DNA of 64,000 nucleotides from assembly GCA_003223515.1 (NCBI GenBank), contig QHVI01000017.1, positions 1 to 64,000 on the forward strand. The letters run 5' to 3'. Position 1 is the stretch's first letter. Every line of letters starts with the position of its first letter. Source of the DNA: Candidatus Angelobacter sp. Gp1-AA117. Lineage in GTDB: Bacteria > Acidobacteriota > Terriglobia > Terriglobales > Acidobacteriaceae. The notes below the pieces were generated by a model. The model searched no databases, was not told the DNA's origin, and worked only from the letters and a program-made list of their open reading frames with translations. This document shows, piece after piece, positions 1 through 64,000 of the stretch. The translations under genes and the position numbers were made by a program.

Positions 1-147
1 TACCACATGCTCAAGGAAAATAGAGACTACGTGGACTTGGGTGCAAAATTCTTGGATCAAATCCGCTCCCAGCATCTGATACGTTTTCATACGAAGCGCT
101 TAGAGGAACTCGGTCTGAAGGTACTCACGACACCCATGGCGGCATAG
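1..147 (+). CDS. C-terminal end of a transposase, IS110/IS116/IS902-like (partial)
   Basis: The frame is open from the first base and stops with TAG at 145-147, giving the last 48 residues of a protein that starts outside the window. The tail contains YHMLKENRDYVDLGAKFLDQ followed by a basic RLEELGL stretch. From memory of the family, IS110-type transposases commonly end with an A-Y-H-x-L, Y-x-D-L-G, D, R-R-L-x-x-L-G pattern like this. The catalytic parts are not visible, so neither activity nor the exact family can be judged. No terminal inverted repeat is recognisable just downstream, which would be normal for IS110 members. It could instead be another transposase with a similar tail. Confidence 0.5.
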   Translation, partial: YHMLKENRDYVDLGAKFLDQIRSQHLIRFHTKRLEELGLKVLTTPMAA

Positions 148-160
148 GGATTTTCAGGGC

Positions 161-320
161 AGAGGGCGCAAAGGACGCAGAGGAAGAAATAAAAATTAAG
201 AGATGGTTCGAGTCACATTTATCAAATTATTCATTTACCCCCAATCTACTTAATCCGCATCGATTCGCGCTCTTCGCATTATTCGTGGCTTCTTTTCTTT
301 TTCAATTTCCTCTACGCCCT
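161..320. repeat. dispersed GGGCGCAAAGGACGCAGAGG-type repeat in an intergenic stretch
   Basis: The 148-378 gap has no gene that I can support. At 161-186 it carries GAGGGCGCAAAGGACGCAGA, a short motif that recurs in the window near 20673, 41111, 54341 (inverted), 59204 and 62969 (inverted). At 295-320 the strand-reversed, partly matching sequence CTCTACGCCCTGCG closes the stretch, so 161-320 looks like a loose inverted pair around an AT-rich core. Function is unknown. Confidence 0.55.
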
Positions 321-330
321 GCGATAAAAG

Positions 331-366
331 ATAAAAAGGCCCGAAGCGGAAACACTCCGGGCCTTG
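331..366 (-). terminator. rho-independent terminator of the secreted-protein gene
   Basis: Read on the minus strand, AAGGCCCG (365-358) pairs with CGGGCCTT (343-336) around a 14-nt loop and is followed by a short U-rich run (TTTTTAT). It lies directly after the stop codon of the minus-strand gene at 379-2067, so it most likely ends that transcript. Confidence 0.8.
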
Positions 367-378
367 CAACGGGCTCAA

Positions 379-2067
379 CTAATCATCATCCGGATCAACA
401 AAGCTCATACAGGGGTTGACCGGCAGAATCCGCCGGTAATCACTGAAGATGGTGATTGAGCCTCCGTTGGGATGAGTAGCGTCTATGCGGGTAACGAAGG
501 ACACTGGGAGAATGTCCCCGAACTCCACCGTAGAGTTGCCGCCGAAATTATCGATGGTGCCCAGAATGTGAGGCCCGCCAAACTGCCAGACGCACCCCTC
601 TCCACTGATCCCGGTAGAGAAGATTGGATAGAAGGCAGCTCCCTTTGGGGGATTTGTGCAGCCTGCGCCTGTAAAGACGTTGCATTCCGGATTGCTGGCA
701 AATTCAATTCCCGGCATATCCGCTTCAAAACCGACGCGGCTGTAATTATGGAACCTCTGGGTGCCACTGGCTTTGAACTTAGGACTGGTGAATCGGACAG
801 GACTGGGCTTAAGGAAAAGGTCTTCCAGCAAACGGCCGGTGCCTGGCCATTTCGCCTGATATGACGTGCCGTCAAAGTCGAAGTCCTGGGAGATACACGC
901 TCCAATCGGCTGTAATCCAAAGAGCGCGAGGAAATCGCCGCTGAAACAGCTTCCCTGCTGGTCATCGGCATCCACTCCCGCCGGATCGTTGACTCCAGCC
1001 TGCACGCAATTCCCACCTTCCTGGTCGACTGCATTGCAATACTCGAAATGGCCGATCTCATCGGCAAACGAGACATTGTACGTATGCGCCGTCCAGGTCG
1101 CGCGCGTGTGCTCGCTGGAGGTGGAATACATGGGATGGAAAGCATACGGCGTGGAAGAGCAGGTCTTCGGATGCGCCGGATCGGTATCAGGATCAAAGTT
1201 GATGTGAGCGAAGCCATTGACCACGCTGGCCGTCATTGATCCCGTCATATGAGCGGTAACGTCCTCTACAACCGCCTGCAATCCATCGGGCGTGTCATGG
1301 ATGGTAATGGTGAGATGATCGCCAGGCTGCATCTGGAATGTCTTGCCGGGAAAGACGCCGAACTTGCCATCCACGTCAGGATTGAGAGGATCGGCGGCTG
1401 ACTGCGCCAACCCATCCATGGTCAAGAAAGCAAAGTTGCTCGGCTCCGAACCTACTTGAGTCCGGCAGTCGAGATTGTTGATCTTGCCGGTTAACGGCTG
1501 GCTGTTCAAACTGAAAACCACCATGGCCACGCACCACAGCGAAGGATCAGAACAGGTATTCACTCCGCCCGGAGGATAAAACTGGAGTTCCAGGAAGGCT
1601 GAGCCGGGATGATGTCCGATGAAATCAGGAGCATTAGGATCAGGATTGTCAAAGATATTGGCGTCTGTATCAGGAACGCAGGTGTTCGTGAAATTAGGAT
1701 AAGACTGGGTATCACACAGCACCATGCCGAACCAGAGAGCAGTATGAAGCTGGAAATTGAAGGTTCCTCCTCTGCCATCCTGCCGTGGAGATAGGATCGG
1801 ATCGGTTGGCAGCGTCACATGGTAAACGGCATTATTCCCTGCTCCGGCTCTATTGGAGTAAAAAACCAGCGACGGTTCGTCGTGACCAGAATACTTACTG
1901 TCGTAGCTGATCTGGTGTGAAAGCTCCGGACAGAAGCCGGTGTTTGTATCATCGCACTTGTAAAATCCGCTCTTGATTTGACCATCGACCCGGGCAAGGC
2001 TTTGAGCGGCGTGCAGCCACCCGGAAAATAGGACAAGGCTAAGCAATATCCATGAAGTTTGGCGCAT
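379..2067 (-). CDS. secreted protein of unknown function
   Basis: This is a 562-residue protein with no family I recognise. The chosen start is the ATG at 2067, because AAGGAG lies six bases upstream and the first ~25 residues form a clean signal peptide (MRQTSWILLSLVLFSGWLHA). A longer frame opens upstream but would place 18 polar residues before the signal. The mature part is rich in Asp, Asn, Gly and Cys, with several spaced cysteines and the acidic C-terminus VDPDDD. This suggests a disulfide-stabilised, possibly calcium-binding extracellular or periplasmic protein. It stands alone: a terminator follows, and the next gene upstream runs the other way. It may be a lineage-specific exported protein. 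Confidence 0.75.
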   Translation of the reverse strand: MRQTSWILLSLVLFSGWLHAAQSLARVDGQIKSGFYKCDDTNTGFCPELSHQISYDSKYSGHDEPSLVFYSNRAGAGNNAVYHVTLPTDPILSPRQDGRGGTFNFQLHTALWFGMVLCDTQSYPNFTNTCVPDTDANIFDNPDPNAPDFIGHHPGSAFLELQFYPPGGVNTCSDPSLWCVAMVVFSLNSQPLTGKINNLDCRTQVGSEPSNFAFLTMDGLAQSAADPLNPDVDGKFGVFPGKTFQMQPGDHLTITIHDTPDGLQAVVEDVTAHMTGSMTASVVNGFAHINFDPDTDPAHPKTCSSTPYAFHPMYSTSSEHTRATWTAHTYNVSFADEIGHFEYCNAVDQEGGNCVQAGVNDPAGVDADDQQGSCFSGDFLALFGLQPIGACISQDFDFDGTSYQAKWPGTGRLLEDLFLKPSPVRFTSPKFKASGTQRFHNYSRVGFEADMPGIEFASNPECNVFTGAGCTNPPKGAAFYPIFSTGISGEGCVWQFGGPHILGTIDNFGGNSTVEFGDILPVSFVTRIDATHPNGGSITIFSDYRRILPVNPCMSFVDPDDD

Positions 2068-2552
2068 ATGGTTCTCCTTAGTAAGTTCTCCTTGCTTACT
2101 TGCCAGCCGCTGCGAGATCAAATGCTTTGGCTGCTCCTGCGCCTTATATTGGGCAAAATCGTGCGTTCGCGTTGAGTTCTTTGGGCGTTTTTTTTAAGGG
2201 GAGGCTTTCTGGAACGCCTGCTTTGGAGGAGACGGTGTGCAAACAATATCTTTTGAATCGATGGAAGGCAATTAAAAAATATTCACTTTGCGGCCCTGAG
2301 TCCAGAGTGGGAACATTATGACTGCCGGTAGTGGTCATATTGGCCTTGTTCCCATGTTAAGAAAGGTGGAAAAACAGGAAGGAAAATACTCGAAGCGGCT
2401 GGAGAGAAGTTGCGAATCTCAGGTGAAATTCGCATATTGAGTTGCTGAAACTAAAGCGCTGCAACGGAGTTCCGAAAGACATTCTTGAATTCGGAAGACC
2501 CCAAAACCGCACAAGATAACGTGACTTTCGTAACGTTCTCCGAAATTTCCTC
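2068..2552. other. intergenic region between divergent genes, no gene seen
   Basis: About 485 bases separate the secreted-protein start from the TetR promoter. The short open frames in both directions lack ribosome-binding sites and family resemblance. The stretch presumably holds the promoter of the minus-strand gene, but I could not pick a convincing -35/-10 pair. Confidence 0.5.
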
Positions 2553-2582
2553 TTGACAAACATACCAACTGGTCTGTATGTT
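2553..2582 (+). promoter_or_regulatory. promoter of the TetR gene with overlapping palindromic operator
   Basis: TTGACA (2553-2558) and TATGTT (2577-2582) form a strong -35/-10 pair with an 18-bp spacer. The spacer is filled by a 22-bp dyad at 2560-2581: ACATAC, then CAACTGGTCT, then GTATGT, with additional inner symmetry (AC/GT). A dyad placed between -35 and -10, directly in front of a TetR gene, is the classical layout for autorepression. The predicted transcription start falls at about the ATG at 2589, so the message may be leaderless. Confidence 0.75.
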
Positions 2583-2588
2583 AGTTGT

Positions 2589-3200
2589 ATGGCAGCGATG
2601 ACCACCAAAGCTCCTGCGGCTACCCGCAACAAGATCCTGATGGCCGCCTTTGCGGAGTTCTATAAACATGGCTTTCAAGGCGGCAGCCTGAACCACATTG
2701 TGGAGATGGCCGGTACTACCAAGGGTGCCCTGTTCCACCACTTTGCCGGTAAGCAGGAACTGGGCTATGCAGTCGTCGATGACGTCATAGGCCCGCTTCT
2801 CAAACAGCGCTGGCTCGATGCTGTCGCCACCTCCAGCGATCCACTTGCCGATCTCAAGCGCGCCTTCCGGCAATTTGTAAAAACCGATATAGAGAGTGGC
2901 TTTTATGTCCAGGGCTGCCCGCTGAACAATCTGGCTCAGGAGATGTCTCCACTGGATGAAGGTTTTCGCACCCGCATTGACAAGCTCTATGCCATATGGC
3001 GGAAGTGCTATGCAGATGCCCTGGCTAACGGCATCAAGCGGGGCAAGGTCCGCAAAAACATCTCCCCGGAACACGTAGCAGCCTTGGTGGTTGCGTCACA
3101 AATGGGAATCTGGGGCACCGGCAAGAGCTCCCGCAACCGCGAACTGATGACCCAGGCAGGAGAAGCCGTCTGCGCCTATCTCGACAGCCTGAAACCCTGA
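2589..3200 (+). CDS. TetR family transcriptional regulator
   Basis: A 203-residue TetR-type repressor. The N-terminal HTH is plain: ATRNKILMAAFAEFYKHGF, then NHIVEMAGTTKGALFHHFAG, matching the helix-turn-helix and the K-G-[AT]-[LF]-[FY]-x-[HY]-F signature. The C-terminal ligand domain contains a GCPLNNLAQEM stretch seen in the AcuR/NemR-like branch. The start is set at the ATG at 2589; an upstream TTG at 2553 is in frame but lies inside the -35 box, and the ATG at 2598 is an alternative. The gene sits 61 bases before a DoxX-like gene and a VOC-family gene on the same strand, which are its likely targets together with itself. The inducer is unknown; electrophiles are typical for this branch. 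Confidence 0.9.
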   Translation: MAAMTTKAPAATRNKILMAAFAEFYKHGFQGGSLNHIVEMAGTTKGALFHHFAGKQELGYAVVDDVIGPLLKQRWLDAVATSSDPLADLKRAFRQFVKTDIESGFYVQGCPLNNLAQEMSPLDEGFRTRIDKLYAIWRKCYADALANGIKRGKVRKNISPEHVAALVVASQMGIWGTGKSSRNRELMTQAGEAVCAYLDSLKP

Positions 3201-3261
3201 CATTTAGAAGTCCCAAAAGAGCGGTTTATGGGAAATTTTCGCCTGACAAGGAGATAACAAG

Positions 3262-3708
3262 ATGAGTACACAAGCAGTCACATCAACGTCAATGAGAGCC
3301 AATTCCGTTTCGACAAGAAGCCTGTGGGGCAGCCGCATCCTGACTGCGATTCCGGTGCTGTTTCTATTGATGGACGCCATCATGAAACTCGCAAAACCGG
3401 GCTTTGTCGTCCAGGCCACCATCCAACTTGGATACTCTGCTGGCGTAATCGTTCCTCTCGGAATTCTCCTGCTCACCTGCGTAGTGCTCTACGTGCTGCC
3501 GCAAACGTCGGTTCTCGGCGCGATCCTTCTTACCGGATATCTTGGCGGCGCGGTCGCTAGTCATGTCCGCAGCGGGGATCCGCTCTTCAGCCATATTCTC
3601 TTTCCTGTTTATGTGGGCATTCTGATCTGGGGTGGACTCTATCTTCGCGAACCCCGGCTGCGCGCCCTCGTACCGATTCGCAATTCTGCTGCACAGCAGA
3701 ATGGATAA
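3262..3708 (+). CDS. DoxX-like membrane protein
   Basis: A 148-residue protein with a ~25-residue polar N-terminus and four predicted membrane helices. It shows the usual features of the DoxX_2 group: GSRILTAIPVLFLLMDAIMK in helix 1, a LGYS motif, ILLLTCVVLYVLPQTSVLGA and the HVRSGDPLFSHILFPVYVG loop. AAGGAG precedes the ATG by eight bases. It lies between a TetR gene and a VOC gene on the same strand, the common arrangement of small redox- or electrophile-responsive clusters. Members are integral inner-membrane proteins, some linked to thiol stress, but the reaction of this subgroup is not established. Confidence 0.85.
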   Translation: MSTQAVTSTSMRANSVSTRSLWGSRILTAIPVLFLLMDAIMKLAKPGFVVQATIQLGYSAGVIVPLGILLLTCVVLYVLPQTSVLGAILLTGYLGGAVASHVRSGDPLFSHILFPVYVGILIWGGLYLREPRLRALVPIRNSAAQQNG

Positions 3709-3782
3709 ATAAGAACTGAAACATACCTCAATCAAACGTTAAGCTTTTGCAAAATAATATTTCAAATAATAAAGGAGCGATC

Positions 3783-4196
3783 ATGTTGGGAATCAACGCA
3801 CATATTGCTTTCGATGGAAATTGTGCTGAAGCGATGAGATTTTACGCCGACTGCCTGGGCGCCGAGTTGCACCTGATGCCATTCTCTGAAACGCCATGCA
3901 ATGCGCCCAAAGAAGCGGGTGACAGAATTGCACACGCGAGACTTACCAAAGGCCCGGCTCTGCTCATGGGTTCGGACACAATACCAGGCATGCCATTTGC
4001 ACGAGGCGCCAACAATTTTACCGTCAATATTTCCTGCGAAAGCCTGCAGGAAATCGAGCAATTCTTTTCCGCACTGAGCAAAGACGGCAAAGTTACCATG
4101 GCTTTGCAGGATACCTTCTGGGGCGCCCGCTTCGGAATGCTTACCGACCGCTTCGGCGTGAACTGGATGTTCAACTTCGAACTTCCTAAAAAGTAA
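3783..4196 (+). CDS. VOC family protein (glyoxalase/PhnB-like)
   Basis: A 137-residue protein of the vicinal-oxygen-chelate superfamily, PhnB-like branch. It shows INAHIAFDGNCAEAMRFYAD at the start, GDRIAHARLTKGPALLMGSD in the middle, and ends DTFWGARFGMLTDRFGVNWM, the typical D-x-x-W-G-x-R-x-G-x-x-x-D-x-x-G-x-x-W pattern of this branch. The ATG at 3783 is preceded by AAGGAG; the upstream in-frame ATG at 3747 has no ribosome-binding site. It is the last gene of the TetR-DoxX-VOC cluster, 74 bases after the DoxX gene. Family members range from metal-dependent isomerases and lyases to binding proteins; the substrate cannot be told from sequence. Confidence 0.88.
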   Translation: MLGINAHIAFDGNCAEAMRFYADCLGAELHLMPFSETPCNAPKEAGDRIAHARLTKGPALLMGSDTIPGMPFARGANNFTVNISCESLQEIEQFFSALSKDGKVTMALQDTFWGARFGMLTDRFGVNWMFNFELPKK

Positions 4197-4213
4197 ATCT
4201 ATGCAGCCTGATG

Positions 4214-4236
4214 GAGACGGTGCTGAGCACCGTCTC
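4214..4236. repeat. palindrome with GAGACG/CGTCTC ends between convergent genes
   Basis: GAGACGGTGCT and AGCACCGTCTC form a near-perfect 11-bp dyad around a single base, between the convergent VOC and XRE genes. No T-run follows on either side, so it is not a standard terminator. A second palindrome with the same outer arms but a different inner part lies at 35507-35531, which suggests a dispersed palindromic repeat family. Confidence 0.6.
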
Positions 4237-4365
4237 TACGGCAATCTCTACGGCAATCATTCATTTCTCCCTGTTGCTCCGTAGGGGTGGCACACCTATG
4301 TTGTTGACCGACCCCAGATTCTTCTTGCCTTTAAGTGAACGGTATTGGGCCTAACCAGATTCCGT

Positions 4366-4590
4366 TTACGCCTTTCCGCCGATACTCCCCAGAATCTGAT
4401 TCAAGGAGACGCCCAGGCCCCGCCCGATCCGCTGCACAGTTACGACCGTGACATTCAGTTCACCGCGCTCTATCTGGCCAAGATGCGAGCGATGCAAGCC
4501 GCATATGTCAGCCAGTTCTTCCTGGCTGATCCCCTGGCGCTGACGCAACACATGAATCTGCTTTCCCACTTGTTTGTTAATTTTTTCCAT
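4366..4590 (-). CDS. small XRE-family HTH regulator
   Basis: A 74-residue protein made almost entirely of one XRE/Cro-CI HTH domain: GKQIHVLRQRQGISQEELAD, then ICGLHRSHLGQIERGE and the VTVVTVQRIGRGLGVSLNQI tail. AGGAG lies seven bases before the ATG. The arrangement S-Q-E-E-L-A-x-x-x-G-L-x-R-S-x-x-x-x-I-E-R-G matches the common transcriptional regulators next to DNA-modifying or mobile genes, but no partner gene is adjacent: the gene downstream runs convergently and the sequence upstream is the decayed YncE-like gene. A 12-bp palindrome 37 bases upstream is the likely autoregulatory site. Confidence 0.85.
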   Translation of the reverse strand: MEKINKQVGKQIHVLRQRQGISQEELADICGLHRSHLGQIERGELNVTVVTVQRIGRGLGVSLNQILGSIGGKA

Positions 4591-4626
4591 CGGACTCTCC
4601 TGTTTTCCCGCCTATCATATCAAGAC

Positions 4627-4638
4627 CGCATATATGCG
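4627..4638. promoter_or_regulatory. 12-bp palindrome upstream of the XRE gene (candidate operator)
   Basis: CGCATATATGCG is a perfect dyad located 37 bases before the XRE start codon, in the expected promoter zone. Small Cro-like regulators usually bind such short dyads and control themselves. Assignment is by position only. Confidence 0.4.
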
Positions 4639-4740
4639 TCAAACATGTTGGGAGGGTCCGATATCGATCAGAGCAAGCACGACCATCGTCTTTCGAGTTG
4701 AAATGTGTCGTGGGCGATTTTGACTTCACAGTTCGTACGC

Positions 4741-5223
4741 TTACTGCGCAGGGGCGAAAACCTCGATCTTAGCCTGCTGGATCCCTGCCGACGCACCGCT
4801 AAAAATAGCCGGTCAACCGACAAGGGCTTTTTGACGGCCGGTATCGTAACGGAGGTTATCGGGGTCGTCGCCGTAATCTATTGTCTTGAGAAGAGCATAC
4901 GAGCTTCCATCGAATATCCGAACCGAGCCGCCTTTTGCATTTGCCACGAAGAGGCGATCATTTGTTGGGACATACAGGACGCCCTGCGGTTCTGCCAGGC
5001 CAGTGATTGTTTTGACGCGTTTGCCTGCCTTGATATCGATGACTTCAATGGTATTGTTGCCCAGCGCGGCAACGAACAGGCGCTGTCCCTTCACGTCGAT
5101 GGACATGTGGTCTATTCGTCCTTGCACGTCCCGTAATTCGATAGTCTTTTCCAAATGCAGCGGTTGACTTGTCTGGGCCGACGCCAGGGTAGCAGTCACA
5201 AAAAGGATCATGAGTGCGCGCAT
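4741..5223 (-). pseudogene. YncE-like beta-propeller protein with internal deletion
   Basis: The first 136 codons, from the ATG at 5223 (GGAGG six bases upstream, signal peptide MRALMILFVTATLASA), encode blades typical of YncE-like surface propellers: RIDHMSIDVKGQRLFVAALG, IEVIDIKAGKRVKTI, LYVPTNDRLFVANA. A TGA at 4815-4813 then ends the frame, but the same frame continues with 23 codons ending AGIQQAKIEVFAPAQ and a TAA at 4743-4741. This tail matches the C-terminal end of the intact relative at 8670-9722 (AAKIAVFEV). The middle half (roughly 170 residues in that relative) is missing. It is therefore an in-frame internal deletion with a stop at or near the junction. It is the last gene of the ChrA operon. 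A short expressed propeller fragment is possible. Confidence 0.75.
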
Positions 5224-5271
5224 TTCAATCCTCCGCATTTAACGCTGCTTCGGTGCTGTTCTGATCTTTCC

Positions 5272-7524
5272 TTAATAACGAAATGTCCATCGAAGCTTCA
5301 CCGCTATCAAATCCGTTTGTGGAACCAGGCTGAGATCGGGCCGGGTCAACAGCCGCTGCCAGCCGCGATTCCATACGATGAAAAGATCGTTTCCTGGCTT
5401 GATGGTCCAGCGCAGACGAGTATTGGTTCCGACGTTCTGTGAATCCGTGTCGTACTGGATAAAGCTGGTCAGGATGAGATTGGGATTCCAAGCATAGGCG
5501 ACCTGCGCCTGCCAGAGCTTCTGTACGAAGTTGCCTTCCGGCATGTGGGCGAAATCATTCTGAGTGTCGAGTTCAATCTGCACCCGGCCTTTAGGTGAAG
5601 TCCATTTTAGATAGTTCTCCTGCTGAGTAAGATGGCCGTTGTAGAACTGGCCGAACCACGTTGTTGTGCCAAATTGGAGCGGACGATGCGCGCTGGTCTG
5701 TGCCTCGAAGCGCCAGCGTGTAAATGTATAGTCACCGGCTGGGATTATGACGCCGGGCGATACCTCGAAAGGCGCCAGAAGAGTCTCGCCGTGCGGGTTC
5801 CAGTTGAACTCGAAGCGGTCGCCTGTTTCCATGCGAACGTTGATTGGAGCCATGAAATATTCCCACGATTCCAGGAGGCCACGCGAATCAGTCACTCGTG
5901 AATACTCATTTTCAAAAAATTCCTGGCGTATCCAACTAAATGGCCCATCTTTGGATGGACGCGGTTGATAGGCGCAGCCCAAGTCCGTCTGGCGAGTGCC
6001 CGGTCGTGGCAGGAAGCCAAGCAGCGGTTGAAACCCGTCACCGTATTGATTCATGTTGATCTGGCAATCCAGCAGATCATTCGGATAGTCCACCTTGAAC
6101 CCCCATCCGCTGCGTCCGCCTGGAGGCAGGTCACCCTGAGTAGTCGCGGTCCAGCCGCCAACGAGAAGGTTCTTATCCTCACGAAATTTTGAAGTGCGCC
6201 ATACCGCGTCAATTCCGGCCAGGGTGTTTTGACGCAGAGCTTCCGGATCGCCATGGGTGACCAGAGTGCCGATGCGAAGATTGTCATTGAAATCGTAGGA
6301 GACGCGGCTTGCAAACAGGTTTGTGCCTTGTACGATGTTGGACGGCAAGGCGAGGTCCCCCACGACCGAAAGTGGCACCACGGTATCTCGGGTATGCACG
6401 TCGAGAAAAGCGAGGTTCCATTTTCCCGCACGCCCGTTGAGTTTAACTCCGCCGTCAAGCGGTATCTGAGTACCATCGAGCAGGCCGATGTTCCGGCTAA
6501 AAAAGGGAATGAACTGCTGCCCCAATCCTAAGCCGAATGTGTATTGGTTGGCTCCCTCCAGAAAGAACGCGCGTTTTTCCGGGAAGAATAACGGAAAGCG
6601 CGTGAGGTTGATTTGCCGGGCATCGACCTCCGTCTCAGCGAAGTCAGTATTGACGGTGAACACGGATACAAGTTGCGGCGTGATTTTCCATGTAAGGTCA
6701 CCCCCCTCGCTCGCCTGCCACGACCTTGGACTCACTCCGTAGAAGCGTGAGGATTTTCCGGTGGCGTATGGAGTCAGTTCAATACCTTTGCCTTGTTCAA
6801 GGTCACCTACTCCCTTGAGAATGCCGGCACGGCTAAGATCGAAGAGAAATGAATCCAGTGTCGGAGAAGACCAGCGCAACCATGTGCGGCCTCCGCGGGA
6901 GATGAAACGTTGAACGTTGAGCCCCCACTCGTCCCGGCCGCGGGCAAAGCTCAAGGTGCGTGACGGAATCATGATCTCCGCCGACCAGCCCTCTTTTACT
7001 CTTGCGGTTCGGGCGTCCCAGATCCCATCCCAATCGAGCGAAGCGCTCTGCGGGTTGTCAATCAATCCGTCCACTCGGGCTCCTGCGGCATTGACCTGAA
7101 AGTAGTAGCCGGTTCGCCGATCACCATACGTGTCCAGGACAATCGCAATTGTGTCATCGCCCGACTGGTCACCATCCCGCACCATCGTGTGCATGGCGAT
7201 CGCCTCAGGGTGTGGATCGTGACAAAGAATGCCGAAGTAAATGGCGTCAGAGCCGACCAGTACGCGCACCTCAGTGATGTACGGAGTCTCGCCCCCAGGA
7301 TGGGGCGCTTGCTGAACTAACCTGATAACCGGAGCGTCGCGCCACGCCGGCTCATCGAGCTTGCCATCAAGCGTGATTGAGCTGGATATCCGCAACGCGG
7401 CGATCGAAGGAGTCCCCGCAAGCGCTAGTCCATGGGCAGCGACTGACATCATTCCAAGGGTCAGCGCCCGGCCGATTAATCTGCGCTTGAGCCGGCGAAT
7501 CACGTGATTGTTGAGAACTCTCAT
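5272..7524 (-). CDS. DUF5916 outer-membrane protein with CBM9-like N-terminal domain
   Basis: A 750-residue exported protein. After a long, arginine-rich signal region (to about residue 35, ...AAHGLALA) comes a CBM9-like sandwich: ITLDGKLDEPAWRDAPVI, VRVLVGSDAIYFGILCHDP, IAIVLDTYGDRRTGYYFQVN and WSAEIMIPSRTLSF. The remaining ~500 residues are DUF5916, rich in alternating aromatic/polar strands and ending in VKLRWTFRY, which fits an outer-membrane barrel with a terminal aromatic residue. The start is set at the ATG at 7524, which overlaps the stop of the ChrA gene by four bases (ATGA), indicating translational coupling. The frame is open 98 codons further upstream, but that part lies inside the ChrA gene. 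The family is widespread in Bacteroidota and Acidobacteriota with unknown cargo. Confidence 0.85.
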   Translation of the reverse strand: MRVLNNHVIRRLKRRLIGRALTLGMMSVAAHGLALAGTPSIAALRISSSITLDGKLDEPAWRDAPVIRLVQQAPHPGGETPYITEVRVLVGSDAIYFGILCHDPHPEAIAMHTMVRDGDQSGDDTIAIVLDTYGDRRTGYYFQVNAAGARVDGLIDNPQSASLDWDGIWDARTARVKEGWSAEIMIPSRTLSFARGRDEWGLNVQRFISRGGRTWLRWSSPTLDSFLFDLSRAGILKGVGDLEQGKGIELTPYATGKSSRFYGVSPRSWQASEGGDLTWKITPQLVSVFTVNTDFAETEVDARQINLTRFPLFFPEKRAFFLEGANQYTFGLGLGQQFIPFFSRNIGLLDGTQIPLDGGVKLNGRAGKWNLAFLDVHTRDTVVPLSVVGDLALPSNIVQGTNLFASRVSYDFNDNLRIGTLVTHGDPEALRQNTLAGIDAVWRTSKFREDKNLLVGGWTATTQGDLPPGGRSGWGFKVDYPNDLLDCQINMNQYGDGFQPLLGFLPRPGTRQTDLGCAYQPRPSKDGPFSWIRQEFFENEYSRVTDSRGLLESWEYFMAPINVRMETGDRFEFNWNPHGETLLAPFEVSPGVIIPAGDYTFTRWRFEAQTSAHRPLQFGTTTWFGQFYNGHLTQQENYLKWTSPKGRVQIELDTQNDFAHMPEGNFVQKLWQAQVAYAWNPNLILTSFIQYDTDSQNVGTNTRLRWTIKPGNDLFIVWNRGWQRLLTRPDLSLVPQTDLIAVKLRWTFRY

Positions 7525-8660
7525 CGAAGATGAATAGCAACGCCCAGTAGACCTGCAACGGCAATAATGAGCGGCTCGGGAATTTTCCATTTCAGCAGAA
7601 TGAGGAAAGTCGTCACCGCAATTCCAACCGTCCAATAGTCTTGGATTGAGTGCCTGCCCAAGACGACGACCGCCCCCGCAATGGCTCCCGTGGCTGCTGC
7701 GGTGACGCCCTGGACGAAAGCACGGACTTGGGTGTTCCCGGAGAAGCGCTTGTAGAAGGGGCCAACGATTACCACAAAAAGATATACCGGCAGGAAGACA
7801 CCCAGCGCGGCAGCGCACGCGCCGGTCATTCCAGAGACAAGGTAACCGATGAAAGCAACGGTTATCACCACGGGACCGGGTGTAATCATGGCCACGGCTA
7901 CGGCATCAAGAAACTGGGTTTCGGTCAGCCAATGATGCTCCTGGACTACGCCTCCATGGAGAAACGGAACAATAGCGAGGCCGCTGCCAAACACAAATAA
8001 ACTAGATTTTAAAAAGAAGAGGAACAACGAACCCGTTGTGCCAAAAATTCCAATGGTTTGGGGAATAAGGGAGACTGTAGTTCGTTGCCGTCGCCAGGTA
8101 GAAAAATCGGTCCTCGCGATCATGACGAACAGCCCTCCAGCCAGAAAAAGCCAGACGATTTCCTTTTCTGTGATCGCCGTCGAAAGCCCGAGCACCAGAA
8201 ATACACCCCACAGCAACTTGTCTTTCTTAATCGACGTTTTGATCAACTTTATTGCTGAGCGCGCGATAATCGCGATCACAGCGGCGCCGATGCCGTAAAA
8301 CAGGGCAGAAATGATGCGAGTTCCGCCGAAGGTGACGTATGCTTTTCCAATAGCGAGTACCATCAGGAAGGACGGCAAAATGAAGGTTGCTCCAACTATG
8401 GTGGCGCCGACAAATCCCGCACGAACAAAACCCAGGTACATCGCCAGTTGGGCGGCGAGTGGTCCGGGTGCCAGTTGTGAAAAGGCAAGGCCATTCAAAT
8501 AGTCTTCCTGGCTGATCCACTTCCGCTCATCCACCAGGTCTTTCTGCATGTAACCAACAAGCGCAATGGGACCGCCGAAGCCAATACAACCCAGCTTCAG
8601 GAAATACAGCGTGAACTCTGCCAGAGATACCTGTGCCTGCACTTCAGCTTTGCTTGCCAT
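7521..8660 (-). CDS. chrA: chromate efflux transporter, ChrA (CHR) family
   Basis: A 379-residue inner-membrane transporter of the two-domain CHR family. The N-half has FLKLGCIGFGGPIALVGYMQ, WISQEDYLNGLAFSQLAPGP and LGFVRAGFVGATIVGATFIL; the C-half repeats the pattern with SSLFVFGSGLAIVPFLHGGV, WLTETQFLDAVAVAMITPGP and IGYLVSGMTGACAAALGVFL. These are the paired G-F-G-[GS]-P and [QM]-x-x-P-G-P signatures of the family. ChrA proteins export chromate and perhaps related oxyanions such as sulfate. The gene is the second in an operon: nine bases after a YncE-like gene and overlapping the DUF5916 gene by four bases. There is no ChrB or ChrF regulator nearby. Confidence 0.92.
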   Translation of the reverse strand: MASKAEVQAQVSLAEFTLYFLKLGCIGFGGPIALVGYMQKDLVDERKWISQEDYLNGLAFSQLAPGPLAAQLAMYLGFVRAGFVGATIVGATFILPSFLMVLAIGKAYVTFGGTRIISALFYGIGAAVIAIIARSAIKLIKTSIKKDKLLWGVFLVLGLSTAITEKEIVWLFLAGGLFVMIARTDFSTWRRQRTTVSLIPQTIGIFGTTGSLFLFFLKSSLFVFGSGLAIVPFLHGGVVQEHHWLTETQFLDAVAVAMITPGPVVITVAFIGYLVSGMTGACAAALGVFLPVYLFVVIVGPFYKRFSGNTQVRAFVQGVTAAATGAIAGAVVVLGRHSIQDYWTVGIAVTTFLILLKWKIPEPLIIAVAGLLGVAIHLR

Positions 8661-8669
8661 AACCAGCCT

Positions 8670-9722
8670 TTAAGACGGAGGTACAACTTCAAACACAGCG
8701 ATTTTGGCTGCGGGAGATCCATTCTCCTCTTGTTCAGGTACGTAGACTCGGTGATTTTCGGGATCGATTGTCAGGCTGTGAATTTTCTTCTGCACCGGCA
8801 CGTCCCCCAGCTTCCTGAAGTGGGTTGGATCGTCCTCTTGAAAGACAGAGATTGCGCCGTCATAACAGGCAACATAGATGCGCTTCAATCCCGGATCGAA
8901 CGCGATCACGTCCCCACCCTTCGCCTGAGGGAAATACGCAATCGGCTCATGCGTATCCAGACGGAAGACGGTCATGAGATCGTTCTCTTCGCAGGAAAGA
9001 AAAGCAAGCCGATGCTCAGAGTCGAGGGCCATGCCGTGGTTACCCCGACATTTGCCCACCGGGTATTCAGCAACCTGTTTGTCGGTTGCCGGATCGATCT
9101 CCGCGATTACGTTCTTGAACTGGAGATTTACAAGAACGTGCCTGGAAACGGGATCGTAACGCGGATTGCCGGTCTCACTCTCAAAGTGAATGGTCGTGAT
9201 GATCTCGTCTTTGGTTACATCCACCACCGCTTCGGCCTTGGCACGCTCGTCCGAGACGTAGATCTTGTGGAAAGGCGGTGCATAGGCAATTCCATCTGGT
9301 TTTGACTCGGTGGGAATCTTCTTAATGACTGCCATCTTTTCAAGATCGATGACGCCGATCTTATCTTCTTTCCAGTTCGATGTGTAAGCCTTGCTGACGT
9401 CGGGAGCGAGTTCGACGCCTTCGATGCCTGGCAGGTCTTCAAATGTCTTCACCAGCTTGTTCGTCCGCAGATCGATCGCATAGAGCATGCCTGCTCCCAG
9501 ATGCGTGGAGAAAAGAAGATGCCGTGAGGAATCAATGGTCAGATAGTCGAAGCGCTTCCCTTTTGGTCCCGGCAATTCAATTGAGCCAACCTGCTTCAGC
9601 AACTGCGGGCCGGCGTTTGATGGATGATTCTTAGAATTGCCATGCTGCCATGTGAATGCGGCCAGCAAGATGGCTGAAAGTAACAGGAAGGCAGGTACGG
9701 CAATTACAAGGAAGCGTTTCAT
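8670..9722 (-). CDS. YncE-like beta-propeller protein, exported
   Basis: A 350-residue protein starting with a membrane-anchoring or signal segment (MKRFLVIAVPAFLLLSAILL) and followed by repeated ~45-residue blades: FDYLTIDSSRHLLFSTHLGA, LYAIDLRTNKLVKTFEDLPG, KIGVIDLEKMAVIKKIPT, HKIYVSDERAKAEAVVDVTK and RIYVACYDGAISVFQEDD. This is the YVTN/YncE-type propeller, here probably periplasmic or surface-exposed. It is the first gene of the ChrA operon (nine bases to chrA) and has a truncated paralogue at the operon's other end. Propellers of this type bind ligands or cofactors; the partner is not visible. A link to oxyanion handling is only inferred from the operon. Confidence 0.85.
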   Translation of the reverse strand: MKRFLVIAVPAFLLLSAILLAAFTWQHGNSKNHPSNAGPQLLKQVGSIELPGPKGKRFDYLTIDSSRHLLFSTHLGAGMLYAIDLRTNKLVKTFEDLPGIEGVELAPDVSKAYTSNWKEDKIGVIDLEKMAVIKKIPTESKPDGIAYAPPFHKIYVSDERAKAEAVVDVTKDEIITTIHFESETGNPRYDPVSRHVLVNLQFKNVIAEIDPATDKQVAEYPVGKCRGNHGMALDSEHRLAFLSCEENDLMTVFRLDTHEPIAYFPQAKGGDVIAFDPGLKRIYVACYDGAISVFQEDDPTHFRKLGDVPVQKKIHSLTIDPENHRVYVPEQEENGSPAAKIAVFEVVPPS

Positions 9723-9950
9723 AGCGACTCCTGGCGTGGATCATTCCCGATGTTTGACTTCAGCGAACCCCGTTGTGTTATGGGAGCGGCTTTTTCGCAC
9801 CTACACACAACCGGCAGATCTGCGCAGCCTTCGCTACGGCCTCGACGGCTTAGATGATCGTCAAAGACAAAAATTCAAGGGACTCAACATGGAGCCGTTT
9901 CGCAGCCCTGAACAGCGATCCCGTAGAATACGAAACCAGACTTCAAAAAA

Positions 9951-10895
9951 TCAGACCTGCATCGCTGTCGCTTTTTTCACTGGAAGCAACCAATGAGCAT
10001 AGCCTGGGTTCCTGCCCTGGACGGCTCGCATGTATTCCTGCTGAATGCGCAGGGTGATCGGACCACACTGGCCATTGCCTATCCGTTTTCCATCCACTTG
10101 AGAGATGTGTACGACTTCCGCCGCCGTTCCGGTTACGAATGCTTCATCTGCGGTCATCAAATCATCAATTGTCAGGCGTACGATCTTCACCTCGTATCCC
10201 AGATCGCGGGCAATCTCGATTACCGAAAGCCGGGTGATGCCCAGCAGAATGGAATCCTGTTCATCGTTGGTCACGATGGTATTCCCATGGATCAGGAAGA
10301 TGTTTTCAGAGGCGGCCTCGGCCAGGTAACCCTCTGTATTCAAGAGGATCGGTTCGTCGTAACCTTGGTGTTTGGCTTCGCGGATCGCCAGAATCGAATT
10401 GACATACTGTCCAGAAGCCTTGGCCGTGGGCGGCATCATATCGCTATGGAACTTCTTGCGCCTGGAGATACAGACCCGAAGACCAGCTTTGCTCGAGTCA
10501 CTACCGTGCAGCGGAGCCCATGGCCATGCCAGAATGCTGAGGTCAACCGGACAATCCTCAGGGTCTACCCGCAGATTACAACTGCCCCTGAAGCAAAGCG
10601 GCCGAACGTAGCAACTGGCGAACCCGTTGGCGCTCACCAGTTCTGTAATAGCTTCGGTCAATTCCTTTGAGGTGTACGGTATGGACATCTCGTAGACTGC
10701 GGCCGAGCACACAAAGCGTTCGAGGTGCGCATCCAGCCGGAACAATGCTGGTCCATCCTCTGTCTCATAACAGCGGATGCCTTCAAAAACGCCGCTACCA
10801 TAATGCAAAGCATGAACAGAAGCGTGAACTGTAGCTTTTTCCCAGGGAACCATCTTTCCGTTCATCCATACCCATTTCGCATTTCCAAAAGACAT
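9951..10895 (-). CDS. ilvE: branched-chain amino acid aminotransferase
   Basis: A 314-residue class IV aminotransferase that interconverts Leu, Ile and Val with their 2-oxo acids using PLP. It opens with KWVWMNGKMVPWEKATVHAS and LHYGSGVFEGIRCYET, and the PLP lysine is K159 in PPTAKASGQYVNS, followed by YDEPILLNTEGYLAEAASEN, ITRLSVIEIARDLGYEV and EAFVTGTAAEVVHISQVDGK. These order and spacing features match the bacterial ilvE type rather than D-amino acid transaminase. GAGGAG precedes the ATG. It is not in an operon with other amino-acid genes: the gene downstream is the YncE-ChrA operon after 228 bases. Cytosolic. Confidence 0.95.
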   Translation of the reverse strand: MSFGNAKWVWMNGKMVPWEKATVHASVHALHYGSGVFEGIRCYETEDGPALFRLDAHLERFVCSAAVYEMSIPYTSKELTEAITELVSANGFASCYVRPLCFRGSCNLRVDPEDCPVDLSILAWPWAPLHGSDSSKAGLRVCISRRKKFHSDMMPPTAKASGQYVNSILAIREAKHQGYDEPILLNTEGYLAEAASENIFLIHGNTIVTNDEQDSILLGITRLSVIEIARDLGYEVKIVRLTIDDLMTADEAFVTGTAAEVVHISQVDGKRIGNGQCGPITLRIQQEYMRAVQGRNPGYAHWLLPVKKATAMQV

Positions 10896-11151
10896 GAATT
10901 CTCCTCAAATGAAGTGTGCCTCAGACAAACCGTTTTCTTCGTGAATGCACTGCGTCCAAACGATTTTCCAGCGCAGATATATATTGTCTACTTTATGAAT
11001 CTCGCCATCAACACTCTCTTACCTGCCGAAATCATACGACATTTCAAGAAAACTTTTGTAGGGAAAACCAGCGGCCCGGAGTCGACTGCACGGCTATTGT
11101 GCAATGGCGCGAATCGGGCTGAAAAGAAAAGCAGTTAGATTGAACACTGGC

Positions 11152-12069
11152 TTACCCGACCGCATCGGATCGTGGCGTTGCGCTCGCCAGCGCAAGGATA
11201 GCTCCGGCAAACAGCAGCGTGTCAGCAAAATAGTTGATTCCTTCCACCTGGACTCCGATACCCGGTTGGTGCAGCGCCGCGATTAAGACAGGGCCATAGA
11301 TGACCAGAACCATCAGCAAAATCCAGCCGCCGACACAGGCTGCGACGGTCCGCGTTTTCCTGTTCAGCAGAATGCTTCCAGCGACAACGAGCAGAGCTGC
11401 GCCCGTCACATAATCAATGAGCACTCGCCCCGGGAGCCATGCCGGCATCTGCTTTTCGAGCGGGACTCCGGGAAGTCCTTCCGGGTGCAGAAAATGCTCG
11501 ATGCCAAAAACTATTAAGGTCATTGTGATCAATACGCGGCCCACCATGATCAGCGTGCTCTTGCCTGGCCCGCGCCGTCCGTCCATTGCATTTCCCGCAA
11601 GAATCCAGCCGGCGCCACCGAACGACATCTCGCGGAAGACGATCGTCCAGATAATTCTGTTATGCAGCTGGCGCAGCGCTCCCGGAAAATGGATCATCGC
11701 GACAAACAGAAACATCATGAGTCCGAACAGCAGGCCGGACCAGCGCACCCCGATTCTGGAGGCGATGCTCAGGGAGGCGGCGATCAATGCGCAGCCGATG
11801 GCATAGACCCAGAACATACGCCAAGGCATGTACCGCGGCACGATGTTCATGACGAATCGTGGGCCGAAGAGATGTAGTGCGCCGAAGACCGCCAGCGGGA
11901 TAGCGAAACACAAATTGCTCAGGGCCACGATCTTGTCCAGGCCGCGGGCTTTGGCGATCTCGTTTTTCGCGGCCCATGCTCCGGCCAGGAAAAGCGCGAT
12001 GCCGGCGGAGCACATGGCAACCACGGTAGGAGAAGTTTCGAAGAACATGGCGGGAATGGCCGGGGGCAT
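11152..12069 (-). CDS. multi-pass membrane protein, DoxX-like
   Basis: A 305-residue protein with about eight predicted membrane helices and short loops. Two halves look related: LSNLCFAIPLAVFGALHLFG in the first and VGRVLITMTLIVFGIEHFLH in the second, each followed by a proline-containing P-x-x-[ML]-P-x-[WR] loop (PRYMPWRMFW, KQMPAWLPGR). This duplicated four-helix pattern resembles DoxX-type proteins. No catalytic motif is visible. It is flanked by ilvE downstream and the tRNA-Phe promoter upstream and is not part of an operon. The first codons (MPPAIPAMFF) lack a clear ribosome-binding site, so an internal start is possible. Confidence 0.7.
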   Translation of the reverse strand: MPPAIPAMFFETSPTVVAMCSAGIALFLAGAWAAKNEIAKARGLDKIVALSNLCFAIPLAVFGALHLFGPRFVMNIVPRYMPWRMFWVYAIGCALIAASLSIASRIGVRWSGLLFGLMMFLFVAMIHFPGALRQLHNRIIWTIVFREMSFGGAGWILAGNAMDGRRGPGKSTLIMVGRVLITMTLIVFGIEHFLHPEGLPGVPLEKQMPAWLPGRVLIDYVTGAALLVVAGSILLNRKTRTVAACVGGWILLMVLVIYGPVLIAALHQPGIGVQVEGINYFADTLLFAGAILALASATPRSDAVG

Positions 12070-12129
12070 AGTTTTCCGATTCGCTATGGAGCTTCGGATT
12101 CTATCGTAGTACAGGTGTGCCTTGCTGAT

Positions 12130-12158
12130 TTGAGCGAATCAGCAAGCATTGTTATAAT
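12130..12158 (+). promoter_or_regulatory. promoter of tRNA-Phe
   Basis: TTGAGC (12130-12135) and TATAAT (12153-12158) with a 17-bp spacer, about 70 bases before the tRNA. A 9-bp inverted repeat (TTGCTGATT / AATCAGCAA, 12122-12145) straddles the -35 box and may be a regulatory site. Confidence 0.75.
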
Positions 12159-12226
12159 CAAACACGTTGCACGCAGAAAGCCTCTCTGAATCCCACCGAA
12201 GCTCGCGTGTGTATTCAAACAAGTCT

Positions 12227-12302
12227 GGCCAGGTAGCTCAGTCGGTAGAGCGCAGCCCTGAAAAGGCTGGCGTCGGCGGTTCGATTCCGTCCCTGGCCAC
12301 CA
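12227..12302 (+). tRNA. tRNA-Phe (GAA)
   Basis: A canonical 76-nt tRNA with encoded CCA. Acceptor GGCCAGG pairs with CCTGGCC; D-arm GCTCAGTCGGTAGAGC; anticodon arm CAGCC-CTGAAAA-GGCTG with anticodon GAA; T-arm GGCGG-TTCGATT-CCGTC. Unlike the tRNAs downstream it is fully standard and has its own strong promoter. Confidence 0.96.
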
Positions 12303-12530
12303 TCTTAACGGCTCTGAAATCAACTGTTTTGCCACCAGTCAAAGGAGAGTAAGAGGCCTACGATTCGTTTAGGCAATCCGTTCCGTCTATGCCGTTCAAG
12401 CACTTATTCAGCGGAATAATCGCTGGGCCTTGGCAGCATTTTAGTTAATGAATGATGTGTTGGCGAAATCGCCGACAGTTGTGAATTGTTCTCAACATAA
12501 TGCATTTGAAGTGAAGTCCATCTGAAGTTG

Positions 12531-12539
12531 TGCTATACT
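12531..12539 (+). promoter_or_regulatory. extended -10 promoter of the tRNA array
   Basis: TGCTATACT is an extended -10 element (TGn plus TATACT). A weak -35 (GTGAAG) sits 17 bases upstream. The predicted transcript starts near 12546 and runs through a ~100-nt leader and a terminator-like hairpin before tRNA-Asn. Confidence 0.55.
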
Positions 12540-12651
12540 CGATTTCGCAATGATGATACAGATTAAATCCATGATGAGACGGCGCGTCAATCGCGTTCGG
12601 CCTTCGGGATTTGTCTGTCCGTAATACTCTAAGTTCAGATTCAAATTCTCG

Positions 12652-12684
12652 AAGGCTCCGACTAAAAGTCGGGGCCTTTTGCAT
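12652..12684 (+). terminator. terminator-like hairpin in the leader of the tRNA array
   Basis: AAGGC-CCGAC (12652-12662, one bulged T) pairs with GTCGG-GCCTT (12668-12678) around TAAAA and is followed by TTGCATTTT. It lies only 14 bases before tRNA-Asn, so it would end or attenuate the leader transcript. A close relative at 13604-13640 has compensating changes in the stem. Confidence 0.65.
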
Positions 12685-12697
12685 TTTGCGGATGTTT

Positions 12698-12774
12698 TGG
12701 CCGGTAGCCAAGCTGGAAAGGCACGTGACTGTTACTCACGCCATACGCAGGTTCGAATCCTGCCCGGCCAGCCA
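12698..12774 (+). tRNA. tRNA-Asn (GTT)
   Basis: 77 nt with CCA. Acceptor TGGCCGG pairs with CCGGCCA; D-arm GCCAAGCTGGAAAGGC; anticodon arm CGTGA-CTGTTAC-TCACG with anticodon GTT; T-arm GCAGG-TTCGAAT-CCTGC; discriminator G. First gene of the array. Confidence 0.93.
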
Positions 12775-12790
12775 GATTTGTGTGAAAAGC

Positions 12791-12909
12791 AGCTCGCTAG
12801 TTCAGTAGGAAGAACGCGGCTCTCATAAAGCCGTTATCCACCCCAGCGTGCAAAGAAAACCGCGCGCGCTGGGGACCCCGGTCGCGATGGTTCGAATCCA
12901 TCGCCACCA
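12791..12909 (+). pseudogene. tRNA-Met-like (CAT) sequence interrupted by a palindromic element
   Basis: Bases 12798-12838 form a good 5' half: TA, D-arm GTTC-AGTAGGAA-GAAC and anticodon arm CGGCT-CTCATAA-AGCCG (anticodon CAT). A 48-nt palindromic element follows (12838-12885) where the variable loop should join the T-arm. A T-arm GATGG-TTCGAAT-CCATC then follows, extended by GC pairs, and GCCACCA. The candidate 5' acceptor strand AGCTCGC does not pair with the 3' end, so a complete cloverleaf cannot be drawn. It is probably a broken tRNA-Met, or a chimera of two tRNA pieces. Confidence 0.6.
12838..12885 (-). repeat. palindromic element copy 1 (in the Met-like tRNA)
   Basis: A 48-nt element with CCCCAGCG / CGCTGGGG arms around an A-rich loop, followed by GGGGACCCC-type self-complementary sequence (12871-12879). 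The reverse complement aligns with copy 2 at 13098-13141. Copy 3 at 13966-14013 is in this orientation. Confidence 0.75.
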
Positions 12910-12947
12910 GTGGAGGGGGCCTCCGGGAGGAGCAGTGCCTTATATGA

Positions 12948-13023
12948 GGGCGTGTGACTGAACGGATCAGGCACTTGATTACGAATCAAGTTCATGTGGG
13001 TTCGATTCCCACCGCGCCTTCCA
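12948..13023 (+). tRNA. tRNA-Arg (ACG), first
   Basis: 76 nt with CCA. Acceptor GGGCGTG pairs with CGCGCCT (two G-U pairs, including the first); D-arm with a short loop CTGA-ACGGA-TCAG; anticodon arm CTTGA-TTACGAA-TCAAG, anticodon ACG; T-arm GTGGG-TTCGATT-CCCAC; discriminator T. Confidence 0.88.
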
Positions 13024-13032
13024 AAAGTTCAC

Positions 13033-13149
13033 GGGTGACTGGCAGAGATGGCTGATGCACTCGCCTCTTAAGCGAGACAGGCTGGTTCGATTCCAGCGGG
13101 GTCCCCGGCGCGTGCCGCTTTTGCGCGCGATGGGGCAGAGCGTCACCCA
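13033..13149 (+). tRNA. tRNA-Lys (CTT) interrupted before the 3' acceptor strand
   Basis: Acceptor GGGTGAC (13033-13039), D-arm GCA-GAGATGGCTGA-TGC, anticodon arm CTCGC-CTCTTAA-GCGAG (anticodon CTT) and T-arm GCTGG-TTCGATT-CCAGC are all present. The next seven bases do not pair with the acceptor. After a 44-nt palindromic element (13098-13141) comes GTCACCC (13142-13148), a perfect 7/7 complement of the 5' acceptor strand, then A. So the tRNA seems split by the element between T-arm and acceptor. No CCA follows directly. It is probably non-functional unless the element is removed from the RNA. Confidence 0.6.
13098..13141 (+). repeat. palindromic element copy 2 (in tRNA-Lys)
   Basis: A 44-nt copy beginning GGGGTCCCC and containing GGCGCGTGCC, CTTTT, GCGCGCG and TGGGGC, which fold back on the initial C-run. 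It is the reverse complement of copies 1 and 3 with several paired changes. Confidence 0.75.
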
Positions 13150-13178
13150 TGTCGGTTCAAGTCCGGCAGCGCCTTCCA
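13150..13178 (+). pseudogene. orphan tRNA 3' end (T-arm, acceptor strand, CCA)
   Basis: Directly after the displaced acceptor strand of tRNA-Lys lies GTCGG-TTCAAGT-CCGGC, then AGCGCCT, T and CCA. This is a complete T-arm plus 3' acceptor of another tRNA whose 5' half is absent. It may be a relic of recombination between tRNA genes. Confidence 0.5.
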
Positions 13179-13184
13179 ATGAAT

Positions 13185-13260
13185 GGGGATGTGGTCCAAC
13201 GGATGAGGGCGCAAGGCTACGAACCTTGAGATCAGAGTTCAATTCTCTGCATCCCTTCCA
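13185..13260 (+). tRNA. tRNA-Arg (ACG), second
   Basis: 76 nt with CCA. Acceptor GGGGATG pairs with CATCCCT (first pair G-U); D-arm GTCC-AACGGATGA-GGGC; anticodon arm CAAGG-CTACGAA-CCTTG, anticodon ACG; T-arm CAGAG-TTCAATT-CTCTG; discriminator T. It has the same anticodon as the tRNA at 12948 but a quite different body. Confidence 0.88.
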
Positions 13261-13265
13261 TTTGT

Positions 13266-13355
13266 ATGAGGGCTCGGCAACCCCTTCGGCTGCGCTCAGG
13301 GTGCTGCGCCCTTGCGAAAAGTTCACGCGTCACGGCGCTCACTCTTCGTTCACCC
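13266..13355 (+). repeat. two-hairpin spacer repeat, copy 1
   Basis: Begins ATGAGGGCT and ends GCGCTCACTCTTCGTTCACC. It contains a GAGGGC-type first hairpin closed by GCGCCC and a second one closed by GCGAA / TTCGT. The same layout with different but pairing arms occurs at 13776-13843 (inverted), 14150-14225 and 14396-14471. Confidence 0.7.
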
Positions 13356-13358
13356 AGT

Positions 13359-13434
13359 GGGCGGGTAGTGTAATGGATGAACACGGCGCTGTCCGAAGGC
13401 GCAAATCCGAGTTCGACTCTCGGCCTGCCTGCCA
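13359..13434 (+). tRNA. tRNA-Arg (CCG)
   Basis: 76 nt with CCA. Acceptor GGGCGGG pairs with CCTGCCT through two G-U pairs; D-arm GTGT-AATGGATGA-ACAC; anticodon arm GCGCT-GTCCGAA-GGCGC, anticodon CCG; T-arm CCGAG-TTCGACT-CTCGG; discriminator G. Confidence 0.9.
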
Positions 13435-13603
13435 CTTTTTGCTGTTGACGGTGTTATAGAACAATGGCAGAGTAGTATTTGAGTTCAGCAATGATACGTA
13501 AGCCCCATCACGATTGCTTTACCACGCTGGCCGCTGAAACGCGGCAAGAAGCGGGGAAAGGCACATTCATGTAACGGGGGCAATCATTTACGCTTGGTTT
13601 TTG
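13435..13603 (+). other. second leader region of the tRNA array, no gene seen
   Basis: About 170 bases without a tRNA or convincing reading frame. TTGACG at 13445 could be a -35 box but no matching -10 is clear. It shares the words TTC-(A)-GCAATGATAC with the first leader (near 12545) and, like it, ends in a terminator-like hairpin. It could encode a small RNA or be a duplicated leader. Confidence 0.4.
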
Positions 13604-13640
13604 AAGGCCTCCGACACAGAATCGGGGGCCTTTTACTTTT
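13604..13640 (+). terminator. second terminator-like hairpin in the tRNA array
   Basis: AAGGCC-CCGA pairs with TCGG-GGCCTT (one bulged base on each side), followed by TTACTTTTTGCGG. It closely parallels 12652-12684, and both are followed by the same TTTTGCGG word. Confidence 0.65.
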
Positions 13641-13702
13641 TGCGGTGCATTCGTATGCGCCGGCAGGAGGCAGGCAGCCAGATTTTACTTTCAATTGAAT
13701 TC

Positions 13703-13769
13703 GAGGAGTGGTGGAGGCTACGGTTACTTCTCATTTAAAGAAAAACACCGTAACCGATTGTTCCCTCCT
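13703..13769 (+). other. hairpin with nested complementary arms, possibly a decayed tRNA
   Basis: GAGGAG (13703) pairs with CTCCTC (13764-13769) and, inside, CGGTTAC pairs with GTAACCG around 22 bases. The inner loop holds TTCT-CATTTAA-AGAA, which looks like an anticodon arm, but D- and T-arms cannot be drawn. Just before it, 13671-13690 resembles a tRNA tail (GGCAGCCAGATTTT). Confidence 0.35.
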
Positions 13770-13775
13770 CATGGG

Positions 13776-13843
13776 TGAGCGAAGAGTGAGCGCTGTCGTG
13801 CGCGAACTTTCGCGAGGGCGAAGCGGTTACCGCGGCGCCCTTA
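13776..13843 (-). repeat. two-hairpin spacer repeat, copy 2 (inverted)
   Basis: Its reverse complement reads AGGGCGCCGCGG, ..., CTCGCGAAAGTTCGCGC, ..., GCGCTCACTCTTCGCTCACC and aligns with the second half of the copy at 13266-13355. The second hairpin is closed by GCGAA / TTCGC. Confidence 0.7.
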
Positions 13844-13852
13844 GGTAAACGG

Positions 13853-13928
13853 TGCGAGGTCATTCAACTGGCCAGGATCACCGGCTTTGACCCGGTTCAT
13901 GCAGGTTCGAATCCTGCCCTCGCAGCCA
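13853..13928 (+). tRNA. tRNA-Gln (TTG)
   Basis: 76 nt with CCA. Acceptor TGCGAGG pairs perfectly with CCTCGCA; D-arm ATTC-AACTGGCCA-GGAT; anticodon arm ACCGG-CTTTGAC-CCGGT, anticodon TTG; T-arm GCAGG-TTCGAAT-CCTGC; discriminator G. Confidence 0.92.
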
Positions 13929-13940
13929 GAGTTAAAAGTC

Positions 13941-14058
13941 GGTCGCAGAGTCTGGCGGCAGGACACCTCCACCGCGCCACGCGCAAAACCGGCGTGCGTC
14001 GGGGACCCCGGTGCCTGACTGTCAGCAGGGACGGGTTCAACTCCCGTTGCGACCGCCA
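13941..14058 (+). tRNA. tRNA-Asp (GTC) interrupted between D-arm and anticodon arm
   Basis: Acceptor GGTCGCA pairs perfectly with TGCGACC; D-arm GTCT-GGCGGCA-GGAC; T-arm ACGGG-TTCAACT-CCCGT; discriminator G and CCA are encoded. Between D-arm and anticodon arm lies a 48-nt copy of the palindromic element (13966-14013). The following CCTG-ACTGTCAG-CAGG carries GTC in an anticodon-like loop similar to the classical Asp arm (CCTGC-CTGTCAC-GCAGG) but one base short. The usual T at position 8 is G. It is likely a tRNA-Asp disrupted by the element. Confidence 0.6.
13966..14013 (-). repeat. palindromic element copy 3 (in tRNA-Asp)
   Basis: Contains GCGCCACGCGC, AAAACC, GGCGTGCGTC, GGGGACCCC and GGTG in the same order as copy 1 (12838-12885) and, inverted, copy 2. 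The A-rich loop and the GGGGACCCC core are the most conserved parts. Confidence 0.75.
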
Positions 14059-14069
14059 ATTTTGTTGAA

Positions 14070-14144
14070 GCGAGCATGGTATAGCGGCTGGTGCCTCGGG
14101 CCTCCAACCCGATGACGCGAGTTCGACTCTCGCTGCTCGCTCCA
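14070..14144 (+). tRNA. tRNA-Gly (TCC)
   Basis: 75 nt with CCA. Acceptor GCGAGCA pairs with TGCTCGC; D-arm GTAT-AGCGGCTG-GTGC; anticodon arm TCGGG-CCTCCAA-CCCGA, anticodon TCC; T-arm GCGAG-TTCGACT-CTCGC; discriminator T. Confidence 0.92.
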
Positions 14145-14149
14145 TTTAT

Positions 14150-14225
14150 ATGAGGGCTCCGCAATGTGATTGCGGCGCCCTCGCCAACTGCTTGCGCTAG
14201 TCCAGCGCTGGCGTTGGCTCACCCA
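14150..14225 (+). repeat. two-hairpin spacer repeat, copy 3
   Basis: First hairpin: GAGGGC and CCGCAA pair with TTGCGG and GCCCTC. Second hairpin: GCCAAC pairs with GTTGGC around a GC-rich loop. Ends in CTCACCCA like the copy at 13266-13355. Confidence 0.75.
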
Positions 14226-14230
14226 AGTTT

Positions 14231-14306
14231 GCTGCTGTGGCCGACATACAAAGGCACCTGCCCTGTAAGCAGGCTCACGCTGGTGGGAATCCAGCCAGCA
14301 GCTCCA
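14231..14306 (+). tRNA. tRNA-Thr (TGT), with unusual D- and T-loops
   Basis: 76 nt with CCA. Acceptor GCTGCTG pairs with CAGCAGC; anticodon arm CCTGC-CCTGTAA-GCAGG, anticodon TGT; T-stem GCTGG/CCAGC. The T-loop is TGGGAAT instead of TTCRANN, and the D-loop (GACATACAAA inside GCC/GGC) lacks the GG pair. Both partners of the normal elbow contact are therefore changed. Confidence 0.82.
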
Positions 14307-14314
14307 AGTTCGAT

Positions 14315-14390
14315 GGCGGGATTGGCCGAATGGCTTAGGCACTGGATTGTGGCTCCAGTTACGAGAGTTCGATTCTCTCATCTCGCCCCA
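14315..14390 (+). tRNA. tRNA-His (GTG)
   Basis: 76 nt with CCA. Acceptor GCGGGAT pairs with ATCTCGC (one G-U); anticodon arm CTGGA-TTGTGGC-TCCAG, anticodon GTG; T-arm GAGAG-TTCGATT-CTCTC. A G at -1 (14315) faces C73, the histidine identity pair, which supports a functional gene. Last tRNA of the array. Confidence 0.93.
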
Positions 14391-14395
14391 ATTCA

Positions 14396-14471
14396 TATGA
14401 GGGCTGCGCAGACAAGCTGCGGCGCCCTCGGCAACTGCTCGCGTTAATTCGGCGCTCGCGTTGGCTCGCCA
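14396..14471 (+). repeat. two-hairpin spacer repeat, copy 4
   Basis: First hairpin GAGGGC-T-GCGCAG pairs with CTGCGG-C-GCCCTC; second hairpin GGCAAC pairs with GTTGGC (one mismatch). It closes the tRNA array. Confidence 0.75.
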
Positions 14472-14584
14472 TCCAAAATGAAGACACGGTTCATGATCCT
14501 GATACAAGGCCCGCAAGCCATTGCAGCCTTTATTAAGCCGGCATGAACATGATCATGAGATAGCTTTTATGACAGCAACTCGCT

Positions 14585-14623
14585 GGGAGTATGCAGGGAG
14601 TATCGAGGTCACCAAAAGGGGGG
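14585..14623. repeat. GGGAGTAT direct repeat, left copy
   Basis: GGGAGTAT-G-CAGGGAGTATCG, then AGGTCACCAAAA and a G-run. The same ~40 bases, with four differences, occur at 24665-24705. The unit itself contains GGGAGTAT twice. Confidence 0.6.
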
Positions 14624-14771
14624 AGGGGGCCTCCTTCATTAGAGACTTTTCATTTCTGTAATTGAGCCGAAGCAAGAGCACACCTATGGCCTCGCGGCAA
14701 CTCGCAGCTCCGCGGTACAGCCACACAGCGGGAGACTGAAAACCCGTTTCCAGGAAGAGCGATGAATCTGC

Positions 14772-17700
14772 TCACTGACCCACCGTAAAGAATGCCACAC
14801 TGCCTTGCGTGCTCAAGACTGAATTTGCCACGCCCGTCGATTGGCTTACATCCATATTGGCGACCACGTACCAGCGGTAATTTCCGTTCCCGATGCTTGG
14901 AACGGGCCTGATACAAGCTCCGGTGGAGTCTGGATTACATGCGTGCGGGCTTCCGTCCACCGTATAACTTGTCGGCTCGGTGCTACCGAAGGACCAGAAC
15001 TTATAATAGATATTGTAAGTAACCGGCCACGCCGGGTTGCGGCGCGATGCGTCCAGGCCATCGTTCCAGCGTAGCGTAAAGCTGGATGGCACCTGCAGCG
15101 TGCCATCGGTGGGATAAACCGGATTCGGCGGCAGAGGCGCAGGTATCGTCGAGATTGGCTGGTAGCCTACCGTAAAGTACCCCGCATTGCCTTGCGTGCT
15201 CAAGATTGAATTTGCAACGCCCGTCGATGCGCTTACATCCATGCTGGCGACCACGTACCAGCGGTAATTTCCGTCTCCAATGCTTGGAACAGCCCTGGTG
15301 CAAGCTCCCGTGGAATCTGCGTTACATGCCTGCCCGTTTCCATCCAAGGCATAGCTCGCCGGCTCGGCGGCGCCGTAGGCCCAGAACTTGTAGTAGATGT
15401 AGTAAGTAACCGGCCACAGCGGATTGCGACGCGACGTATCGAGTCCATCATTCCAGCGTAAGGTAAAGCTGGATGGCACGTGCAGCGTGCCGTCGGTGGG
15501 GTACACGGGATTCGGCGGCAGTGGCGTCGGCAGAGGGATAATGCTCAGCGTCCCGTTTACTTGCGTCACGCTGTAGTTACCCAGCTTATTGTTAGGGTCG
15601 GAGAGCGTAGAGGTAATCGGATAACTTCCCACCGCGCTCTGGGCCGTGGCTATAGTCGAGTACTGCGCCTGGATATTGTCTCCGTTACGCAGGCCCGAGA
15701 TCGTTCCATCCAGTGCCGGCGTCCCATAGCTGTAGAGTCGCGTCTTGTTGTTCGCGACAACCTGTAAAGGAGCAGGCGTCACACTCAGCGTTCCGTTCTG
15801 GAGGGTGACTGTGTAATTGCCAAGCAGGCCGTTGGGATCGGAAAGGACCGGGGTAATTGCGTACGTCCCCACTGGGCTGGCAGCCGTGGCAGCAGACTGG
15901 TAAGTCGCAGTTATGTTGTCGTTATTCTGCAGGCCGGAGATCGTTCCAGTGAACACCGGGTTGACGGCTCCATAAAGACGAGAGGCTGCGGAGGCTGTTA
16001 CCGACAATGCCGCAGGCGTCACAACCTGCGTGATCTGGGCGGAACTCGCCAGGAACGCGGAATCCCCGCCATACGAAGCAGCTATGACATGTGTCCCCGC
16101 GCTAAGAAAGGTCGTGCTTATCGACGCTTGCGCGGAACCGTCAAGTTGCACTGTGCCAAGGACCTGGTTTCCGTTCATGAAGGTGATGGCGCCGGTGGGA
16201 ATTGCGGCACTGCCGCCTCCGGAGACTCGCGCCGTGAACGCGACACTTCGTCCGTAAATGGAGTTCCCGCTGCTCGTGATTGCCACGCTGGAGGCAGCCG
16301 GACAGGTAAACGACACAGGGCTGGTCCAAAGTTCGGTGCCGGTGTTTTCGAACTTTGCGCTCACCTGATGCGAACGTCCATCGAGCAAGCTTGCAGGCGT
16401 TTGCATGCCGAAGCCATGCAGTCCGTTGTCTCCAAGAGCAGCGCCCACATCAGGACGGGAACCATTCGCCAGCAGGGTCGCCAACGCAGCTCCGTTATCG
16501 TAAATGGTAACGCTGATGGCACTGTTTAAACGATTCCTGTTGGCCGCCCAGCCTGCGATGTTGTCGCATCCGGCATGCTCCAGGTATCCCGCATAATTGG
16601 GGGCAGGGCAGGTAAGCGACACAGGGCTGGCCCCCAGTTCGATGCCGGAGTCTTCGTACCTTACGCTCACTTGATGCGTAAGTCCATCCAGAAAGCTTGC
16701 CGGCGTCAGGATGCCAAAGCCGTGCAGCCCGTTGTCCCCGAGAAAAGTACCCACATCAGCCCGGAAAGCATTCGCCAGTACGGTTGCCACTGCAATTCCG
16801 TTATCGTAGATGGTAACGTTGATGACGGTATTTAAACGATTCTTATCGGCCGCCCAGCCCACTATGTGGTCGCATCCAGGATGATCCAGATGCCCGGAGT
16901 AATTGTGCAGGCCATAAACGGCTAATTGGCTCGTGGTACCCACATACACTCTTCCATTGGCGACTGTTGGGACAGAGAACTTTACATAGCTACCCGGGTC
17001 GTCCATGTGGTTGGCACGTTTATCGCTCGAGTAGAGAGTAGTAGTGGCGTTTCCGGCATCGTGGGCTTGCAACACATTTACGGTGATCCACGTGCCATTA
17101 GGATTGGTCCCGATCTTCTTTTTTCCCAAAGACCACGCAATGCCGTTTGTGCTGCCGTTGGCAGAGATCGACACCGTTGAGCCGGGGAAGTCATAGGACT
17201 CCGGCGAAGTGGCGCCGGGCATGGCCCCCAATTGGCCGTTCGTCAAGAAAAATGGCTTCAGTACGTCCCCGGCCCCCCAGAAATAAACGGTATTGTTCCA
17301 GTAACTCGGCATGCTCCACATTCCCTGGACGGCACTCGGCAACTCTTGCACCAATGGCGGAATTGGGTCGGAACTGCATGGGCCAGGGCTATAGTTACAG
17401 TAGCCACCCATATGATCGCGGTTCACGAGATAAATCCTGCCTTCCTTGCCCGCCTGTACCAGCAGGTGCGGATAGGTTCCAGGCTGGTCCGGAAGTAACA
17501 GAACTCCGCCCGAACCCAGGTCATTATCGATGAGATCCAGATCAGCTTGATTGAACGGCGTGAAAGAGTCAGCCAAGCTCAAGTTTTGCGGGTTCAATGA
17601 CAGCTTCAGGATGCTATCGCCGAAGTCGCTGGCGTTAAAATGGCCGTTTCCAGTGGCCGCAAAGATGTTCCCGGCGTTATCAGCCGCGATTCCGGCTCCG

Positions 17701-18539
17701 CTCATCCAGATCGCGCCAGCTCCAGCCGGACTGTCGGGAGTGGTGACGAACACGCCCTTCCGCGTGAAAGTCGCGGCGTCGTAGGCAAATAGCCACCCGT
17801 TGTAAGGGGTAAAATCACAGTGCGATCCGTACCCGATGTAAATCGTACCGTTGAGAAGCAAGAGCCCAGGCCGGTTCAACTGGTGTAACGGATCAAAGGT
17901 GATGCCGTTCACGGTCGCGGTGATCACCGTCGGTCCGGGGGATTTTTCGTTTCCTGTAGTGATGTCCAGGGCGTGAAGGCGATGTACAAAACCGCCGTTT
18001 TCCTTTGACTTGGCCTCTACGAACATGGTGTTGGAGACCGGATCGATCACGGGTGTACTGGTGATTCCAACCTGCGGTACAAGATCCTCACAATTGATGT
18101 CGGGATTGCTTCCCTGGGTGGTGACTGTCGTCGCTCCCGCGGCGGCCCCGTGCAGGGTATCGATCAAGCTGGCTGTCCACAATGGGCCGGCGTTCGCACC
18201 GGCATTGCCGTCCGCGTCAAAGGCATAGACGCTGTCCCCTTCCGTGGCCACGAAGACAACATTGTGGATCCCTTTATCCACTCCATGATCAACAATGTGT
18301 ACATTGGGCACATAGAGCGGTTGCGCGTAGACGTATCCATCCACCAGCTGCGAAAATAACTTCCCAAATTGACCTGGGACGTTGTTCGGCGTGAGAATGG
18401 TCTCATTGGCGTTCACTCCGGTACGGGCGTTGTCATTGTGATAGGTCGTGACAGTGACTTGCCCGTTCAGCCACACACTCGATATAAGGAAAAACAACGT
18501 AGCGGCGACCCAGTTAGAGCAATGGCGATTGCAGCACAT
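14772..18539 (-). CDS. large secreted protein: PQQ-type propeller plus Ig-like and MBG modules
   Basis: A 1255-residue exported protein. The start at 18539 has GGAGG five bases upstream and opens a signal peptide (residues 1-27, ...FFLISSVWLNG). Residues ~30-545 form a quinoprotein-like propeller (YHNDNARTGVNANETILTPN, VFVATEGDSVYAFDADG, IYLVNRDHMGGY). Then come two near-identical ~100-residue modules (HLDHPGCDHIVGWAADKNRL and YLEHAGCDNIAGWAANRNRL), a bacterial Ig-like domain (PTGAITFMNGNQVLGTVQLD), two MBG-type modules (LYGAVNPVFTGTISGLQNND; YSYGTPALDGTISGLRNGDN) and two ~115-residue C-terminal modules (PPNPVYPTDGTLHVPSSFTL and its copy). The architecture suggests a cell-surface or released adhesive protein. 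Flanked by intergenic DNA; no operon. Confidence 0.85.
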   Translation of the reverse strand: MCCNRHCSNWVAATLFFLISSVWLNGQVTVTTYHNDNARTGVNANETILTPNNVPGQFGKLFSQLVDGYVYAQPLYVPNVHIVDHGVDKGIHNVVFVATEGDSVYAFDADGNAGANAGPLWTASLIDTLHGAAAGATTVTTQGSNPDINCEDLVPQVGITSTPVIDPVSNTMFVEAKSKENGGFVHRLHALDITTGNEKSPGPTVITATVNGITFDPLHQLNRPGLLLLNGTIYIGYGSHCDFTPYNGWLFAYDAATFTRKGVFVTTPDSPAGAGAIWMSGAGIAADNAGNIFAATGNGHFNASDFGDSILKLSLNPQNLSLADSFTPFNQADLDLIDNDLGSGGVLLLPDQPGTYPHLLVQAGKEGRIYLVNRDHMGGYCNYSPGPCSSDPIPPLVQELPSAVQGMWSMPSYWNNTVYFWGAGDVLKPFFLTNGQLGAMPGATSPESYDFPGSTVSISANGSTNGIAWSLGKKKIGTNPNGTWITVNVLQAHDAGNATTTLYSSDKRANHMDDPGSYVKFSVPTVANGRVYVGTTSQLAVYGLHNYSGHLDHPGCDHIVGWAADKNRLNTVINVTIYDNGIAVATVLANAFRADVGTFLGDNGLHGFGILTPASFLDGLTHQVSVRYEDSGIELGASPVSLTCPAPNYAGYLEHAGCDNIAGWAANRNRLNSAISVTIYDNGAALATLLANGSRPDVGAALGDNGLHGFGMQTPASLLDGRSHQVSAKFENTGTELWTSPVSFTCPAASSVAITSSGNSIYGRSVAFTARVSGGGSAAIPTGAITFMNGNQVLGTVQLDGSAQASISTTFLSAGTHVIAASYGGDSAFLASSAQITQVVTPAALSVTASAASRLYGAVNPVFTGTISGLQNNDNITATYQSAATAASPVGTYAITPVLSDPNGLLGNYTVTLQNGTLSVTPAPLQVVANNKTRLYSYGTPALDGTISGLRNGDNIQAQYSTIATAQSAVGSYPITSTLSDPNNKLGNYSVTQVNGTLSIIPLPTPLPPNPVYPTDGTLHVPSSFTLRWNDGLDTSRRNPLWPVTYYIYYKFWAYGAAEPASYALDGNGQACNADSTGACTRAVPSIGDGNYRWYVVASMDVSASTGVANSILSTQGNAGYFTVGYQPISTIPAPLPPNPVYPTDGTLQVPSSFTLRWNDGLDASRRNPAWPVTYNIYYKFWSFGSTEPTSYTVDGSPHACNPDSTGACIRPVPSIGNGNYRWYVVANMDVSQSTGVANSVLSTQGSVAFFTVGQ

Positions 18540-19071
18540 AGTGCCTCCAGATGGCAACATCAGGAATTGACTTCTATACCCATGGCCGTGTGTTGTAAGG
18601 CCGACTATGGTTGCTTCAGGTAGTTGCGACTCGGACTTAAGGGGCAAAACAATACCACAGCTCTCCAGCTATCCTTAGAATTTTTTATGAATATATGAGT
18701 ACTGTCCGGGGAAAAACTTGGAGCGCTGATTCTAACTTCTTGAAATTACTGATGAAAGTGACAGTTGTGAGATTTTTCGATTTCAATTCAGAATCCCGGT
18801 TCTGCCATTATCTTGCCGCATTTCAGCTCTTCTCCAAGGCGGCGCATGAATACTGATCGGGAATCAACTATCTTGCAAGGCTGGCGTGGCATTGGTTCGT
18901 CGCGTGGGCCTGCCGCCGACAACTGTTTCGCGGTTTCCATTTGCAGGAGGAGCCGCAGGCAAGCGAGTGGACCTGCGGAGAAGGAGATAACACATAATGT
19001 CGACACAAGCGAGTCCCTCAATCGTCCACAGAACACCGCACAGGTTCAAGGCGTCAGCGTCCCAAAGACTT
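18540..19071. other. intergenic region, no gene seen
   Basis: About 530 bases upstream of the large secreted-protein gene and downstream of the nitronate monooxygenase-like gene, both on the minus strand. Open frames here lack ribosome-binding sites and family resemblance. AT-rich sequence around 18670-18700 may hold the promoter of the secreted protein. Confidence 0.5.
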
Positions 19072-20532
19072 TCAGCCTGCACACTTGGCGTAGCCTGCTG
19101 TATCTTTTTCCATAGTTCCCAACAGCGTGCTGATCACATCCGCCGCGCAATAAGAACACCTTCCTGGAGCAAGAAACTGTGCAAGCGAGCGCAAGTCATC
19201 GCCTGAAGTGATTAATGCAGCTTCCACGTGCTTGCCGTTCCGAATCTGGGGCTGTCCAATATTCGCCACCAGCGCGTTGCACAGACACTTCCTGCCCACC
19301 GTGTTCTCAGGCCTTCCACCTTTGGAGACATACAAAGAGATAGGTTCTCCCGGACAACGGTAGTTGATTTCGCCGGTTGTGGTACGGAAAGCTTCTCGCA
19401 GAAAACCCAGATCGCAAATGCGCGGCCGCGCCGCATAAACATCCGGGTCAGACAACGTGCCTTCCATCAGCGCAACTTTGAAGGGAAAACCGGTAGGCGA
19501 AGCCAGCGGATCAGTAAATACTCTGGCCTGGCCTGCGATTACCTTTTCGATAAGTGCCTGCTTGTACTCCTGACGCAATCCTGATTCGGCGCAAAAGGCA
19601 AAAGCAGTTCCAACCTGTACACCTGCCGCTCCCGTACTCAACGCTTCGCGCACTTTCTCAGGTCGTCCGTAGTCCCCCGCCAGCCAAAACGGCAGGCCCA
19701 GTCCGCGGGTTTTTTCCAGATCAACCCGGTCGCGCTCGCCATAGACTGGTTCGCCTGACGAGTTCAGTTCCTGCTTCCCACGCGGCGGGGCGTTGTGGCC
19801 GCCCGCAGTGGGACCTTCAATCACAAATCCATCCACTTTGCCATTGGCCTTCTTTACCATGGTTATGGCCAGCGTGTTGGAGGCGATAATCGCCAGGAAT
19901 TTTGGCCGGACCAAGCGCACGCGGTCGCCTTCCAAATAATCCCGTGGAGCAAATGTCATGGTGGTATCGTCGCCCGGCTGAGCGCCGGTCACGCTTAGCT
20001 CGTAGCTAACTGGTTCATGCTGCGCCAGGCGGTCCAACACACCCGGGATCTTCAACGGTATACCTGCGCCCATCAGCACGTACTCCACTCCAGCCAGTAT
20101 GGCGCCATAAAGACTTGGCAGGTGCGGCATCTGGACCTTTTCCAGATAATTGATGCCCACTGGATTGTTGTGACCTTCCCTCGCCAGAAAAACTTCGGCA
20201 AAGTTGGCAACGATACATAACTCCCTCAGCGCATGCGGGCTCTCCTTGGAGTGCATCGCCACGGTCTTGTATGCAGCGGTCCGCTGCTTTCCACCAGGGA
20301 TGAAATACTCCTGCAAGATGCGATCCGCCATTGCCGGAACAGGAAAATGACGGAGCGCGCGGCGCACATGCCCGTCCCGATCTCCGTCCTGTAGACGCCT
20401 TGTCAGAATCTGGTCCAGCGCGGTTCCGGAGACTACTCCCAACTGGCCGAGCTTCGATACAGCCCGCGCCAGACGCCAGTCGGAAATTCCCGCACCCATA
20501 CCGCCTTGAATCAGAATTGGATAGTCGCTCAT
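19072..20532 (-). CDS. nitronate monooxygenase-like FMN enzyme
   Basis: A 486-residue TIM-barrel flavoenzyme of the NMO/2-nitropropane dioxygenase superfamily, which also includes FabK- and PfaD-like proteins. Seen: YPILIQGGMGAGISDWRLAR at the start, the FMN/phosphate loop region GKVDGFVIEGPTAGGHNAPP (GGH motif) and LPFWLAGDYGRPEKVREALS, GAAGVQVGTAFAFCAESGL. The C-terminal ~100 residues carry a cysteine-rich stretch (RKCLCNALVANIG and FLAPGRCSYCAADVI) beyond the usual barrel. The length exceeds the classical ~330-residue enzymes. The ATG at 20532 is chosen because the conserved region begins immediately after it; the frame extends 25 codons further upstream. Substrate unknown; oxidation of alkyl nitronates or enoyl reduction are the family's reactions. 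Confidence 0.8.
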   Translation of the reverse strand: MSDYPILIQGGMGAGISDWRLARAVSKLGQLGVVSGTALDQILTRRLQDGDRDGHVRRALRHFPVPAMADRILQEYFIPGGKQRTAAYKTVAMHSKESPHALRELCIVANFAEVFLAREGHNNPVGINYLEKVQMPHLPSLYGAILAGVEYVLMGAGIPLKIPGVLDRLAQHEPVSYELSVTGAQPGDDTTMTFAPRDYLEGDRVRLVRPKFLAIIASNTLAITMVKKANGKVDGFVIEGPTAGGHNAPPRGKQELNSSGEPVYGERDRVDLEKTRGLGLPFWLAGDYGRPEKVREALSTGAAGVQVGTAFAFCAESGLRQEYKQALIEKVIAGQARVFTDPLASPTGFPFKVALMEGTLSDPDVYAARPRICDLGFLREAFRTTTGEINYRCPGEPISLYVSKGGRPENTVGRKCLCNALVANIGQPQIRNGKHVEAALITSGDDLRSLAQFLAPGRCSYCAADVISTLLGTMEKDTAGYAKCAG

Positions 20533-20672
20533 TGTTTCATTGTGGCAGGTTTCAAAGATCGAATTGTCAGAGTTTGGTAATCTCGAAGTGTGACGACGAT
20601 CACACAAGGCGTTAATTTCTTAAATATTCTCTTCAGCTCAAGCGCAATCCGAGCAGCTAGCCGAATTTGCCG

Positions 20673-20699
20673 GAGAGGGCGCAAAGGATGCAGAGGATG
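20673..20699. repeat. dispersed GGGCGCAAAGGATGCAGAGG-type repeat
   Basis: GAGAGGGCGCAAAGGATGCA followed by GAGGATG, a copy of the motif at 161-186, directly upstream of the decarboxylase gene. Confidence 0.55.
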
Positions 20700-20719
20700 T
20701 CGTATGCTGGTAGACATCC

Positions 20720-22162
20720 ATGAGTTTTGAGTTTGATTTCGAACAGCGCCGGCAGCTCGGCTACAAGTTGATTGACCGCATCAACGAATACTTCTCAAGC
20801 CTGCCGGAGCGCGCCGTGCAGGTTCCACTCGGAGAACGGACATTTACTGATTTAAATAATGCCCTGCCCGAATTTGGCGGAGACGCCGCCGCCATCCTCG
20901 AGGAAGTCTCACGGGAGATGATCGAGAAGGGATTCCACGTCCCCAGCGCCAACTATTTCGGCCTGATGAATCCCACGCCTGCCTATATGGCAGTTTTGGC
21001 AGAAGCGCTGGTGGCGGCACTCAATCCTCAGTTGGCTACACTCGCGCGCTCGCAACTGGCATCCAAAATCGAGCGCGAGACCGTGCGCTGGATTGGCGAG
21101 CGCGTAGGCTGGAGCGAGCCCTTTGACGGAACCTTCACCAGCGGCGGCAATGAAGCCAATTTCAGCGGCTTGGCCCTGGCTCTGGCTGTCCACTTCCCTG
21201 CTTCAGTAGACGATGGAATCGCCGCTCTTGGGGCGCGGCCGGTACTGTACAGCTCTGCCGAAGCCCATCACTCTCTTGATAAATCGGCCGGACTGCTCGG
21301 CTTGGGACGCAAAGCTCTGCGCCGCATCCCGGTAACCGAGAGCATTCAGCTTGACACGCGCAAACTGGAAACTCAGATCGAGCAGGACAAAGCCGATGGG
21401 TTTCTTCCCTTCTGTGTGGTCGCCACCGCCGGCACAACGAACTCCGGCGCTATCGATGATCTGGTAGAGCTCGGCGAAATATGCAAGCGCCACCGCTTAT
21501 GGCTGCACCTGGATGGCGCTTACGGAGCAGCCGCCATTTTTTCCGAACAACACCGTGACCTGGTGCGCGGTATCGAACTCGCAGACTCAATCACGATTGA
21601 TCCTCACAAGTGGTTGGCGATGCCGTTTGCTGCAGGCGTGATTCTCACCTCGCATCCTGAAGCTCTGGGGCAGGCATTTTCCGTAGCCACTCCCTATATG
21701 CCCACGGCGCGGGGCGCCGTAATGCTCGACAATTTCAAGGTCAGCACCCAATGGTCGCGCCGCATGAACTCGCTCAAGCTCTGGCTCACCTTGAAAGTGC
21801 ATGGACGCCGCGCTTACGAGGAACACATTCACCTTCAACTCCAATTGGCCGCTGGTTTTGCGGACTGGGTACGCCGCTCAGAGCAGTTTGAATTGACTTG
21901 TCCGCAGGTGCTCCCGATTGTGAATTTTCGAGTGAGATTGCCGGGAGCCTCGGAAGAACACATACATGCCGCGAATGAGGCCGTAGTGCATGAGGTTACT
22001 CGCGGTGGTCAACGCTGGATCTCCACTACATTCGTGAATGACAAATCAGTGATTCGTGTGATGGTGATCAGCTATCTCACCAGCGAACAAAACCTGCGTG
22101 AGCTTGAAGATGCATTGATCAAAGCCGCAGCGATCAGGATGCAATCAGCAGTAGGTTCGTGA
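20720..22162 (+). CDS. PLP-dependent group II decarboxylase (aromatic-amino-acid decarboxylase-like)
   Basis: A 480-residue fold-type I PLP enzyme of the pyridoxal-dependent decarboxylase family. Seen: FTSGGNEANFSGLALAL (cofactor phosphate region, ~140-156), SSAEAHHSLDKSAGLLG with the stacking histidine at about 183, FCVVATAGTTNSGAIDDL, HLDGAYGAAAIFSEQH with D265, and the Schiff-base lysine K297 in SITIDPHKWLAMPFAAG. Family members decarboxylate Tyr, Phe, Trp, Glu or Asp; substrate cannot be read from sequence. A single-gene unit between a divergently oriented NMO-like gene and the convergent DUF4252 gene. Cytosolic. Length and motif order are normal for the family. Confidence 0.9.
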   Translation: MSFEFDFEQRRQLGYKLIDRINEYFSSLPERAVQVPLGERTFTDLNNALPEFGGDAAAILEEVSREMIEKGFHVPSANYFGLMNPTPAYMAVLAEALVAALNPQLATLARSQLASKIERETVRWIGERVGWSEPFDGTFTSGGNEANFSGLALALAVHFPASVDDGIAALGARPVLYSSAEAHHSLDKSAGLLGLGRKALRRIPVTESIQLDTRKLETQIEQDKADGFLPFCVVATAGTTNSGAIDDLVELGEICKRHRLWLHLDGAYGAAAIFSEQHRDLVRGIELADSITIDPHKWLAMPFAAGVILTSHPEALGQAFSVATPYMPTARGAVMLDNFKVSTQWSRRMNSLKLWLTLKVHGRRAYEEHIHLQLQLAAGFADWVRRSEQFELTCPQVLPIVNFRVRLPGASEEHIHAANEAVVHEVTRGGQRWISTTFVNDKSVIRVMVISYLTSEQNLRELEDALIKAAAIRMQSAVGS

Positions 22163-22239
22163 GCGCAATGAAGGATGAAGGGGCTCTATGAGGGTTCCGA
22201 TCATCCGATCTCCCGATCACCAGATCACCCGATCTCAAC

Positions 22240-22845
22240 TCATTCGTCCTGGTTCTTCTTCGTCCCAGCCGCTCCCTTAGCCGGTTCCCGTTTCTTCAAT
22301 TGCGGTGTGCCCAGGTTCCCCAGGCTTCCCAGGTTTCCTAAATTTCCCAAGGCCCCCAGAGCACCAATTTTTGCCATATCAATCGGACCTACAATGTTAA
22401 CCACCACCAACTCTCTCGGCTCGGCCACCAGAATAGCCAATCCAACCACCCCATCTCCATCTTTGCCTTTCATCAAGTAGATTTCGGTCAGCTCGTGAGT
22501 TTTTTCTTCGCGGATATTAACGCTTCTTGACCAGCCAGGCCCCTGAAGCTGGCTGCGAACCGCCTCTATGTCCTGTGGGCTGTACTGATTGTCTTTATCA
22601 AACTCAAAGACCTTCACATAGACGCCGTCGAGGCCGCTGATGAGATCCTTCGCTGCGTGTTCCTCCTTGTCCTCCTTATTCATGGACTGGGCTGCGAGTT
22701 TCAGCATGGACTTATCCAGAGATACGTCGGTGACGTTTGTTGCTTTGCTGCTCAATTTTTCAAGATTGGTCAGGTTAAGCTTGGCATCCTGAGCCAAGGC
22801 CGGAATCGCCATACAGAGGATCGCTAAGATGAGAAAACGCTTCAT
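22240..22845 (-). CDS. DUF4252 exported protein
   Basis: A 201-residue protein with a signal peptide (MKRFLILAILCMAIPALAQ) preceded by AAGGAG. The mature part has the DUF4252 pattern: NLEKLSSKATNVTDVSLDKS, LISGLDGVYVKVFEFDKDNQ and VVGLAILVAEPRELVVVNIV. The C-terminus carries a short glycine/leucine/asparagine repeat (GALGALGNLGNLGSLGNLG) and a basic tail. It is the third gene of an operon with an ECF sigma factor and a small membrane protein and so may be part of that signalling unit or its output. Function of the family is not established. Confidence 0.8.
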   Translation of the reverse strand: MKRFLILAILCMAIPALAQDAKLNLTNLEKLSSKATNVTDVSLDKSMLKLAAQSMNKEDKEEHAAKDLISGLDGVYVKVFEFDKDNQYSPQDIEAVRSQLQGPGWSRSVNIREEKTHELTEIYLMKGKDGDGVVGLAILVAEPRELVVVNIVGPIDMAKIGALGALGNLGNLGSLGNLGTPQLKKREPAKGAAGTKKNQDE

Positions 22846-22859
22846 TACAATTGCTCCTT

Positions 22860-23192
22860 TCAATGATTGCTTCTGCGTGTAAACAATGCCTGGCGCAATG
22901 CGCCATTGAGTTTTTCACTGGTAATGCGCAACGCAAATACAGCCTGGTCTCGCGCCTTCTTTGCTTCTATTCGCCTTTGTTCATCGCGGTGATACTGCAT
23001 CAGTCCGGCTATCAGCAGCAGGCCAACGGCCAAGGCGCCGGCTATCGCCCACTTGGGTCTCCACCATGCGAAGACCGGGGGCTTCACCGCGCTTTGCGGC
23101 CTGCTGATCCTCTCCATCACTCGCGCCGTGAAGTCTTCTGAGGGTTCTTTCCGGCCCAATGCCGCGCGCAGATCGTCATCAGAAAATTGCAT
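22860..23192 (-). CDS. small membrane protein next to the ECF sigma factor (probable anti-sigma)
   Basis: A 110-residue protein with a cytoplasmic N-terminal part (MQFSDDDLRAALGRKEPSED, FTARVMERI), one membrane helix (WAIAGALAVGLLLIAGLMQY) and a basic, helical C-terminal part. Its start overlaps the end of the ECF sigma gene by 14 bases and it is followed after 14 bases by a DUF4252 gene. The F-[TS]-x-x-V-x-x-x-[IL] segment after a short acidic helix is typical of short proteins encoded with acidobacterial ECF factors. It lacks the HxxxCxxC zinc motif. Anti-sigma function is inferred from position. Confidence 0.7.
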   Translation of the reverse strand: MQFSDDDLRAALGRKEPSEDFTARVMERISRPQSAVKPPVFAWWRPKWAIAGALAVGLLLIAGLMQYHRDEQRRIEAKKARDQAVFALRITSEKLNGALRQALFTRRSNH

Positions 23193-23784
23193 ACCGGACT
23201 CCTCCTGACTTGCGCATCAGCCGCTTGCGCAGCTCTGCCAATGATCGCTGTAATCCGCTTTTCACGGTATTCAGCGGAATATCCAGCAGTTCAGAAATCT
23301 CTGCCAGGTCAAGCTCTTCCTGGTAGCGCAAAATCACCATCGCCCGCCACTTTTCCGGCAGCGCTGCCACGCCGTTGCGCAGGTGCTGGTGCAGCAAGGG
23401 ATCGACCAGCCGGGGCATCGTTGATTGTGGCGGCGCATCTTCCAGCCCGATCTCCGGTCTCAATCGCCGGCTCTGGTCGATGCAGCGATGCGCCGTGACT
23501 CGCCGCAACCAGTAAACCAGGTGGGCCGGAGATTGAATCTCAGAAAGCTTCTGGTAAAGCTGGAGAAATACCTCCTGGGCCAGGTCTTCCGCCAGCGCAC
23601 GGTTATGGACAAAATGGTATGCAATGCTGAAGACCATGCGCTGATGCTCTTTCACGAGCTCAGCAAAGGCCGGGTGATCTCCGGCGAGCGCCTTTTTCAG
23701 GGCTTGCGCTATCCGGTCTTCCTGCTGCTCGGCCAAATCTCCTCCCTGCTGTCTAATACGCACTCCAGGGGCTGGCGAATGCAA
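23179..23784 (-). CDS. ECF-type RNA polymerase sigma factor
   Basis: A 201-residue sigma-70 family protein. Region 2: FAELVKEHQRMVFSIAYHFV, ALAEDLAQEVFLQLYQKLSE and LVYWLRRVTAHRCIDQSRR. Region 4: LPEKWRAMVILRYQEELDLA, EISELLDIPLNTVKSGLQRS, LAELRKRL. There is no extra C-terminal domain. It begins a three-gene minus-strand operon (sigma, small membrane protein, DUF4252) with overlapping or close junctions. The first ~20 residues are weakly conserved in such proteins, so an internal start is possible. It presumably answers an envelope signal relayed by the membrane partner. Confidence 0.9.
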   Translation of the reverse strand: MHSPAPGVRIRQQGGDLAEQQEDRIAQALKKALAGDHPAFAELVKEHQRMVFSIAYHFVHNRALAEDLAQEVFLQLYQKLSEIQSPAHLVYWLRRVTAHRCIDQSRRLRPEIGLEDAPPQSTMPRLVDPLLHQHLRNGVAALPEKWRAMVILRYQEELDLAEISELLDIPLNTVKSGLQRSLAELRKRLMRKSGGVRYAIF

Positions 23785-23878
23785 TTTTTTTCAGCAACGC
23801 TACTGCGCCCTCGGCCACAGCCAAATGCAGGCCACGATACCACGGCTTGGCTTGGTAGACTTAGGTTGGAGAGATGAA

Positions 23879-24442
23879 ATGGCAGACCAGACAGCAGTTT
23901 CTTATCTCGATGAAGCGCTGCGCGGATTTCGCGGCTACAAGCGGCTGGCCGAGGGCGCCTTTGCCCAGTTGCAGGAGCGTGACTTTTTCTACGTCCCCGA
24001 TGCCGAATCGAACAGCATCGCCACCATTGTGAAGCACATGGCCGGCAACATGCGCTCACGCTGGAAAGATTTTCTCACCAGCGACGGCGAAAAACCCGAC
24101 CGTAACCGCGATCAGGAATTTGAAATCAACTCGAGCACCACGCGTGAACAGGTCATGCAATGGTGGGAAGACGGCTGGAAGCTGGTCTTTGATGCCGTCG
24201 GCGCGCTCAAGCCTGAGGACCTGGCGCGAACCGTCTATATTCGCGCAGAACCTCACACCGTGCTGCAGGCCATCAACCGCCAGATGCTGCATTATGCCTA
24301 CCATATCGGGCAAATTCTCTATCTGGGCAAACACATCCGCCAGAACGAGTGGAAATCATTGAGCGTGCCCAAAGGAAAATCAGCGGAATACAGCGCCAGC
24401 AAGCCTGAGGATCGCAAGATCAAGGCGCCAAGCCGGGGCTAG
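23879..24442 (+). CDS. DinB-like protein (DUF1572 type)
   Basis: A 187-residue four-helix-bundle protein. Seen: YLDEALRGFRGYKRLAEGAF, NSIATIVKHMAGNMRSRWKD (first metal-ligand-type histidine) and HTVLQAINRQMLHYAYHIGQ with the H-x-x-x-H pair near the end, typical of the DinB/YfiT superfamily and of the DUF1572 branch. GGAGAG precedes the ATG at 23879. A longer frame begins upstream without a ribosome-binding site. Members of this superfamily include thiol transferases (bacillithiol or mycothiol dependent); the function here is unknown. Divergent from the ECF operon. Confidence 0.85.
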   Translation: MADQTAVSYLDEALRGFRGYKRLAEGAFAQLQERDFFYVPDAESNSIATIVKHMAGNMRSRWKDFLTSDGEKPDRNRDQEFEINSSTTREQVMQWWEDGWKLVFDAVGALKPEDLARTVYIRAEPHTVLQAINRQMLHYAYHIGQILYLGKHIRQNEWKSLSVPKGKSAEYSASKPEDRKIKAPSRG

Positions 24443-25030
24443 AACAGTTCCAGAGTTGGTATAGCCCAAACTGCTTTGAACCAGGGCTATTACTATCTGG
24501 CATTGGTAATCTCCAGTTCGACAGAAATATGCCGTCCGCTACAGCGGGCTTCGTTATTGTTAGCTAACCAAGAGGCATTTGGCGTACTTTCCCGGATGAA
24601 CTCCGAGACTTCTCATTTTCAATGATGAGATTGCTCTTAAGTCTTCAATCGCGTCACCTCATTAGGGAGTATCCAGGGAGTATCGCGGTCCCCAAAAAGG
24701 GGGGGTGGCGGATGTACATTAAGAATCTCTCAGTTTGGCTGAGATAAAGAGAGACACCTTCGGCATTGGAATTACGGGCCACGAAAGTTAAAGTCCTCGC
24801 GGAGGACGGATCATACAGCCCATCTCATCAGAGTGTTTGCATTGCCACCAGGGCTGAAAGCCCTTATCTGCAGGCTGCAACGCGGGCCTGAAGGCCCGCT
24901 CTTCCACCGATGCGCTAAAGCGCGTCGATGAGATGGCTTCTGGTATCCGGCATACGATAGCATGCTTACTATAGCAGTGCGCGGGAAAATTGTACCCCAA
25001 AAGCAAAGAATACCGGCACAGCGTTTATCG
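24443..25030. other. intergenic region with repeats and palindromes
   Basis: No gene supported. It holds the right copy of the GGGAGTAT direct repeat (24665-24705), a perfect hairpin GCGGGCCT-GA-AGGCCCGC (24883-24900) and a second dyad GATGCGCT-AAA-GCGCGTC just after it. The minus-strand frame across these palindromes (24788-25006) is probably an artefact of the repeat. Confidence 0.55.
24665..24705. repeat. GGGAGTAT direct repeat, right copy
   Basis: GGGAGTAT-C-CAGGGAGTATCG, then CGGTCCCCAAAAA and a G-run. It matches the copy at 14585-14623 in the same orientation about 10.1 kb away. Confidence 0.6.
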
Positions 25031-25720
25031 TCATTCCGCCGCCGGGGATTCATCCCCCAGCAGGAGAGTTTCGGTCACTTCATCACCCTGCCTTGAAAAC
25101 TCCGTGAGCGGTTTGCGCACCGGCTCCAGTGTCCCGTCAGGATAATAAATTGCGCCCCCGCCCATTGGTATTCCAATGCCTTTCACATCCGTTCTGGAAA
25201 GGTTGATCAAGGCCCGCAGGTTCCACCATTCATCCTGCTCTTCATGCGCACCTACATAAAACGGCGCAAACCTAAATGTCTCCAGCACCTTCATGGTTGA
25301 GTCGCCAACCAGGCCCCCCAGCCCCAGTTGCACTGCCCCGGCAGATACGCCAATCAGCACAGCCCCGTCATAGCGCTTCCTGCCGATGATTTCTTTCACG
25401 CCATTGCGTTCAAAAGCCTGCCAGCCCAGCGCGGTATCGCCGCCCGCCAGCAGAACCAGGTCAGCCGCATTCAAAAATGCCTGGTCCTCGGTCTTTAATT
25501 CAGCCGGAATCATGCGGCAATCCCGGATGCCTGCAGCCTCCATGGCAGCAACGAAGATAGAGAAGAACTCAGGGTTATCGCCATTGGAAGCCCCAATGTA
25601 AGCCGCCTTGGGGGCCTCTGCTTCGATCAATTCGCGTACACCCTGTGTAAACAATGCACTTTGGTGTCGCCAAAAGAGTAATTGGCTGTCCGCCAGCAGG
25701 TATAAAGGCTTAATATCCAT
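25031..25720 (-). CDS. S51-type peptidase / cyanophycinase-like protein
   Basis: A ~229-residue class I glutamine-amidotransferase-fold protein. Seen: KPLYLLADSQLLFWRHQSA at the start, AAYIGASNGDNPEFFSIFVA, ADLVLLAGGDTALGWQAF and the nucleophile elbow GVSAGAVQLGLGG (G-x-S-A-G-A), the signature of peptidase family S51 (dipeptidase E, cyanophycinase). A histidine in APFYVGAHEEQDEWW may complete the site. The start is uncertain: the frame extends to 25768, but no candidate has a clear ribosome-binding site, and the conserved part begins near the ATG at 25720. It lies divergently upstream of the second ECF sigma factor. Activity on Asp-containing dipeptides or cyanophycin is not proven. Confidence 0.8.
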   Translation of the reverse strand: MDIKPLYLLADSQLLFWRHQSALFTQGVRELIEAEAPKAAYIGASNGDNPEFFSIFVAAMEAAGIRDCRMIPAELKTEDQAFLNAADLVLLAGGDTALGWQAFERNGVKEIIGRKRYDGAVLIGVSAGAVQLGLGGLVGDSTMKVLETFRFAPFYVGAHEEQDEWWNLRALINLSRTDVKGIGIPMGGGAIYYPDGTLEPVRKPLTEFSRQGDEVTETLLLGDESPAAE

Positions 25721-25854
25721 AGAATCAGCAATATACGCCATGTGAGCCAGATCATCCACTGGACTCACGGGTTGGCTGGTTGATTAATATTCGTTAAAGA
25801 CGCGGAAACGTCATTTCACGACTTTAATACTAGGATAAAATTTTTTTCCAACAC

Positions 25855-26463
25855 ATGGATTTGCAAAATCTCTCAAACCAGCAACTAATCCAGCGCTGCC
25901 TGGCCAGCGATCAAGTCGTCTGGACCGAGTTCCTGCGGAGGTTTGAGCGTCCCATCAGCATGGTGGTCATTCGAACGCTGCGGCGGCGCCTGCGGCCCAC
26001 GCCTACCCTGGTTGAAGACCTGGTGCAGAACACCTACCTGAAATTGCTTGATGACAACTGCAAGGCTTTGCGCATTTTTAAAGCCCAGCATGAAAATTCG
26101 ATTTATGGCTATCTCCAGGTCATGGCTTCCAATATTACCCAGGATTACCTGCGCAAGCTGGACGCCAAGAAGCGCGACAGCCGGGTCGAGCAGGATATTG
26201 AGGAGCTTCCACCCGATCTGATCTCCGATCGCAGCGCCACCCGGGAAGCCGAGCACCGTACAGAAATCAGACAGGTGGAGGAGCGGCTGAAAAGGATCAC
26301 AACCGGGACGGAACAGGAAATTTTCTGGCTTTATAACCGCTGGGGATTGACAGCAAAGGAGATCTCGCAGATTTTCCAGATGAACATCAAATCCGTGGAG
26401 AACATGCTGGCCCGCATCTTGCGCCTTCTGCGGGAAGACTTTGGCAAGGGGGCAGGCTCGTGA
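25855..26463 (+). CDS. ECF-like RNA polymerase sigma factor
   Basis: A 202-residue sigma-70 family protein of a divergent ECF type. Region 2: WTEFLRRFERPISMVVIRTL, TLVEDLVQNTYLKLLDDNCK and IYGYLQVMASNITQDYLRKL. Region 4: GTEQEIFWLYNRWGLTAKEI, SQIFQMNIKSVENMLARILR. The insert between them contains a long charged stretch. It is followed after 63 bases by a very large gene whose first 105 codons hold two zinc-type anti-sigma motifs, so the two products are likely partners. A TAAAAT-like -10 lies just upstream (about 25836). Confidence 0.85.
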   Translation: MDLQNLSNQQLIQRCLASDQVVWTEFLRRFERPISMVVIRTLRRRLRPTPTLVEDLVQNTYLKLLDDNCKALRIFKAQHENSIYGYLQVMASNITQDYLRKLDAKKRDSRVEQDIEELPPDLISDRSATREAEHRTEIRQVEERLKRITTGTEQEIFWLYNRWGLTAKEISQIFQMNIKSVENMLARILRLLREDFGKGAGS

Positions 26464-26526
26464 TAATTGCAGATTTAGGGTGACGCCCTGGGATTACGTT
26501 ATTACTTAATGTAGGAGCCGACTGGA

Positions 26527-29500
26527 GTGACGCAGCAAACGGAACATTTAACAGAGACTCAGATCAGCCGTTACCTGGAACAGGATTGCGGCGGCGGTCT
26601 GGATGCCGAGCGCTCCCGAGTTGAAAAGCATCTTAAAGACTGCGAACCCTGTCTGGAACGGTTGTTGCATTCCCAACGCACTCAGCTTGGTCTCCTGGAA
26701 AGTAATCTCATGAGCGCGACACCACATCCAGAGTGTCCTGGCGATGAAATTCTCCAGGAAATAGCTGCCGGACTTACCTCTCCGGAAATGGCCGAGTATC
26801 ACACCCGGCACATTTCCATGTGCAATTACTGCGGCCCGGCCCTCAAGCGCTATCTGCATGAATTCTCCACCGAATCCACCTCTGAAGATGAAGCGCTGCT
26901 GGCCCAGCTCCGGACCTCTACACCAAAATGGCAGAAGGAATTTGTCAATCAACATGTGATCCCCGGTGGCCATAACAAGAGCGTCACATGGGGAAAATCG
27001 AGAGGGTTCTGGTCCTGGCCAAAGCTGATCGGCTTTGGTGCTGCAGCGGCTGTAATGATTGTTGTAATTACTCTGAGTCTCTCACGTTTCCGTTCCGGCA
27101 ATGACAATCAATTGGTGGCGTCAGTAGCACTGGAACGCCGTACCACTGAGATGCGATTGCCCGCAGTTCCTTATTCTGAATTTCGTCCATTGACGACCAC
27201 GCTGGGAAATGAAGGCGATCAAGGGGCTGGATTCGATCGTCCGAAGCTGCTGGCGGCGAAAGCGGAAGTCGGTAAAGAACTTGTGTCAGGCGCAAATGAT
27301 CCTAAAGTGCTGCAACTGGAAGGCGAGGTCGCCCTGCTGGAAGGCACTCCTAAGGCTGTCACCATTGCGAAAAAGGCGTTGGAAGACGCCCGTGATGCCG
27401 GACTGAATTCGCCCAGCCTGCAGATTGATTTGGCGGCCAGCAACTTCGAATATGAAATGAAAACCAACCCTGAGCAGCCCAACCTGCGCAAGACCATTGA
27501 TCTGCTCCAGGGCATCATTGATGATGCGAAACTCAAGAGCAATGACGAGAACCGTCTGGTCGCACTCTTCAATCTGGCGCTCGCTTACGAAAAATCCAAC
27601 CAGTTGGATATTGCGCGGCGCACCTGGGAACAATATCTCCAGAGCGACTCCAGCAGTCCGTGGGCAAGCGAGGCCAGGTCTCACCTCAACAAGCTGCCTA
27701 AGCCAAAGCAGCAGGGCAAGTCTGAAGGAAACGGCGCCTCCAATGCAGAATCGGATCTGTACACCGCCGTCACGCTGTGGCTTCCCGATGCCATGAAGCA
27801 GCCGGATGGCGGCTCGCCGCAACGGTTGAACGAATTGGCTGATCTCACAATCAAGGAGCACTCTGATTTCTGGCTGAAAGATTTTCTGATAGCGCTTAAG
27901 TCCGGCAGCTCGCAGCCTGTAACAGAACTTGGCGCCGCCGTAGTGGCCAACCAGCAGGGCCGCACCGCAGATGCGCTTCAACATGCGCGGCATGCAATTG
28001 CCGGCTTTGCGCGGCAACACAACTCTCCGGGCGAACTGCGGGCACAATACGAGGAGGTGTACGCCTACCAGCGACAGTTGAACGGCTCCGCTTGCCGCTC
28101 GCGTGCCGGCCCGCTTGCCCAGTCGCTCAGTTCCACCAAATATCCCTGGCTCCAATCCCAAACCGCCCTCGAAAATGCCATCTGCCTCAACTTCCTCGGA
28201 AACTACAGCACAATCGATGATGAGATAGCACGCAGCAGGAAACTCGCTATCCAGGCGAATTATTCAACGCTGCTCATGCGCATCATAAGCATCGCTGCAG
28301 AAATCCACCTGTTAAATGAAAAAAATTGTGATAAAGCGTGGAGAGACAGTGTCCAGGGTCTTCAAGAGTATTGGAAAGGGAATCATCCGCCGCAAAGACT
28401 CTATCAGTTCTATGCAGTATTAGGTCAATGCGCCGATCAGTCGCAGAACTATCACGCGGCCAAAACACTGATAGAACAGGCTATTTTGCTCAAAGAGGAG
28501 ATCGCAAAGCAGGATCACAGTTCCGATAACACCATTGTTCGGGGCACGCTCTATTTCTATCTTAGTAACATATTGGAAGCACTGGGCGAATCCGCTCAAG
28601 CCGAAGAAAAAGCCAAGAAGGCAGATTCCATTCTGGAAAACACAACGGAATCTACAGCCAACAGCTTTAGGGTGCCAATCAAGATCAGGCTTGCCGAAAT
28701 TCAACTGGCTCACAGCAACACTGAAACAGCTCTATTCACTCTGCTCTCGGCGCGTGATCTCCTGAAAACAACGGATGACCAGTTCTTCGCACTCGATTTT
28801 CAGCGGGTTCTCGGAGACATCGATTTTCACCTCCATAAGTTTGATGATGCAGCAATTGCCTATCAGAATGGGATCGTACTCGCGGAAAACTCGCTGAGCA
28901 CCCTCAAGCATTCTGCCGGGCGGCTGCAATGGATTACCAGGACCGAGGACTTATATAAGGGACTGATTCGAATCTGGATTCAACAAGACCAGCATCAGAA
29001 TGCATGGAAGCTATGGGAGTGGTATAGAAGCCGCTCTATGATTGCTAAAACCGGGCAGGCCTCTGCTCCCGCTGTTTCTCAAATCTCATGGCCCCTGCTG
29101 CAACGACAAATCCTGCCGCCGACAATGCCGTCAAAATTGGGCAGCCGCATTGTATATTTAGCCTATGACGATGGCGTGGAGATCTGGGTAATCGATCAAA
29201 AAGGTATTAAGCCTCATTGGGTGGAAATAAGTAGGGGCGATCTGGAAAGGCTGGTAAAGAACTTTGCAGAAGAGTGCAGCACCGGAACTTCTAACCTCAA
29301 TCAGGTGCGTGCTCTCGCCCAGAAATTGTATTCCACGCTTTTCTCTCCCATCGCTCGGGATTTACATCAGCAGACGCTCACAGTGGAATTGGATCGCCCG
29401 CTCCAAGGCTTGTTATTCGAAGTGCTAAGGAATAACGACGGATATGTAGTCCAGAAATTCCAGGTTCTCTATTCGCCTGGAATACTGGTTGAAGAAACGT

Positions 29501-30090
29501 TGAGGAAACCTGAACAATCCCGAAATAGCGACATGCTGGTGCAGTTGGAAGGTGCTGGCTATGTTCCCGGGCGTGAAGGCTTTCGTAGTGCGATTGAGGA
29601 TCTGTTCCCAAGAAGAAAGACCGTGAAGGGCGCGACATCAACATTGCAGGAAATAAGAACTGCATTAGCCAGTGGCAATATCTTCAACTTCATTGGTCAC
29701 GGCGAAGAAAACGGTATTAGCACAGCTCTGCGCATCAAAGACAAACCTGATGAACTGCTCCTGCAGTCAAGCGATATCCCAAAATCACTGCGCCAACTGA
29801 AGCTGGCTACTCTATCTGCGTGCTCCACTGGCACCTCGAACGATAATGGCCTTCTTGATACCGGCAATCTGGCCAATTCTTTTTTGGCCGCAGGTGTACC
29901 CAATGTAGTGGCCAGCCGCTGGAATGTCGCTTCTGACAGCACCCAAGCGTTGATTGAAAGCTTCTACAGGAATATCCGTGATGGGCAGACGGCGGTTGCA
30001 GCCTTGCAAAAGGCCCAAAGGGATCTTCTAATTCTTCACGATCATCCGTATTATTGGGCAGGCTTCTATCTGGCAGGAAGAGCAAATTAG
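26527..30090 (+). CDS. membrane-anchored CHAT protease with N-terminal anti-sigma-type zinc motifs and TPR-like repeats
   Basis: A 1187-residue fusion starting at GTG 26527 (TAGGAG upstream). Residues 35-42 hold H-x3-C-x2-C (H35, C39, C42) and residues 95-102 a second H-x3-C-x2-C (H95, C99, C102), the ligands of zinc-containing anti-sigma domains. A membrane helix follows at about 168-190 (FGAAAAVMIVVITLSLSR). Roughly 230-900 is helical with TPR-like motifs (NRLVALFNLALAYEKSNQLD; LYFYLSNILEALGESAQAEE). The C-terminal ~250 residues are a CHAT (caspase-like) domain with H1058 in FNFIGHGEENG and C1099 in LATLSACSTGTSN, then NSFLAAGVPNVVASRWNV. Both catalytic residues are present. Likely topology: zinc domain in the cytoplasm, TPR-CHAT in the periplasm. 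It may gate the sigma factor by proteolysis. Confidence 0.9.
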   Translation: MTQQTEHLTETQISRYLEQDCGGGLDAERSRVEKHLKDCEPCLERLLHSQRTQLGLLESNLMSATPHPECPGDEILQEIAAGLTSPEMAEYHTRHISMCNYCGPALKRYLHEFSTESTSEDEALLAQLRTSTPKWQKEFVNQHVIPGGHNKSVTWGKSRGFWSWPKLIGFGAAAAVMIVVITLSLSRFRSGNDNQLVASVALERRTTEMRLPAVPYSEFRPLTTTLGNEGDQGAGFDRPKLLAAKAEVGKELVSGANDPKVLQLEGEVALLEGTPKAVTIAKKALEDARDAGLNSPSLQIDLAASNFEYEMKTNPEQPNLRKTIDLLQGIIDDAKLKSNDENRLVALFNLALAYEKSNQLDIARRTWEQYLQSDSSSPWASEARSHLNKLPKPKQQGKSEGNGASNAESDLYTAVTLWLPDAMKQPDGGSPQRLNELADLTIKEHSDFWLKDFLIALKSGSSQPVTELGAAVVANQQGRTADALQHARHAIAGFARQHNSPGELRAQYEEVYAYQRQLNGSACRSRAGPLAQSLSSTKYPWLQSQTALENAICLNFLGNYSTIDDEIARSRKLAIQANYSTLLMRIISIAAEIHLLNEKNCDKAWRDSVQGLQEYWKGNHPPQRLYQFYAVLGQCADQSQNYHAAKTLIEQAILLKEEIAKQDHSSDNTIVRGTLYFYLSNILEALGESAQAEEKAKKADSILENTTESTANSFRVPIKIRLAEIQLAHSNTETALFTLLSARDLLKTTDDQFFALDFQRVLGDIDFHLHKFDDAAIAYQNGIVLAENSLSTLKHSAGRLQWITRTEDLYKGLIRIWIQQDQHQNAWKLWEWYRSRSMIAKTGQASAPAVSQISWPLLQRQILPPTMPSKLGSRIVYLAYDDGVEIWVIDQKGIKPHWVEISRGDLERLVKNFAEECSTGTSNLNQVRALAQKLYSTLFSPIARDLHQQTLTVELDRPLQGLLFEVLRNNDGYVVQKFQVLYSPGILVEETLRKPEQSRNSDMLVQLEGAGYVPGREGFRSAIEDLFPRRKTVKGATSTLQEIRTALASGNIFNFIGHGEENGISTALRIKDKPDELLLQSSDIPKSLRQLKLATLSACSTGTSNDNGLLDTGNLANSFLAAGVPNVVASRWNVASDSTQALIESFYRNIRDGQTAVAALQKAQRDLLILHDHPYYWAGFYLAGRAN

Positions 30091-30151
30091 TGTAGTATGC
30101 AAATCGCATTGCAGTGCGACCGGTTGAAACAAAAATAATTTTTTATGGATC

Positions 30152-30365
30152 GCAGCCGCCTTCGGCCAATGTCACTTACTTTGCACATTCGAGCATGAAT
30201 TTAAGAGAATTTTCGCATGGGCGGGCGGCAGCGGGGCAGATTCCTCCGCCCTACTCACGCGCTGAAGAAAACGCGCGTGAGCTTAACGGGCGTTCGGAAT
30301 GACATCTCTCATTGGGATACAGCATAGTGTCCCTAAAGTAAGTGACATTAGCCGCCCTCGGCTGC
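30152..30365. mobile_element. 214-bp MITE-like element with 31-bp terminal inverted repeats
   Basis: Bases 30152-30182 and the reverse complement of 30335-30365 agree at 26 of 31 positions (outer GCAGCCG, then CGGC, inner AATGTCACTTACTTT). The interior holds CCTCCGCCCTACTCACGC, an ACGCGCGTGAGC palindrome half and CATCTCTCATTGGGATACAG. A related but left-truncated copy is at 54832-54957. It has no coding capacity. It separates the CHAT gene from the Tat lipoprotein gene. Target-site duplication was not identified. Confidence 0.65.
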
Positions 30366-30485
30366 GCGGAAAATTCTTGCGGTCGGAATATTGGTTTTCA
30401 GCAAAGCACTACAGTAGCAGTCCAAAATCAGCACCTGATTTAGGCAAATTCTGAGTTTTTGCGTTTTTATTGACAGGAGAAGGTC

Positions 30486-31487
30486 ATGAACAGACGCGAT
30501 TTACTTCGTGGACTCGCTTCTTTGCCCGTAGCGAGTGTCCTCGGCAGTTGCAGTACCAGGAGCAACCCTGCGGTTCCCGAACCACAGTCTCGCCCCGGTA
30601 CCGCTGCAGCCCAACCCATCACCACCTTGAAAGTCATCCTGGATGGATCTTTTGCCGTAGTTTTTGACCGCCGGACCCCAACCCGGATTACTGCTGTCAT
30701 TCCGCATGATCCGGAAAAGATGCATGAGTTTTATCTGAACAGTATGTATAAGCCGATTGACACTGGACAGGACCCGAGCCACACCTATAGTTTCCAGTTG
30801 TCCTCCAAGGGTCTGGAGGAGAACCGCGCCAGGCGTCCCTATACAGACCAGTGCTTCCGCGATTTCACCAGGACGACCGATGTGTGGAAGAAGGAGAAGT
30901 ATTTCGTCACCCTCGATCTCCCGGCTCCTGACGTGATCTCCTTCATTCCCCCTACGGTACCGGTCACCTTCAAGCTGAACCACAGAAGCGCCATGATGCC
31001 CCTGAACCATGTCTTGCGTTACCGGGTGCAGGAGGCCGCGACCATAGAGATGACGCGCGAAGGGGGAACACCTTTAAAGCCGGTACGCGACTCCGAATTT
31101 GCCCAGGAGTTCTCTCGCTGGTGCAAAGACCCAAAATATGGTGGACGTAGCGGCCACTGCCCCCAGATGCAGGAACACTCCTCAGACTGGTTTGAGGAGA
31201 ATGCCATCACCTTCTATATCGCAGTCGGTACTTCCGCATACGGTCAGACCTCATCTGCAAATGCCAAATATCATGCAGAGAATTTTTATAACAACGTGCT
31301 GCTCAGGTCGTTTCCCAAAGCCCAGAGAGAACTGGAACTAGAAGTTGGGACCAACAAGAGCTTTGATAATCGCGAAGGACAGATTGTACCGGCAGTTTGG
31401 AGACCAGACACGATACCACCTCGCCTCGTTCTCACGGCGTCGACGATTGGTTGCGAAGTTGGCGGAATAAACATATTGATGCCCTAA
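30486..31487 (+). CDS. Tat-exported lipoprotein of unknown function
   Basis: A 333-residue protein with a textbook Tat/lipoprotein N-terminus: MNRRDLLRGLASLPVASVLG followed by SCS, giving the twin arginine at residues 3-4 and a lipobox cysteine at 22. Preceded by AGGAGA. The mature part contains no domain I recognise; notable stretches are ITAVIPHDPEKMHEFYLNSM, VISFIPPTVPVTFKLNHRSA and a C-terminal ASTIGCEVGGINIL. It lies downstream of the ECF/CHAT pair, separated by the MITE-like element, and upstream of another exported protein. Tat export suggests that it folds, perhaps with a cofactor, before crossing the membrane. Confidence 0.8.
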   Translation: MNRRDLLRGLASLPVASVLGSCSTRSNPAVPEPQSRPGTAAAQPITTLKVILDGSFAVVFDRRTPTRITAVIPHDPEKMHEFYLNSMYKPIDTGQDPSHTYSFQLSSKGLEENRARRPYTDQCFRDFTRTTDVWKKEKYFVTLDLPAPDVISFIPPTVPVTFKLNHRSAMMPLNHVLRYRVQEAATIEMTREGGTPLKPVRDSEFAQEFSRWCKDPKYGGRSGHCPQMQEHSSDWFEENAITFYIAVGTSAYGQTSSANAKYHAENFYNNVLLRSFPKAQRELELEVGTNKSFDNREGQIVPAVWRPDTIPPRLVLTASTIGCEVGGINILMP

Positions 31488-31618
31488 GTGGCATAAATGC
31501 GAGAGTTCCATGGCGCGGAGGCATTCCACTTTACGCCTCCGCGCTACCTTAATTACGAACATCGTTCCCCCCGCAGAAATCGTCTATTATCATTGTTCCC
31601 TGCTTGAGGCGAACCTGC

Positions 31619-32872
31619 ATGCGAACGTTGTTCCCAACCCTGCGCAAGAGCTCCGCATTGGTCCTGGGTTTGCTTTTTACGCTATGTGTCCCCGCCTTTT
31701 CCCAGGTACTGCCCAAATCCGATCCGCACTTATTTGATCAGGTGCCCTTTGATCAATGGATGAACGAAGGACCACGGAACCAGATACCTTTGAAGTACCA
31801 CGTTTATGATGCGCAGCTTTCCATTTACCAGCGGCTGGTGGTCCACATACAGATTCTCGTGGAGGGCAAAGAACTTGCAAAGCGCGGCGAGCAAGGCGAC
31901 CTGCTGGCATTGGTGCAGATCACCGATGGCAGCAACCACATGGCCCACGATGCGCTCAAACTGGAGCTGCCCAAGATTGCACCGCAGCTCAACAAAAAGA
32001 CTGATGTCATGTTTGAGTTCGACGCATTTGTCCTGCCGGGAGCTTATACCCTAACCCTGGCGGTGGATCATACCGGCGCAGGCGAGCATAGCCTCATGCA
32101 GCATCCCATCCAGGTCAATGCGCTTAAGAATGATCCGCTCCCGGAGATGTGGCATGATCTTCCTGCCCTGGAGTTCCTCACTCATATCGAGCCGCCTGAT
32201 CCCGACACATTCTTCCATCCGGAATTGAAGGGCACATTGAACCTTCCGGTAGAAACCCGGCGCCCGGTGAACGTGGAATTGCTTGCAGACGTGACCGCTG
32301 CTGACCTGTTCCGCGGCTCCAGCAGCCGCTACATGCGTTATCTCTATGCGCTCCTGCCCGTGGTGCACACGTTCACGCAGATGAAATTGAAACAAGGCGC
32401 CATGGACTTCTTCACCCTGGATCTCACCCGTCACCGGGTGGTTTTTGAACAGGATGGCTTGACTACGCTGGATTGGGCGAAAATGAAAAAGACCGTATCC
32501 ACCACCGAGCCTGCGGTGATCAGCGTCGGGAATCTGAGCAAGGAACCACCCTCTCCCGATTTCCTGCGTGAAGAGATAGGACGGCTCATTGCTAAGTCCG
32601 TCAATGAAACCCCTCAGGTTTTTATCGTCATCACCAGCCCGTTGTTTCTTCACTCATTTCGTAACCTGAAATCCGACCCACTGCCTGCAACCTGTAACTG
32701 CCGCGTCTTTTATATCGAGTTCGACACATCGCGCCGGGGCGTGCCCTCTGATGCCACTGGCCAGCTTGAGAAAATGCTGAAGCCACTCAAAGTGCAATCT
32801 TTTCGCGCCCACAACGCTGAAGCCGTGCGCCAGGCCCTGGCCAGGATCATCCACGAACTGGAAAGCTACTAA
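31619..32872 (+). CDS. secreted protein of unknown function
   Basis: A 417-residue protein with a signal peptide (MRTLFPTLRKSSALVLGLLF, then TLCVPAFSQ). The ATG at 31619 has only a weak GAGG upstream; the frame opens five codons earlier. The N-terminal half has beta-sandwich-like segments (LVVHIQILVEGKELAKRGEQ, MFEFDAFVLPGAYTLTLAVD) and the C-terminal half looks like an alpha/beta domain (QVFIVITSPLFLHSFRNLKS, CRVFYIEFDTSRRG), loosely like a von Willebrand-type fold without a metal site. Acidobacteria encode many such proteins near VWFA-related genes. Function unknown; no operon signal to the ribosomal genes that follow after 120 bases. Confidence 0.75.
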   Translation: MRTLFPTLRKSSALVLGLLFTLCVPAFSQVLPKSDPHLFDQVPFDQWMNEGPRNQIPLKYHVYDAQLSIYQRLVVHIQILVEGKELAKRGEQGDLLALVQITDGSNHMAHDALKLELPKIAPQLNKKTDVMFEFDAFVLPGAYTLTLAVDHTGAGEHSLMQHPIQVNALKNDPLPEMWHDLPALEFLTHIEPPDPDTFFHPELKGTLNLPVETRRPVNVELLADVTAADLFRGSSSRYMRYLYALLPVVHTFTQMKLKQGAMDFFTLDLTRHRVVFEQDGLTTLDWAKMKKTVSTTEPAVISVGNLSKEPPSPDFLREEIGRLIAKSVNETPQVFIVITSPLFLHSFRNLKSDPLPATCNCRVFYIEFDTSRRGVPSDATGQLEKMLKPLKVQSFRAHNAEAVRQALARIIHELESY

Positions 32873-32992
32873 CATTGTCAAGAGAAACACGGTATCCAGA
32901 GATGAGCAATTTGCCAATTACCCGCAACTTACGCGATAATAACAACTTGCCCGCAATCTGTGGGTTTCACAGGAAAGGAAAACAGAGCACAA

Positions 32993-33250
32993 GTGTTAAT
33001 GATTCGACTGGCGCGCATAGGTGCGCGTAAACAGCCTTATTATCGGGTGGTTGTAATTGACAAGGAGCGCGCCCGCAACGGACGTTCAGTGGAAGTAGTA
33101 GGTTTGTACAATCCGCGCACAAGTCCTGCAACGATTGACCTGAAACGTGACCGTATTGACTATTGGGTTTCCAAGGGCGCACAGCTTTCTGACACTGTCA
33201 GGCGGCTGCTCTCCAAGGCACCAGCAGCCACTGCCGAAACCGCGGCATAA
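32993..33250 (+). CDS. rpsP: 30S ribosomal protein S16
   Basis: An 85-residue S16 protein: MIRLARIGARKQPYYRVVVI, KERARNGRSVEVVGLYNPRT, IDYWVSKGAQLSDTVRRLL. The GTG at 32993 gives the N-terminus [M]LMIRLAR typical of S16; the ATG at 32999 is the alternative. AGGAAAGGA lies ~14-20 bases upstream. First gene of the operon rpsP-khpA-rimM-trmD-rplS, where the order is conserved in many bacteria. Assembles early into the 5' domain of 16S rRNA. Confidence 0.96.
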   Translation: MLMIRLARIGARKQPYYRVVVIDKERARNGRSVEVVGLYNPRTSPATIDLKRDRIDYWVSKGAQLSDTVRRLLSKAPAATAETAA

Positions 33251-33319
33251 TAGCAAGACGTTCATCCCCCTAGCACCTGAAAAAGCAACACCGGCCCCAG
33301 TTACGGCAGGAGGACGGTT

Positions 33320-33571
33320 ATGACAGAACCGAACGGCGACATGCGTTCGCTGGTGGAGCAAATTGCTCATGCACTGGTAGACGCTCCCGATCAAGTTCAG
33401 GTGACCGCTGTGGATGGCGATCAGGCCACCGTGTTGGAACTGCGTGTGGCGCCGACTGATTTGGGGAAAGTCATTGGCAAACAGGGACGGACGGCCAAAT
33501 CGATCCGCACGATCCTGGGCGCGGCCAGCATGAAGCTGAAGAAACGTTACACGCTGGAAATTATTGAGTAA
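33320..33571 (+). CDS. khpA: KH-domain RNA-binding protein KhpA
   Basis: An 83-residue single-KH protein between rpsP and rimM, the standard position of KhpA. The KH signature [18 protein letters not shown] (G-x-x-G loop GKQG) and the preceding [10 protein letters not shown] strand are clear. GGAGGA lies upstream of the ATG. It binds RNA, often with KhpB, and influences translation and cell-division gene expression in other bacteria. Confidence 0.93.
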
Positions 33572-33582
33572 TCCGGCTGCAA

Positions 33583-34197
33583 ATGGTTGAGAAAGAGCAC
33601 CAGACAGGTCATGGGAAATCCCCGTCTGGCGCAGGCGCTGCTGCTGAGTTCATCACCATTGCCAAGGTGATCAAGACTCAGGGACGGCTCGGCGAAGTTG
33701 CGGCTACGCTGTTTACTGATTTTCCCGAGCGCTTCGCTGGGCGCAAGCGGCTGCTGCTTCTCGACCAGAAAGACCAGCGCCGCGAGCTGGAACTCGAAGA
33801 TTACTGGTTCCACAAAGGCCACGTGGTGCTCAAGTTCCAGGGCGTGGATTCCATCAGTGATGCGGAAACACTGGTGGGCTGCGAGGTGCAGATTCCCCGC
33901 GTGGAACGCACCGAACTGGAGGCCGGCGAAATTTACGTAAGCGATCTGATCGGCTGTGCTGTCTATGACGCGGGCCGCGAGATCGGGAAGATTCAGAATG
34001 TGCAGTTCGGCGCGGGTGAAGCCCCGCTGCTGGTGATCAGGGGAGAAAAAGAACATCTCGTCCCTTTTGTCACTGAGTACATTGAGAATATTGTGTTCCA
34101 GCAGCAGCGCGTGGAAATGAAGCTTCCCCAAGGCATGCTTGAGCTGGATGCACCGCTGACCGCCGAAGAGAAGCAGCGGCAGAAAAAACCGGATTGA
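33583..34197 (+). CDS. rimM: ribosome maturation factor RimM
   Basis: A 204-residue two-domain protein. The N-terminal domain includes ITIAKVIKTQGRLGEVAATL, followed by LELEDYWFHKGHVVLKFQGV and SDAETLVGCEVQIPR. The C-terminal PRC-barrel includes YVSDLIGCAVYDAGREIGKI, APLLVIRGEKEHLVPFV and ENIVFQQQRVEMKLPQGML. The first ~20 residues are a polar extension. Starts 11 bases after khpA and runs into trmD. Acts in maturation of the 30S head with S19. Confidence 0.95.
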   Translation: MVEKEHQTGHGKSPSGAGAAAEFITIAKVIKTQGRLGEVAATLFTDFPERFAGRKRLLLLDQKDQRRELELEDYWFHKGHVVLKFQGVDSISDAETLVGCEVQIPRVERTELEAGEIYVSDLIGCAVYDAGREIGKIQNVQFGAGEAPLLVIRGEKEHLVPFVTEYIENIVFQQQRVEMKLPQGMLELDAPLTAEEKQRQKKPD

Positions 34198-34205
34198 GTT
34201 CGGTG

Positions 34206-35000
34206 ATGAAGTTTGAAATCGTAACGATTTTCCCGGACTTTTTTCGCGGGCCGCTGGATTACGGCATTGTGCGCAGGGCGCGCGAAGCCGGGCTCATTGA
34301 AATCTTAATTCACGATCTGCGGGTCTTTACCTCAGACAAACACAAGACGGTGGATGACCGTCCGTTTGGCGGAGGCGAAGGTATGGTGCTCAAGCCCGAA
34401 CCGATCTTTGCCTGCGTGGAAAAAATGGGAGTAGCTCCACGGGGCGAGCGGGTGAATGAAAGCGTAGCTCTGCTCTCAGCCCAGGGACGCATGTTTACGC
34501 AAGCTGTGGCCCAGGAACTTGCCCGTATGCAGCGTGTGGTACTGCTCTGCGGACGCTATGAAGGCGTGGACGAGCGTGTAGCCGATGGGTTGGCCGACCG
34601 GGAAATCTCCATCGGAGATTACATCCTGAGCGGCGGCGAACTAGGCGCAGCCATCATCCTGGATACGGTAACGCGGCTCATCCCCGGTGCGCTGGGCAAT
34701 GAAGCTTCAGCGCAGCAGGAAAGCTTTACGGCTGCTACCAAGACAGGAACAGACGGGCCGGACAGCACCTGTGTTTCCGGCGGACTGCTCGATTATCCGC
34801 ACTATACGCGTCCGGCGGATTTCCGTGGCATGGCGGTTCCGGAAGTGCTGGTGGGCGGCAATCATGAGCAGATTCGGAAATGGCGCCGGCGCAAGGCATT
34901 GGAGAAAACGCTGCGCAACCGGCCGGATTTGCTGCAGTCGCAGGAATTGAGTGAAGAAGATAGAAAGTTAATCGCTGAGTTGAAGCGACTTGAAATTTAA
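34206..35000 (+). CDS. trmD: tRNA (guanine-N1)-methyltransferase TrmD
   Basis: A 264-residue SPOUT methyltransferase that makes m1G37 in tRNAs. Seen: MKFEIVTIFPDFFRGPLDYG, VDDRPFGGGEGMVLKPEPIF, LLCGRYEGVDERVADGLADR, EISIGDYILSGGELGAAIIL (the knotted SAM site) and PHYTRPADFRGMAVPEVLVG. The ATG at 34206 begins directly with the conserved N-terminus; nine bases separate it from the rimM stop, and in-frame TTG and GTG codons lie just upstream. Normal length. Confidence 0.96.
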   Translation: MKFEIVTIFPDFFRGPLDYGIVRRAREAGLIEILIHDLRVFTSDKHKTVDDRPFGGGEGMVLKPEPIFACVEKMGVAPRGERVNESVALLSAQGRMFTQAVAQELARMQRVVLLCGRYEGVDERVADGLADREISIGDYILSGGELGAAIILDTVTRLIPGALGNEASAQQESFTAATKTGTDGPDSTCVSGGLLDYPHYTRPADFRGMAVPEVLVGGNHEQIRKWRRRKALEKTLRNRPDLLQSQELSEEDRKLIAELKRLEI

Positions 35001-35091
35001 ATTTTCAAATTTTAAATTTGAAGCAGATTCAACTCTGATCGCACGAAGAACGCCCTCGTGCAAAGAAGAAATTGCTTAAAAGGAAACGACC

Positions 35092-35484
35092 ATGTCTCAG
35101 CATCCCATACTCGAGCGCCTCGCAGCCAAACTGCAGCGCAAAGATATCCCGAATATGAAGCCCGGCGACACCGTTCGCGTTCAGGTCAAGATCAAAGAAG
35201 GCGATAAAGAGCGCGTGCAGGCATTTGAAGGCACCGTAATTGCCCGCCGCAGCGGTCCCCAAGGCAGCTTCACCGTCCGCAAAGTCAGCTTTGGCCAGGG
35301 CGTGGAGCGTATCTTCCCTCTCAATTCCAAAGTCATCGACAAAGTTGAAGTGCTGCGCTCCAACCAGGTGCGCCGCGCCAAGCTGTTTTACCTGCGTGGA
35401 TTGAAAGGCAAGGCTGCCCGCCTCCGCGAAGTGGAGCGCACCCAGCCTGCTGCTCAGACCACAGCCGCCGGCGAGCAGAGCTAA
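35092..35484 (+). CDS. rplS: 50S ribosomal protein L19
   Basis: A 130-residue L19: [92 protein letters not shown] precedes the ATG. The last ~15 residues are a low-complexity Ala/Thr/Gln tail. Last gene of the operon, followed by a strong terminator at 35532-35566. Confidence 0.96.
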
Positions 35485-35506
35485 GCGAATCAGAAGTTCA
35501 TTGCGT

Positions 35507-35531
35507 AGAGACGTAGCATGGCTACGTCTCT
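35507..35531. repeat. palindrome AGAGACGTAGC / GCTACGTCTCT
   Basis: A perfect 11-bp dyad around ATG, immediately before the L19 terminator. The outer arms (AGAGACG / CGTCTCT) match the palindrome at 4214-4236 while the inner bases differ but still pair, so both may belong to one repeat family. Confidence 0.6.
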
Positions 35532-35566
35532 GAGCCGTTCCATCCGGAACGGCTCACGTTATTTTT
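35532..35566 (+). terminator. rho-independent terminator of the rpsP-rplS operon
   Basis: GAGCCGTTCC (35532-35541) pairs with GGAACGGCTC (35546-35555) around four bases, followed by ACGTTATTTTT. The 19-base tail GCTCACGTTATTTTTACGT is repeated directly at 35576-35594. Confidence 0.85.
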
Positions 35567-35820
35567 ACGTCTTGTGCTCACGTTATTTTTACGTTCCCTG
35601 TATTGTTTGCTGAAGCGATGCACTCCCCTTTTGTCGCCCTGAGCAAGCGCCGTAAGATGTTTCTCTCAATAGTACCTATAGGGCGCAGCGAAGAGCCTGT
35701 CCCTGAGGTGAAGCCGGAAGCCGAAGGAATCTATGCATTTGTTTTCCTTTCTCTGGAATCAGCCTCATCGGCGGCAAATTAATCTTCCACCAAGCGAAAT
35801 TTCAAGCATAATGATTGCAA
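35567..35820. other. intergenic region before rnhB, no gene seen
   Basis: Contains the second copy of the GCTCACGTTATTTTTACGT direct repeat and a stretch (35690-35740) that resembles decayed dispersed repeats (GAAGCCGGAAGCCGAAGGAA). No promoter picked with confidence. Confidence 0.45.
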
Positions 35821-36621
35821 ATGCCCGCTGCCGCTCCCGCAAAAAAGAAAAGAAAGAAGAGGCCGGTCCCGCTCAACCCGGAGTCAGGTCTTCCCTACTC
35901 CAAAGGCACACTCAAGATGCGCCTTCTCAAGCGGCTCAAGTGCACGCTGAAGTTTGAGAAAGAAGCATGGGCCTCAGGCGCAAAGCTGGTGGCCGGGATC
36001 GATGAAGTTGGCCGGGGCTCCCTTTTTGGTCCGGTGGTAGCAGCAGCCGTGATTCTGGAACCGGATTACCGCATTCGCGGCCTCCGCGACTCCAAGTTGC
36101 TCGACCAAAAGACCCGCGAGAAACTCGCGGAGCGCATCAAGGAACACGCCATCGCGTACGCCGTTGCCGCCGTGGACGTAGCCCGCATCGATCAGATCAA
36201 CATCTATCACGCTTCGTTGCTGGCCATGCGTGAAGCTGTCGCCCAGCTCGATCCCGTACCCGATCACCTGCTGCTCGATGCGGTTCGCATTCACTGGGAC
36301 TGCCCGCAAACCAAGATCATCCACGGCGACGCGCTTTCCTGCTCCATCGCCGCCGCCTCGATCGTTGCTAAAGTTGCTCGCGACGCCATGATCCGCCAGT
36401 GGGACCCGGTCTATCCACAATATGATCTGGCCTCCAATAAAGGCTATCGTTCCCCCAAACATTTGGCCGCCTTGCTTGAACACGGCCCCACGCCGTTGCA
36501 TCGCCAGTCCTTCGCTCCCGTTTGGATGTCCACCGTACCCCAAGAACAGTTTGCCTTCATGCTGGAAGAAGAAGAAGAAGAAGAAACAGAACTGACCGGC
36601 ACCACGAATAACACCTTTTGA
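35821..36621 (+). CDS. rnhB: ribonuclease HII
   Basis: A 266-residue RNase HII that cleaves RNA of RNA-DNA hybrids and at single ribonucleotides. Catalytic motif VAGIDEVGRGSLFGPVVAAA holds the first Asp-Glu pair; LRDSKLLDQKTREKLAERI, DHLLLDAVRI (third acidic residue) and GDALSCSIAAASIVAKVARD (fourth Asp region) follow. The ~55-residue N-terminal extension is very basic (AKKKRKKRP), and the C-terminus ends with a run of seven glutamates before TELTGTTNNTF; neither is part of the core enzyme. The ATG at 35821 is chosen over a TTG two codons upstream. Confidence 0.95.
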   Translation: MPAAAPAKKKRKKRPVPLNPESGLPYSKGTLKMRLLKRLKCTLKFEKEAWASGAKLVAGIDEVGRGSLFGPVVAAAVILEPDYRIRGLRDSKLLDQKTREKLAERIKEHAIAYAVAAVDVARIDQINIYHASLLAMREAVAQLDPVPDHLLLDAVRIHWDCPQTKIIHGDALSCSIAAASIVAKVARDAMIRQWDPVYPQYDLASNKGYRSPKHLAALLEHGPTPLHRQSFAPVWMSTVPQEQFAFMLEEEEEEETELTGTTNNTF

Positions 36622-36966
36622 AGCATTTTTCTGCGGCCTTTGCTCCTTTCGCACTGCTAACTAAGAGCTTTTAAATCGAGCTTTTTTCGCGCAAATTTTT
36701 TAGTTGGTCTTGCCGCCGGGTTTTCAAATTATGGCAATTACAAATTGTGGCAATTTTGGCAATTCTGCGGGGCTATGTCATTGGTTCTTACATCCTTTTT
36801 ACACGCCCTTCTACAATTCTTTACCGGGAACTCTGAACGTGGCTCTTATACTAAAGTGCCAGGATTTGCAGTCCCGCAACTCACCTTTTTCTGTGGTGTT
36901 CGTCTTAGAGACAAACCTGCTGGCGACTGGCAAAGTCTGGCAAGCCTCCTTGCAAAGGATTCCGAC
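36622..36966. other. intergenic region with GGCAATT tandem words
   Basis: About 345 bases with no supported gene. 36731-36765 contains three GGCAATT words in tandem (ATGGCAATTACAAATTG, TGGCAATTTTGGCAATTCTG). A long in-frame extension of the next gene crosses this region but lacks a ribosome-binding site. Confidence 0.45.
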
Positions 36967-37692
36967 ATGAAAAAATTAGTTTTGATATCAGTATTGACAT
37001 GCCTGAGCCTTGTCTCAGCGCTTGCGCAGGACGGTCCGCAACGCCGGGAAGGAACGCCTCCAGGCGACATGGTCGTGGGAAAAGTCACTGCCGTCAATGG
37101 TGACTCCATCACGATTGCTCCGCTTGCAGGTGGAAACCCGGTCACGGTTAAAGTAAGCGATAACACCCGCGTCTCGAAAGAGCGCCAGCCCGCCAGGATC
37201 AGTGACATCAAAACCGACGAAACCGTATTTGCCCGGGGCACGCTGAACGGCAATTCGCTCGACGCCCGAATGGTTGCCGTAGTGAATCCGGAGATGGTTC
37301 AGCGCCTTCAGCAGGGCGGTGGAATGGGCATGGGCGGCGGAAATGGAATGGCGTTCAACCGTGAAGACCTGGGCAAGAAATTCATCATGGGCGAAGTGAA
37401 GGCCATCAACGAAACCAAGCTGACCATTGCCCGTCCCGACAACCAGACCCAGGACATTGAGGTTGATGAAAACACCTCGTTCAAGCGTGGCAATGAAAGC
37501 ATCACGCTGGCAGATATCAAGGTAGGGGATCGCGTCGGTGGCCCCGGTGAATTGAAAAACGGTGTATTTGTTCCCAAAGAGCTGCGCGTTGGCCGTCCGG
37601 GTATGGGCATGGGTGCTGGTCGCGGCGAAGGCGCTGGCCAGGGGCACCAGAAAAAACCGGATGCCGATAAGCCGGCGCCGCCGAAGAATTAA
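36967..37692 (+). CDS. exported protein with two DUF5666 repeats
   Basis: A 241-residue protein. The start at 36967 follows AAGGATT and opens a signal peptide (MKKLVLISVLTCLSLVSALA). Two ~80-residue OB-like repeats follow: GKVTAVNGDSITIAPLAGGN with VKVSDNTRVSKERQPARISD, and GEVKAINETKLTIARPDNQT with VDENTSFKRGNESITLADIK. The segment between is rich in Gly/Met (GGGMGMGGGNGM) and the C-terminus is Gly/Lys/Pro-rich. It ends 14 bases before the Oar-like receptor gene, so the two are likely co-transcribed. DUF5666 proteins are exported and of unknown role. Confidence 0.85.
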   Translation: MKKLVLISVLTCLSLVSALAQDGPQRREGTPPGDMVVGKVTAVNGDSITIAPLAGGNPVTVKVSDNTRVSKERQPARISDIKTDETVFARGTLNGNSLDARMVAVVNPEMVQRLQQGGGMGMGGGNGMAFNREDLGKKFIMGEVKAINETKLTIARPDNQTQDIEVDENTSFKRGNESITLADIKVGDRVGGPGELKNGVFVPKELRVGRPGMGMGAGRGEGAGQGHQKKPDADKPAPPKN

Positions 37693-37706
37693 CTCAAGGA
37701 GAAGGA

Positions 37707-40700
37707 ATGCGCGGCTTCAGTACGCGGCTTGTTTGTACACTCTGGCTGTCCCTATCAGGCATTATTGTTGGCCAGGAAGCTACTCCTGCGCCTTCCCCTT
37801 CTGTTTCCGCCTCCCCGGCCACGGCTCCGTTTGGCATCATCACCGGAACTGTAAAGTCAGGGAATCTGCCGCTGCCGGGCGTAACGGTCACTGCGTCGAA
37901 TACGCTCACCGGCAAAAAGTACGTCACCTCCACTGAGGTGGATGGCAGCTTCAAACTGGAAGTGGGCGCAAAAGGCCGCTACGTGGTGCGTGCCGAGTTT
38001 TCTGCCTTTGCGCCGGTCACACAGGAAATCCTGATCAATGCGGATAACCGCACCGGCCAAGCTGATCTTTCGATGACCTTGATGTCGCGGGCGCAGCGGG
38101 CCGAACAACAGCAGCAACAACAGGCGCAGCAGGCTGCCGGACGCATGGCAGGATTGCAGCAGTTGGCGCTCTCCGGCGTGGCCGGTGCAGGTGGCGCAAG
38201 CACTGCCGGCCCCGCGGTAGACACCAACTCGCTCGCCAATTCTGGCCTTCCCAATGCCGGACTGGCAGCCGAAGGCGGCAACGAATCAGTAGCTGTATCC
38301 GGCGCTATGGGCCGCAATGATCAGCCCAGCTTCGATCCCGGCGAAATGCAGGACCGCATGGCGGAAATCCGTGACCAGATGGCCCGCGGCGGAGGCAATG
38401 GCGGCAATACCATTTCCTTTGGTGGCGGAGGATTCGGCGGTGGCGGCTTTGGAGGTGGAGGAGCATTCGGTGGAGGCGGAGCGGGTGGCCCCATGGTCTT
38501 CATCATGGGTGGCCCTGGCGGCCCAGGTGGAGGAGGTCGTGGAGCACGCAACTTCAACATCAACCGGCCTCATGGATCCATCTTCTATAACTACGGCGGC
38601 TCGGCGCTTGATGCAGCGCCTTACTCTCTGAATGGCGTTCCCAGTGATAAAGCCGACTACAGCCAGAATCGCTTCGGCATTACCATGGGCGGCCCGCTCA
38701 ACATTCCTCATATTTACAAAGGCGGAACCAAGACATTCTTGTTCGGCAGCTACATCGGCACCCGCGGCAACAATCCCTACGATGTTTTCTCCACCGTGCC
38801 CACCAATGCTGAACGGGCTGGAAATTTCTCTGACTCCTCCGTGCAACTGAAAGACCCCACCACCGGGCTGCCGTTGGCGAATAACACCATCACCAGTATC
38901 AATCCTGTGGCGGCGCAGCTATTGCAGTTCATTCCTGCTCCGAATCTGCCCGGAACCAGCCGCAATTTTCATTTCGTATCGGCCAGCCAGAGCAACACCG
39001 ATACCATGTTTCTCCGCTTCAATCACTCCTTTGGCGCAGACCAGGGCATGATGGGAATGTTCGGCGCGGGCGGTGCGCGGCGGCAACAGCGCCAGCAGCA
39101 GAGACAAGAACAGCAGCAGGCTGGCGACCAGAAGAAAACCCCGTCCAAGTGGTCCCAGAGCATCAATGGCGGCTTCAGCTACAACAATATCCGCACCCAA
39201 CTGCTGAATCCCTTCCCTGCTCTCGGCGGCAATCTTTCCACGAACAACCTGAATGCCAACTTTGGTCACAACGCGGTGCGCGGGCTCTTCATCAACAACC
39301 TACGCTTCAATTACAACCACGCCCAGACCGCCATCGCGAACCACTTCACCAATGTAAACAACATTCAGGGCCAGTTGGGAATCAACGGTGTCTCCACCAA
39401 TCCTTCAGATTTCGGCCTGCCCACGCTCGTTTTTGCTCCGCAGTTCAGCAGCCTCTCGGATGCTCCGGCACAGTTCCGCACCAACCAGAATTTCACCATA
39501 AATGATTCCATGAGCCTCACCCACGGCAAACATGGCTGGACCTGGGGCGGTGACTTCCGCCACCAATTGCTGGACGTGAGCAACGCCAGCAATGCCCGCG
39601 GCACCTTCAATTTCAACGGCAGCGCCTCCGGATTGCCCTTTGCGGATTTCCTGTTTGGCTTCCCCCGTCAGACCTCTATTCAGTTCGGCGCAGAGAATTA
39701 CCACTTCCACGCCAATTCCTTCAATCTTTTCATCCAGGACAACTGGCGCGCGGGCAAGAACCTTACCCTCAATCTGGGCCTGCGCTACGAGTACACGCCA
39801 CCGTTTACTGAAGCCAATAACCGGATCGTTAACCTTGATGTAGCTCCCGGATTTGCCGCTGTGGCTCCCGTATTGCCGGACCAGAGAGGCTCGCTCACCG
39901 GCCTCCGATATCCGGATACGCTGGTGAAGCCCGACCGCAATAACTTTGCGCCGCGTTTGGGCATTGCCTGGAAGCCGCTCTCCAAGACCGTAGTGCGTGC
40001 TGGATACGGCATCAACTACAACCTGGGACAATACACGCAGTTAGTCACGCAGCTTGCCTTTCAGCCTCCCTTCGCCGTGACGCAAACTGTGATCGCGCCG
40101 GCTCCGACCTCACTCACCCTGCAAAATCCCTTTGCCGCAGCCACGCCGGGCGCCACCACCAACAATTACGCCGTTGATCCCAGCTATGTTCTGGCTTACG
40201 TACAGACGTGGAATCTGAACGTTCAGCAGGAAGTGAAAGGTGATGTGACCATCAACATCGGCTACACCGGATCTAAGGGAACGCACCTGGATATCGTGCG
40301 CGCTCCCGTTCTCGACAATGCGGCGCTGCTGGCGGGAGCACAGGCTTTTCAGTTTGAGTCCTCCAACGGATCTTCCATCCTGCATGCGGGAAGCCTGCGC
40401 GTGCGCAAGCGTATGCGTCACGGCCTCTCGCTGGGCGGTACGTACACTTATTCCAGGTCCATTGACAATGCGTCTTCGATTGGCGGTGGCGCGGTCGTCG
40501 TGGCGCAAAACGATCTTGATCTGGCTGCCGAGCGCGGTCTTTCGAGCTTTGACCAGCGGCACCGCTTCACCGCTGACTACTACTATGATCTGCCCTTCGG
40601 CAAAGAGCGCAAATGGCTGAACAATGGAAGCTGGGCCACGAAACTCCTCGGCGGCTATTACTTCAGCGGAAATCTGACCATAGCTTCAGGCTTCCCATTT

Positions 40701-41099
40701 TCTCCACGTATCTTTGGCGGTCTGGGCGATCTTGCTCGTGGCGCGAATGGCTCATTGCGTCCTGATATCGTTCCCGGGCAGTCAATTACCGTCGGCGATC
40801 CCGGCCTATTTCAGTGGTTTAACACCGCCGCATTTTTCACCCCGCCAGCCGGACAGTTCGGCGATGCCGGCCGCAACATCATCATTGGCCCCGGCACGGT
40901 ATCGCTGGATCTGTCGGTGGGCAAGAGCATTCAGTTGAAAGAGATGCAGCGCCTTGATGTTCGCCTGTCAGCAACCAATGTCTTCAATCACGCGAACTTC
41001 TCAGCCATTGATACCACGCTGGGCTCTCCGACATTTGGACAGGTGATCTCGGCAGGCTCAATGCGCAAAGCCCAGATCACCACGCGCTACAACTTTTAA
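37707..41099 (+). CDS. Oar-like TonB-dependent receptor with carboxypeptidase-regulatory N-terminus
   Basis: An 1130-residue outer-membrane protein. Signal peptide to about residue 22, then a CarboxypepD_reg-like domain (GIITGTVKSGNLPLPGVTVT, KKYVTSTEVDGSFKLEVGAK). Next comes a glutamine run (residues ~133-142) and an extremely Gly-rich stretch (~230-275, GGGGFGGGGFGGGGAFGGGG). The ~800-residue barrel shows the usual features of acidobacterial Oar-like receptors: FLFGSYIGTRGNNPYDVFST, NLFIQDNWRAGKNLTLNLGL, RYEYTPPFTEANNRI, GYTGSKGTHLDIVR, QRHRFTADYYYDLPFGKERK and a terminal aromatic (RYNF). Such proteins probably bind large ligands. A plug domain is not obvious. AAGGAGAAGGA precedes the ATG. 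Operon with DUF5666. Confidence 0.9.
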   Translation: MRGFSTRLVCTLWLSLSGIIVGQEATPAPSPSVSASPATAPFGIITGTVKSGNLPLPGVTVTASNTLTGKKYVTSTEVDGSFKLEVGAKGRYVVRAEFSAFAPVTQEILINADNRTGQADLSMTLMSRAQRAEQQQQQQAQQAAGRMAGLQQLALSGVAGAGGASTAGPAVDTNSLANSGLPNAGLAAEGGNESVAVSGAMGRNDQPSFDPGEMQDRMAEIRDQMARGGGNGGNTISFGGGGFGGGGFGGGGAFGGGGAGGPMVFIMGGPGGPGGGGRGARNFNINRPHGSIFYNYGGSALDAAPYSLNGVPSDKADYSQNRFGITMGGPLNIPHIYKGGTKTFLFGSYIGTRGNNPYDVFSTVPTNAERAGNFSDSSVQLKDPTTGLPLANNTITSINPVAAQLLQFIPAPNLPGTSRNFHFVSASQSNTDTMFLRFNHSFGADQGMMGMFGAGGARRQQRQQQRQEQQQAGDQKKTPSKWSQSINGGFSYNNIRTQLLNPFPALGGNLSTNNLNANFGHNAVRGLFINNLRFNYNHAQTAIANHFTNVNNIQGQLGINGVSTNPSDFGLPTLVFAPQFSSLSDAPAQFRTNQNFTINDSMSLTHGKHGWTWGGDFRHQLLDVSNASNARGTFNFNGSASGLPFADFLFGFPRQTSIQFGAENYHFHANSFNLFIQDNWRAGKNLTLNLGLRYEYTPPFTEANNRIVNLDVAPGFAAVAPVLPDQRGSLTGLRYPDTLVKPDRNNFAPRLGIAWKPLSKTVVRAGYGINYNLGQYTQLVTQLAFQPPFAVTQTVIAPAPTSLTLQNPFAAATPGATTNNYAVDPSYVLAYVQTWNLNVQQEVKGDVTINIGYTGSKGTHLDIVRAPVLDNAALLAGAQAFQFESSNGSSILHAGSLRVRKRMRHGLSLGGTYTYSRSIDNASSIGGGAVVVAQNDLDLAAERGLSSFDQRHRFTADYYYDLPFGKERKWLNNGSWATKLLGGYYFSGNLTIASGFPFSPRIFGGLGDLARGANGSLRPDIVPGQSITVGDPGLFQWFNTAAFFTPPAGQFGDAGRNIIIGPGTVSLDLSVGKSIQLKEMQRLDVRLSATNVFNHANFSAIDTTLGSPTFGQVISAGSMRKAQITTRYNF

Positions 41100-41110
41100 C
41101 CGATACATTA

Positions 41111-41250
41111 GAGGTTTACCGCAGAGAACGCAGAGTTCGCAGAGAAAATCAAGTTTTAGTGCCGAAGGCACGGCATGAAAGTAGCCCGGCACGGAGCGCA
41201 GCGGAGTGCCGGGTAGTCATAACAGATGAAAGTCCCGAAGGGACCACCGA
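41111..41250. repeat. dispersed repeat and palindrome cluster
   Basis: Between the receptor and VWFA-related genes: 41111-41147 holds ACCGCAGAGAACGCAGAGTT and a further GCAGAG word, then CCGAAGGCACGG, the imperfect dyad CCCGGCAC...GTGCCGGG (41189-41213) and CCCGAAGGGACC. These resemble repeat fragments common between acidobacterial genes. No gene. Confidence 0.5.
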
Positions 41251-41258
41251 AATAGACG

Positions 41259-43442
41259 ATGAACTCAAAATCACCATTGCAATCATCCCTTGCGGCCATG
41301 CTGATTGCCGCGCTGCTGCTCTCCACGCTTGCCGCCCAGCCGCAGCAATCGAATAACTCCGGCCAGGGCGCCTTCCGTATCCGGGTGGAGACTGAGGTCG
41401 TACTGGTCAACGTGGTGGCCCGTGATAAGCAGGGCAAGCCCATGCAGGACCTGAAAGCCGAAGACTTCACCGTTCTGGAAGACGGCAAATCCCAGCACAT
41501 TCTCAGCTTCGATTCCGAGAACCTGGATACCACTCCCATTATTACTATCAGTGCCGGTCCGGCGCAGCAAAGCGTGACCGAACAACCCACAGCTCCTCCC
41601 AAGCCGTTGCTTACCGCCAAAGATGTAGACAAGGAGTTGAGCAATAAGCGCGTCATCGTGCTGTTCTTCGATCTCAGTTCCATGAATCCAGACGAGACCC
41701 AGCGCGCCGTCGATGCCGCCCGCAAATACGTGCAGAAGAAAATGACAGCCTCAGACATGATCGCCATCGTCTCGCTGGCATCCTCGTTGCGCCTCGATCA
41801 GGATTTCACCAGTGACCCCGCGCGCCTGCTCAAGGTGCTGAACCGCTACTCTCACGCGGAAGGCCAGGGCATGGATAACGGATCTACCGGCGATGCCGAC
41901 GGAATTGAAGAAACCGGCAACGGCTACACGCCCGATGAAACCGAATATAACCAGTTCAATACCGATCGCAAGCTCGAAGCTCTGGAGTCGCTCTGCCAGG
42001 TGCTCTCAAAGTTCAACCAGAAGAAATCGGTCATCTACTTCAGCAGCGGCGTAACCCAGACCGGCGTGGAGAACCAGGCTGCTTTGCGAACCGCCGTGAA
42101 CAGCGCCGTAAAAGCCAACGTAGCCATTTACACCATGGATTCACGCGGCCTGGAAGCAGAGCCTCCGGGTGGATCGGCACAGAGCGCCAGCCTGCGCGGC
42201 ACCGCCATGTATTCCGGTGCAGGCGTGCGCAACCAGCTTGACCAGAACTTTGCCAGCCAGGAGACGCTCGTCACCCTTGCAGGCGATACTGGTGGCAAAG
42301 CCTTCCTCGACACCAACGATCTCGGCCAGGTCTTTGACCGCGTGCAGAGAGACACCTCTGTCTACTACGTGATCGGCTATAAAAGCAATAATCCATTAAG
42401 AGATGGCCGCTACCGCCATATCCAGGTAAAGATCAACCGTCCCGGCGTGAATCTGGAATTCCGCAAGGGCTATTACGCGCCCAAGGATTACAAGCACTTC
42501 AATACTGAAGATAAAGAGCGGCAACTCGACGAAGAGCTGGCCTCAGAACTCTCGAGCACTGATGTAGCCGTCTACATGGCCGCTTCTTATTTCCGTATGG
42601 ATGACAGCCGCTTCTACATTCCTGTTTCTCTGGTGGTGCCGGGCTCGCAAATCCCGTTTACTAAGGGCGGGGATAAAGACAAAGCCACTCTCGATGTGAT
42701 CGGACAGGTGCTCGATGAGTTGAAGCGCCCGATCAGCAGCGTGCGCGAAACGGTGAAGCTCGCCGTGGATGCTTCGCAGGAAGTGCGGCGTAAGAACGTG
42801 GAGTACACCACCGGCTTCATGCTCACGCCCGGCAAATATCACTTCAAGTTTGTTGTGCGGGAGAACGAAGGCGGAAAAATCGGATCATTCGAAACCGACT
42901 TCACTATTCCCGATATCAGGAAAGCGCCGCTGAAGATGAGTTCGGTGGTGCTGGCCAGCCAGCGCAGGGAAAATACCAGCAAGAAAGGCCAGAACCCGCT
43001 GGTGCGCGATGGCAGCGAGTTGATTCCGAACATTGCTCACGTCTTCACCCCCGACCAGCACATGTACCTGCTCTATGAGGTCTATGAGCCCGCCAAAGAT
43101 AAGGCGCCGGAAACACCCGCTCCTGCCGAAGGCAAAGAGAAGGCCCCTCAGATAAAGAACCCCATTCACCTGCTGACCAGCATTGAATTCTTCAATGGCA
43201 AGGTGAAAGCGTTTGAGACCCCCTTAATAGAAGCGCGCCAGCTCAATGCTCCTGAACGCAAGGCCGCGGTATTTCAGTTTGATGTGCCTCTGAATCAGCT
43301 CAAGCCGGGTCTCTACACCTGCCAGATTAATGTGATCGACGACGCCGGAGGAACCTTCTCATTCCCGCGCCTGCCCATCCTGGTGCGCGAGGCGGCAGTG
43401 CAACCGGCTACGGCGAGCGTGGGTTCGAGCGGGGGTGAATAA
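41259..43442 (+). CDS. VWFA-related exported protein (acidobacterial type)
   Basis: A 727-residue protein of the acidobacterial VWFA-related family. Signal peptide (~residues 1-26), then the family's hallmark VVLVNVVARDKQGKPMQDLK, AEDFTVLEDGKSQHILSF. The VWA domain has a MIDAS-like FFDLSSMNPDE, YVQKKMTASDMIAIVSLASS and KSVIYFSSGVTQTGVENQAA, and ends with YVIGYKSNNPLRDGRYRHIQ, VKINRPGVNLEFRKGYYAP. The C-terminal half (~residues 430-727) is beta-rich, with an Ala/Pro/Lys-rich linker at ~610-630. Members are periplasmic or surface proteins of unknown binding partners. It follows the DUF5666/receptor genes. Confidence 0.9.
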   Translation: MNSKSPLQSSLAAMLIAALLLSTLAAQPQQSNNSGQGAFRIRVETEVVLVNVVARDKQGKPMQDLKAEDFTVLEDGKSQHILSFDSENLDTTPIITISAGPAQQSVTEQPTAPPKPLLTAKDVDKELSNKRVIVLFFDLSSMNPDETQRAVDAARKYVQKKMTASDMIAIVSLASSLRLDQDFTSDPARLLKVLNRYSHAEGQGMDNGSTGDADGIEETGNGYTPDETEYNQFNTDRKLEALESLCQVLSKFNQKKSVIYFSSGVTQTGVENQAALRTAVNSAVKANVAIYTMDSRGLEAEPPGGSAQSASLRGTAMYSGAGVRNQLDQNFASQETLVTLAGDTGGKAFLDTNDLGQVFDRVQRDTSVYYVIGYKSNNPLRDGRYRHIQVKINRPGVNLEFRKGYYAPKDYKHFNTEDKERQLDEELASELSSTDVAVYMAASYFRMDDSRFYIPVSLVVPGSQIPFTKGGDKDKATLDVIGQVLDELKRPISSVRETVKLAVDASQEVRRKNVEYTTGFMLTPGKYHFKFVVRENEGGKIGSFETDFTIPDIRKAPLKMSSVVLASQRRENTSKKGQNPLVRDGSELIPNIAHVFTPDQHMYLLYEVYEPAKDKAPETPAPAEGKEKAPQIKNPIHLLTSIEFFNGKVKAFETPLIEARQLNAPERKAAVFQFDVPLNQLKPGLYTCQINVIDDAGGTFSFPRLPILVREAAVQPATASVGSSGGE

Positions 43443-43795
43443 AAACACCCCAGTTTCTCATCCAAGCGCAGCGTCACTTTTTTGCATCCCGGGCAAGCGT
43501 CACCTTTTTGTCATCCTGAGAGGCTGTGACTTTTTGGGGTGGACAACGTTGCTGCCTCGTTCACTCCATGCTCCCTCCCTTGTGTCGTTGTAATGAAATC
43601 AAGCAAGCGCCGATAGTGTCCTAATTTGCCTGTAGGACTACTGCTAAGTGGTTGGCGGGAGATCGGGGGCAGTGGCGGGAGATGGCAGGGCAAAAGGGGA
43701 TTGCGGCGGGTTTTCCACAGGCCATCCATACTATCCACAATTACCGTAACACAAAAATCCTTTATCGTTTATAGCTTCGGGCGTACCCTTGCCTT
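43443..43795. other. intergenic region with CGTCACTTTTT words and DnaA-box-like sites
   Basis: No gene supported. 43471-43546 contains three variants of the word GCGTCACTTTTTTGCATCC. At 43711-43719 TTTTCCACA and at 43731-43739 CTATCCACA each differ by one base from the DnaA box TTATCCACA and are in the same orientation, 12 bases apart. The GGCGGGAGAT word is repeated at 43656 and 43676. Confidence 0.4.
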
Positions 43796-44494
43796 ATGTG
43801 GATGGATATTGCGATTGCCGTTGGCCTTGCTCTCATTACGGCCCTTATGGGTTATTTGGGGGTGCATGTGACATTACACCCTCAAAGCGATCCGAAACAG
43901 ATCAGCCGCTTTAAGTATGGTTTTGCCTTCTGCGTAGCAGCGGCTATAGGTTTAATTGCATGGCAGACTGTACGTTCCACCAATCAGCAGCGCGAAAATA
44001 GCGCATTGCTGGCGCGGATTGAAAGAAATACCGAACATCCACCTAACGTAAACATTGAAAACAAAATTGATACGAAGCCTTTGGCTGATATATTTCGCCC
44101 CGAAAAAATTGCGCAAATTAGGCAAAGGCCAAGAGTAGTGACTGGGGATAGCGCAAGCAGCGAATCTTCGGAAGTAGGAATTTATCCGGTATCGCATGAT
44201 TTACGACCGGGAATGCCGAAGATGGAATATGTCATGACCACAAGGAAAATGCGTAGCCCCGTTCAGGTCACGGCTACCTGTGACTTTCCCATATCAGAAG
44301 CCAGTGCAACATTCCTTGTCCCGCTGGGTATGGGTGGAAGTGCTGGAATGTTCAACAACCAGCGCATATCGGAGCGGCAATTTAGGATTCTAATTTTAAG
44401 CCCCGTATGGTCTGAATCAGCGCCTATGTGGGTCACGGTATTTTTCGAGGGAAAAGTAGACAGGATGCCATTCTGTCAATTTCAGATCGGATAG
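43796..44494 (+). CDS. membrane protein of unknown function
   Basis: A 232-residue protein with two N-terminal membrane helices (MDIAIAVGLALITALMGYLG and GFAFCVAAAIGLIAWQTV), a short helical linker (QQRENSALLARIERNTEHPP) and a C-terminal globular part containing SPVQVTATCDFPISEASATF and WSESAPMWVTVFFEGKVDRM. No known domain recognised. Codon use looks more AT-rich than in the neighbouring VWFA-related gene. It is the first gene of a small accessory patch with a frameshifted gene and a small DNA-binding protein. Confidence 0.65.
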   Translation: MWMDIAIAVGLALITALMGYLGVHVTLHPQSDPKQISRFKYGFAFCVAAAIGLIAWQTVRSTNQQRENSALLARIERNTEHPPNVNIENKIDTKPLADIFRPEKIAQIRQRPRVVTGDSASSESSEVGIYPVSHDLRPGMPKMEYVMTTRKMRSPVQVTATCDFPISEASATFLVPLGMGGSAGMFNNQRISERQFRILILSPVWSESAPMWVTVFFEGKVDRMPFCQFQIG

Positions 44495-44539
44495 CACTTG
44501 AGAGGCACCAATTATGTAATACAATATTGATGTCAGGAG

Positions 44540-44777
44540 ATGGTAAAAGAGCAATTCCAGGGGCAGACAGTTTGGGAAGGAATTATAGAAGTGTTCCACC
44601 TGAGAGGCCATCCAAAAACAGACAAAGTTTATGCGTGCGTCGCATGAAACTGATAACCCGCAGAAACTCAAAAAGCATGTAACGATTCTTCATCTTTACC
44701 CCGTCACTTCGCCACAAGCAGCAGTGAGGGCAGCAATCATTCAGGAGTACAGGAATGCAGAGCCAGCAGAAAACTAA
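44540..44777 (+). pseudogene. small conserved protein broken by a one-base insertion
   Basis: The first frame gives MVKEQFQGQTVWEGIIEVFH, LRGHPKTDKVYA and stops at 44645-44647. One base on, the frame continues HETDNPQKLKKHVTILHLYP, VTSPQAAVRAAIIQEYRNAE to a TAA at 44775. Removing one C in TGCGTCGCAT restores ...VYAWSHETDNP..., a 78-residue protein whose V-W-E-G ... Y-A-W-S-H ... A-V-R-A-A-I pattern I recall from a widespread small-protein family. The end overlaps the next gene by 23 bases, as in a coupled pair. It could be a true pseudogene, a sequencing error or a programmed shift. Function unknown. Confidence 0.65.
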
Positions 44778-44946
44778 AAAAGTCGGTCGTCCAAAACTTC
44801 CAAAGGGAGAGGCAAAAGGGCGCATCGTGCCTGTGAGATTCAATGCCACTGATTTGAAACTTGTAACAGCAGCAGCAAAGGCCAGTAATCAAACTGTATC
44901 GGATTGGATTCGGAGCAAGGTAAATGCAGCAATTCAGCGGCAATAA
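44755..44946 (+). CDS. small ribbon-helix-helix-like DNA-binding protein
   Basis: A 63-residue protein. After a basic, AT-hook-like N-terminus (KKVGRPKLPKGEAKGRI) comes VPVRFNATDLKLVTAAAKAS and NQTVSDWIRSKVNAAI, the strand-helix-helix pattern of CopG/Arc-type repressors. AGGAG lies nine bases before the ATG. It overlaps the frameshifted gene upstream by 23 bases, an arrangement typical of two-gene regulatory or toxin-antitoxin-like units. As the partner is broken here, the pair may be decaying. Confidence 0.75.
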   Translation: MQSQQKTKKVGRPKLPKGEAKGRIVPVRFNATDLKLVTAAAKASNQTVSDWIRSKVNAAIQRQ

Positions 44947-44991
44947 AAATGCCCATGTGTCAGGTGGGCTGAAAGTGCGGCTAGTGTGCTG

Positions 44992-45249
44992 TCACGTGCG
45001 GGGAACCTTGCTGTGTACAGGCTTGTACCGCTTGAGAAGTTTCTCTTCCCCGTCTATCCAATCAGCGAGAACAGGAAAAGCTACAAGGCACGTTTCAATG
45101 ATGAAAGTGAGCGTGGTCTTGTCTTGAAACGCGACGGTGATTTCAAACAACTCCAGATCGGAAGAGAGTTCGATCCGATCAATGATTTTGCCCCTGACCT
45201 TAGCTTGCTCTTTATTCAAGCGGATGAATGTGTCCTCTACTTCAGCCAC
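44992..45249 (-). CDS. small conserved protein of unknown function
   Basis: Starting at a GTG at 45249 inside the end of the acetyltransferase gene (overlap 13 bases, GGAG just before), an 85-residue protein reads VAEVEDTFIRLNKEQAKVRG, KIIDRIELSSDLELFEITVA, FQDKTTLTFIIETCLVAFPV, LADWIDGEEKLLKRYKPVHS. The alternating strand pattern (I-x-x-I-E-L, F-x-I-x-V-x-F-x-D-x-T-x-L-x-F) looks like a genuine small beta-rich domain. The open frame extends further upstream only in the shadow of the acetyltransferase. Translationally coupled to it. Function unknown. Confidence 0.55.
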   Translation of the reverse strand: MAEVEDTFIRLNKEQAKVRGKIIDRIELSSDLELFEITVAFQDKTTLTFIIETCLVAFPVLADWIDGEEKLLKRYKPVHSKVPRT

Positions 45250-45785
45250 TCCTCTTCCAGCACGGCATAACGATACGAATCGCGCCACGCGCCTTTTTGC
45301 CACATATCTTTGAGCAAACAACCTTCCCGCCTCATTCCGAGTTTTTCCATCACTCTGTATGAGCCAATGTTTTGCGTATCGCATCCGGCCCAGACGCGGT
45401 GTAGCTTGAGCGAGCGAAACCCTGCATCGATAACAGCGCGCGCTGCTTCCGTGGCATAGCCCTGGTTCCAGTAACGCCGGTTCAATGCGAATCCGAAATC
45501 CGCACTGCGGTTTATATCGTTTTTAACCCGAAAGGTGATAACGCCGATCAGCTTGCGTTCACTTTTGAGTTCAATGGCCAGATTGACTTCCTCGCGTGGC
45601 CATTGCTGCTGTTGCTCCATCCAATTTTGAATTACCTGGTGGGTGATTTGCGGCGTATTCGGGCCCCAGGGCTGAAAGCGCGTGACCTCGGGATCACACG
45701 CATACTCATGCACGTCAGCTTCATCGGCGGCTGTCAGTTCGCGCAGCAGCAAACGCCTGGTTTCAAGCGGGAACCAGTAATCCAT
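45237..45785 (-). CDS. GNAT family N-acetyltransferase (RimJ/RimL type)
   Basis: A 182-residue acetyltransferase. Seen: LETRRLLLRELTAADEADVH at the start, IGVITFRVKNDINRSADFGF, ALNRRYWNQGYATEAARAVI (the acetyl-CoA loop, R-x-x-x-G-x-A-T/G type) and AGCDTQNIGSYRVMEKLGMR, REGCLLKDMWQKG. This is the layout of RimJ/RimL-like enzymes that acetylate protein N-termini or small amines. It lies 28 bases downstream of the ABC-F gene on the same strand and overlaps a small gene at its end. Substrate unknown. Confidence 0.9.
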   Translation of the reverse strand: MDYWFPLETRRLLLRELTAADEADVHEYACDPEVTRFQPWGPNTPQITHQVIQNWMEQQQQWPREEVNLAIELKSERKLIGVITFRVKNDINRSADFGFALNRRYWNQGYATEAARAVIDAGFRSLKLHRVWAGCDTQNIGSYRVMEKLGMRREGCLLKDMWQKGAWRDSYRYAVLEEEWLK

Positions 45786-45813
45786 CGCATGATGCTATCG
45801 CAAATTGCACCGG

Positions 45814-47448
45814 TTAGTGATAAATTCCCGGCGCTTCATGGCCCATCTTCTGCACGTACTCTACATAGGATCCCGGATAGACCTGCGGTGGCTCAATGCC
45901 AGTTTCGCCGCCCAGCTCCAGCACCCGAGAACCCAGTCCGCGCAGGAACATGCGATCGTGCGATACAAAGATCATGGTTCCTTCAAAATCTTTGAGCGCC
46001 TCTACAAGCATCTCCTTGGTTGCCAGATCGAGATGGTTGGTCGGCTCATCCAGCACCAGGAGATTGGGCGGATTGTAGAGCATCCGGGCAATTGCCAGCC
46101 GCGATCGCTCACCACCCGAGAGTGCCCGTATCTTCTTATCTACATCATCGCCGGAAAACTGGAATGCCCCCGCCAGCGTCCTCAGGGAACCGAGACCGTC
46201 ATGCGGAAAATCGCGCTGCAACTGCTCGATGATCGTGAGATCGGGATCAAGCACGTCCAGCGATTGTTGCGCGAAATATCCCATCGTGAGGCTTGCACCC
46301 AGCCGGACAGTTCCAGAATCCGGTGCCACCGCTCCGGCAATCATTTTGAGCAGAGTCGTCTTCCCTGCTCCATTCCTTCCCATCACCGCCCAGCGCTCTC
46401 CCCGCCGCACGGTAAGATTGAAACCGTTATAGATCACCCGCGAGCCGTAGCGTTTGTGTACATCCTCAATGATCGCCACTTGCTCCCCTGAGCGCGGCGG
46501 GACACGAAACTGGAATTTCACCACCTGCCGCTTCTTAGGCAGCTCGATTTTTTCGATTTTATCCAGCGCCTTGATGCGGCTTTGCACCTGTGCGGCTTTG
46601 GCTGCGTGGGTCCTGAAGCGGTCGATGAAGCGTTGCTCTTTCGCCAGCATGGACTGCTGCCGCGCGAACGCCGCCTGCTGGTTGGCCTCACGGATGGCCC
46701 GCTCACGCTCGTAAAAGTCATAGTTCCCGGAGTAAACCACGACCTCGCCCTGATCGATCTCTGCGATTTTCGATACCAGCCGGTTCATAAACTCGCGGTC
46801 ATGGGAAGTCATGAGCAGCGCACCCGAATAAGACTTGAGGAACTGCTCCAGCCAGATGATCGATTCAATGTCGAGGTGGTTTGTGGGCTCGTCCATCAGC
46901 AGCACGTCCGGACGCCCCAGCAAGACCCGCGCCAGCGCTACGCGCATCTTCCATCCTCCGGAGAGCAGCCCCACGTCGCCATCGATCTGTTCGTCTTTGA
47001 ATCCCAACCCGTGCAGCACCTCGCGTGCCTGCGCTTCCAGGGCGTAGCCATTGAGATGTTCGTATTCCTCCTGCACCTCGCCGAAGCGTTCCAGAATGCG
47101 CTCCATCTCGTCTGCCCGCTCCGGATCTTCCATCGCATGTTGCAGGTCTTCCAGTTCATGATGAAGGTCGCCGACCCGCCCGCTGCCCGCAATAGCCTCA
47201 TCCAGCACGGACCGGCCTTTCATTTCCTCTACATCCTGGCGAAAATAGCCAATGGTGATCTTCCTCGGGACGGTGACCTCGCCCTCGTCCGGCGACTCTT
47301 CGCTTACAATCATGCGGAAAAGCGTGGTCTTTCCCGCTCCATTCGGACCTACCAGCCCTACCTTTTCGCCTGGATTCAGTTGAAAGGAAGCGTCAATAAA
47401 AACCAACTGCTTGCCATATTGTTTATTGATATTCGACAGAGAAATCAT
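45814..47448 (-). CDS. ABC-F family ATPase
   Basis: A 544-residue protein with two ABC ATPase domains and no membrane part. Domain 1: Walker A GLVGPNGAGKTTLFRMI, signature LLSGGWKMRVALARVLLGRP, Walker B LLMDEPTNHLD. Linker ~240-325 is highly charged (REANQQAAFARQQSMLAKEQ). Domain 2: AVMGRNGAGKTTLLKMIAG, ALSGGERSRLAIARMLYNPP, LLVLDEPTNHLD. ABC-F proteins act on ribosomes, as translation factors (EttA/Uup/YbiT types) or antibiotic protection factors. The linker length and lack of a long C-terminal coiled coil suit a housekeeping type. Likely co-transcribed with the GNAT gene. Confidence 0.93.
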   Translation of the reverse strand: MISLSNINKQYGKQLVFIDASFQLNPGEKVGLVGPNGAGKTTLFRMIVSEESPDEGEVTVPRKITIGYFRQDVEEMKGRSVLDEAIAGSGRVGDLHHELEDLQHAMEDPERADEMERILERFGEVQEEYEHLNGYALEAQAREVLHGLGFKDEQIDGDVGLLSGGWKMRVALARVLLGRPDVLLMDEPTNHLDIESIIWLEQFLKSYSGALLMTSHDREFMNRLVSKIAEIDQGEVVVYSGNYDFYERERAIREANQQAAFARQQSMLAKEQRFIDRFRTHAAKAAQVQSRIKALDKIEKIELPKKRQVVKFQFRVPPRSGEQVAIIEDVHKRYGSRVIYNGFNLTVRRGERWAVMGRNGAGKTTLLKMIAGAVAPDSGTVRLGASLTMGYFAQQSLDVLDPDLTIIEQLQRDFPHDGLGSLRTLAGAFQFSGDDVDKKIRALSGGERSRLAIARMLYNPPNLLVLDEPTNHLDLATKEMLVEALKDFEGTMIFVSHDRMFLRGLGSRVLELGGETGIEPPQVYPGSYVEYVQKMGHEAPGIYH

Positions 47449-47600
47449 CTACACCCAAAGTAACAGAGTCCCTGCAGGCTTGTCTCACAGTCAGGGTGAT
47501 CTGCTGTTTCTTCGAAAAAATCTTCGCCCTCGAGAGCAGGTCGTCAAATATCTGAAACGCTTCACCCGGAAGTCGCACTATCTTATAAACAGGAGCGGAG

Positions 47601-48332
47601 ATGCAGCCGGGAACCGTGCTTCAACCCCAGAACGTCACCCAGAGTAAAGACGTCCTTAAGAACGATTTAGTAGCGCCCCTGTGGCATACCTGGCTGGTCA
47701 TAGCATTCTTAGTTCTTCCATTGTCCAGGATGCCCGGTTTCTCAAGCCTGGGTGCATTGTTGAAAAATGCCGATCGTGTGATGGTGTACATCGTGCAAAT
47801 TGAAGTTCAATGGCTCGTGATCCTATTTGTATGCCTGGGCCTGTTTCTTAAACGAACTTCGATCCTGAGCCTTGTCGGACGCTTATGGAAAACCAGCGAA
47901 GATGTCATCAGCGACGCGAAACTGGCTTTTGGTTATTTTTTTATCTCAATGTTCATGGTGTTGATTAGTGTTCTGTTTGGACCAGCCTACAAGGATCATC
48001 ATTACAGTCTGCCAGGCACCGGACAAGAGTTGATGGTGTTTCTTGTCATCGCTCTAGGAGCAGGGATCGGGGAGGAATTTATGTGTCGCGGGTACCTGCA
48101 AACTCAGATCCACCGGTTCACCGGAAGCTTGGCGCTTGCAGTCATTATCCAGGCATTCATCTTCGCCTTGGCCCATGGATATAACCAGACAATCTCAGGA
48201 TTAGTGGAAAAATTCGCATTCGGTGTCTTGATGAGTGTTCTGGCGCAAAAGAGCGGTAGCCTGCTTCCGGGAATGATGCTGCATGTTTTCCAGGATTGCC
48301 TTGCTGGAATAGTGGCTAAATTATTGTCATAA
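47601..48332 (+). CDS. CPBP-family intramembrane metalloprotease
   Basis: A 243-residue protein with about six predicted membrane helices. The CPBP (Abi/CAAX-protease-like) motifs are complete: GAGIGEEFMCRGYLQTQI (E-E-x-x-x-R), FIFALAHGYNQ (F-x-x-x-H) and GSLLPGMMLHVFQDCL (final H-x-x-x-D/N). In this family the glutamates and histidines coordinate the metal. A short AGGAGCGGAG precedes the ATG. It stands alone, convergent with the acyl-CoA dehydrogenase gene (one base between stops). Roles in other bacteria include bacteriocin immunity and protein maturation; here unknown. Confidence 0.85.
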   Translation: MQPGTVLQPQNVTQSKDVLKNDLVAPLWHTWLVIAFLVLPLSRMPGFSSLGALLKNADRVMVYIVQIEVQWLVILFVCLGLFLKRTSILSLVGRLWKTSEDVISDAKLAFGYFFISMFMVLISVLFGPAYKDHHYSLPGTGQELMVFLVIALGAGIGEEFMCRGYLQTQIHRFTGSLALAVIIQAFIFALAHGYNQTISGLVEKFAFGVLMSVLAQKSGSLLPGMMLHVFQDCLAGIVAKLLS

Positions 48333-48333
48333 C

Positions 48334-49476
48334 TTACAACCCCAGCCCTCTCCCGATGATTTCTTTCATGATCTCCGTGGTGCCGCTGAAGATGGTGGCG
48401 ACGCGGGCATCGAGATAACGGCGGGCGATGGGTGTCTCCATGATGTAGCCGTAGCCGCCATGCAACTGCACACAGTGGTCTACTACGCGCTTCAGTAATT
48501 CCGTGGTCCACCACTTTGCCATGGACGCGGTGTCGTTGGTGAGCGTCCCCGCATTCAAGTCCAGGATGCACTGGTCAATGAAGGTCTGGCCTATGGTGAT
48601 CTCCGTATGCATCTCCGCAAAAAGAAATTTTGAGTGCTGAAATGAGCCGATGGGCTGCCCGAAGGCTTTGCGGTCTTTGGCATATTTCAAGGTCAGGTCG
48701 AATGCGGCGCGGGCGCCGGCGATAGCGCCCACGGAAAGCGACATCCGTTCGCGCGGCAACTCCTTCATCAAAAGCTTGAATCCCTGGCCTTCAGCGCCCA
48801 GCAGGTTCTCAACCGGGACCTGCGCATCAGAGAAATACAACTCGGCTGTATCCTGCGCATGAAGACCCATTTTGTGGAACTGGTTGCCGCGTTCAAACCC
48901 CGGAGTCCCGCGTTCCACTACCAGCAGCGAGATGCCTTTATGCCCGGCCTGCGGATCGGTCTTCACGGCCACGATGGCAATGTCATTGAGAATTCCGTTG
49001 CTGATGAAGGTCTTCTGCCCATTGACGATGTAGCAGTTACCGCGCCGGACAGCCGTCGTGCGGAGCGCGGCGAGATCGCTGCCTGCTCCCGGTTCAGTCA
49101 TGGCGATGGCGCCGATCCATTCACCGGCAGCCATCCTGGGCAACCAGCGCTGCTTTTGCTCCTCGGTGCCGTAATTGGTGATATACGGAACTACCACGTC
49201 AGTGTGCAGAGAAAAATAAACTCCGCTGGCCCCAGTATTTGCCAGTTCCTCGATCACAATAGAGTCGTAACGAAAGTCGGAAATGCCTGCGCCCCCGTAC
49301 TTCTCTTCTACATCCATGCAGAGGAAGCCGTTCTCGCCTGCTTTGTTCCAGATCTCACGCGGGACGATTCCCTCTTCCTCCCAGCGTGCATGAAACGGCA
49401 GGATTTCATTCTCGACAAATGAACGAAAACTATCGCGAAAGACCTGATGTTCCGGTTCAAAAAGAGGACGGTGCAT
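48334..49476 (-). CDS. acyl-CoA dehydrogenase
   Basis: A 380-residue FAD enzyme that introduces the alpha-beta double bond into acyl-CoA. Seen: FRDSFRSFVENEILPFHARW, AIAMTEPGAGSDLAALRTTA (ACAD signature 1), GNCYIVNGQKTFISNGILND, VGAIAGARAAFDLTLKYAKD, RKAFGQPIGSFQHSKFLFAE and QLHGGYGYIMETPIARRYLD, ARVATIFSGTTEIMKEIIGR (signature 2, with the catalytic glutamate expected near here). The start at 49476 has AGGAG six bases upstream and opens the conserved N-terminus; the frame is open 34 codons further back. An SDR gene lies 149 bases upstream on the same strand and may supply the next beta-oxidation step. Confidence 0.94.
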   Translation of the reverse strand: MHRPLFEPEHQVFRDSFRSFVENEILPFHARWEEEGIVPREIWNKAGENGFLCMDVEEKYGGAGISDFRYDSIVIEELANTGASGVYFSLHTDVVVPYITNYGTEEQKQRWLPRMAAGEWIGAIAMTEPGAGSDLAALRTTAVRRGNCYIVNGQKTFISNGILNDIAIVAVKTDPQAGHKGISLLVVERGTPGFERGNQFHKMGLHAQDTAELYFSDAQVPVENLLGAEGQGFKLLMKELPRERMSLSVGAIAGARAAFDLTLKYAKDRKAFGQPIGSFQHSKFLFAEMHTEITIGQTFIDQCILDLNAGTLTNDTASMAKWWTTELLKRVVDHCVQLHGGYGYIMETPIARRYLDARVATIFSGTTEIMKEIIGRGLGL

Positions 49477-49511
49477 GATGTCTCCTGAAATCAGCGTTGG
49501 ATCAAAGAAAC

Positions 49512-49617
49512 TTGGTAAATGGGTAATTAGGCAATTGGGTAATCTGGTGATTGGGTCAATGAAACCTACCGTCTTCACGTCTTCAATTTACCCACTTACC
49601 AAATTACCCATTTACTA
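49512..49617. repeat. inverted repeat with GTAAATGGGTAATT arms
   Basis: TTGGTAAATGGGTAATTAGG (49512-49531) is nearly the reverse complement of 49599-49617. The ~70 bases between also contain GGTAATCTGG and GTGATTGGGTC variants. A related direct-orientation cluster (GGGTAAATGAGTAATTTGG, then TAAGTGGGTAAATG) is at 62899-62931. Lies between the SDR and acyl-CoA dehydrogenase genes. Confidence 0.6.
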
Positions 49618-49625
49618 AATTCTAA

Positions 49626-50390
49626 TCACTTGGCTGCCATGCGGATCGCTCCGTCAATGCGAATGGTCGAGCCGTTCAGCATGTTGTTCTCGATGATGTG
49701 GCGAACCAGTGCGGCATATTCGGTGGGCTGACCCAGCCGTTTGGGAAACGGCACCTGTTCGCTCAATGATTGCATGGCTGCTTCCGGCAGCGTGCCCAGC
49801 AATGGCGTGTGGAAGATACCCGGCGCAATCGTCATTACGCGGATGCCCTGGCGCGCCAACTCGCGTGCCAGCGGCAGAGTCATGCTGACGATCCCACCCT
49901 TGGAAGCGGAATACGCGGGCTGGCCAATCTGGCCTTCATAGGCAGCGACCGAGGCGGTCATCACGATTACGCCGCGCCCGCCGTCGGCATCAGGAGCGTT
50001 GGCGCTCATGAGATTGGCGGCCCGGCGCACGACATCAAATGTCCCAATCAGGTTCACCTGGATCACGCGCACAAACTTCTGCAGGTCGTGAATGCCATTC
50101 TTGCCAATCAGCTTTTCCGCCACGCCGATTCCGGCAGTCGTCACCAGGATATGCAAATTGTTCAACTGCTCCACTGCCCGCTGGACTTCCTGCTCCTGCG
50201 TCACATCCACTTTGATAAAGGCGGCTGGCGCTCCAAGCTCCTGCGCCAATGCCTGGCCTGCGGTCTCATTCACGTCAGCGATGAGGACGCGCGCTCCTGC
50301 CGTAGCCAGCATGCGGGCGGTGGCGGCGCCCAAGCCTGAAGCTCCACCGGTAATCATTGCAGTCTTGCCCTGAATTTCCATGCTGTTCAT
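49626..50390 (-). CDS. short-chain dehydrogenase, 3-hydroxyacyl-CoA dehydrogenase-like
   Basis: A 254-residue SDR. Cofactor motif TGGASGLGAATARMLA (T-G-x-x-x-G-x-G), acidic residue after beta-2 in ARVLIADVNE suggesting NAD(H) preference, TTAGIG in place of NNAGxG, catalytic serine in VIVMTASVAAYEGQIG and the Y-x-x-x-K pair in YSASKGG. The C-terminal part (ELARQGIRVMTIAPGIFHTP, LGQPTEYAALVRHIIENNML) matches type II 3-hydroxyacyl-CoA dehydrogenases (HSD10-like). With the acyl-CoA dehydrogenase downstream it makes a likely fatty- or branched-acyl-CoA oxidation pair. Start could also be the internal ATG at 50381. Confidence 0.9.
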   Translation of the reverse strand: MNSMEIQGKTAMITGGASGLGAATARMLATAGARVLIADVNETAGQALAQELGAPAAFIKVDVTQEQEVQRAVEQLNNLHILVTTAGIGVAEKLIGKNGIHDLQKFVRVIQVNLIGTFDVVRRAANLMSANAPDADGGRGVIVMTASVAAYEGQIGQPAYSASKGGIVSMTLPLARELARQGIRVMTIAPGIFHTPLLGTLPEAAMQSLSEQVPFPKRLGQPTEYAALVRHIIENNMLNGSTIRIDGAIRMAAK

Positions 50391-50719
50391 TGTATCCGCG
50401 CCATTGTCATTTCAAATTCTTTTGCATTTGCGGGCATTCTTCCGCACAGAAGGCCGTCCATAAAATCTTTGCGGCTCTGCTGTGCTATGAAACTGGCAAA
50501 TGAATGCCATCCGCCTCTCCTGTCAATTCTGCCAATTACGGCGATTTTGGTGCTCTTGGCGATTTCCCGTGCGGAGCTGCTCGATTTCCTGTGGTGATGA
50601 GACAACCCTCTCTTACACACGATAGGCATCTAAGTTTCTAATTGCAGGCTCGAATGCGAGTCATAAAGGCATGGGCGGGTACCAGCCCAGCCTTACCTTG
50701 TCTGCCCAAGGAGCGCCAA

Positions 50720-50995
50720 ATGTTGCCGTTGCATCTATCTGCCGACCTGTTGCGAATCCCATCTGAGAACGGTTCCCCGGTCAACGAATACCGCATCCAC
50801 CACGGAGAAATAGAATTCCGAGCCCTTGATGTCCAGGGCAAACCCTTCATACACTCCGCAGGAAAATGGAAGGTGCTGGATTTACCTGATCTTCAGCTTC
50901 ACTTCAGCCTCAACACAGTAGTGGCGCAGTGGCTGCTGGGACGTCTGCACACATTGCTGTATCCACGGCAGGACTTCTCTCCAGGGACAGCCTGA
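50720..50995 (+). CDS. small protein of unknown function
   Basis: A 91-residue protein beginning at the ATG at 50720 (an AAGGAG lies 8-13 bases upstream), MLPLHLSADLLRIPSENGSP. It contains VNEYRIHHGEIEFRALDVQG and LQLHFSLNTVVAQWLLGRLH. I recall similar short proteins with [YR]-R-I-x-x-G-x-[IV]-E-F-R near the start and L-N-T-x-V-A-x-W-L-L near the end from acidobacterial genomes, but no function. The open frame extends 26 codons upstream without a ribosome-binding site. Confidence 0.6.
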   Translation: MLPLHLSADLLRIPSENGSPVNEYRIHHGEIEFRALDVQGKPFIHSAGKWKVLDLPDLQLHFSLNTVVAQWLLGRLHTLLYPRQDFSPGTA

Positions 50996-51002
50996 GCAGC
51001 GC

Positions 51003-51182
51003 TCATTCCAGTTCGGCGCGAATGGTGTACTCTCCGGCTGACATGTCCCAGGTGACCTCAAGGATGTTAGGCTTGCAGCAAACCTGGCAGTCTTCGACGT
51101 AGCTCTGCCGCATTCCCGCAGAGATGTCCACCACGGTTTCGTTCCACTCCCCGCAGCCGGCGCATTGAAAGCCAGAGGTCAT
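51003..51182 (-). CDS. CPXCG-type cysteine-rich protein
   Basis: A 59-residue protein on the minus strand: FQCAGCGEWNETVVDISAGM, RQSYVEDCQVCCKPNILEVT, then WDMSAGEYTIRAELE. The two C-x-x-C pairs (C7/C10 and C32/C35, with C36) and the spacing match the CPXCG-containing family (Cys_rich_CPXG), a small rubredoxin-like zinc or iron knuckle. It is normally about 60-70 residues, so this is full length. Function unknown; often found alone. Start ATG at 51182. Confidence 0.8.
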   Translation of the reverse strand: MTSGFQCAGCGEWNETVVDISAGMRQSYVEDCQVCCKPNILEVTWDMSAGEYTIRAELE

Positions 51183-51406
51183 GCACCTTCAATATACCTT
51201 GCAAGAACGCCGGATACCGCCGTTCGATTCTCTCTCTTGTTACCTTCGCGCCCTTCCCGCCCTTTGCGGTAAATTCGGATTTGTTGTGATTCCGGAAGAC
51301 GCATTTTAGCCTGACAATGGCTCACTTTCCTGTTGCTTTCCCGTCCATATGGGGTAACCTGTTGCGTCCATCCTAAGTTCCTAAATCTCTCCGTCAGAGG
51401 TGTGTT

Positions 51407-52765
51407 TTGAGAGGCTTACGTAAGAAGGTACTTCTATGCGCACTGCTGGTAATCGGTTCATTGGCGCTGGCCCAGTCGAAGCTGCCAAAACTCCAATTCT
51501 CCGATACCACGCTTGACAACGGTTTGCGGGTAATCATCGCGCCCGATCACTCTGCACCTGTATTTTCCATCTCGCTGACCTACAACACCGGCTCCCGCAA
51601 CGAGAAACCGGGCCGCACCGGCTTTGCTCACCTGTTCGAGCACATGATGTTCGAAGGATCGGCTAATGCGGGCAAGGGCGAACACGGCATGCTGATCGAG
51701 AATTACGGTGGCACGCTCAACGGCAGCACCAATAATGACCAGACAAACTATTTTGAAGAGCTGCCGAAGAACCAGTTGGACATGGCGCTGTTCCTGGAAT
51801 CAGACCGCATGAAGGCGCTGAATATCAACCAGGCCAATCTGGACAACCAGCGCAACGCGGTGCAGGAAGAGCGCAGGTTGCGGGTAGATAACCAGCCTTA
51901 CGGAAAATCCGATGAAGAGCTGGAAGCCATGGTCTATGACAGCTTCCCTTATCATCACTCGGTCATCGGTTCCATGGAAGATCTGAACGCCGCGAGCCTG
52001 GATGACGTGAAGGGATTCTTCCGCATCTATTACGCTCCTAATAATGTAGTGATGGTGTTGACTGGCGATCTTGATCCAGCCACCACCCTGGCCAAGGTGA
52101 AAAAGTACTTTGGCGGCATCCCTCGCCAGCCTGCGCCTCCGCCGGTGGATATGACCGAGGCTCCGCACGATAAGGAGCGGCGCAAAACCATCAATGACCC
52201 GCTGGCACGGCTTCCGCAAGTCCGTGCAGCCTGGAATGCACCGGCAGGCAATACCGCCGACTTTTTTGCGTTGCAAGTGCTGGGCCAGATACTTTCACAA
52301 GGACGCAGCTCCCGGCTCTACCAACACCTGGTGCGCGAGAAGCAGTTGGCTCTGAATGCATTTGCCGGAATTGAGAACCGCCGTGGCCCTTCCCTCTTTC
52401 AGGTGATAGCCGTTCCCCGTCCGGGAATCAAGGTCGAAGACCTTGAACAAGCTCTTTATGTCGAAATTGAAGCTCTGCAGAAAGATGGCCCGACGCCGCA
52501 GGAGATAGCCAAGGTGCATACACAGTTCCTGCGACAGGAGATCGAGTCCCGCATCTCTTCCCTGTTTCTGGCCAACCGCATCGGCACCTACACGGTTTAT
52601 TTCAACGATCCCAACCTGATCAACACTCTCTACGACAAAATTGCCGCAGTCACGCCGGAACAGGTGAAAACAGCGGCGCAGAAATACCTGGTGACCGAGC
52701 ACCGTTCCGTAGTCACTACGCTTCCTGGCGGCCGCGCTGCGGCCGGCAGCGTGGGAATGCAGTAA
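51407..52765 (+). CDS. M16 family zinc peptidase, active subunit
   Basis: A 452-residue exported peptidase. The start is TTG at 51407 (AGAGG upstream), giving the signal MRGLRKKVLLCALLVIGSLA followed by LAQ. The inverted zinc motif H-x-x-E-H is present (FAHLFEHMMFEGSANAGKGE), with the further zinc glutamate in NAVQEERRLRVDNQPYG about 75 residues on. The second domain has FFRIYYAPNNVVMVLTGDLD and LSQGRSSRLYQHLVREKQLA (R-x-x-Y-type). It is followed after nine bases by an inactive M16 partner, so they probably form a periplasmic heterodimer. Substrates are likely short peptides in the periplasm. Confidence 0.93.
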   Translation: MRGLRKKVLLCALLVIGSLALAQSKLPKLQFSDTTLDNGLRVIIAPDHSAPVFSISLTYNTGSRNEKPGRTGFAHLFEHMMFEGSANAGKGEHGMLIENYGGTLNGSTNNDQTNYFEELPKNQLDMALFLESDRMKALNINQANLDNQRNAVQEERRLRVDNQPYGKSDEELEAMVYDSFPYHHSVIGSMEDLNAASLDDVKGFFRIYYAPNNVVMVLTGDLDPATTLAKVKKYFGGIPRQPAPPPVDMTEAPHDKERRKTINDPLARLPQVRAAWNAPAGNTADFFALQVLGQILSQGRSSRLYQHLVREKQLALNAFAGIENRRGPSLFQVIAVPRPGIKVEDLEQALYVEIEALQKDGPTPQEIAKVHTQFLRQEIESRISSLFLANRIGTYTVYFNDPNLINTLYDKIAAVTPEQVKTAAQKYLVTEHRSVVTTLPGGRAAAGSVGMQ

Positions 52766-52774
52766 GGAGACGCC

Positions 52775-54271
52775 ATGCAGAGAAAAATACTGTCGCTGAT
52801 GATTCTGATCCTGGGCGGGCTGTGCGCCTTTGCCCAGCAGACGCCTGAAGCAGCCAAGCCGCTGCCCTCGAAGATCGAACGCCTGAACCGGGTGCCGGTC
52901 AATAATGAAATTCTGAAGGTCAAGCTGCCTCATCCGAAAGAAGTTCAACTGCCGAATGGACTGACCATACTGGTACTGGAACAGCACAAGCTTCCAACTA
53001 TTGATTGTTCGTTGTGGATCAAGTCAGGGGCACTTTCCGATCCCAAAGAAATGCCGGGCCTGGCTTCATTTACCGCCGACCTGCTGCGCGAAGGCACAGG
53101 TAAACGCACCAGCGTTCAGATTGCCACAGAGCTGGATGAACTGGGCGCCACATTCCGCGCCGGTGCGGTTTTCGGCAATGATTACACCAGTATCGATAGT
53201 TCGGGCCTGAGTTCATCGGCAGACAAGCTGATGGAACTGATAAGCGACATCGTGTTGAATCCCAGCTTCCCCACGGATGAACTGGCAAGATACGTCCGCC
53301 AGCAAAAGGCTGGATTGATACAGTTGCGTTCGAATCCTGGATTCCTGGCGCGCGAAAGGTTTGCCCAGGCGGTCTATGGTGATTTCCCTGCGGCTATCCA
53401 GTCGACCACGGCCGACTCGTTGCAGAAAGCCACTCCGGAAGCGCTGAAGAAGTTCCACGATGCTAATTACACGCCCAACAACGCTATCTTGGGATTTGCC
53501 GGTGACATCACCGTGGCTCAGGCAACGGAACTAGCGAAAAAATACTTTGGTGCATGGAAACCCAGGCCGAGTTCCGCCATGAAGCCATCCCCAATCGCTC
53601 CACCTGGGCCAGCCAGAGTTTATCTGGTTGACCGTCCTAGTTCCGTACAGAGCAACATTCTTGCGGGAGGATTATCACTGCGCCGCTCTGATCCTGAGTT
53701 CATTCCGCTCTTCGTGGTAAACCGCGTGCTCGGCGGCAACTCGACCGCTCGCCTGTTCCTCAATCTACGGGAAGAAAAGGGATACACCTACGGGGCTTAC
53801 AGCCGTGTAAGCGCCAATCTGTTCCCAGGCACCTTTGCCGCTAATACAGAGGCGAGAAACGCTGTCACCGATGGCGCTCTGCATGAGTTGATGTACGAAT
53901 TCAAGCGCATCCGCGATGAAAGGGTGCCTCAGGGAGAGTTGGAAGACGCCAAGCGTTCGATCGTTTCCAGCTTCGCGCTGCAGGTGGAGCGTCCAGCTTT
54001 TGTGCTCGGTAGCTGGATGCAGACGAAATATTACGGCCTGCCGCAGGATTACTGGGATATCTATTCCGACCAGATAGCCAAAGTGGATGCCGATACAGTG
54101 CAGCGTACCGCAAAGAAGTATGTGGACCTCGATCACCTGCAGCTTGTGGTGGTAGGCGATGCCAAGCAGGTCCGCGAAGCAGTCGCCAAATACGGCACGC
54201 TGGAAGTCTATGACGCTGACGGCAAACCCGTTGAACCCAAGACCGAAACCCCCAGCGTCGGCAACAAGTAG
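52775..54271 (+). CDS. M16 family peptidase, non-catalytic partner
   Basis: A 498-residue exported protein with the M16 two-domain fold. Signal peptide MQRKILSLMILILGGLCAFA. Where the active subunit has H-x-x-E-H this protein reads PGLASFTADLLREGTGKRTS, so the zinc ligands are absent. The C-terminal domain retains NRVLGGNSTARLFLNLREEK and GYTYGAYSRVSANLFPGTFA, the R/Y pair used for substrate binding in M16 heterodimers. It directly follows the active subunit (nine bases, AAGGAG). This active/inactive pairing is standard in the M16B group. A terminator follows at 54297. Confidence 0.93.
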   Translation: MQRKILSLMILILGGLCAFAQQTPEAAKPLPSKIERLNRVPVNNEILKVKLPHPKEVQLPNGLTILVLEQHKLPTIDCSLWIKSGALSDPKEMPGLASFTADLLREGTGKRTSVQIATELDELGATFRAGAVFGNDYTSIDSSGLSSSADKLMELISDIVLNPSFPTDELARYVRQQKAGLIQLRSNPGFLARERFAQAVYGDFPAAIQSTTADSLQKATPEALKKFHDANYTPNNAILGFAGDITVAQATELAKKYFGAWKPRPSSAMKPSPIAPPGPARVYLVDRPSSVQSNILAGGLSLRRSDPEFIPLFVVNRVLGGNSTARLFLNLREEKGYTYGAYSRVSANLFPGTFAANTEARNAVTDGALHELMYEFKRIRDERVPQGELEDAKRSIVSSFALQVERPAFVLGSWMQTKYYGLPQDYWDIYSDQIAKVDADTVQRTAKKYVDLDHLQLVVVGDAKQVREAVAKYGTLEVYDADGKPVEPKTETPSVGNK

Positions 54272-54296
54272 CCACTAAAGCTGGACTGGACTAGAC

Positions 54297-54327
54297 TGGA
54301 CGGCAGAAATGCCGTCCAGCTTTTCTT
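54297..54327 (+). terminator. rho-independent terminator of the M16 operon
   Basis: TGGACGGC (54297-54304) pairs with GCCGTCCA (54311-54318) around AGAAAT, followed by GCTTTTCTT. Confidence 0.75.
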
Positions 54328-54340
54328 AAGTCATCCCCAC

Positions 54341-54383
54341 TTGCTTCCTTTGCGTCCTCTGCTTCCTTTGCGCCCTTTGCGTA
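54341..54383. repeat. dispersed CTTTGCGTCCTCTGC-type repeat (inverted)
   Basis: TTGCTTCCTTTGCGTCCTCT and GCTTCCTTTGCGCCCTTTGC in tandem: the reverse complement of the GGGCGCAAAGGACGCAGAGG motif seen elsewhere. Confidence 0.55.
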
Positions 54384-54533
54384 ATCACAAATGCATCTGC
54401 CCGGATCGCCCTTGCAGTTCAACGAGGATGTTCAGGGGCTGAGTGCTTCTTTAGAACTAAGGTAATTTTTTCTGATCACAGCAAACCAAAGCAATGCATA
54501 CTTGAGATCCCCTGAGATCAAGGAGTGAGTTGT

Positions 54534-54725
54534 ATGACATTGCTCACTGATATTCTGCTGTTTGCTCTTCCTTTTGGTATTGCGTTGGCTGCTTTTCAGT
54601 TTGTATTCAACCGCTTCATAGGTAATGAAGACACGGCTTACTTCGCTGCCGTAATGCGCGAGATGAACCGCACTACACCTCGTCCGGCATTGGTGCCCAG
54701 GGCGAAAGCTGCCGGCGCAGCCTGA
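54534..54725 (+). CDS. small single-pass membrane protein
   Basis: A 63-residue protein: one hydrophobic helix (LLTDILLFALPFGIALAAFQ), then FVFNRFIGNEDTAYFAAVMR and a basic, Ala/Pro-rich tail. AAGGAG is nine bases before the ATG at 54534. No homologue recognised; the strong ribosome-binding site and clear membrane helix are the only support. Confidence 0.5.
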   Translation: MTLLTDILLFALPFGIALAAFQFVFNRFIGNEDTAYFAAVMREMNRTTPRPALVPRAKAAGAA

Positions 54726-54831
54726 AAGGAATATCTCAAGCGAGCGGTTTCTAAGATGCAAACAAGCATATCCTCCTGCAGGAGGATTTCTCGCTTCAAT
54801 TCCAGCATGGATTGATATCAAAAATGACTTT

Positions 54832-54957
54832 CAGCGGAGCAGATTCCTCCGCCCTACTCACGCCCTCCACACCAAAACGCGCGTGAGCTTAACCGGCGTT
54901 CCGGATGACATCTCTCATTGGGATACAGCATGGTCTTCCCAAAGTAAGTGGCATTAA
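54832..54957. mobile_element. truncated copy of the MITE-like element
   Basis: Matches the interior and the inner right end of 30152-30365 (CAGCGG-GCAGATTCCTCCGCC, GCGCGTGAGCTTAAC, GATGACATCTCTCATTGGGA, AAAGTAAGTG-CATTA). The left terminal repeat and the outer part of the right one are missing. It ends two bases before the cupin stop codon. Confidence 0.6.
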
Positions 54958-54958
54958 G

Positions 54959-55333
54959 CTAAAGCTTCTCCGGATTCGCCACGGTGCGTTCATTCTCAAT
55001 GTTGCCGGTGTTCAAGGTGGTGGCCGGTTCCAGCAGCAGGATGTGGGTTTCCTCGGGCGCTGAAGGAAAATGCTCCACGCCGTGGGGAATGATGATGAAT
55101 TCTCCGGGACGGATGATCTGTTCGCGCTCCACGCCTTTTGCATCGCGGATCTTCATGTGCAGTTCACCCTCCATGACCATGAACAATTCATCTTCGGCGT
55201 CATGGTGATGCCACATGAAGTCGCCTTTGAGCTTTACCAGCTTCACCTGAAAGTTGTTCAATTCACCCACAATTTTCGGGCTGTAATAATCGTTGAACTG
55301 CGCGAACTTTTGAGCAAGGTTGATGGTCTGCAT
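54959..55333 (-). CDS. cupin-domain protein
   Basis: A 124-residue single-domain cupin. Motif 1: GDFMWHHHDAEDELFMVMEG (G-x5-H-x-H-x3-4-E-x6-G), motif 2: IIRPGEFIIIPHGVEHFPSA (G-x5-P-x-G-x2-H). All four metal ligands are present. The ATG at 55333 begins the conserved part; the frame opens 12 codons earlier. It stands alone between a truncated MITE-like repeat and the protease gene. Small cupins of this kind may be sugar isomerases, oxygenases or sensors; function unknown. Confidence 0.88.
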   Translation of the reverse strand: MQTINLAQKFAQFNDYYSPKIVGELNNFQVKLVKLKGDFMWHHHDAEDELFMVMEGELHMKIRDAKGVEREQIIRPGEFIIIPHGVEHFPSAPEETHILLLEPATTLNTGNIENERTVANPEKL

Positions 55334-55583
55334 GAGTATTTTGACGGCTCCCCGTTCAGGAAGATACAAAATTGTTGATGCCCGTAAAAGCCAGGGAACA
55401 GAACCTCTTTAGAGAAAAATCCTTGAAACGATTGCATCCTGGAATACACTATCTATCTTAACCATGAAAATACAAGAGTCCGGACAGGTACAACTGTCCC
55501 CAGGATCTTTCATGCCGGGGTCTCGCCATCCAGAGCCAGCACGGCTGCGCTTGTGTTCCAATTTCCTCAAGAGGTCGCATTCT

Positions 55584-57179
55584 ATGAATAAAAGAATCGT
55601 TTGGGCATTGGTTCTGGTGCTGGCGTCACTCTGTGCTGCACAGGATCAAATAGTTAGATTCAGCGTGCATGCTGTGCTGGTGGATAAAGACCTGAACCAG
55701 AAACCGGTGCCACGGCTCGCCCTGGCGCTGAAGCCTCTGGACACTCCCTCTGCCCAGGAAATCACGCTCAAAACCGGATTCGACGGCAAAGCAGAAACCA
55801 GACTGCGGCCAGGTAAATACCGGCTCACCACTCCGCAAGCCACTGAATTCCAGGGGAAGAGCTATACATGGAGCCAGGAGATCGTAATCTCCGGCACGGA
55901 GCAGACACTGGAACTCAGCAACGACAATGCGACTGCATCAGCGCAAGCTGCTTCTGCGACCGGCGATTCCGGAGATTTGACCGGACTTTTCGATAAGCTC
56001 AAGAACTCCGTCGTCACGGTTTACTCGGAACGCGGCCTGGGATCGGGATTTTTCGTCGATCCTGCGGGATTGATCCTTACCAACAATCATGTGGTGCAAT
56101 CTTCCGATTATCTGGCAGTACAATTCGATGAGAAACGCAAGGTACGCGCAAAACTGCTGGCCGCCAATCCTGATAAAGATATTGCCGTCCTGTGGGCAAA
56201 CCCTTCGGCATTTCCGGAAGCGGTCATGGCTCCGCTATCTGCAAAAGGAGCTTCGTCCATTGCTGTGGGCGAACGGGTCTTCACCATCGGGAATCCCTTT
56301 GGCCATGACAAAGTATTGACCACAGGGGTGATCAGCAAGATCGAACCAGATTCCATTACCAGTGATCTAAGCGTGAATCATGGGAATTCCGGCGGACCGC
56401 TGTTCACGCTGAAAGGCGAAGTCGCTGGACTTACCAGTGCGTTGCTGCAAAAGCTGGCGAAAATCATTCCTATCGAAGATGCACAGCCACTGATTGCCGA
56501 AGCCCGCAAGAAGGTAACCGGCACCCCGCCCTCCACCGAACTGCTGCCTGTGGACCCAAGCGACAAATTTCCCGCTGAGTTTTTGCGGACCATGCTGGAA
56601 ACGGAAAAACTGGAGAGAAAACCCTACGAACTGAACATGGATCAATTTCAAGTCTGGTTCATCACGCCGGTGCTCAATTATATGGCACGTCACCAGCAGG
56701 AGATGGCGGCCGCGCGCAAGGCAGCGGAACGTAAAGGCGATACGTCACAGGTCAAGCCGGGAGAGACAACTCTTGAAGAAGCACAATCCTATAGTCCTCT
56801 GGTGTATATCTACGTGGACCCGAAATACAGCCGCATGTGGAGCGTGAAATTCAAGAATGGCTTTCAGCGCATGCGGCTGCTCTGTGGCGGCAAGGAAGTG
56901 TTGCCGGTCCATCCAGGCAAGGGACACTACGACCTGCATGACCAGCGCGGCAGAACTGTAGATACCACTTTCAGAGGCGTCTATACCTACTTGCCGGATG
57001 CGTTTTCACCTTCCTGCGGCACCGTAGCGCTGGAAGTCTTCTCTGAAAAAGAGCCGAATACCCCGATCACAAGAGTTGTGGATGCGGCAACCGTAGAACG
57101 GATATGGGCTGATTTTGAACCTTATCGCAAAGCCCATACACAATCGGCATTGTCTCAACCAGCGAAGAACTCACCTTAG
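55584..57179 (+). CDS. exported trypsin-like serine protease (HtrA/S1C type) with extra domains
   Basis: A 531-residue protein. Signal peptide MNKRIVWALVLVLASLCAAQ; then a ~90-residue carboxypeptidase-regulatory-like sandwich (VPRLALALKPLDTPSAQEIT, GKYRLTTPQATEFQGKSYTW). The protease domain (~130-300) has the full triad: H in GLILTNNHVVQSSDYL, D in NPDKDIAVLWANPS and S in SVNHGNSGGPLFTLKG. After it comes a region without a recognisable PDZ domain (helical KAAERKGDTS linker, then VYIYVDPKYSRMWSVKFKNG). The ATG at 55584 is used; the frame is open 40 codons upstream. Probably a periplasmic protein-quality or processing protease. Confidence 0.88.
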   Translation: MNKRIVWALVLVLASLCAAQDQIVRFSVHAVLVDKDLNQKPVPRLALALKPLDTPSAQEITLKTGFDGKAETRLRPGKYRLTTPQATEFQGKSYTWSQEIVISGTEQTLELSNDNATASAQAASATGDSGDLTGLFDKLKNSVVTVYSERGLGSGFFVDPAGLILTNNHVVQSSDYLAVQFDEKRKVRAKLLAANPDKDIAVLWANPSAFPEAVMAPLSAKGASSIAVGERVFTIGNPFGHDKVLTTGVISKIEPDSITSDLSVNHGNSGGPLFTLKGEVAGLTSALLQKLAKIIPIEDAQPLIAEARKKVTGTPPSTELLPVDPSDKFPAEFLRTMLETEKLERKPYELNMDQFQVWFITPVLNYMARHQQEMAAARKAAERKGDTSQVKPGETTLEEAQSYSPLVYIYVDPKYSRMWSVKFKNGFQRMRLLCGGKEVLPVHPGKGHYDLHDQRGRTVDTTFRGVYTYLPDAFSPSCGTVALEVFSEKEPNTPITRVVDAATVERIWADFEPYRKAHTQSALSQPAKNSP

Positions 57180-57187
57180 AGTTGCTC

Positions 57188-58105
57188 ATGTCAGCCCAGG
57201 CCATTCCGGAGCCACCAATCGAGTCTGAGTCCATTCAGGCCAATGGGCAGACTTTCGAAGTGTTCACCTGTGGAAGCGGTGACAAACTGGCTTTATGCCT
57301 GCATGGCTTTCCCGAACACGCGCTCTCGTGGCGCAGGCAGTTGCCGATGCTGGCGCGGCTGGGTTATCGCGCGTGGGCGCCCAATCAGCGGGGCTATGGA
57401 AAATCCAGCCGTCCTCAGGGAATTCAGGAGTACGCGCTGGAAAAACTTCGGGACGACGTGGCCGGATTGATTGACGCGTCCGGCGCAAAAGAGACAGTCC
57501 TGATCGCTCATGATTGGGGAGCGGTGGTGGCATGGAATTTCGCCATTCGCCAGGTGCGTCCGCTGAGCGCACTGATTATCCTGAATGTTCCGCATCCCAA
57601 ATGCTATCTGGACCGGCTGTACCGTTCGAAGCAGTTCCTGAAATCGTGGTACATCTTCTTCTTCCAATTGCCCTGGCTGCCGGAGCGAATGCTGACCCGG
57701 CACAACGCTAAAGCCATCAGCAACATGATTCTGCGCAGCTCCACTCATCCTGAGCAATTCCCTCGCGACCTGCTGGACATATTTCGCGAAAACGTTCTCT
57801 CTCCGGGGGCGGCTACGGCCATGGTGAACTGGTATCGCGCACTCTTCCGCGGAGGCGGCGCGCGGCGCGGAATGCGCGACGGCTTCCCTGTTATCGAGAC
57901 ACGCACGCTCATGCTCTGGGGCGAGGAAGATGTCGCTCTGGATAAAAGCACCACATACGGCACCGACCGTTATGTGAAGGATCTTACCTTGCGTTATCTG
58001 CCTGGCATCTCTCACTGGGTGCAGCAGGATGCGCCTGAGGCGGTCAACGAGATGATCGCGTGCTTTCTCTCAGGCAAACCCGTGCCGCAGTTTCCACAGA
58101 AATAA
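57188..58105 (+). CDS. alpha/beta hydrolase, epoxide-hydrolase-like
   Basis: A 305-residue alpha/beta hydrolase. Seen: oxyanion region CLHGFPEHALSWRRQLP (H-G-F-P), WAPNQRGYGKSSRP, nucleophile elbow VLIAHDWGAVVAWNFA with Asp as nucleophile (H-D-W-G), the acid in LMLWGEEDVALD and the base in PGISHWVQQDAPEAV. An Asp nucleophile with H-G-F-P and P-x-x-x-G-x-x-x-S is the soluble epoxide hydrolase/haloalkane dehalogenase pattern. The ATG at 57188 lies eight bases after the protease stop. Which substrate is used cannot be read; an SDR gene follows after 59 bases and may be co-transcribed. Confidence 0.9.
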   Translation: MSAQAIPEPPIESESIQANGQTFEVFTCGSGDKLALCLHGFPEHALSWRRQLPMLARLGYRAWAPNQRGYGKSSRPQGIQEYALEKLRDDVAGLIDASGAKETVLIAHDWGAVVAWNFAIRQVRPLSALIILNVPHPKCYLDRLYRSKQFLKSWYIFFFQLPWLPERMLTRHNAKAISNMILRSSTHPEQFPRDLLDIFRENVLSPGAATAMVNWYRALFRGGGARRGMRDGFPVIETRTLMLWGEEDVALDKSTTYGTDRYVKDLTLRYLPGISHWVQQDAPEAVNEMIACFLSGKPVPQFPQK

Positions 58106-58164
58106 GGACATCCCGCTCTTCCCGCCCTCCATCCATTTCTAGATATTCATACAAGGAGCAGATC

Positions 58165-59178
58165 ATGGCAGAACTACGCAATCGTGTGGTGGTCATTACC
58201 GGAGCGTCCAGCGGTTTTGGCAAGGGAGTAGCAGAAAAATTCACGCGCAGCGGTGCGCACGTGGTGCTGGCAGCGCGGCGCAAAAACGTGCTGGAGAAGC
58301 TGGCTAAAAGCTGTGCACGGCGGGGCGTGGGTGTGCTGGCAGTGGAAACCGATGTGAGTCATCGCCCGGACGTGGAGCGCCTGGAAGAGGAGGCGTTACG
58401 CGCCTTTGGCCGCATCGATGTATGGATCAACAACGCAGGCGTGGCCACCTACGGCCGCTTCGACGAAATACCCATTGCAGAGCACGAACAGGTCATCCGG
58501 ACGAACCTGCTGGGCTGCTTGTACGGCTCTCATATAGCGCTGAAGCAATTCCGGCTTCAGGGACACGGCACGCTGATCAATGTAGGCTCATTTGCCGGAG
58601 TGCAGGCAGCGCCGTATTTTGCTTCGTACTGCGCCTCGAAATTCGGCGTTCGCGGACTGGACATGTCACTGCGCCAGGAACTGGAGGCCAACCATGAAAG
58701 AAATGTTCATGTGTGCACAGTCATGCCTACCTCCATGGACACTCCTTTCTTCCAGCATGCAGCCAATCACACCGGCAAGCCGGTGGCTCCGATTCCGCCT
58801 GTTTATGACCCCCAGGAGGTCATCGATGCTATTTACGAGGTTGCGCTCAACCCCAAAGATGAGGTAATCGTGGGCAGCCGCGGAAAGGTAGGGCGGGCCG
58901 TGCGCAGAGTTGCTCCCAGGTTGATGGAGCACCAGATGGCCACCCGCAGTCACAAGGCTTATATGGAAAGAGAAGGAACAGCCCCGGAAACCTCAGGCAA
59001 TCTCTTTGATGAAGTTGATTTTGGCAATGACGTCCGGGGTGGCTGGCGCAAAGGATCGACTGCCGGATCAGTGATCAAGACCGCTGCCGTGTTGGGAATT
59101 CCGGCTCTGATCGCCTTCGCGTTGCGCGGCAACATCTGGAGAGGACAGCAGTCTCAGGGTAGAACCCGCGCCGCTTAG
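58165..59178 (+). CDS. SDR family oxidoreductase with C-terminal hydrophobic segment
   Basis: A 337-residue classical SDR. Cofactor motif VVVITGASSGFGKGVAEKFT, arginines after beta-2 (LAARRKN) suggesting NADPH, NNAGVATYG, catalytic serine in LINVGSFAGVQ and the Y-x-x-x-K pair in YCASKFG. The ~100-residue C-terminal extension (MEHQMATRSHKAYMEREGTA) ends in a hydrophobic helix (IKTAAVLGIPALIAFALRG) and a basic tail, so it may be membrane-attached. AAGGAG precedes the ATG. Probably in one transcript with the hydrolase before it. Substrate unknown. Confidence 0.88.
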   Translation: MAELRNRVVVITGASSGFGKGVAEKFTRSGAHVVLAARRKNVLEKLAKSCARRGVGVLAVETDVSHRPDVERLEEEALRAFGRIDVWINNAGVATYGRFDEIPIAEHEQVIRTNLLGCLYGSHIALKQFRLQGHGTLINVGSFAGVQAAPYFASYCASKFGVRGLDMSLRQELEANHERNVHVCTVMPTSMDTPFFQHAANHTGKPVAPIPPVYDPQEVIDAIYEVALNPKDEVIVGSRGKVGRAVRRVAPRLMEHQMATRSHKAYMEREGTAPETSGNLFDEVDFGNDVRGGWRKGSTAGSVIKTAAVLGIPALIAFALRGNIWRGQQSQGRTRAA

Positions 59179-59203
59179 GGCCGCAACCAAACCCAAAAAC
59201 CTT

Positions 59204-59245
59204 ACCACAGAGGGCACAAAGGTTTCACAAAGAACACAGAGGAAA
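59204..59245. repeat. dispersed ACCACAGAGGGCACAAAGG-type repeat
   Basis: ACCACAGAGGGCACAAAGGT followed by TTCACAAAGAACACAGAGG, a degenerate relative of the GGGCGCAAAGGACGCAGAGG family. The rest of the 59179-59434 gap holds no gene. Confidence 0.45.
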
Positions 59246-59434
59246 AGCACTTAGAAGTACAGAGGAACAGAGTCAGCGGAGGAAGCAAAAATCAAAAACA
59301 TACCCCGAGGCCAGAACCATGTTGGCCAATCAGCGTTCGTCAGTCAGATCAGCGTCATCAGCGATTTCATGAGCAAATGGTATTAGCCCTTTCACCTTAT
59401 GGCAATTTCCCTGTGATTTGGGACAATAGTATGA

Positions 59435-61333
59435 ATGCTCAAAAAGATTTTCTGCAGGCCGTTCACTATGGTTCTGCTCACAGCAGTGGCGTTTACCGGA
59501 ATAGTGCTTGCCGCCGGCAATGAGAACCGTCCGGAAGACGTGATCGCCTTTCTGAACCAGGCGGTCACATGGTATCGGCAATTGAATGTGCAGCAGGAGC
59601 TGGTCAACGAGCCCAACGACGAAGTCTTTCTGAACGACAATCGCCAGCTCGCTGAGCAGGTGCTGCGGCTGTCCTTCGACTACGCCCGGGTGCAGGCCCA
59701 ACTCCTGGGCAATCCTGCGGGTACGCAGGGCCAGCCGGTGAATCCGCAGTATCAGAACCTGGCCGATCTTCTGGCCAAAGCCAACCAGCGCGTTCTCGAT
59801 CTCCAGCATGAGCTCGACGGTTACAAAAAGCAGCTTGATAGCGCCCCGGAACGCAAGCGCAAGGTACTGGAATCACAAATCTCTGAGACCCAGGGAGAAC
59901 TCGACCTGGCCCAGGCCCGCCGCGACACGGTGCGTACCATGTTCGAGTTTGCCAACAATGTAAGCACCAATGGGATAGGCTCAGGAGGACTGCACTCACA
60001 AATCGAAGAGCTTGCGCACACCATTCCAGCGCTCACCACGGAAACCAAATCGCAGCCTGCCGGCCCGGCTTCCGGTGCGGCGGCCGTCAGCAGCACGGGT
60101 GAACGCAAGGAAGAGCCTTCCGGCATTCTTGCTTTGATCACAGAAGTAACGGAACTCAAGCGCAAGCTGCACGTTCTGGATGAGTCCCTGAAAACCACTG
60201 ATTCCCTCACTGATGCAGCCAAAAAGCTGCGCACGCCCTTGATTGCCGATATTCGCAAGTTTGCAAAACGCAGTGATGAACTGGCGCAGCAGCCCGAGTC
60301 CCAGGATCCCACGGTGCTGGCGCAGGAGCGCAAGGAAGTCGAGGGCCTTACAGCTCAATTCAAGCAGCTTTCTGCCGCTCTCCTGCCACTGAGCAAAGAG
60401 GCGATTCTGCTCGATATCTACAAGCGTAATGCACAGAACTGGCGCAATGATGTGGCCGGACATTACTCCACGCATCTGAAGAGCCTGTTCATGCGCCTGG
60501 TGGTGCTCGCGCTGGTCCTTGGCTGCATCCTGGGCGCGGCTGAAGTCTGGCGCAAGGCGACCTTCAAATTTGTGCACGATGTCCGCCGCAGACACCAGTT
60601 CCTGCTTTTGCGCCGCATCCTGGTGTGGCCGCTGGTGATCGTAATCACCATAGTGGCGCTGGCCAATGGACTGGGCTCGGTAACCACGTTTGCCGGATTG
60701 CTGACCGCAGGCATGGCGGTAGCCTTGCAAAACCTGATTCTTTCCGTGGTGGGCTACTTCTTCCTGATCGGCAAATATGGCGTCCGCGTAGGTGACCGTA
60801 TACAGGTTTCAGGCGTAACCGGAGACGTAATCGATATCGGCCTGGTGCGCCTGCACATCGCGGAAATTGGCGCCAGCCTGCATCAGACAGGTCGCATTGT
60901 CGCTTTCTCCAACTCGGTTGTGTTTCAGCCGGATGCAGGACTCTTTAAGCAGGTTCCGGGCACCAACTTCGTCTGGCATGAAGTATCGCTCACGCTGCCG
61001 CCCAACAGCGATTATCGTAAAGTAGAAGAGAAGATGATGGGCGCAGTGCAGAAGATCTTTGCCGATTACAAAGAGAAGATGGAGTTGCAGTACCGCAGCA
61101 TGGAGCGCGCCATTAGCGTTGTTTCGGTCACCGCGCTCCATCCGGAGAGCCGCCTGAACATCACGCAATCAGGATTGCAGGTGATGGTGCGCTATCCTGT
61201 GGAGCTGGAACAGGCTACAGAGATAGACGACCGCATGACGCGCGAAGTACTGAATGCCACCGGCCGCGAACCGACACTGACTGTGGTGGAACCCACGCCG
61301 GAAACACAGCAGGCGGCGCAAGCAAGTACTTAG
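59435..61333 (+). CDS. mechanosensitive ion channel, MscS family, with long periplasmic coiled-coil domain
   Basis: A 632-residue protein. Signal or first membrane segment (MVLLTAVAFTGIVLAA), then ~320 residues of periplasmic helical sequence with coiled-coil character (LADLLAKANQRVLDLQHELD, ITEVTELKRKLHVLDESLKT). Membrane helices at ~350-445 (LFMRLVVLALVLGCILGAAE; WPLVIVITIVALANGLGSVT; FAGLLTAGMAVALQNLILSV, the pore-lining helix), then the cytoplasmic MscS beta domain (YFFLIGKYGVRVGDRIQVSG, VTGDVIDIGLVRLHIAEIGA). The size and architecture are closer to the large MscK/YbdG-like channels than to minimal MscS. It releases solutes on hypo-osmotic shock. Stands alone. Confidence 0.9.
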   Translation: MLKKIFCRPFTMVLLTAVAFTGIVLAAGNENRPEDVIAFLNQAVTWYRQLNVQQELVNEPNDEVFLNDNRQLAEQVLRLSFDYARVQAQLLGNPAGTQGQPVNPQYQNLADLLAKANQRVLDLQHELDGYKKQLDSAPERKRKVLESQISETQGELDLAQARRDTVRTMFEFANNVSTNGIGSGGLHSQIEELAHTIPALTTETKSQPAGPASGAAAVSSTGERKEEPSGILALITEVTELKRKLHVLDESLKTTDSLTDAAKKLRTPLIADIRKFAKRSDELAQQPESQDPTVLAQERKEVEGLTAQFKQLSAALLPLSKEAILLDIYKRNAQNWRNDVAGHYSTHLKSLFMRLVVLALVLGCILGAAEVWRKATFKFVHDVRRRHQFLLLRRILVWPLVIVITIVALANGLGSVTTFAGLLTAGMAVALQNLILSVVGYFFLIGKYGVRVGDRIQVSGVTGDVIDIGLVRLHIAEIGASLHQTGRIVAFSNSVVFQPDAGLFKQVPGTNFVWHEVSLTLPPNSDYRKVEEKMMGAVQKIFADYKEKMELQYRSMERAISVVSVTALHPESRLNITQSGLQVMVRYPVELEQATEIDDRMTREVLNATGREPTLTVVEPTPETQQAAQAST

Positions 61334-61411
61334 ATTTACTATTCAGGAAACCATTACGAGATAAAGTCTGCTTTAATTAAGGACACACTGCTAAATACTA
61401 AATACTAAGTG

Positions 61412-62857
61412 CTAACTACTTTTATCCACCTTCAACGCCGCCTCGGCCGCATAAAATCCGCACATTCCATGCACGCCTCCGCCGGGAGGCGTGGAAGAAG
61501 AACAGAGATAGACGCCACGCAAGGGTGTTTTATACATGCTGGCGGTTGGACGAAAGAATAATTGATCCAGCGTAGCTGCGCCTCCACTGAAATCGCCGCC
61601 AATCAGATTCGGATTGTGCTTCTCCAGGTCGGCTGGAGCCAGCACCGAGCGGGCCACAATGCAATCGCGAAAGCCGGGGGCGAAACGCTCAATCTGCTTC
61701 TCAATGGCATGGACCATGTTCTGCTGAGAGCCGTTGGGCACGTGGCAATAGGCCCACAACGTGTGCTTCCCTGCCGGAGCACGCGAAGGATCAAAGACTG
61801 AGGGCTGCGCAGCCAGAACAAAAGGACGATCAGAAGCCTTCCCTTGCCAAGCCTGCCGCTCCGAATCACTGATCTCGTCCAATGATCCGCCGAGATGGAG
61901 TGTGCCCGCCAGAGCACATTCTGGAGCACGCCACGGAACAGGCCCATCCAGCGCCCAATCCATCTTGAATGCTCCCATGCCGTAGCGATATTTCCTCAGT
62001 TGTTGATTGTAGGATTCGGGCAGACGATCACTGCCCATCTTCAATAACTGCCGTGGAGTGACTTCCAGAAAGACATTGCGAGCGGGCGGCAACTCATCCA
62101 GTGATTCGACCGTGTAGCCGGTAACCACCTGCCCGCCGAGCGAGCGCAACAGCGAGAGCAGCGCATTGGTGAGCTGCTGTGCGCCGCCGCGAGCGAAGGG
62201 CCATCCGCGGGCATGGCCGCTTATGGCCAGAACTAAGGCAAAACCTCCAGTGGCCAGCTTTTCCAGCGGCAGTACGGCGTGAGCTGCAATTCCACTCAGG
62301 AGCGCCCGCGCGCGCTCCGTCTTGAAGTAGGCGCGAGCGAGCGAACGGGCAGAGCGGATCGCATGTTTGCCAAACCTGGCATAAAGCAGCAGGTGTTTGG
62401 GAATGCGTAGCGGCGCAAGAGCATCTTCGATTAGCTCGTCCCAGCGTGCAACAAAATCTGAGAACAGCGCCTTGTAATTCCCGGCATCCGGGCCAAGCTG
62501 GCGGGCCGTGTCTTCGAGCGATGAATAAAGTACTGCTGCTGTGCCGTCATCGAGCGGGTGCGCCACCGCTGCGGGCGGATAAATCCATTCCAATCCATGC
62601 TCATGCAGCGGCAGAATTTTGAAGTAAGGCGATGAAACGGCCATGGGATAAACCGAGGAGCAAACATCATGGATGAACCCCGGCCGCGTGAGTTCCTGGG
62701 AGCGAACACCGCCTCCGGGCTGCTCCTCTGCTTCGATCACCAGCACCGACCGGCCAGCCTGGGCCATGCGGATGGCTGCTGCCAGCCCATTCGGCCCGGA
62801 GCCGACAACAATCACATCGGATTTTGGCAGGCTCGGTTTGGCGGTCTTACTGGGCAC
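61412..62857 (-). CDS. FAD-dependent oxidoreductase, phytoene desaturase-like
   Basis: A 481-residue flavoprotein starting at GTG 62857. The FAD dinucleotide fold is clear: DVIVVGSGPNGLAAAIRMAQ, AGRSVLVIEAEEQPGGGVRS, followed by the ATG-type second half near the end (LYDQLFFRPTASMYKTPLRG-like region, YLCSSSTPPGGGVHGMCGFY). This N-terminal V-G-x-G-x-N-G-L-x-A-A ... G-G-x-x-x-[ST] pattern is that of the carotenoid desaturase/isomerase branch of amine oxidases (PDSR-like proteins). No carotenoid synthesis gene is nearby, so its substrate is unknown. Stands alone, convergent with the MscS gene. Confidence 0.88.
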   Translation of the reverse strand: MPSKTAKPSLPKSDVIVVGSGPNGLAAAIRMAQAGRSVLVIEAEEQPGGGVRSQELTRPGFIHDVCSSVYPMAVSSPYFKILPLHEHGLEWIYPPAAVAHPLDDGTAAVLYSSLEDTARQLGPDAGNYKALFSDFVARWDELIEDALAPLRIPKHLLLYARFGKHAIRSARSLARAYFKTERARALLSGIAAHAVLPLEKLATGGFALVLAISGHARGWPFARGGAQQLTNALLSLLRSLGGQVVTGYTVESLDELPPARNVFLEVTPRQLLKMGSDRLPESYNQQLRKYRYGMGAFKMDWALDGPVPWRAPECALAGTLHLGGSLDEISDSERQAWQGKASDRPFVLAAQPSVFDPSRAPAGKHTLWAYCHVPNGSQQNMVHAIEKQIERFAPGFRDCIVARSVLAPADLEKHNPNLIGGDFSGGAATLDQLFFRPTASMYKTPLRGVYLCSSSTPPGGGVHGMCGFYAAEAALKVDKSS

Positions 62858-63248
62858 GATTTATAAGAATAGCACTCAGCACTCAGCCCCTCGACGGATT
62901 GGGTAAATGAGTAATTTGGTAAGTGGGTAAATGTGCCTTGAACCAACTTCTTAATTTTTTTCTCTTGTCTTCCTCTGCGTCCTTTGCGTCCTCTCCGGAA
63001 ACACTTTTGACCACTGTTGAAAACAATGTACTTAGCCGTTCTCTTGACCGTATACATGCCGCTTTTGTACATCGGGTGTTTCCACCTGTAATTCATTCCG
63101 GCATAGCCGGAACGGACGCTCTGCGGTAAAAGGTTTTGGTTGTGGCTCGCCACGCTGTGGTAGATCCGGAAATTGCATCTGCCCGAATTGCATCTGACGC
63201 CAGCGATGCTGTTCAGGAGACTGAGCGCTGAGTGCTGATTGCTGAATG
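62858..63248. other. intergenic region with several dispersed repeats, no gene seen
   Basis: 62899-62931 carries GGGTAAATGAGTAATTTGG plus TAAGTGGGTAAATG (as at 49512-49617). 62969-62998 carries TCCTCTGCGTCCTTTGCGTC (inverted copy of the GGGCGCAAAGGACGCAGAGG family). 63080-63130 has a dyad around TTCCGGCATAGCCGGAA. 63165-63200 repeats GAATTGCATCTG and GGAAATTGCATCTG. Short frames over this region look spurious. Confidence 0.5.
62899..62931. repeat. GGTAAATGAGTAATTTGG repeat cluster
   Basis: Two direct GGGTAAATG words flank AGTAATTTGGTAAG. The same words build the inverted repeat at 49512-49617. Confidence 0.5.
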
Positions 63249-64000
63249 CTACGGCTCAATTCCTATGGTCTGCGCCACCTGCGAGGTCACATTTCTCACC
63301 TGATCAGGAGAAGAGGCAAACGTGGCGTGGCCGCCGGAATAGCTGGCCAGCTTTTCCAGAAGATCGCGTTCGCTGCTGCCTCCCACATCGACTCCGATGC
63401 AATCGATGCGGACATCATGCAACTGGGCTGAGAGCGCGGAGCCGGGCTTCCTCGTCTCATTGCGGCCATCAGAGATCACCAGCAGTACGCGGTTGGGGTT
63501 TTTCCCAATGCGTTTGAGGTGTCCAATAGCAAATTCAACACCGTCGATGAGCGCTGCTCCTGACTTCGGTTTCAATTGCATCATGGCGTCGGCAAGCAAT
63601 GTGTCACTGGTGGTGAGATCCTGCTCAAAATCAAGTTGATTGCTGAAGGCCATGATGAATGCCTCATCTTCAGCACGCAGCTTGTGCACCATGTCAGTGA
63701 GAGCGTCCAGGATAGCCTGGCGATTCCCACCGCTCAGAAGCGCTGTCTGCACCAGGATGCCGAGCGACACAGGCGCATTCGGCGACATCAGGGCGCTTCT
63801 TTTGTGTACCGGCTCAGACTTCGCCGGTTCCGCTGGAGGCCTCAACTCCGGATGGTCGTCACGAATTTTGGGCGCGATGGCTGCAGCGGTGATTGCAGGG
63901 GCTGGCGAAACCTTGCTGCTTGTAATCGCCGGGTTTGCTGCCGCAGCATTGGTGGAAGCAGCTTGCGCGGTCGTTTGAGCCGGAGCAGCCGGAGAAGGCG
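63249..64000 (-). CDS. VWA-type protein with degenerate metal site (5' part outside the window)
   Basis: The frame is open from the window end to the stop at 63249, about 250 residues of C-terminal sequence. The upstream part is a long Ala/Pro/Thr-rich linker (TTAQAASTNAAAANP, SSKVSPAPAITAAA). The VWA domain follows: VSLGILVQTALLSGGNRQAI where VWA proteins normally have D-x-S-x-S, then IMAFSNQLDFEQDL, SGAALIDGVEFAIGHLKRIG, RVLLVISDGRNETRKPGSA and IDCIGVDVGGSSERDLLEKL. The MIDAS aspartate/serines of motif 1 are lost while the later D of VISDG is kept. It is probably an acidobacterial VWFA-related surface protein. Confidence 0.8.
   Translation of the reverse strand, partial: PSPAAPAQTTAQAASTNAAAANPAITSSKVSPAPAITAAAIAPKIRDDHPELRPPAEPAKSEPVHKRSALMSPNAPVSLGILVQTALLSGGNRQAILDALTDMVHKLRAEDEAFIMAFSNQLDFEQDLTTSDTLLADAMMQLKPKSGAALIDGVEFAIGHLKRIGKNPNRVLLVISDGRNETRKPGSALSAQLHDVRIDCIGVDVGGSSERDLLEKLASYSGGHATFASSPDQVRNVTSQVAQTIGIEP

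Follow-up and report, generated by a model that had tools for sequence, protein, structure and literature searches.

Palindromic repeat insertions in three tRNA copies of a decayed tRNA array in Candidatus Angelobacter sp. Gp1-AA117

How can three tRNA genes of one bacterial array carry the same palindrome, each at a different position? The question is raised by a short segment of a 64 kb window, the whole stretch of DNA analysed here, which lies on contig C29 of the organism's own draft genome (G000; 6.48 Mb, 206 contigs). The original prediction left two possibilities: either the interrupted tRNAs are dead, or the locus presents a new kind of tRNA interruption. The answer is very probably that a dispersed palindromic repeat has inserted into a redundant, decaying tRNA array, and that the interrupted genes are pseudogenes for which no removal of the insert from a transcript is needed. 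Insertion relative to orthologues, a dispersed repeat family, redundancy of the tRNAs and extra lesions in the interrupted copies are all observed.

The three elements share one design. (i) Copy 1 (12838-12884, + strand) lies in the variable region of a tRNA-Met copy, after the anticodon arm. (ii) Copy 2 (13098-13141, - strand) lies in a tRNA-Lys copy, between the T-arm and the 3' acceptor strand. (iii) Copy 3 (13964-14011, + strand) lies in a tRNA-Asp copy, between the D-arm and the anticodon arm. The orientation is thus + in Met and Asp and - in Lys, and the presence of both orientations had been correctly predicted. A covariance model built from these three copies (R1) scores them at 60.6, 63.9 and 63.8 bits, respectively, as its own training sequences. 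Their alignment spans 48 columns with a mean column identity of 84%, and the consensus, on the strand reading CCCC...GGGGACCCC, is an 11-pair hairpin followed by ACCCC. Within the 64 kb window, the sequence GGGGACCCC has three occurrences, all of them in these elements, where 0.46 would be expected; none of 100 shuffles contained it three or more times. Folded alone as RNA, the Met element is stabler than its shuffles (z -3.75); no such difference is seen for the Lys and Asp elements (z about -0.2 to -0.3), whose base composition already makes for strong folding.

Uninterrupted counterparts exist for all three hosts. The second array of the same genome, located on contigs C133 (reverse strand) and C122, which we infer to be parts of a single array, carries Met, Lys(CTT) and Asp(GTC) without the element. 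Copy 1 is absent from the orthologous Met sites of the organism's own C133 and, among relatives, of G003:C43, G004:C35 and G003:C74 (G003 belongs to the same genus); copy 2 from the Lys sites of L003 and L111 (own C122 and G003); and copy 3 from the Asp sites of L003, L111 and L114 (own C122, G003 and G008). Among 15 loci compared, an uninterrupted array-type Met is present at full length in four (L111, L201, L115 and L113) and in part in L112, Lys(CTT) in three (L003, L111 and L201), and Asp at 100% in four (L003, L111, L114 and L201) and in part in L202. As uninterrupted orthologues of Met, Lys and Asp are present, the palindromes are insertions. They are not chance assemblies, since intact copies match both flanks. 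The claim that one palindrome of 44-48 nt interrupts Met, Lys(CTT) and Asp at three positions is borne out by these alignments, and the proposed search of related genomes returned further copies of the element as well as the uninterrupted orthologues.

The interrupted copies have suffered more than insertion. The tRNA-Met(CAT) copy (12791-12909, +), aligned to the uninterrupted Met of L115, L111, L113 and L201, has lost 4 nt of the 3' acceptor strand and carries a G1 to A change; it is a probable pseudogene. A 5' fragment of tRNA-Ile(TAT) follows (12909-12944, +), 97% identical to the first 35 nt of the L111 gene, of which the rest is unmatched. The tRNA-Lys(CTT) copy (13033-13149, +) equals that of C122 except that 1 nt of the variable region is deleted and the encoded CCA is lost; it is fused to a 3' portion of tRNA-Arg(TCT) (13149-13178, +; 97% to positions 47-76 of the L111 gene). 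The tRNA-Asp(GTC) copy (13941-14058, +), also a probable pseudogene, differs from C122 Asp by a 4-nt deletion that leaves the cloverleaf open at the anticodon arm. The predicted closure of the Lys and Asp cloverleaves holds for the acceptor stems, with 7/7 pairs in both (GGGTGAC/GTCACCC in Lys, GGTCGCA/TGCGACC in Asp), and fails at that anticodon arm. The tRNA search with and without the element, also proposed earlier, gave a similarly divided result. When the flanks were joined at the empty site, ARAGORN called Lys, did not call Met, and for Asp made no call by default and a 'Val(gac)' call at relaxed thresholds. In intron mode, the unjoined Lys was reported as tRNA-Lys with a 15-nt 'intron' different from the element. 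Additional indels are present in all three interrupted copies, as against one (a 1-nt gap) of the seven comparable uninterrupted tRNAs of the window array, with L111 as reference for two of these and L003 for five; a Thr-like copy was aligned (46 identities, 22 gap positions) but left out as not comparable. Judged from their sequences, the interrupted Met, Lys and Asp copies probably yield no functional tRNA. The Lys copy is the weak point of the pseudogene interpretation, as its joined flanks are still called tRNA-Lys and its other defects are limited to one variable-region nucleotide and the CCA.

The array that holds these copies (12519-14390, +), downstream of tRNA-Phe, is a decayed duplicate of an RtcB-linked tRNA array from which many tRNAs are gone, as identity to the organism's own C133 and to G003:C43 and the missing tRNAs indicate. 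ARAGORN finds eight tRNAs in the region, tRNA-Phe included; an Rfam scan adds the interrupted Met (33.1 bits) and Lys (36.2 bits), and a more permissive one the divergent Thr-like gene at 14231-14303 (43.5 bits). With the G003 array L111 and its 25 tRNAs as the reference for array content (BLAST E<=1e-4), full-length window counterparts exist for seven: Asn, Arg-acg, Arg-tcg, Arg-ccg, Gln-ctg, Gly-tcc and His. Beyond these, the window has the three interrupted copies and fragments of two L111 tRNAs (Ile-tat and Arg-tct). Lys-ttt and Gln-ttg match only at places belonging to other tRNAs, and 11 of the 25 (Val, Ile-gat, Arg-cct, Glu, Gly-gcc, Cys, Thr-cgt, Thr-ggt, Thr-tgt, Ala and Pro-cgg) are unmatched in the window at this threshold. 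The seven uninterrupted tRNAs are 92-99% identical to their relatives, so the array is not wholly dead.

Several further features of this region deserve mention. The adjacent tRNA-Phe was considered as an attachment site of the array and rejected, since its last 13 nt (at most one mismatch) recur nowhere else in the window. The tRNA-Phe regions of G003:C38 and G004:C1, compared with the first 30 kb of the window, match 12129-12323 only (E<=1e-10). Window segments 12530-12690 and 13434-13690 are conserved non-tRNA segments of arrays with terminator-like hairpins and T runs at their ends (hairpins judged by eye), and a like segment lies at L003:885-1118; a leader or small RNA is possible. Stretches around 13264-13357, 14145-14236 and 14392-14470, between the tRNAs that remain and where tRNA genes are missing, are palindromic as well; the copy at 14145 has a single relative in the genome at E<=0.001, located at 14392. 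An Acido-Lenti-1 RNA motif (RF01687) is found at 41158-41213 (-), and RF01687 matches below the gathering score overlap the edges of palindromic element copies in L124, L146 and L178.

A mis-assembled or foreign contig might also produce an interrupted array. The draft state of the genome, with its 206 contigs, and the affinities of the array itself agree with such an origin: window positions 12530-12835 are 97% identical to G003:C43, whereas 12346-12831 are only 88% identical to the organism's own C133. The assembly is reported to be 100% complete with 1% contamination, however, and the inserts belong to a family spread over many contigs of this same assembly. Moreover, G003:C74 also has a second, truncated array copy (Asn and a partial Met). 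An assembly or binning artefact is accordingly very unlikely.

Redundancy of the tRNAs extends beyond the second array. Intact genes on other contigs, identified for part of the genome's 80 tRNA matches, include Lys(CTT) in L152, Asp(GTC) in L153 and CAT-anticodon genes in L158, L161 and L004, among which initiator, elongator and Ile2 were not told apart. The genome thus has another version of the array and other copies of the Met, Lys and Asp tRNAs. Since the copies are redundant, insertions and deletions in the spare array would be cheap and could persist. Loss of constraint would have come first and insertion after, and the repeat would have been moved by some transposase, for which no enzyme was matched. 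The possibility raised earlier that these tRNAs are dead gains support from the uninterrupted paralogues in the same genome, the Met and Asp lesions and the heavy deletion of the array.

Intact arrays of this type are dense tRNA clusters, as in tRNA array units, with 25 tRNAs in L111, 27 in L003 and 29 in L201. Several Terriglobia have an array of about 25 tRNAs with an RtcB-family gene inside or beside it (L003, L111, L201, L202 and L203). In C122, the RtcB-family protein is encoded within the array (L003:2485-3713), with four NCBIfam RtcB matches, the best at 1.4e-129 and all below the curated cut-offs. Five or more tRNAs lie nearby in 5 of 80 rtcB loci of named genomes; a viral-contig scan for RtcB also returned 80 loci. 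Array units in which about 25-30 tRNA genes are clustered, in addition to house-keeping tRNAs, are described for Mycobacterium plasmids (PMC12803027), and in the Anabaena trn operon rtcB is described as co-regulated (PMC10272220). The present arrays resemble both in their clustered tRNA genes, and Anabaena in the rtcB connection. They differ from the units as described there in that rtcB lies within the array itself and that the window copy is a degraded duplicate.

An RtcB protein encoded inside the genome's second array, together with near-perfect Lys exons, would suit a different reading of the inserts, namely that the element is intron-like and is removed from the pre-tRNA, with the ends perhaps sealed by RtcB of the sister array. 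Archaeal and eukaryotic tRNA introns, in the account of PMC4090602, likewise occupy unusual tRNA positions. Unlike the hosts of such introns, two of the three hosts here would be without normal arms after removal of the element, and excision is putative only. If the insert were cut out exactly, Met would still be short of 4 nt in its acceptor strand and Asp would have no normal anticodon arm; exons that form a normal tRNA, as expected of a protein-spliced intron, are found for Lys alone, apart from its CCA. No intron family, group I and group II cores among them, was matched in the Rfam scans of the region, and the inserts are shorter than 50 nt. Copies of the element lie in either orientation, for the most part outside tRNAs, and in the other array loci R1 finds no copy (no match at E<=5 in L003 and L111-L115; one chance-level match of 10.2 bits across L201-L203 and L208). 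Over the 80 rtcB loci of named genomes, R1 gave five weak matches only (E 0.024-0.72). Excision was rejected on the extra lesions, the redundancy and the dispersal, and is barely credible. The earlier suggestion of a new kind of tRNA interruption is thus unsupported: the insert is a dispersed repeat of both orientations, no Rfam intron family matches it, and intact Lys(CTT) and Asp genes exist elsewhere.

The element is instead a dispersed non-coding palindromic repeat of a Terriglobia genus, REP/MITE-like in behaviour, being multi-copy, palindromic and present in both orientations. In its own genome, R1 finds at least 33 copies at E<0.01 and at least 42 matches at E<=1, with 150 of 615 first-look candidates scored. 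A match at E<=0.001 exists in 13 of 21 genomes (the organism's own and 12 of the 20 relatives); within the genus, 8 of 9 genomes, including its own, have one at E<=1e-4. Over the 33 own copies, 87.3% of stem cells are paired, and two-sided changes that keep pairing number 60 cells against 18.9 in shuffles (0/500 as high). Sliding the partners as a control reduces every measure; the alignment was fitted to R1 and so favours the R1 structure. The palindrome therefore appears to be maintained by compensatory change. Among the matches listed in literature searches, judged by their titles, no description of this element or of palindrome-interrupted tRNAs in Acidobacteriota was found.

The family was compared with two kinds of known repeats. 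REP sequences and REPINs, which are RAYT-mobilized, are likewise short dispersed palindromes in both orientations. Unlike in the GTAG REP/RAYT system, GTAG or its complement lies near either end in only 4 of 33 copies (counted with no chance control), and R1 has no match at E<=5 in the five loci, with limited flanks, of the genome's five Y1_Tnp matches. No RAYT link was found in these loci. Rickettsia palindromic elements and CGTC-tagged repeats are described as able to lie within genes (PMC3733652), as the window palindromes do. The hosts here, unlike those in that description, are broken tRNA copies, and CGTC lies near the ends in only 3 of 33 copies (again with no chance control).

Does the repeat seek out tRNA genes? 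The tRNA share of intact arrays is 84% in the two L111 blocks, 72% in L003, 55% in L114 and 47% over L111 as a whole, central gap included. Since arrays are mostly or about half tRNA, an insertion will often strike a tRNA gene. The chance that three of three insertions fall in tRNA genes is 0.59 (L111 blocks), 0.37 (L003), 0.17 (L114) or 0.11 (whole L111 span) without any targeting, so the count alone is no sign of it, and strong tRNA targeting was rejected on this basis. A point on the other side is that 4 of 33 copies are at tRNA-containing sites, which seems more than the tRNA share of the genome would give. The fourth of these lies outside the array, in C183 (G000:C183:41258-41409; L134:493-680, -), where a tandem 5' half-copy of tRNA-Gln is broken in its anticodon loop and is directly followed by an intact tRNA-Gln(TTG). 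At the corresponding place in G002 (L287), the half-copy is degenerate and R1 has no match at E<=5. In a BLAST comparison of 30 own and 26 relatives' loci with 112 tRNAs, no further element boundary coincided with a tRNA; the closest others lie 66 nt (a tRNA-Lys, L133) and about 175 nt (a fragment of tRNA-Arg, L130) away.

A separate observation concerns a tRNA-Leu-like gene (G000:C196:103234-103354, -; L004:435-555, -) with about 33 extra nt that form a second hairpin on the anticodon stem. It scores 41.8 bits in Rfam and receives no ARAGORN call. Among 41 genomes, its full-length match is in its own genome only, and in several relatives its 5' and 3' parts are spaced as in an ordinary tRNA-Leu. 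It is possibly a pseudogene.

A subtler preference can be imagined, in which the repeat core enters hairpin-coding DNA, both palindromic repeats and tRNA genes, so that the tRNA hits are targeted even though the tRNAs die. A hairpin repeat, S1, surrounds the core on both sides in 19 of 30 copies outside the window array and on one side in three more, counted with up to three substitutions per side and without a shuffled control. The S1 repeat is also common on its own, lacking the core: G000 has at least 40 contiguous matches in addition to the query locus. The four elements in tRNA copies sit, by eye, at joints or loops: D-arm/anticodon arm in Asp, variable region in Met, T-arm/acceptor in Lys and anticodon loop in Gln. 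However, the S1 composites may represent one event that was later multiplied, three hits of three fit chance, no consistent target duplication is seen by eye at the three window sites, and by tRNA BLAST none of 26 copies in relatives' loci lies inside a tRNA. Hairpin targeting is therefore doubtful. Equally tentative is its extension to a palindromic mobile element without a recognized transposase that would prefer hairpin-forming DNA (repeat loops and the joints between tRNA arms), with redundant tRNA arrays as a safe landing ground. If confirmed, such targeting would be relevant to site choice by palindromic repeats for which no transposase is known.

On the decay interpretation, one candidate for a 'new bacterial tRNA intron' falls away. 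What takes its place is a clear case of array decay: one genome has the same tRNA array twice, once in a more complete and once in a decayed form, and repeat insertions mark the decay.
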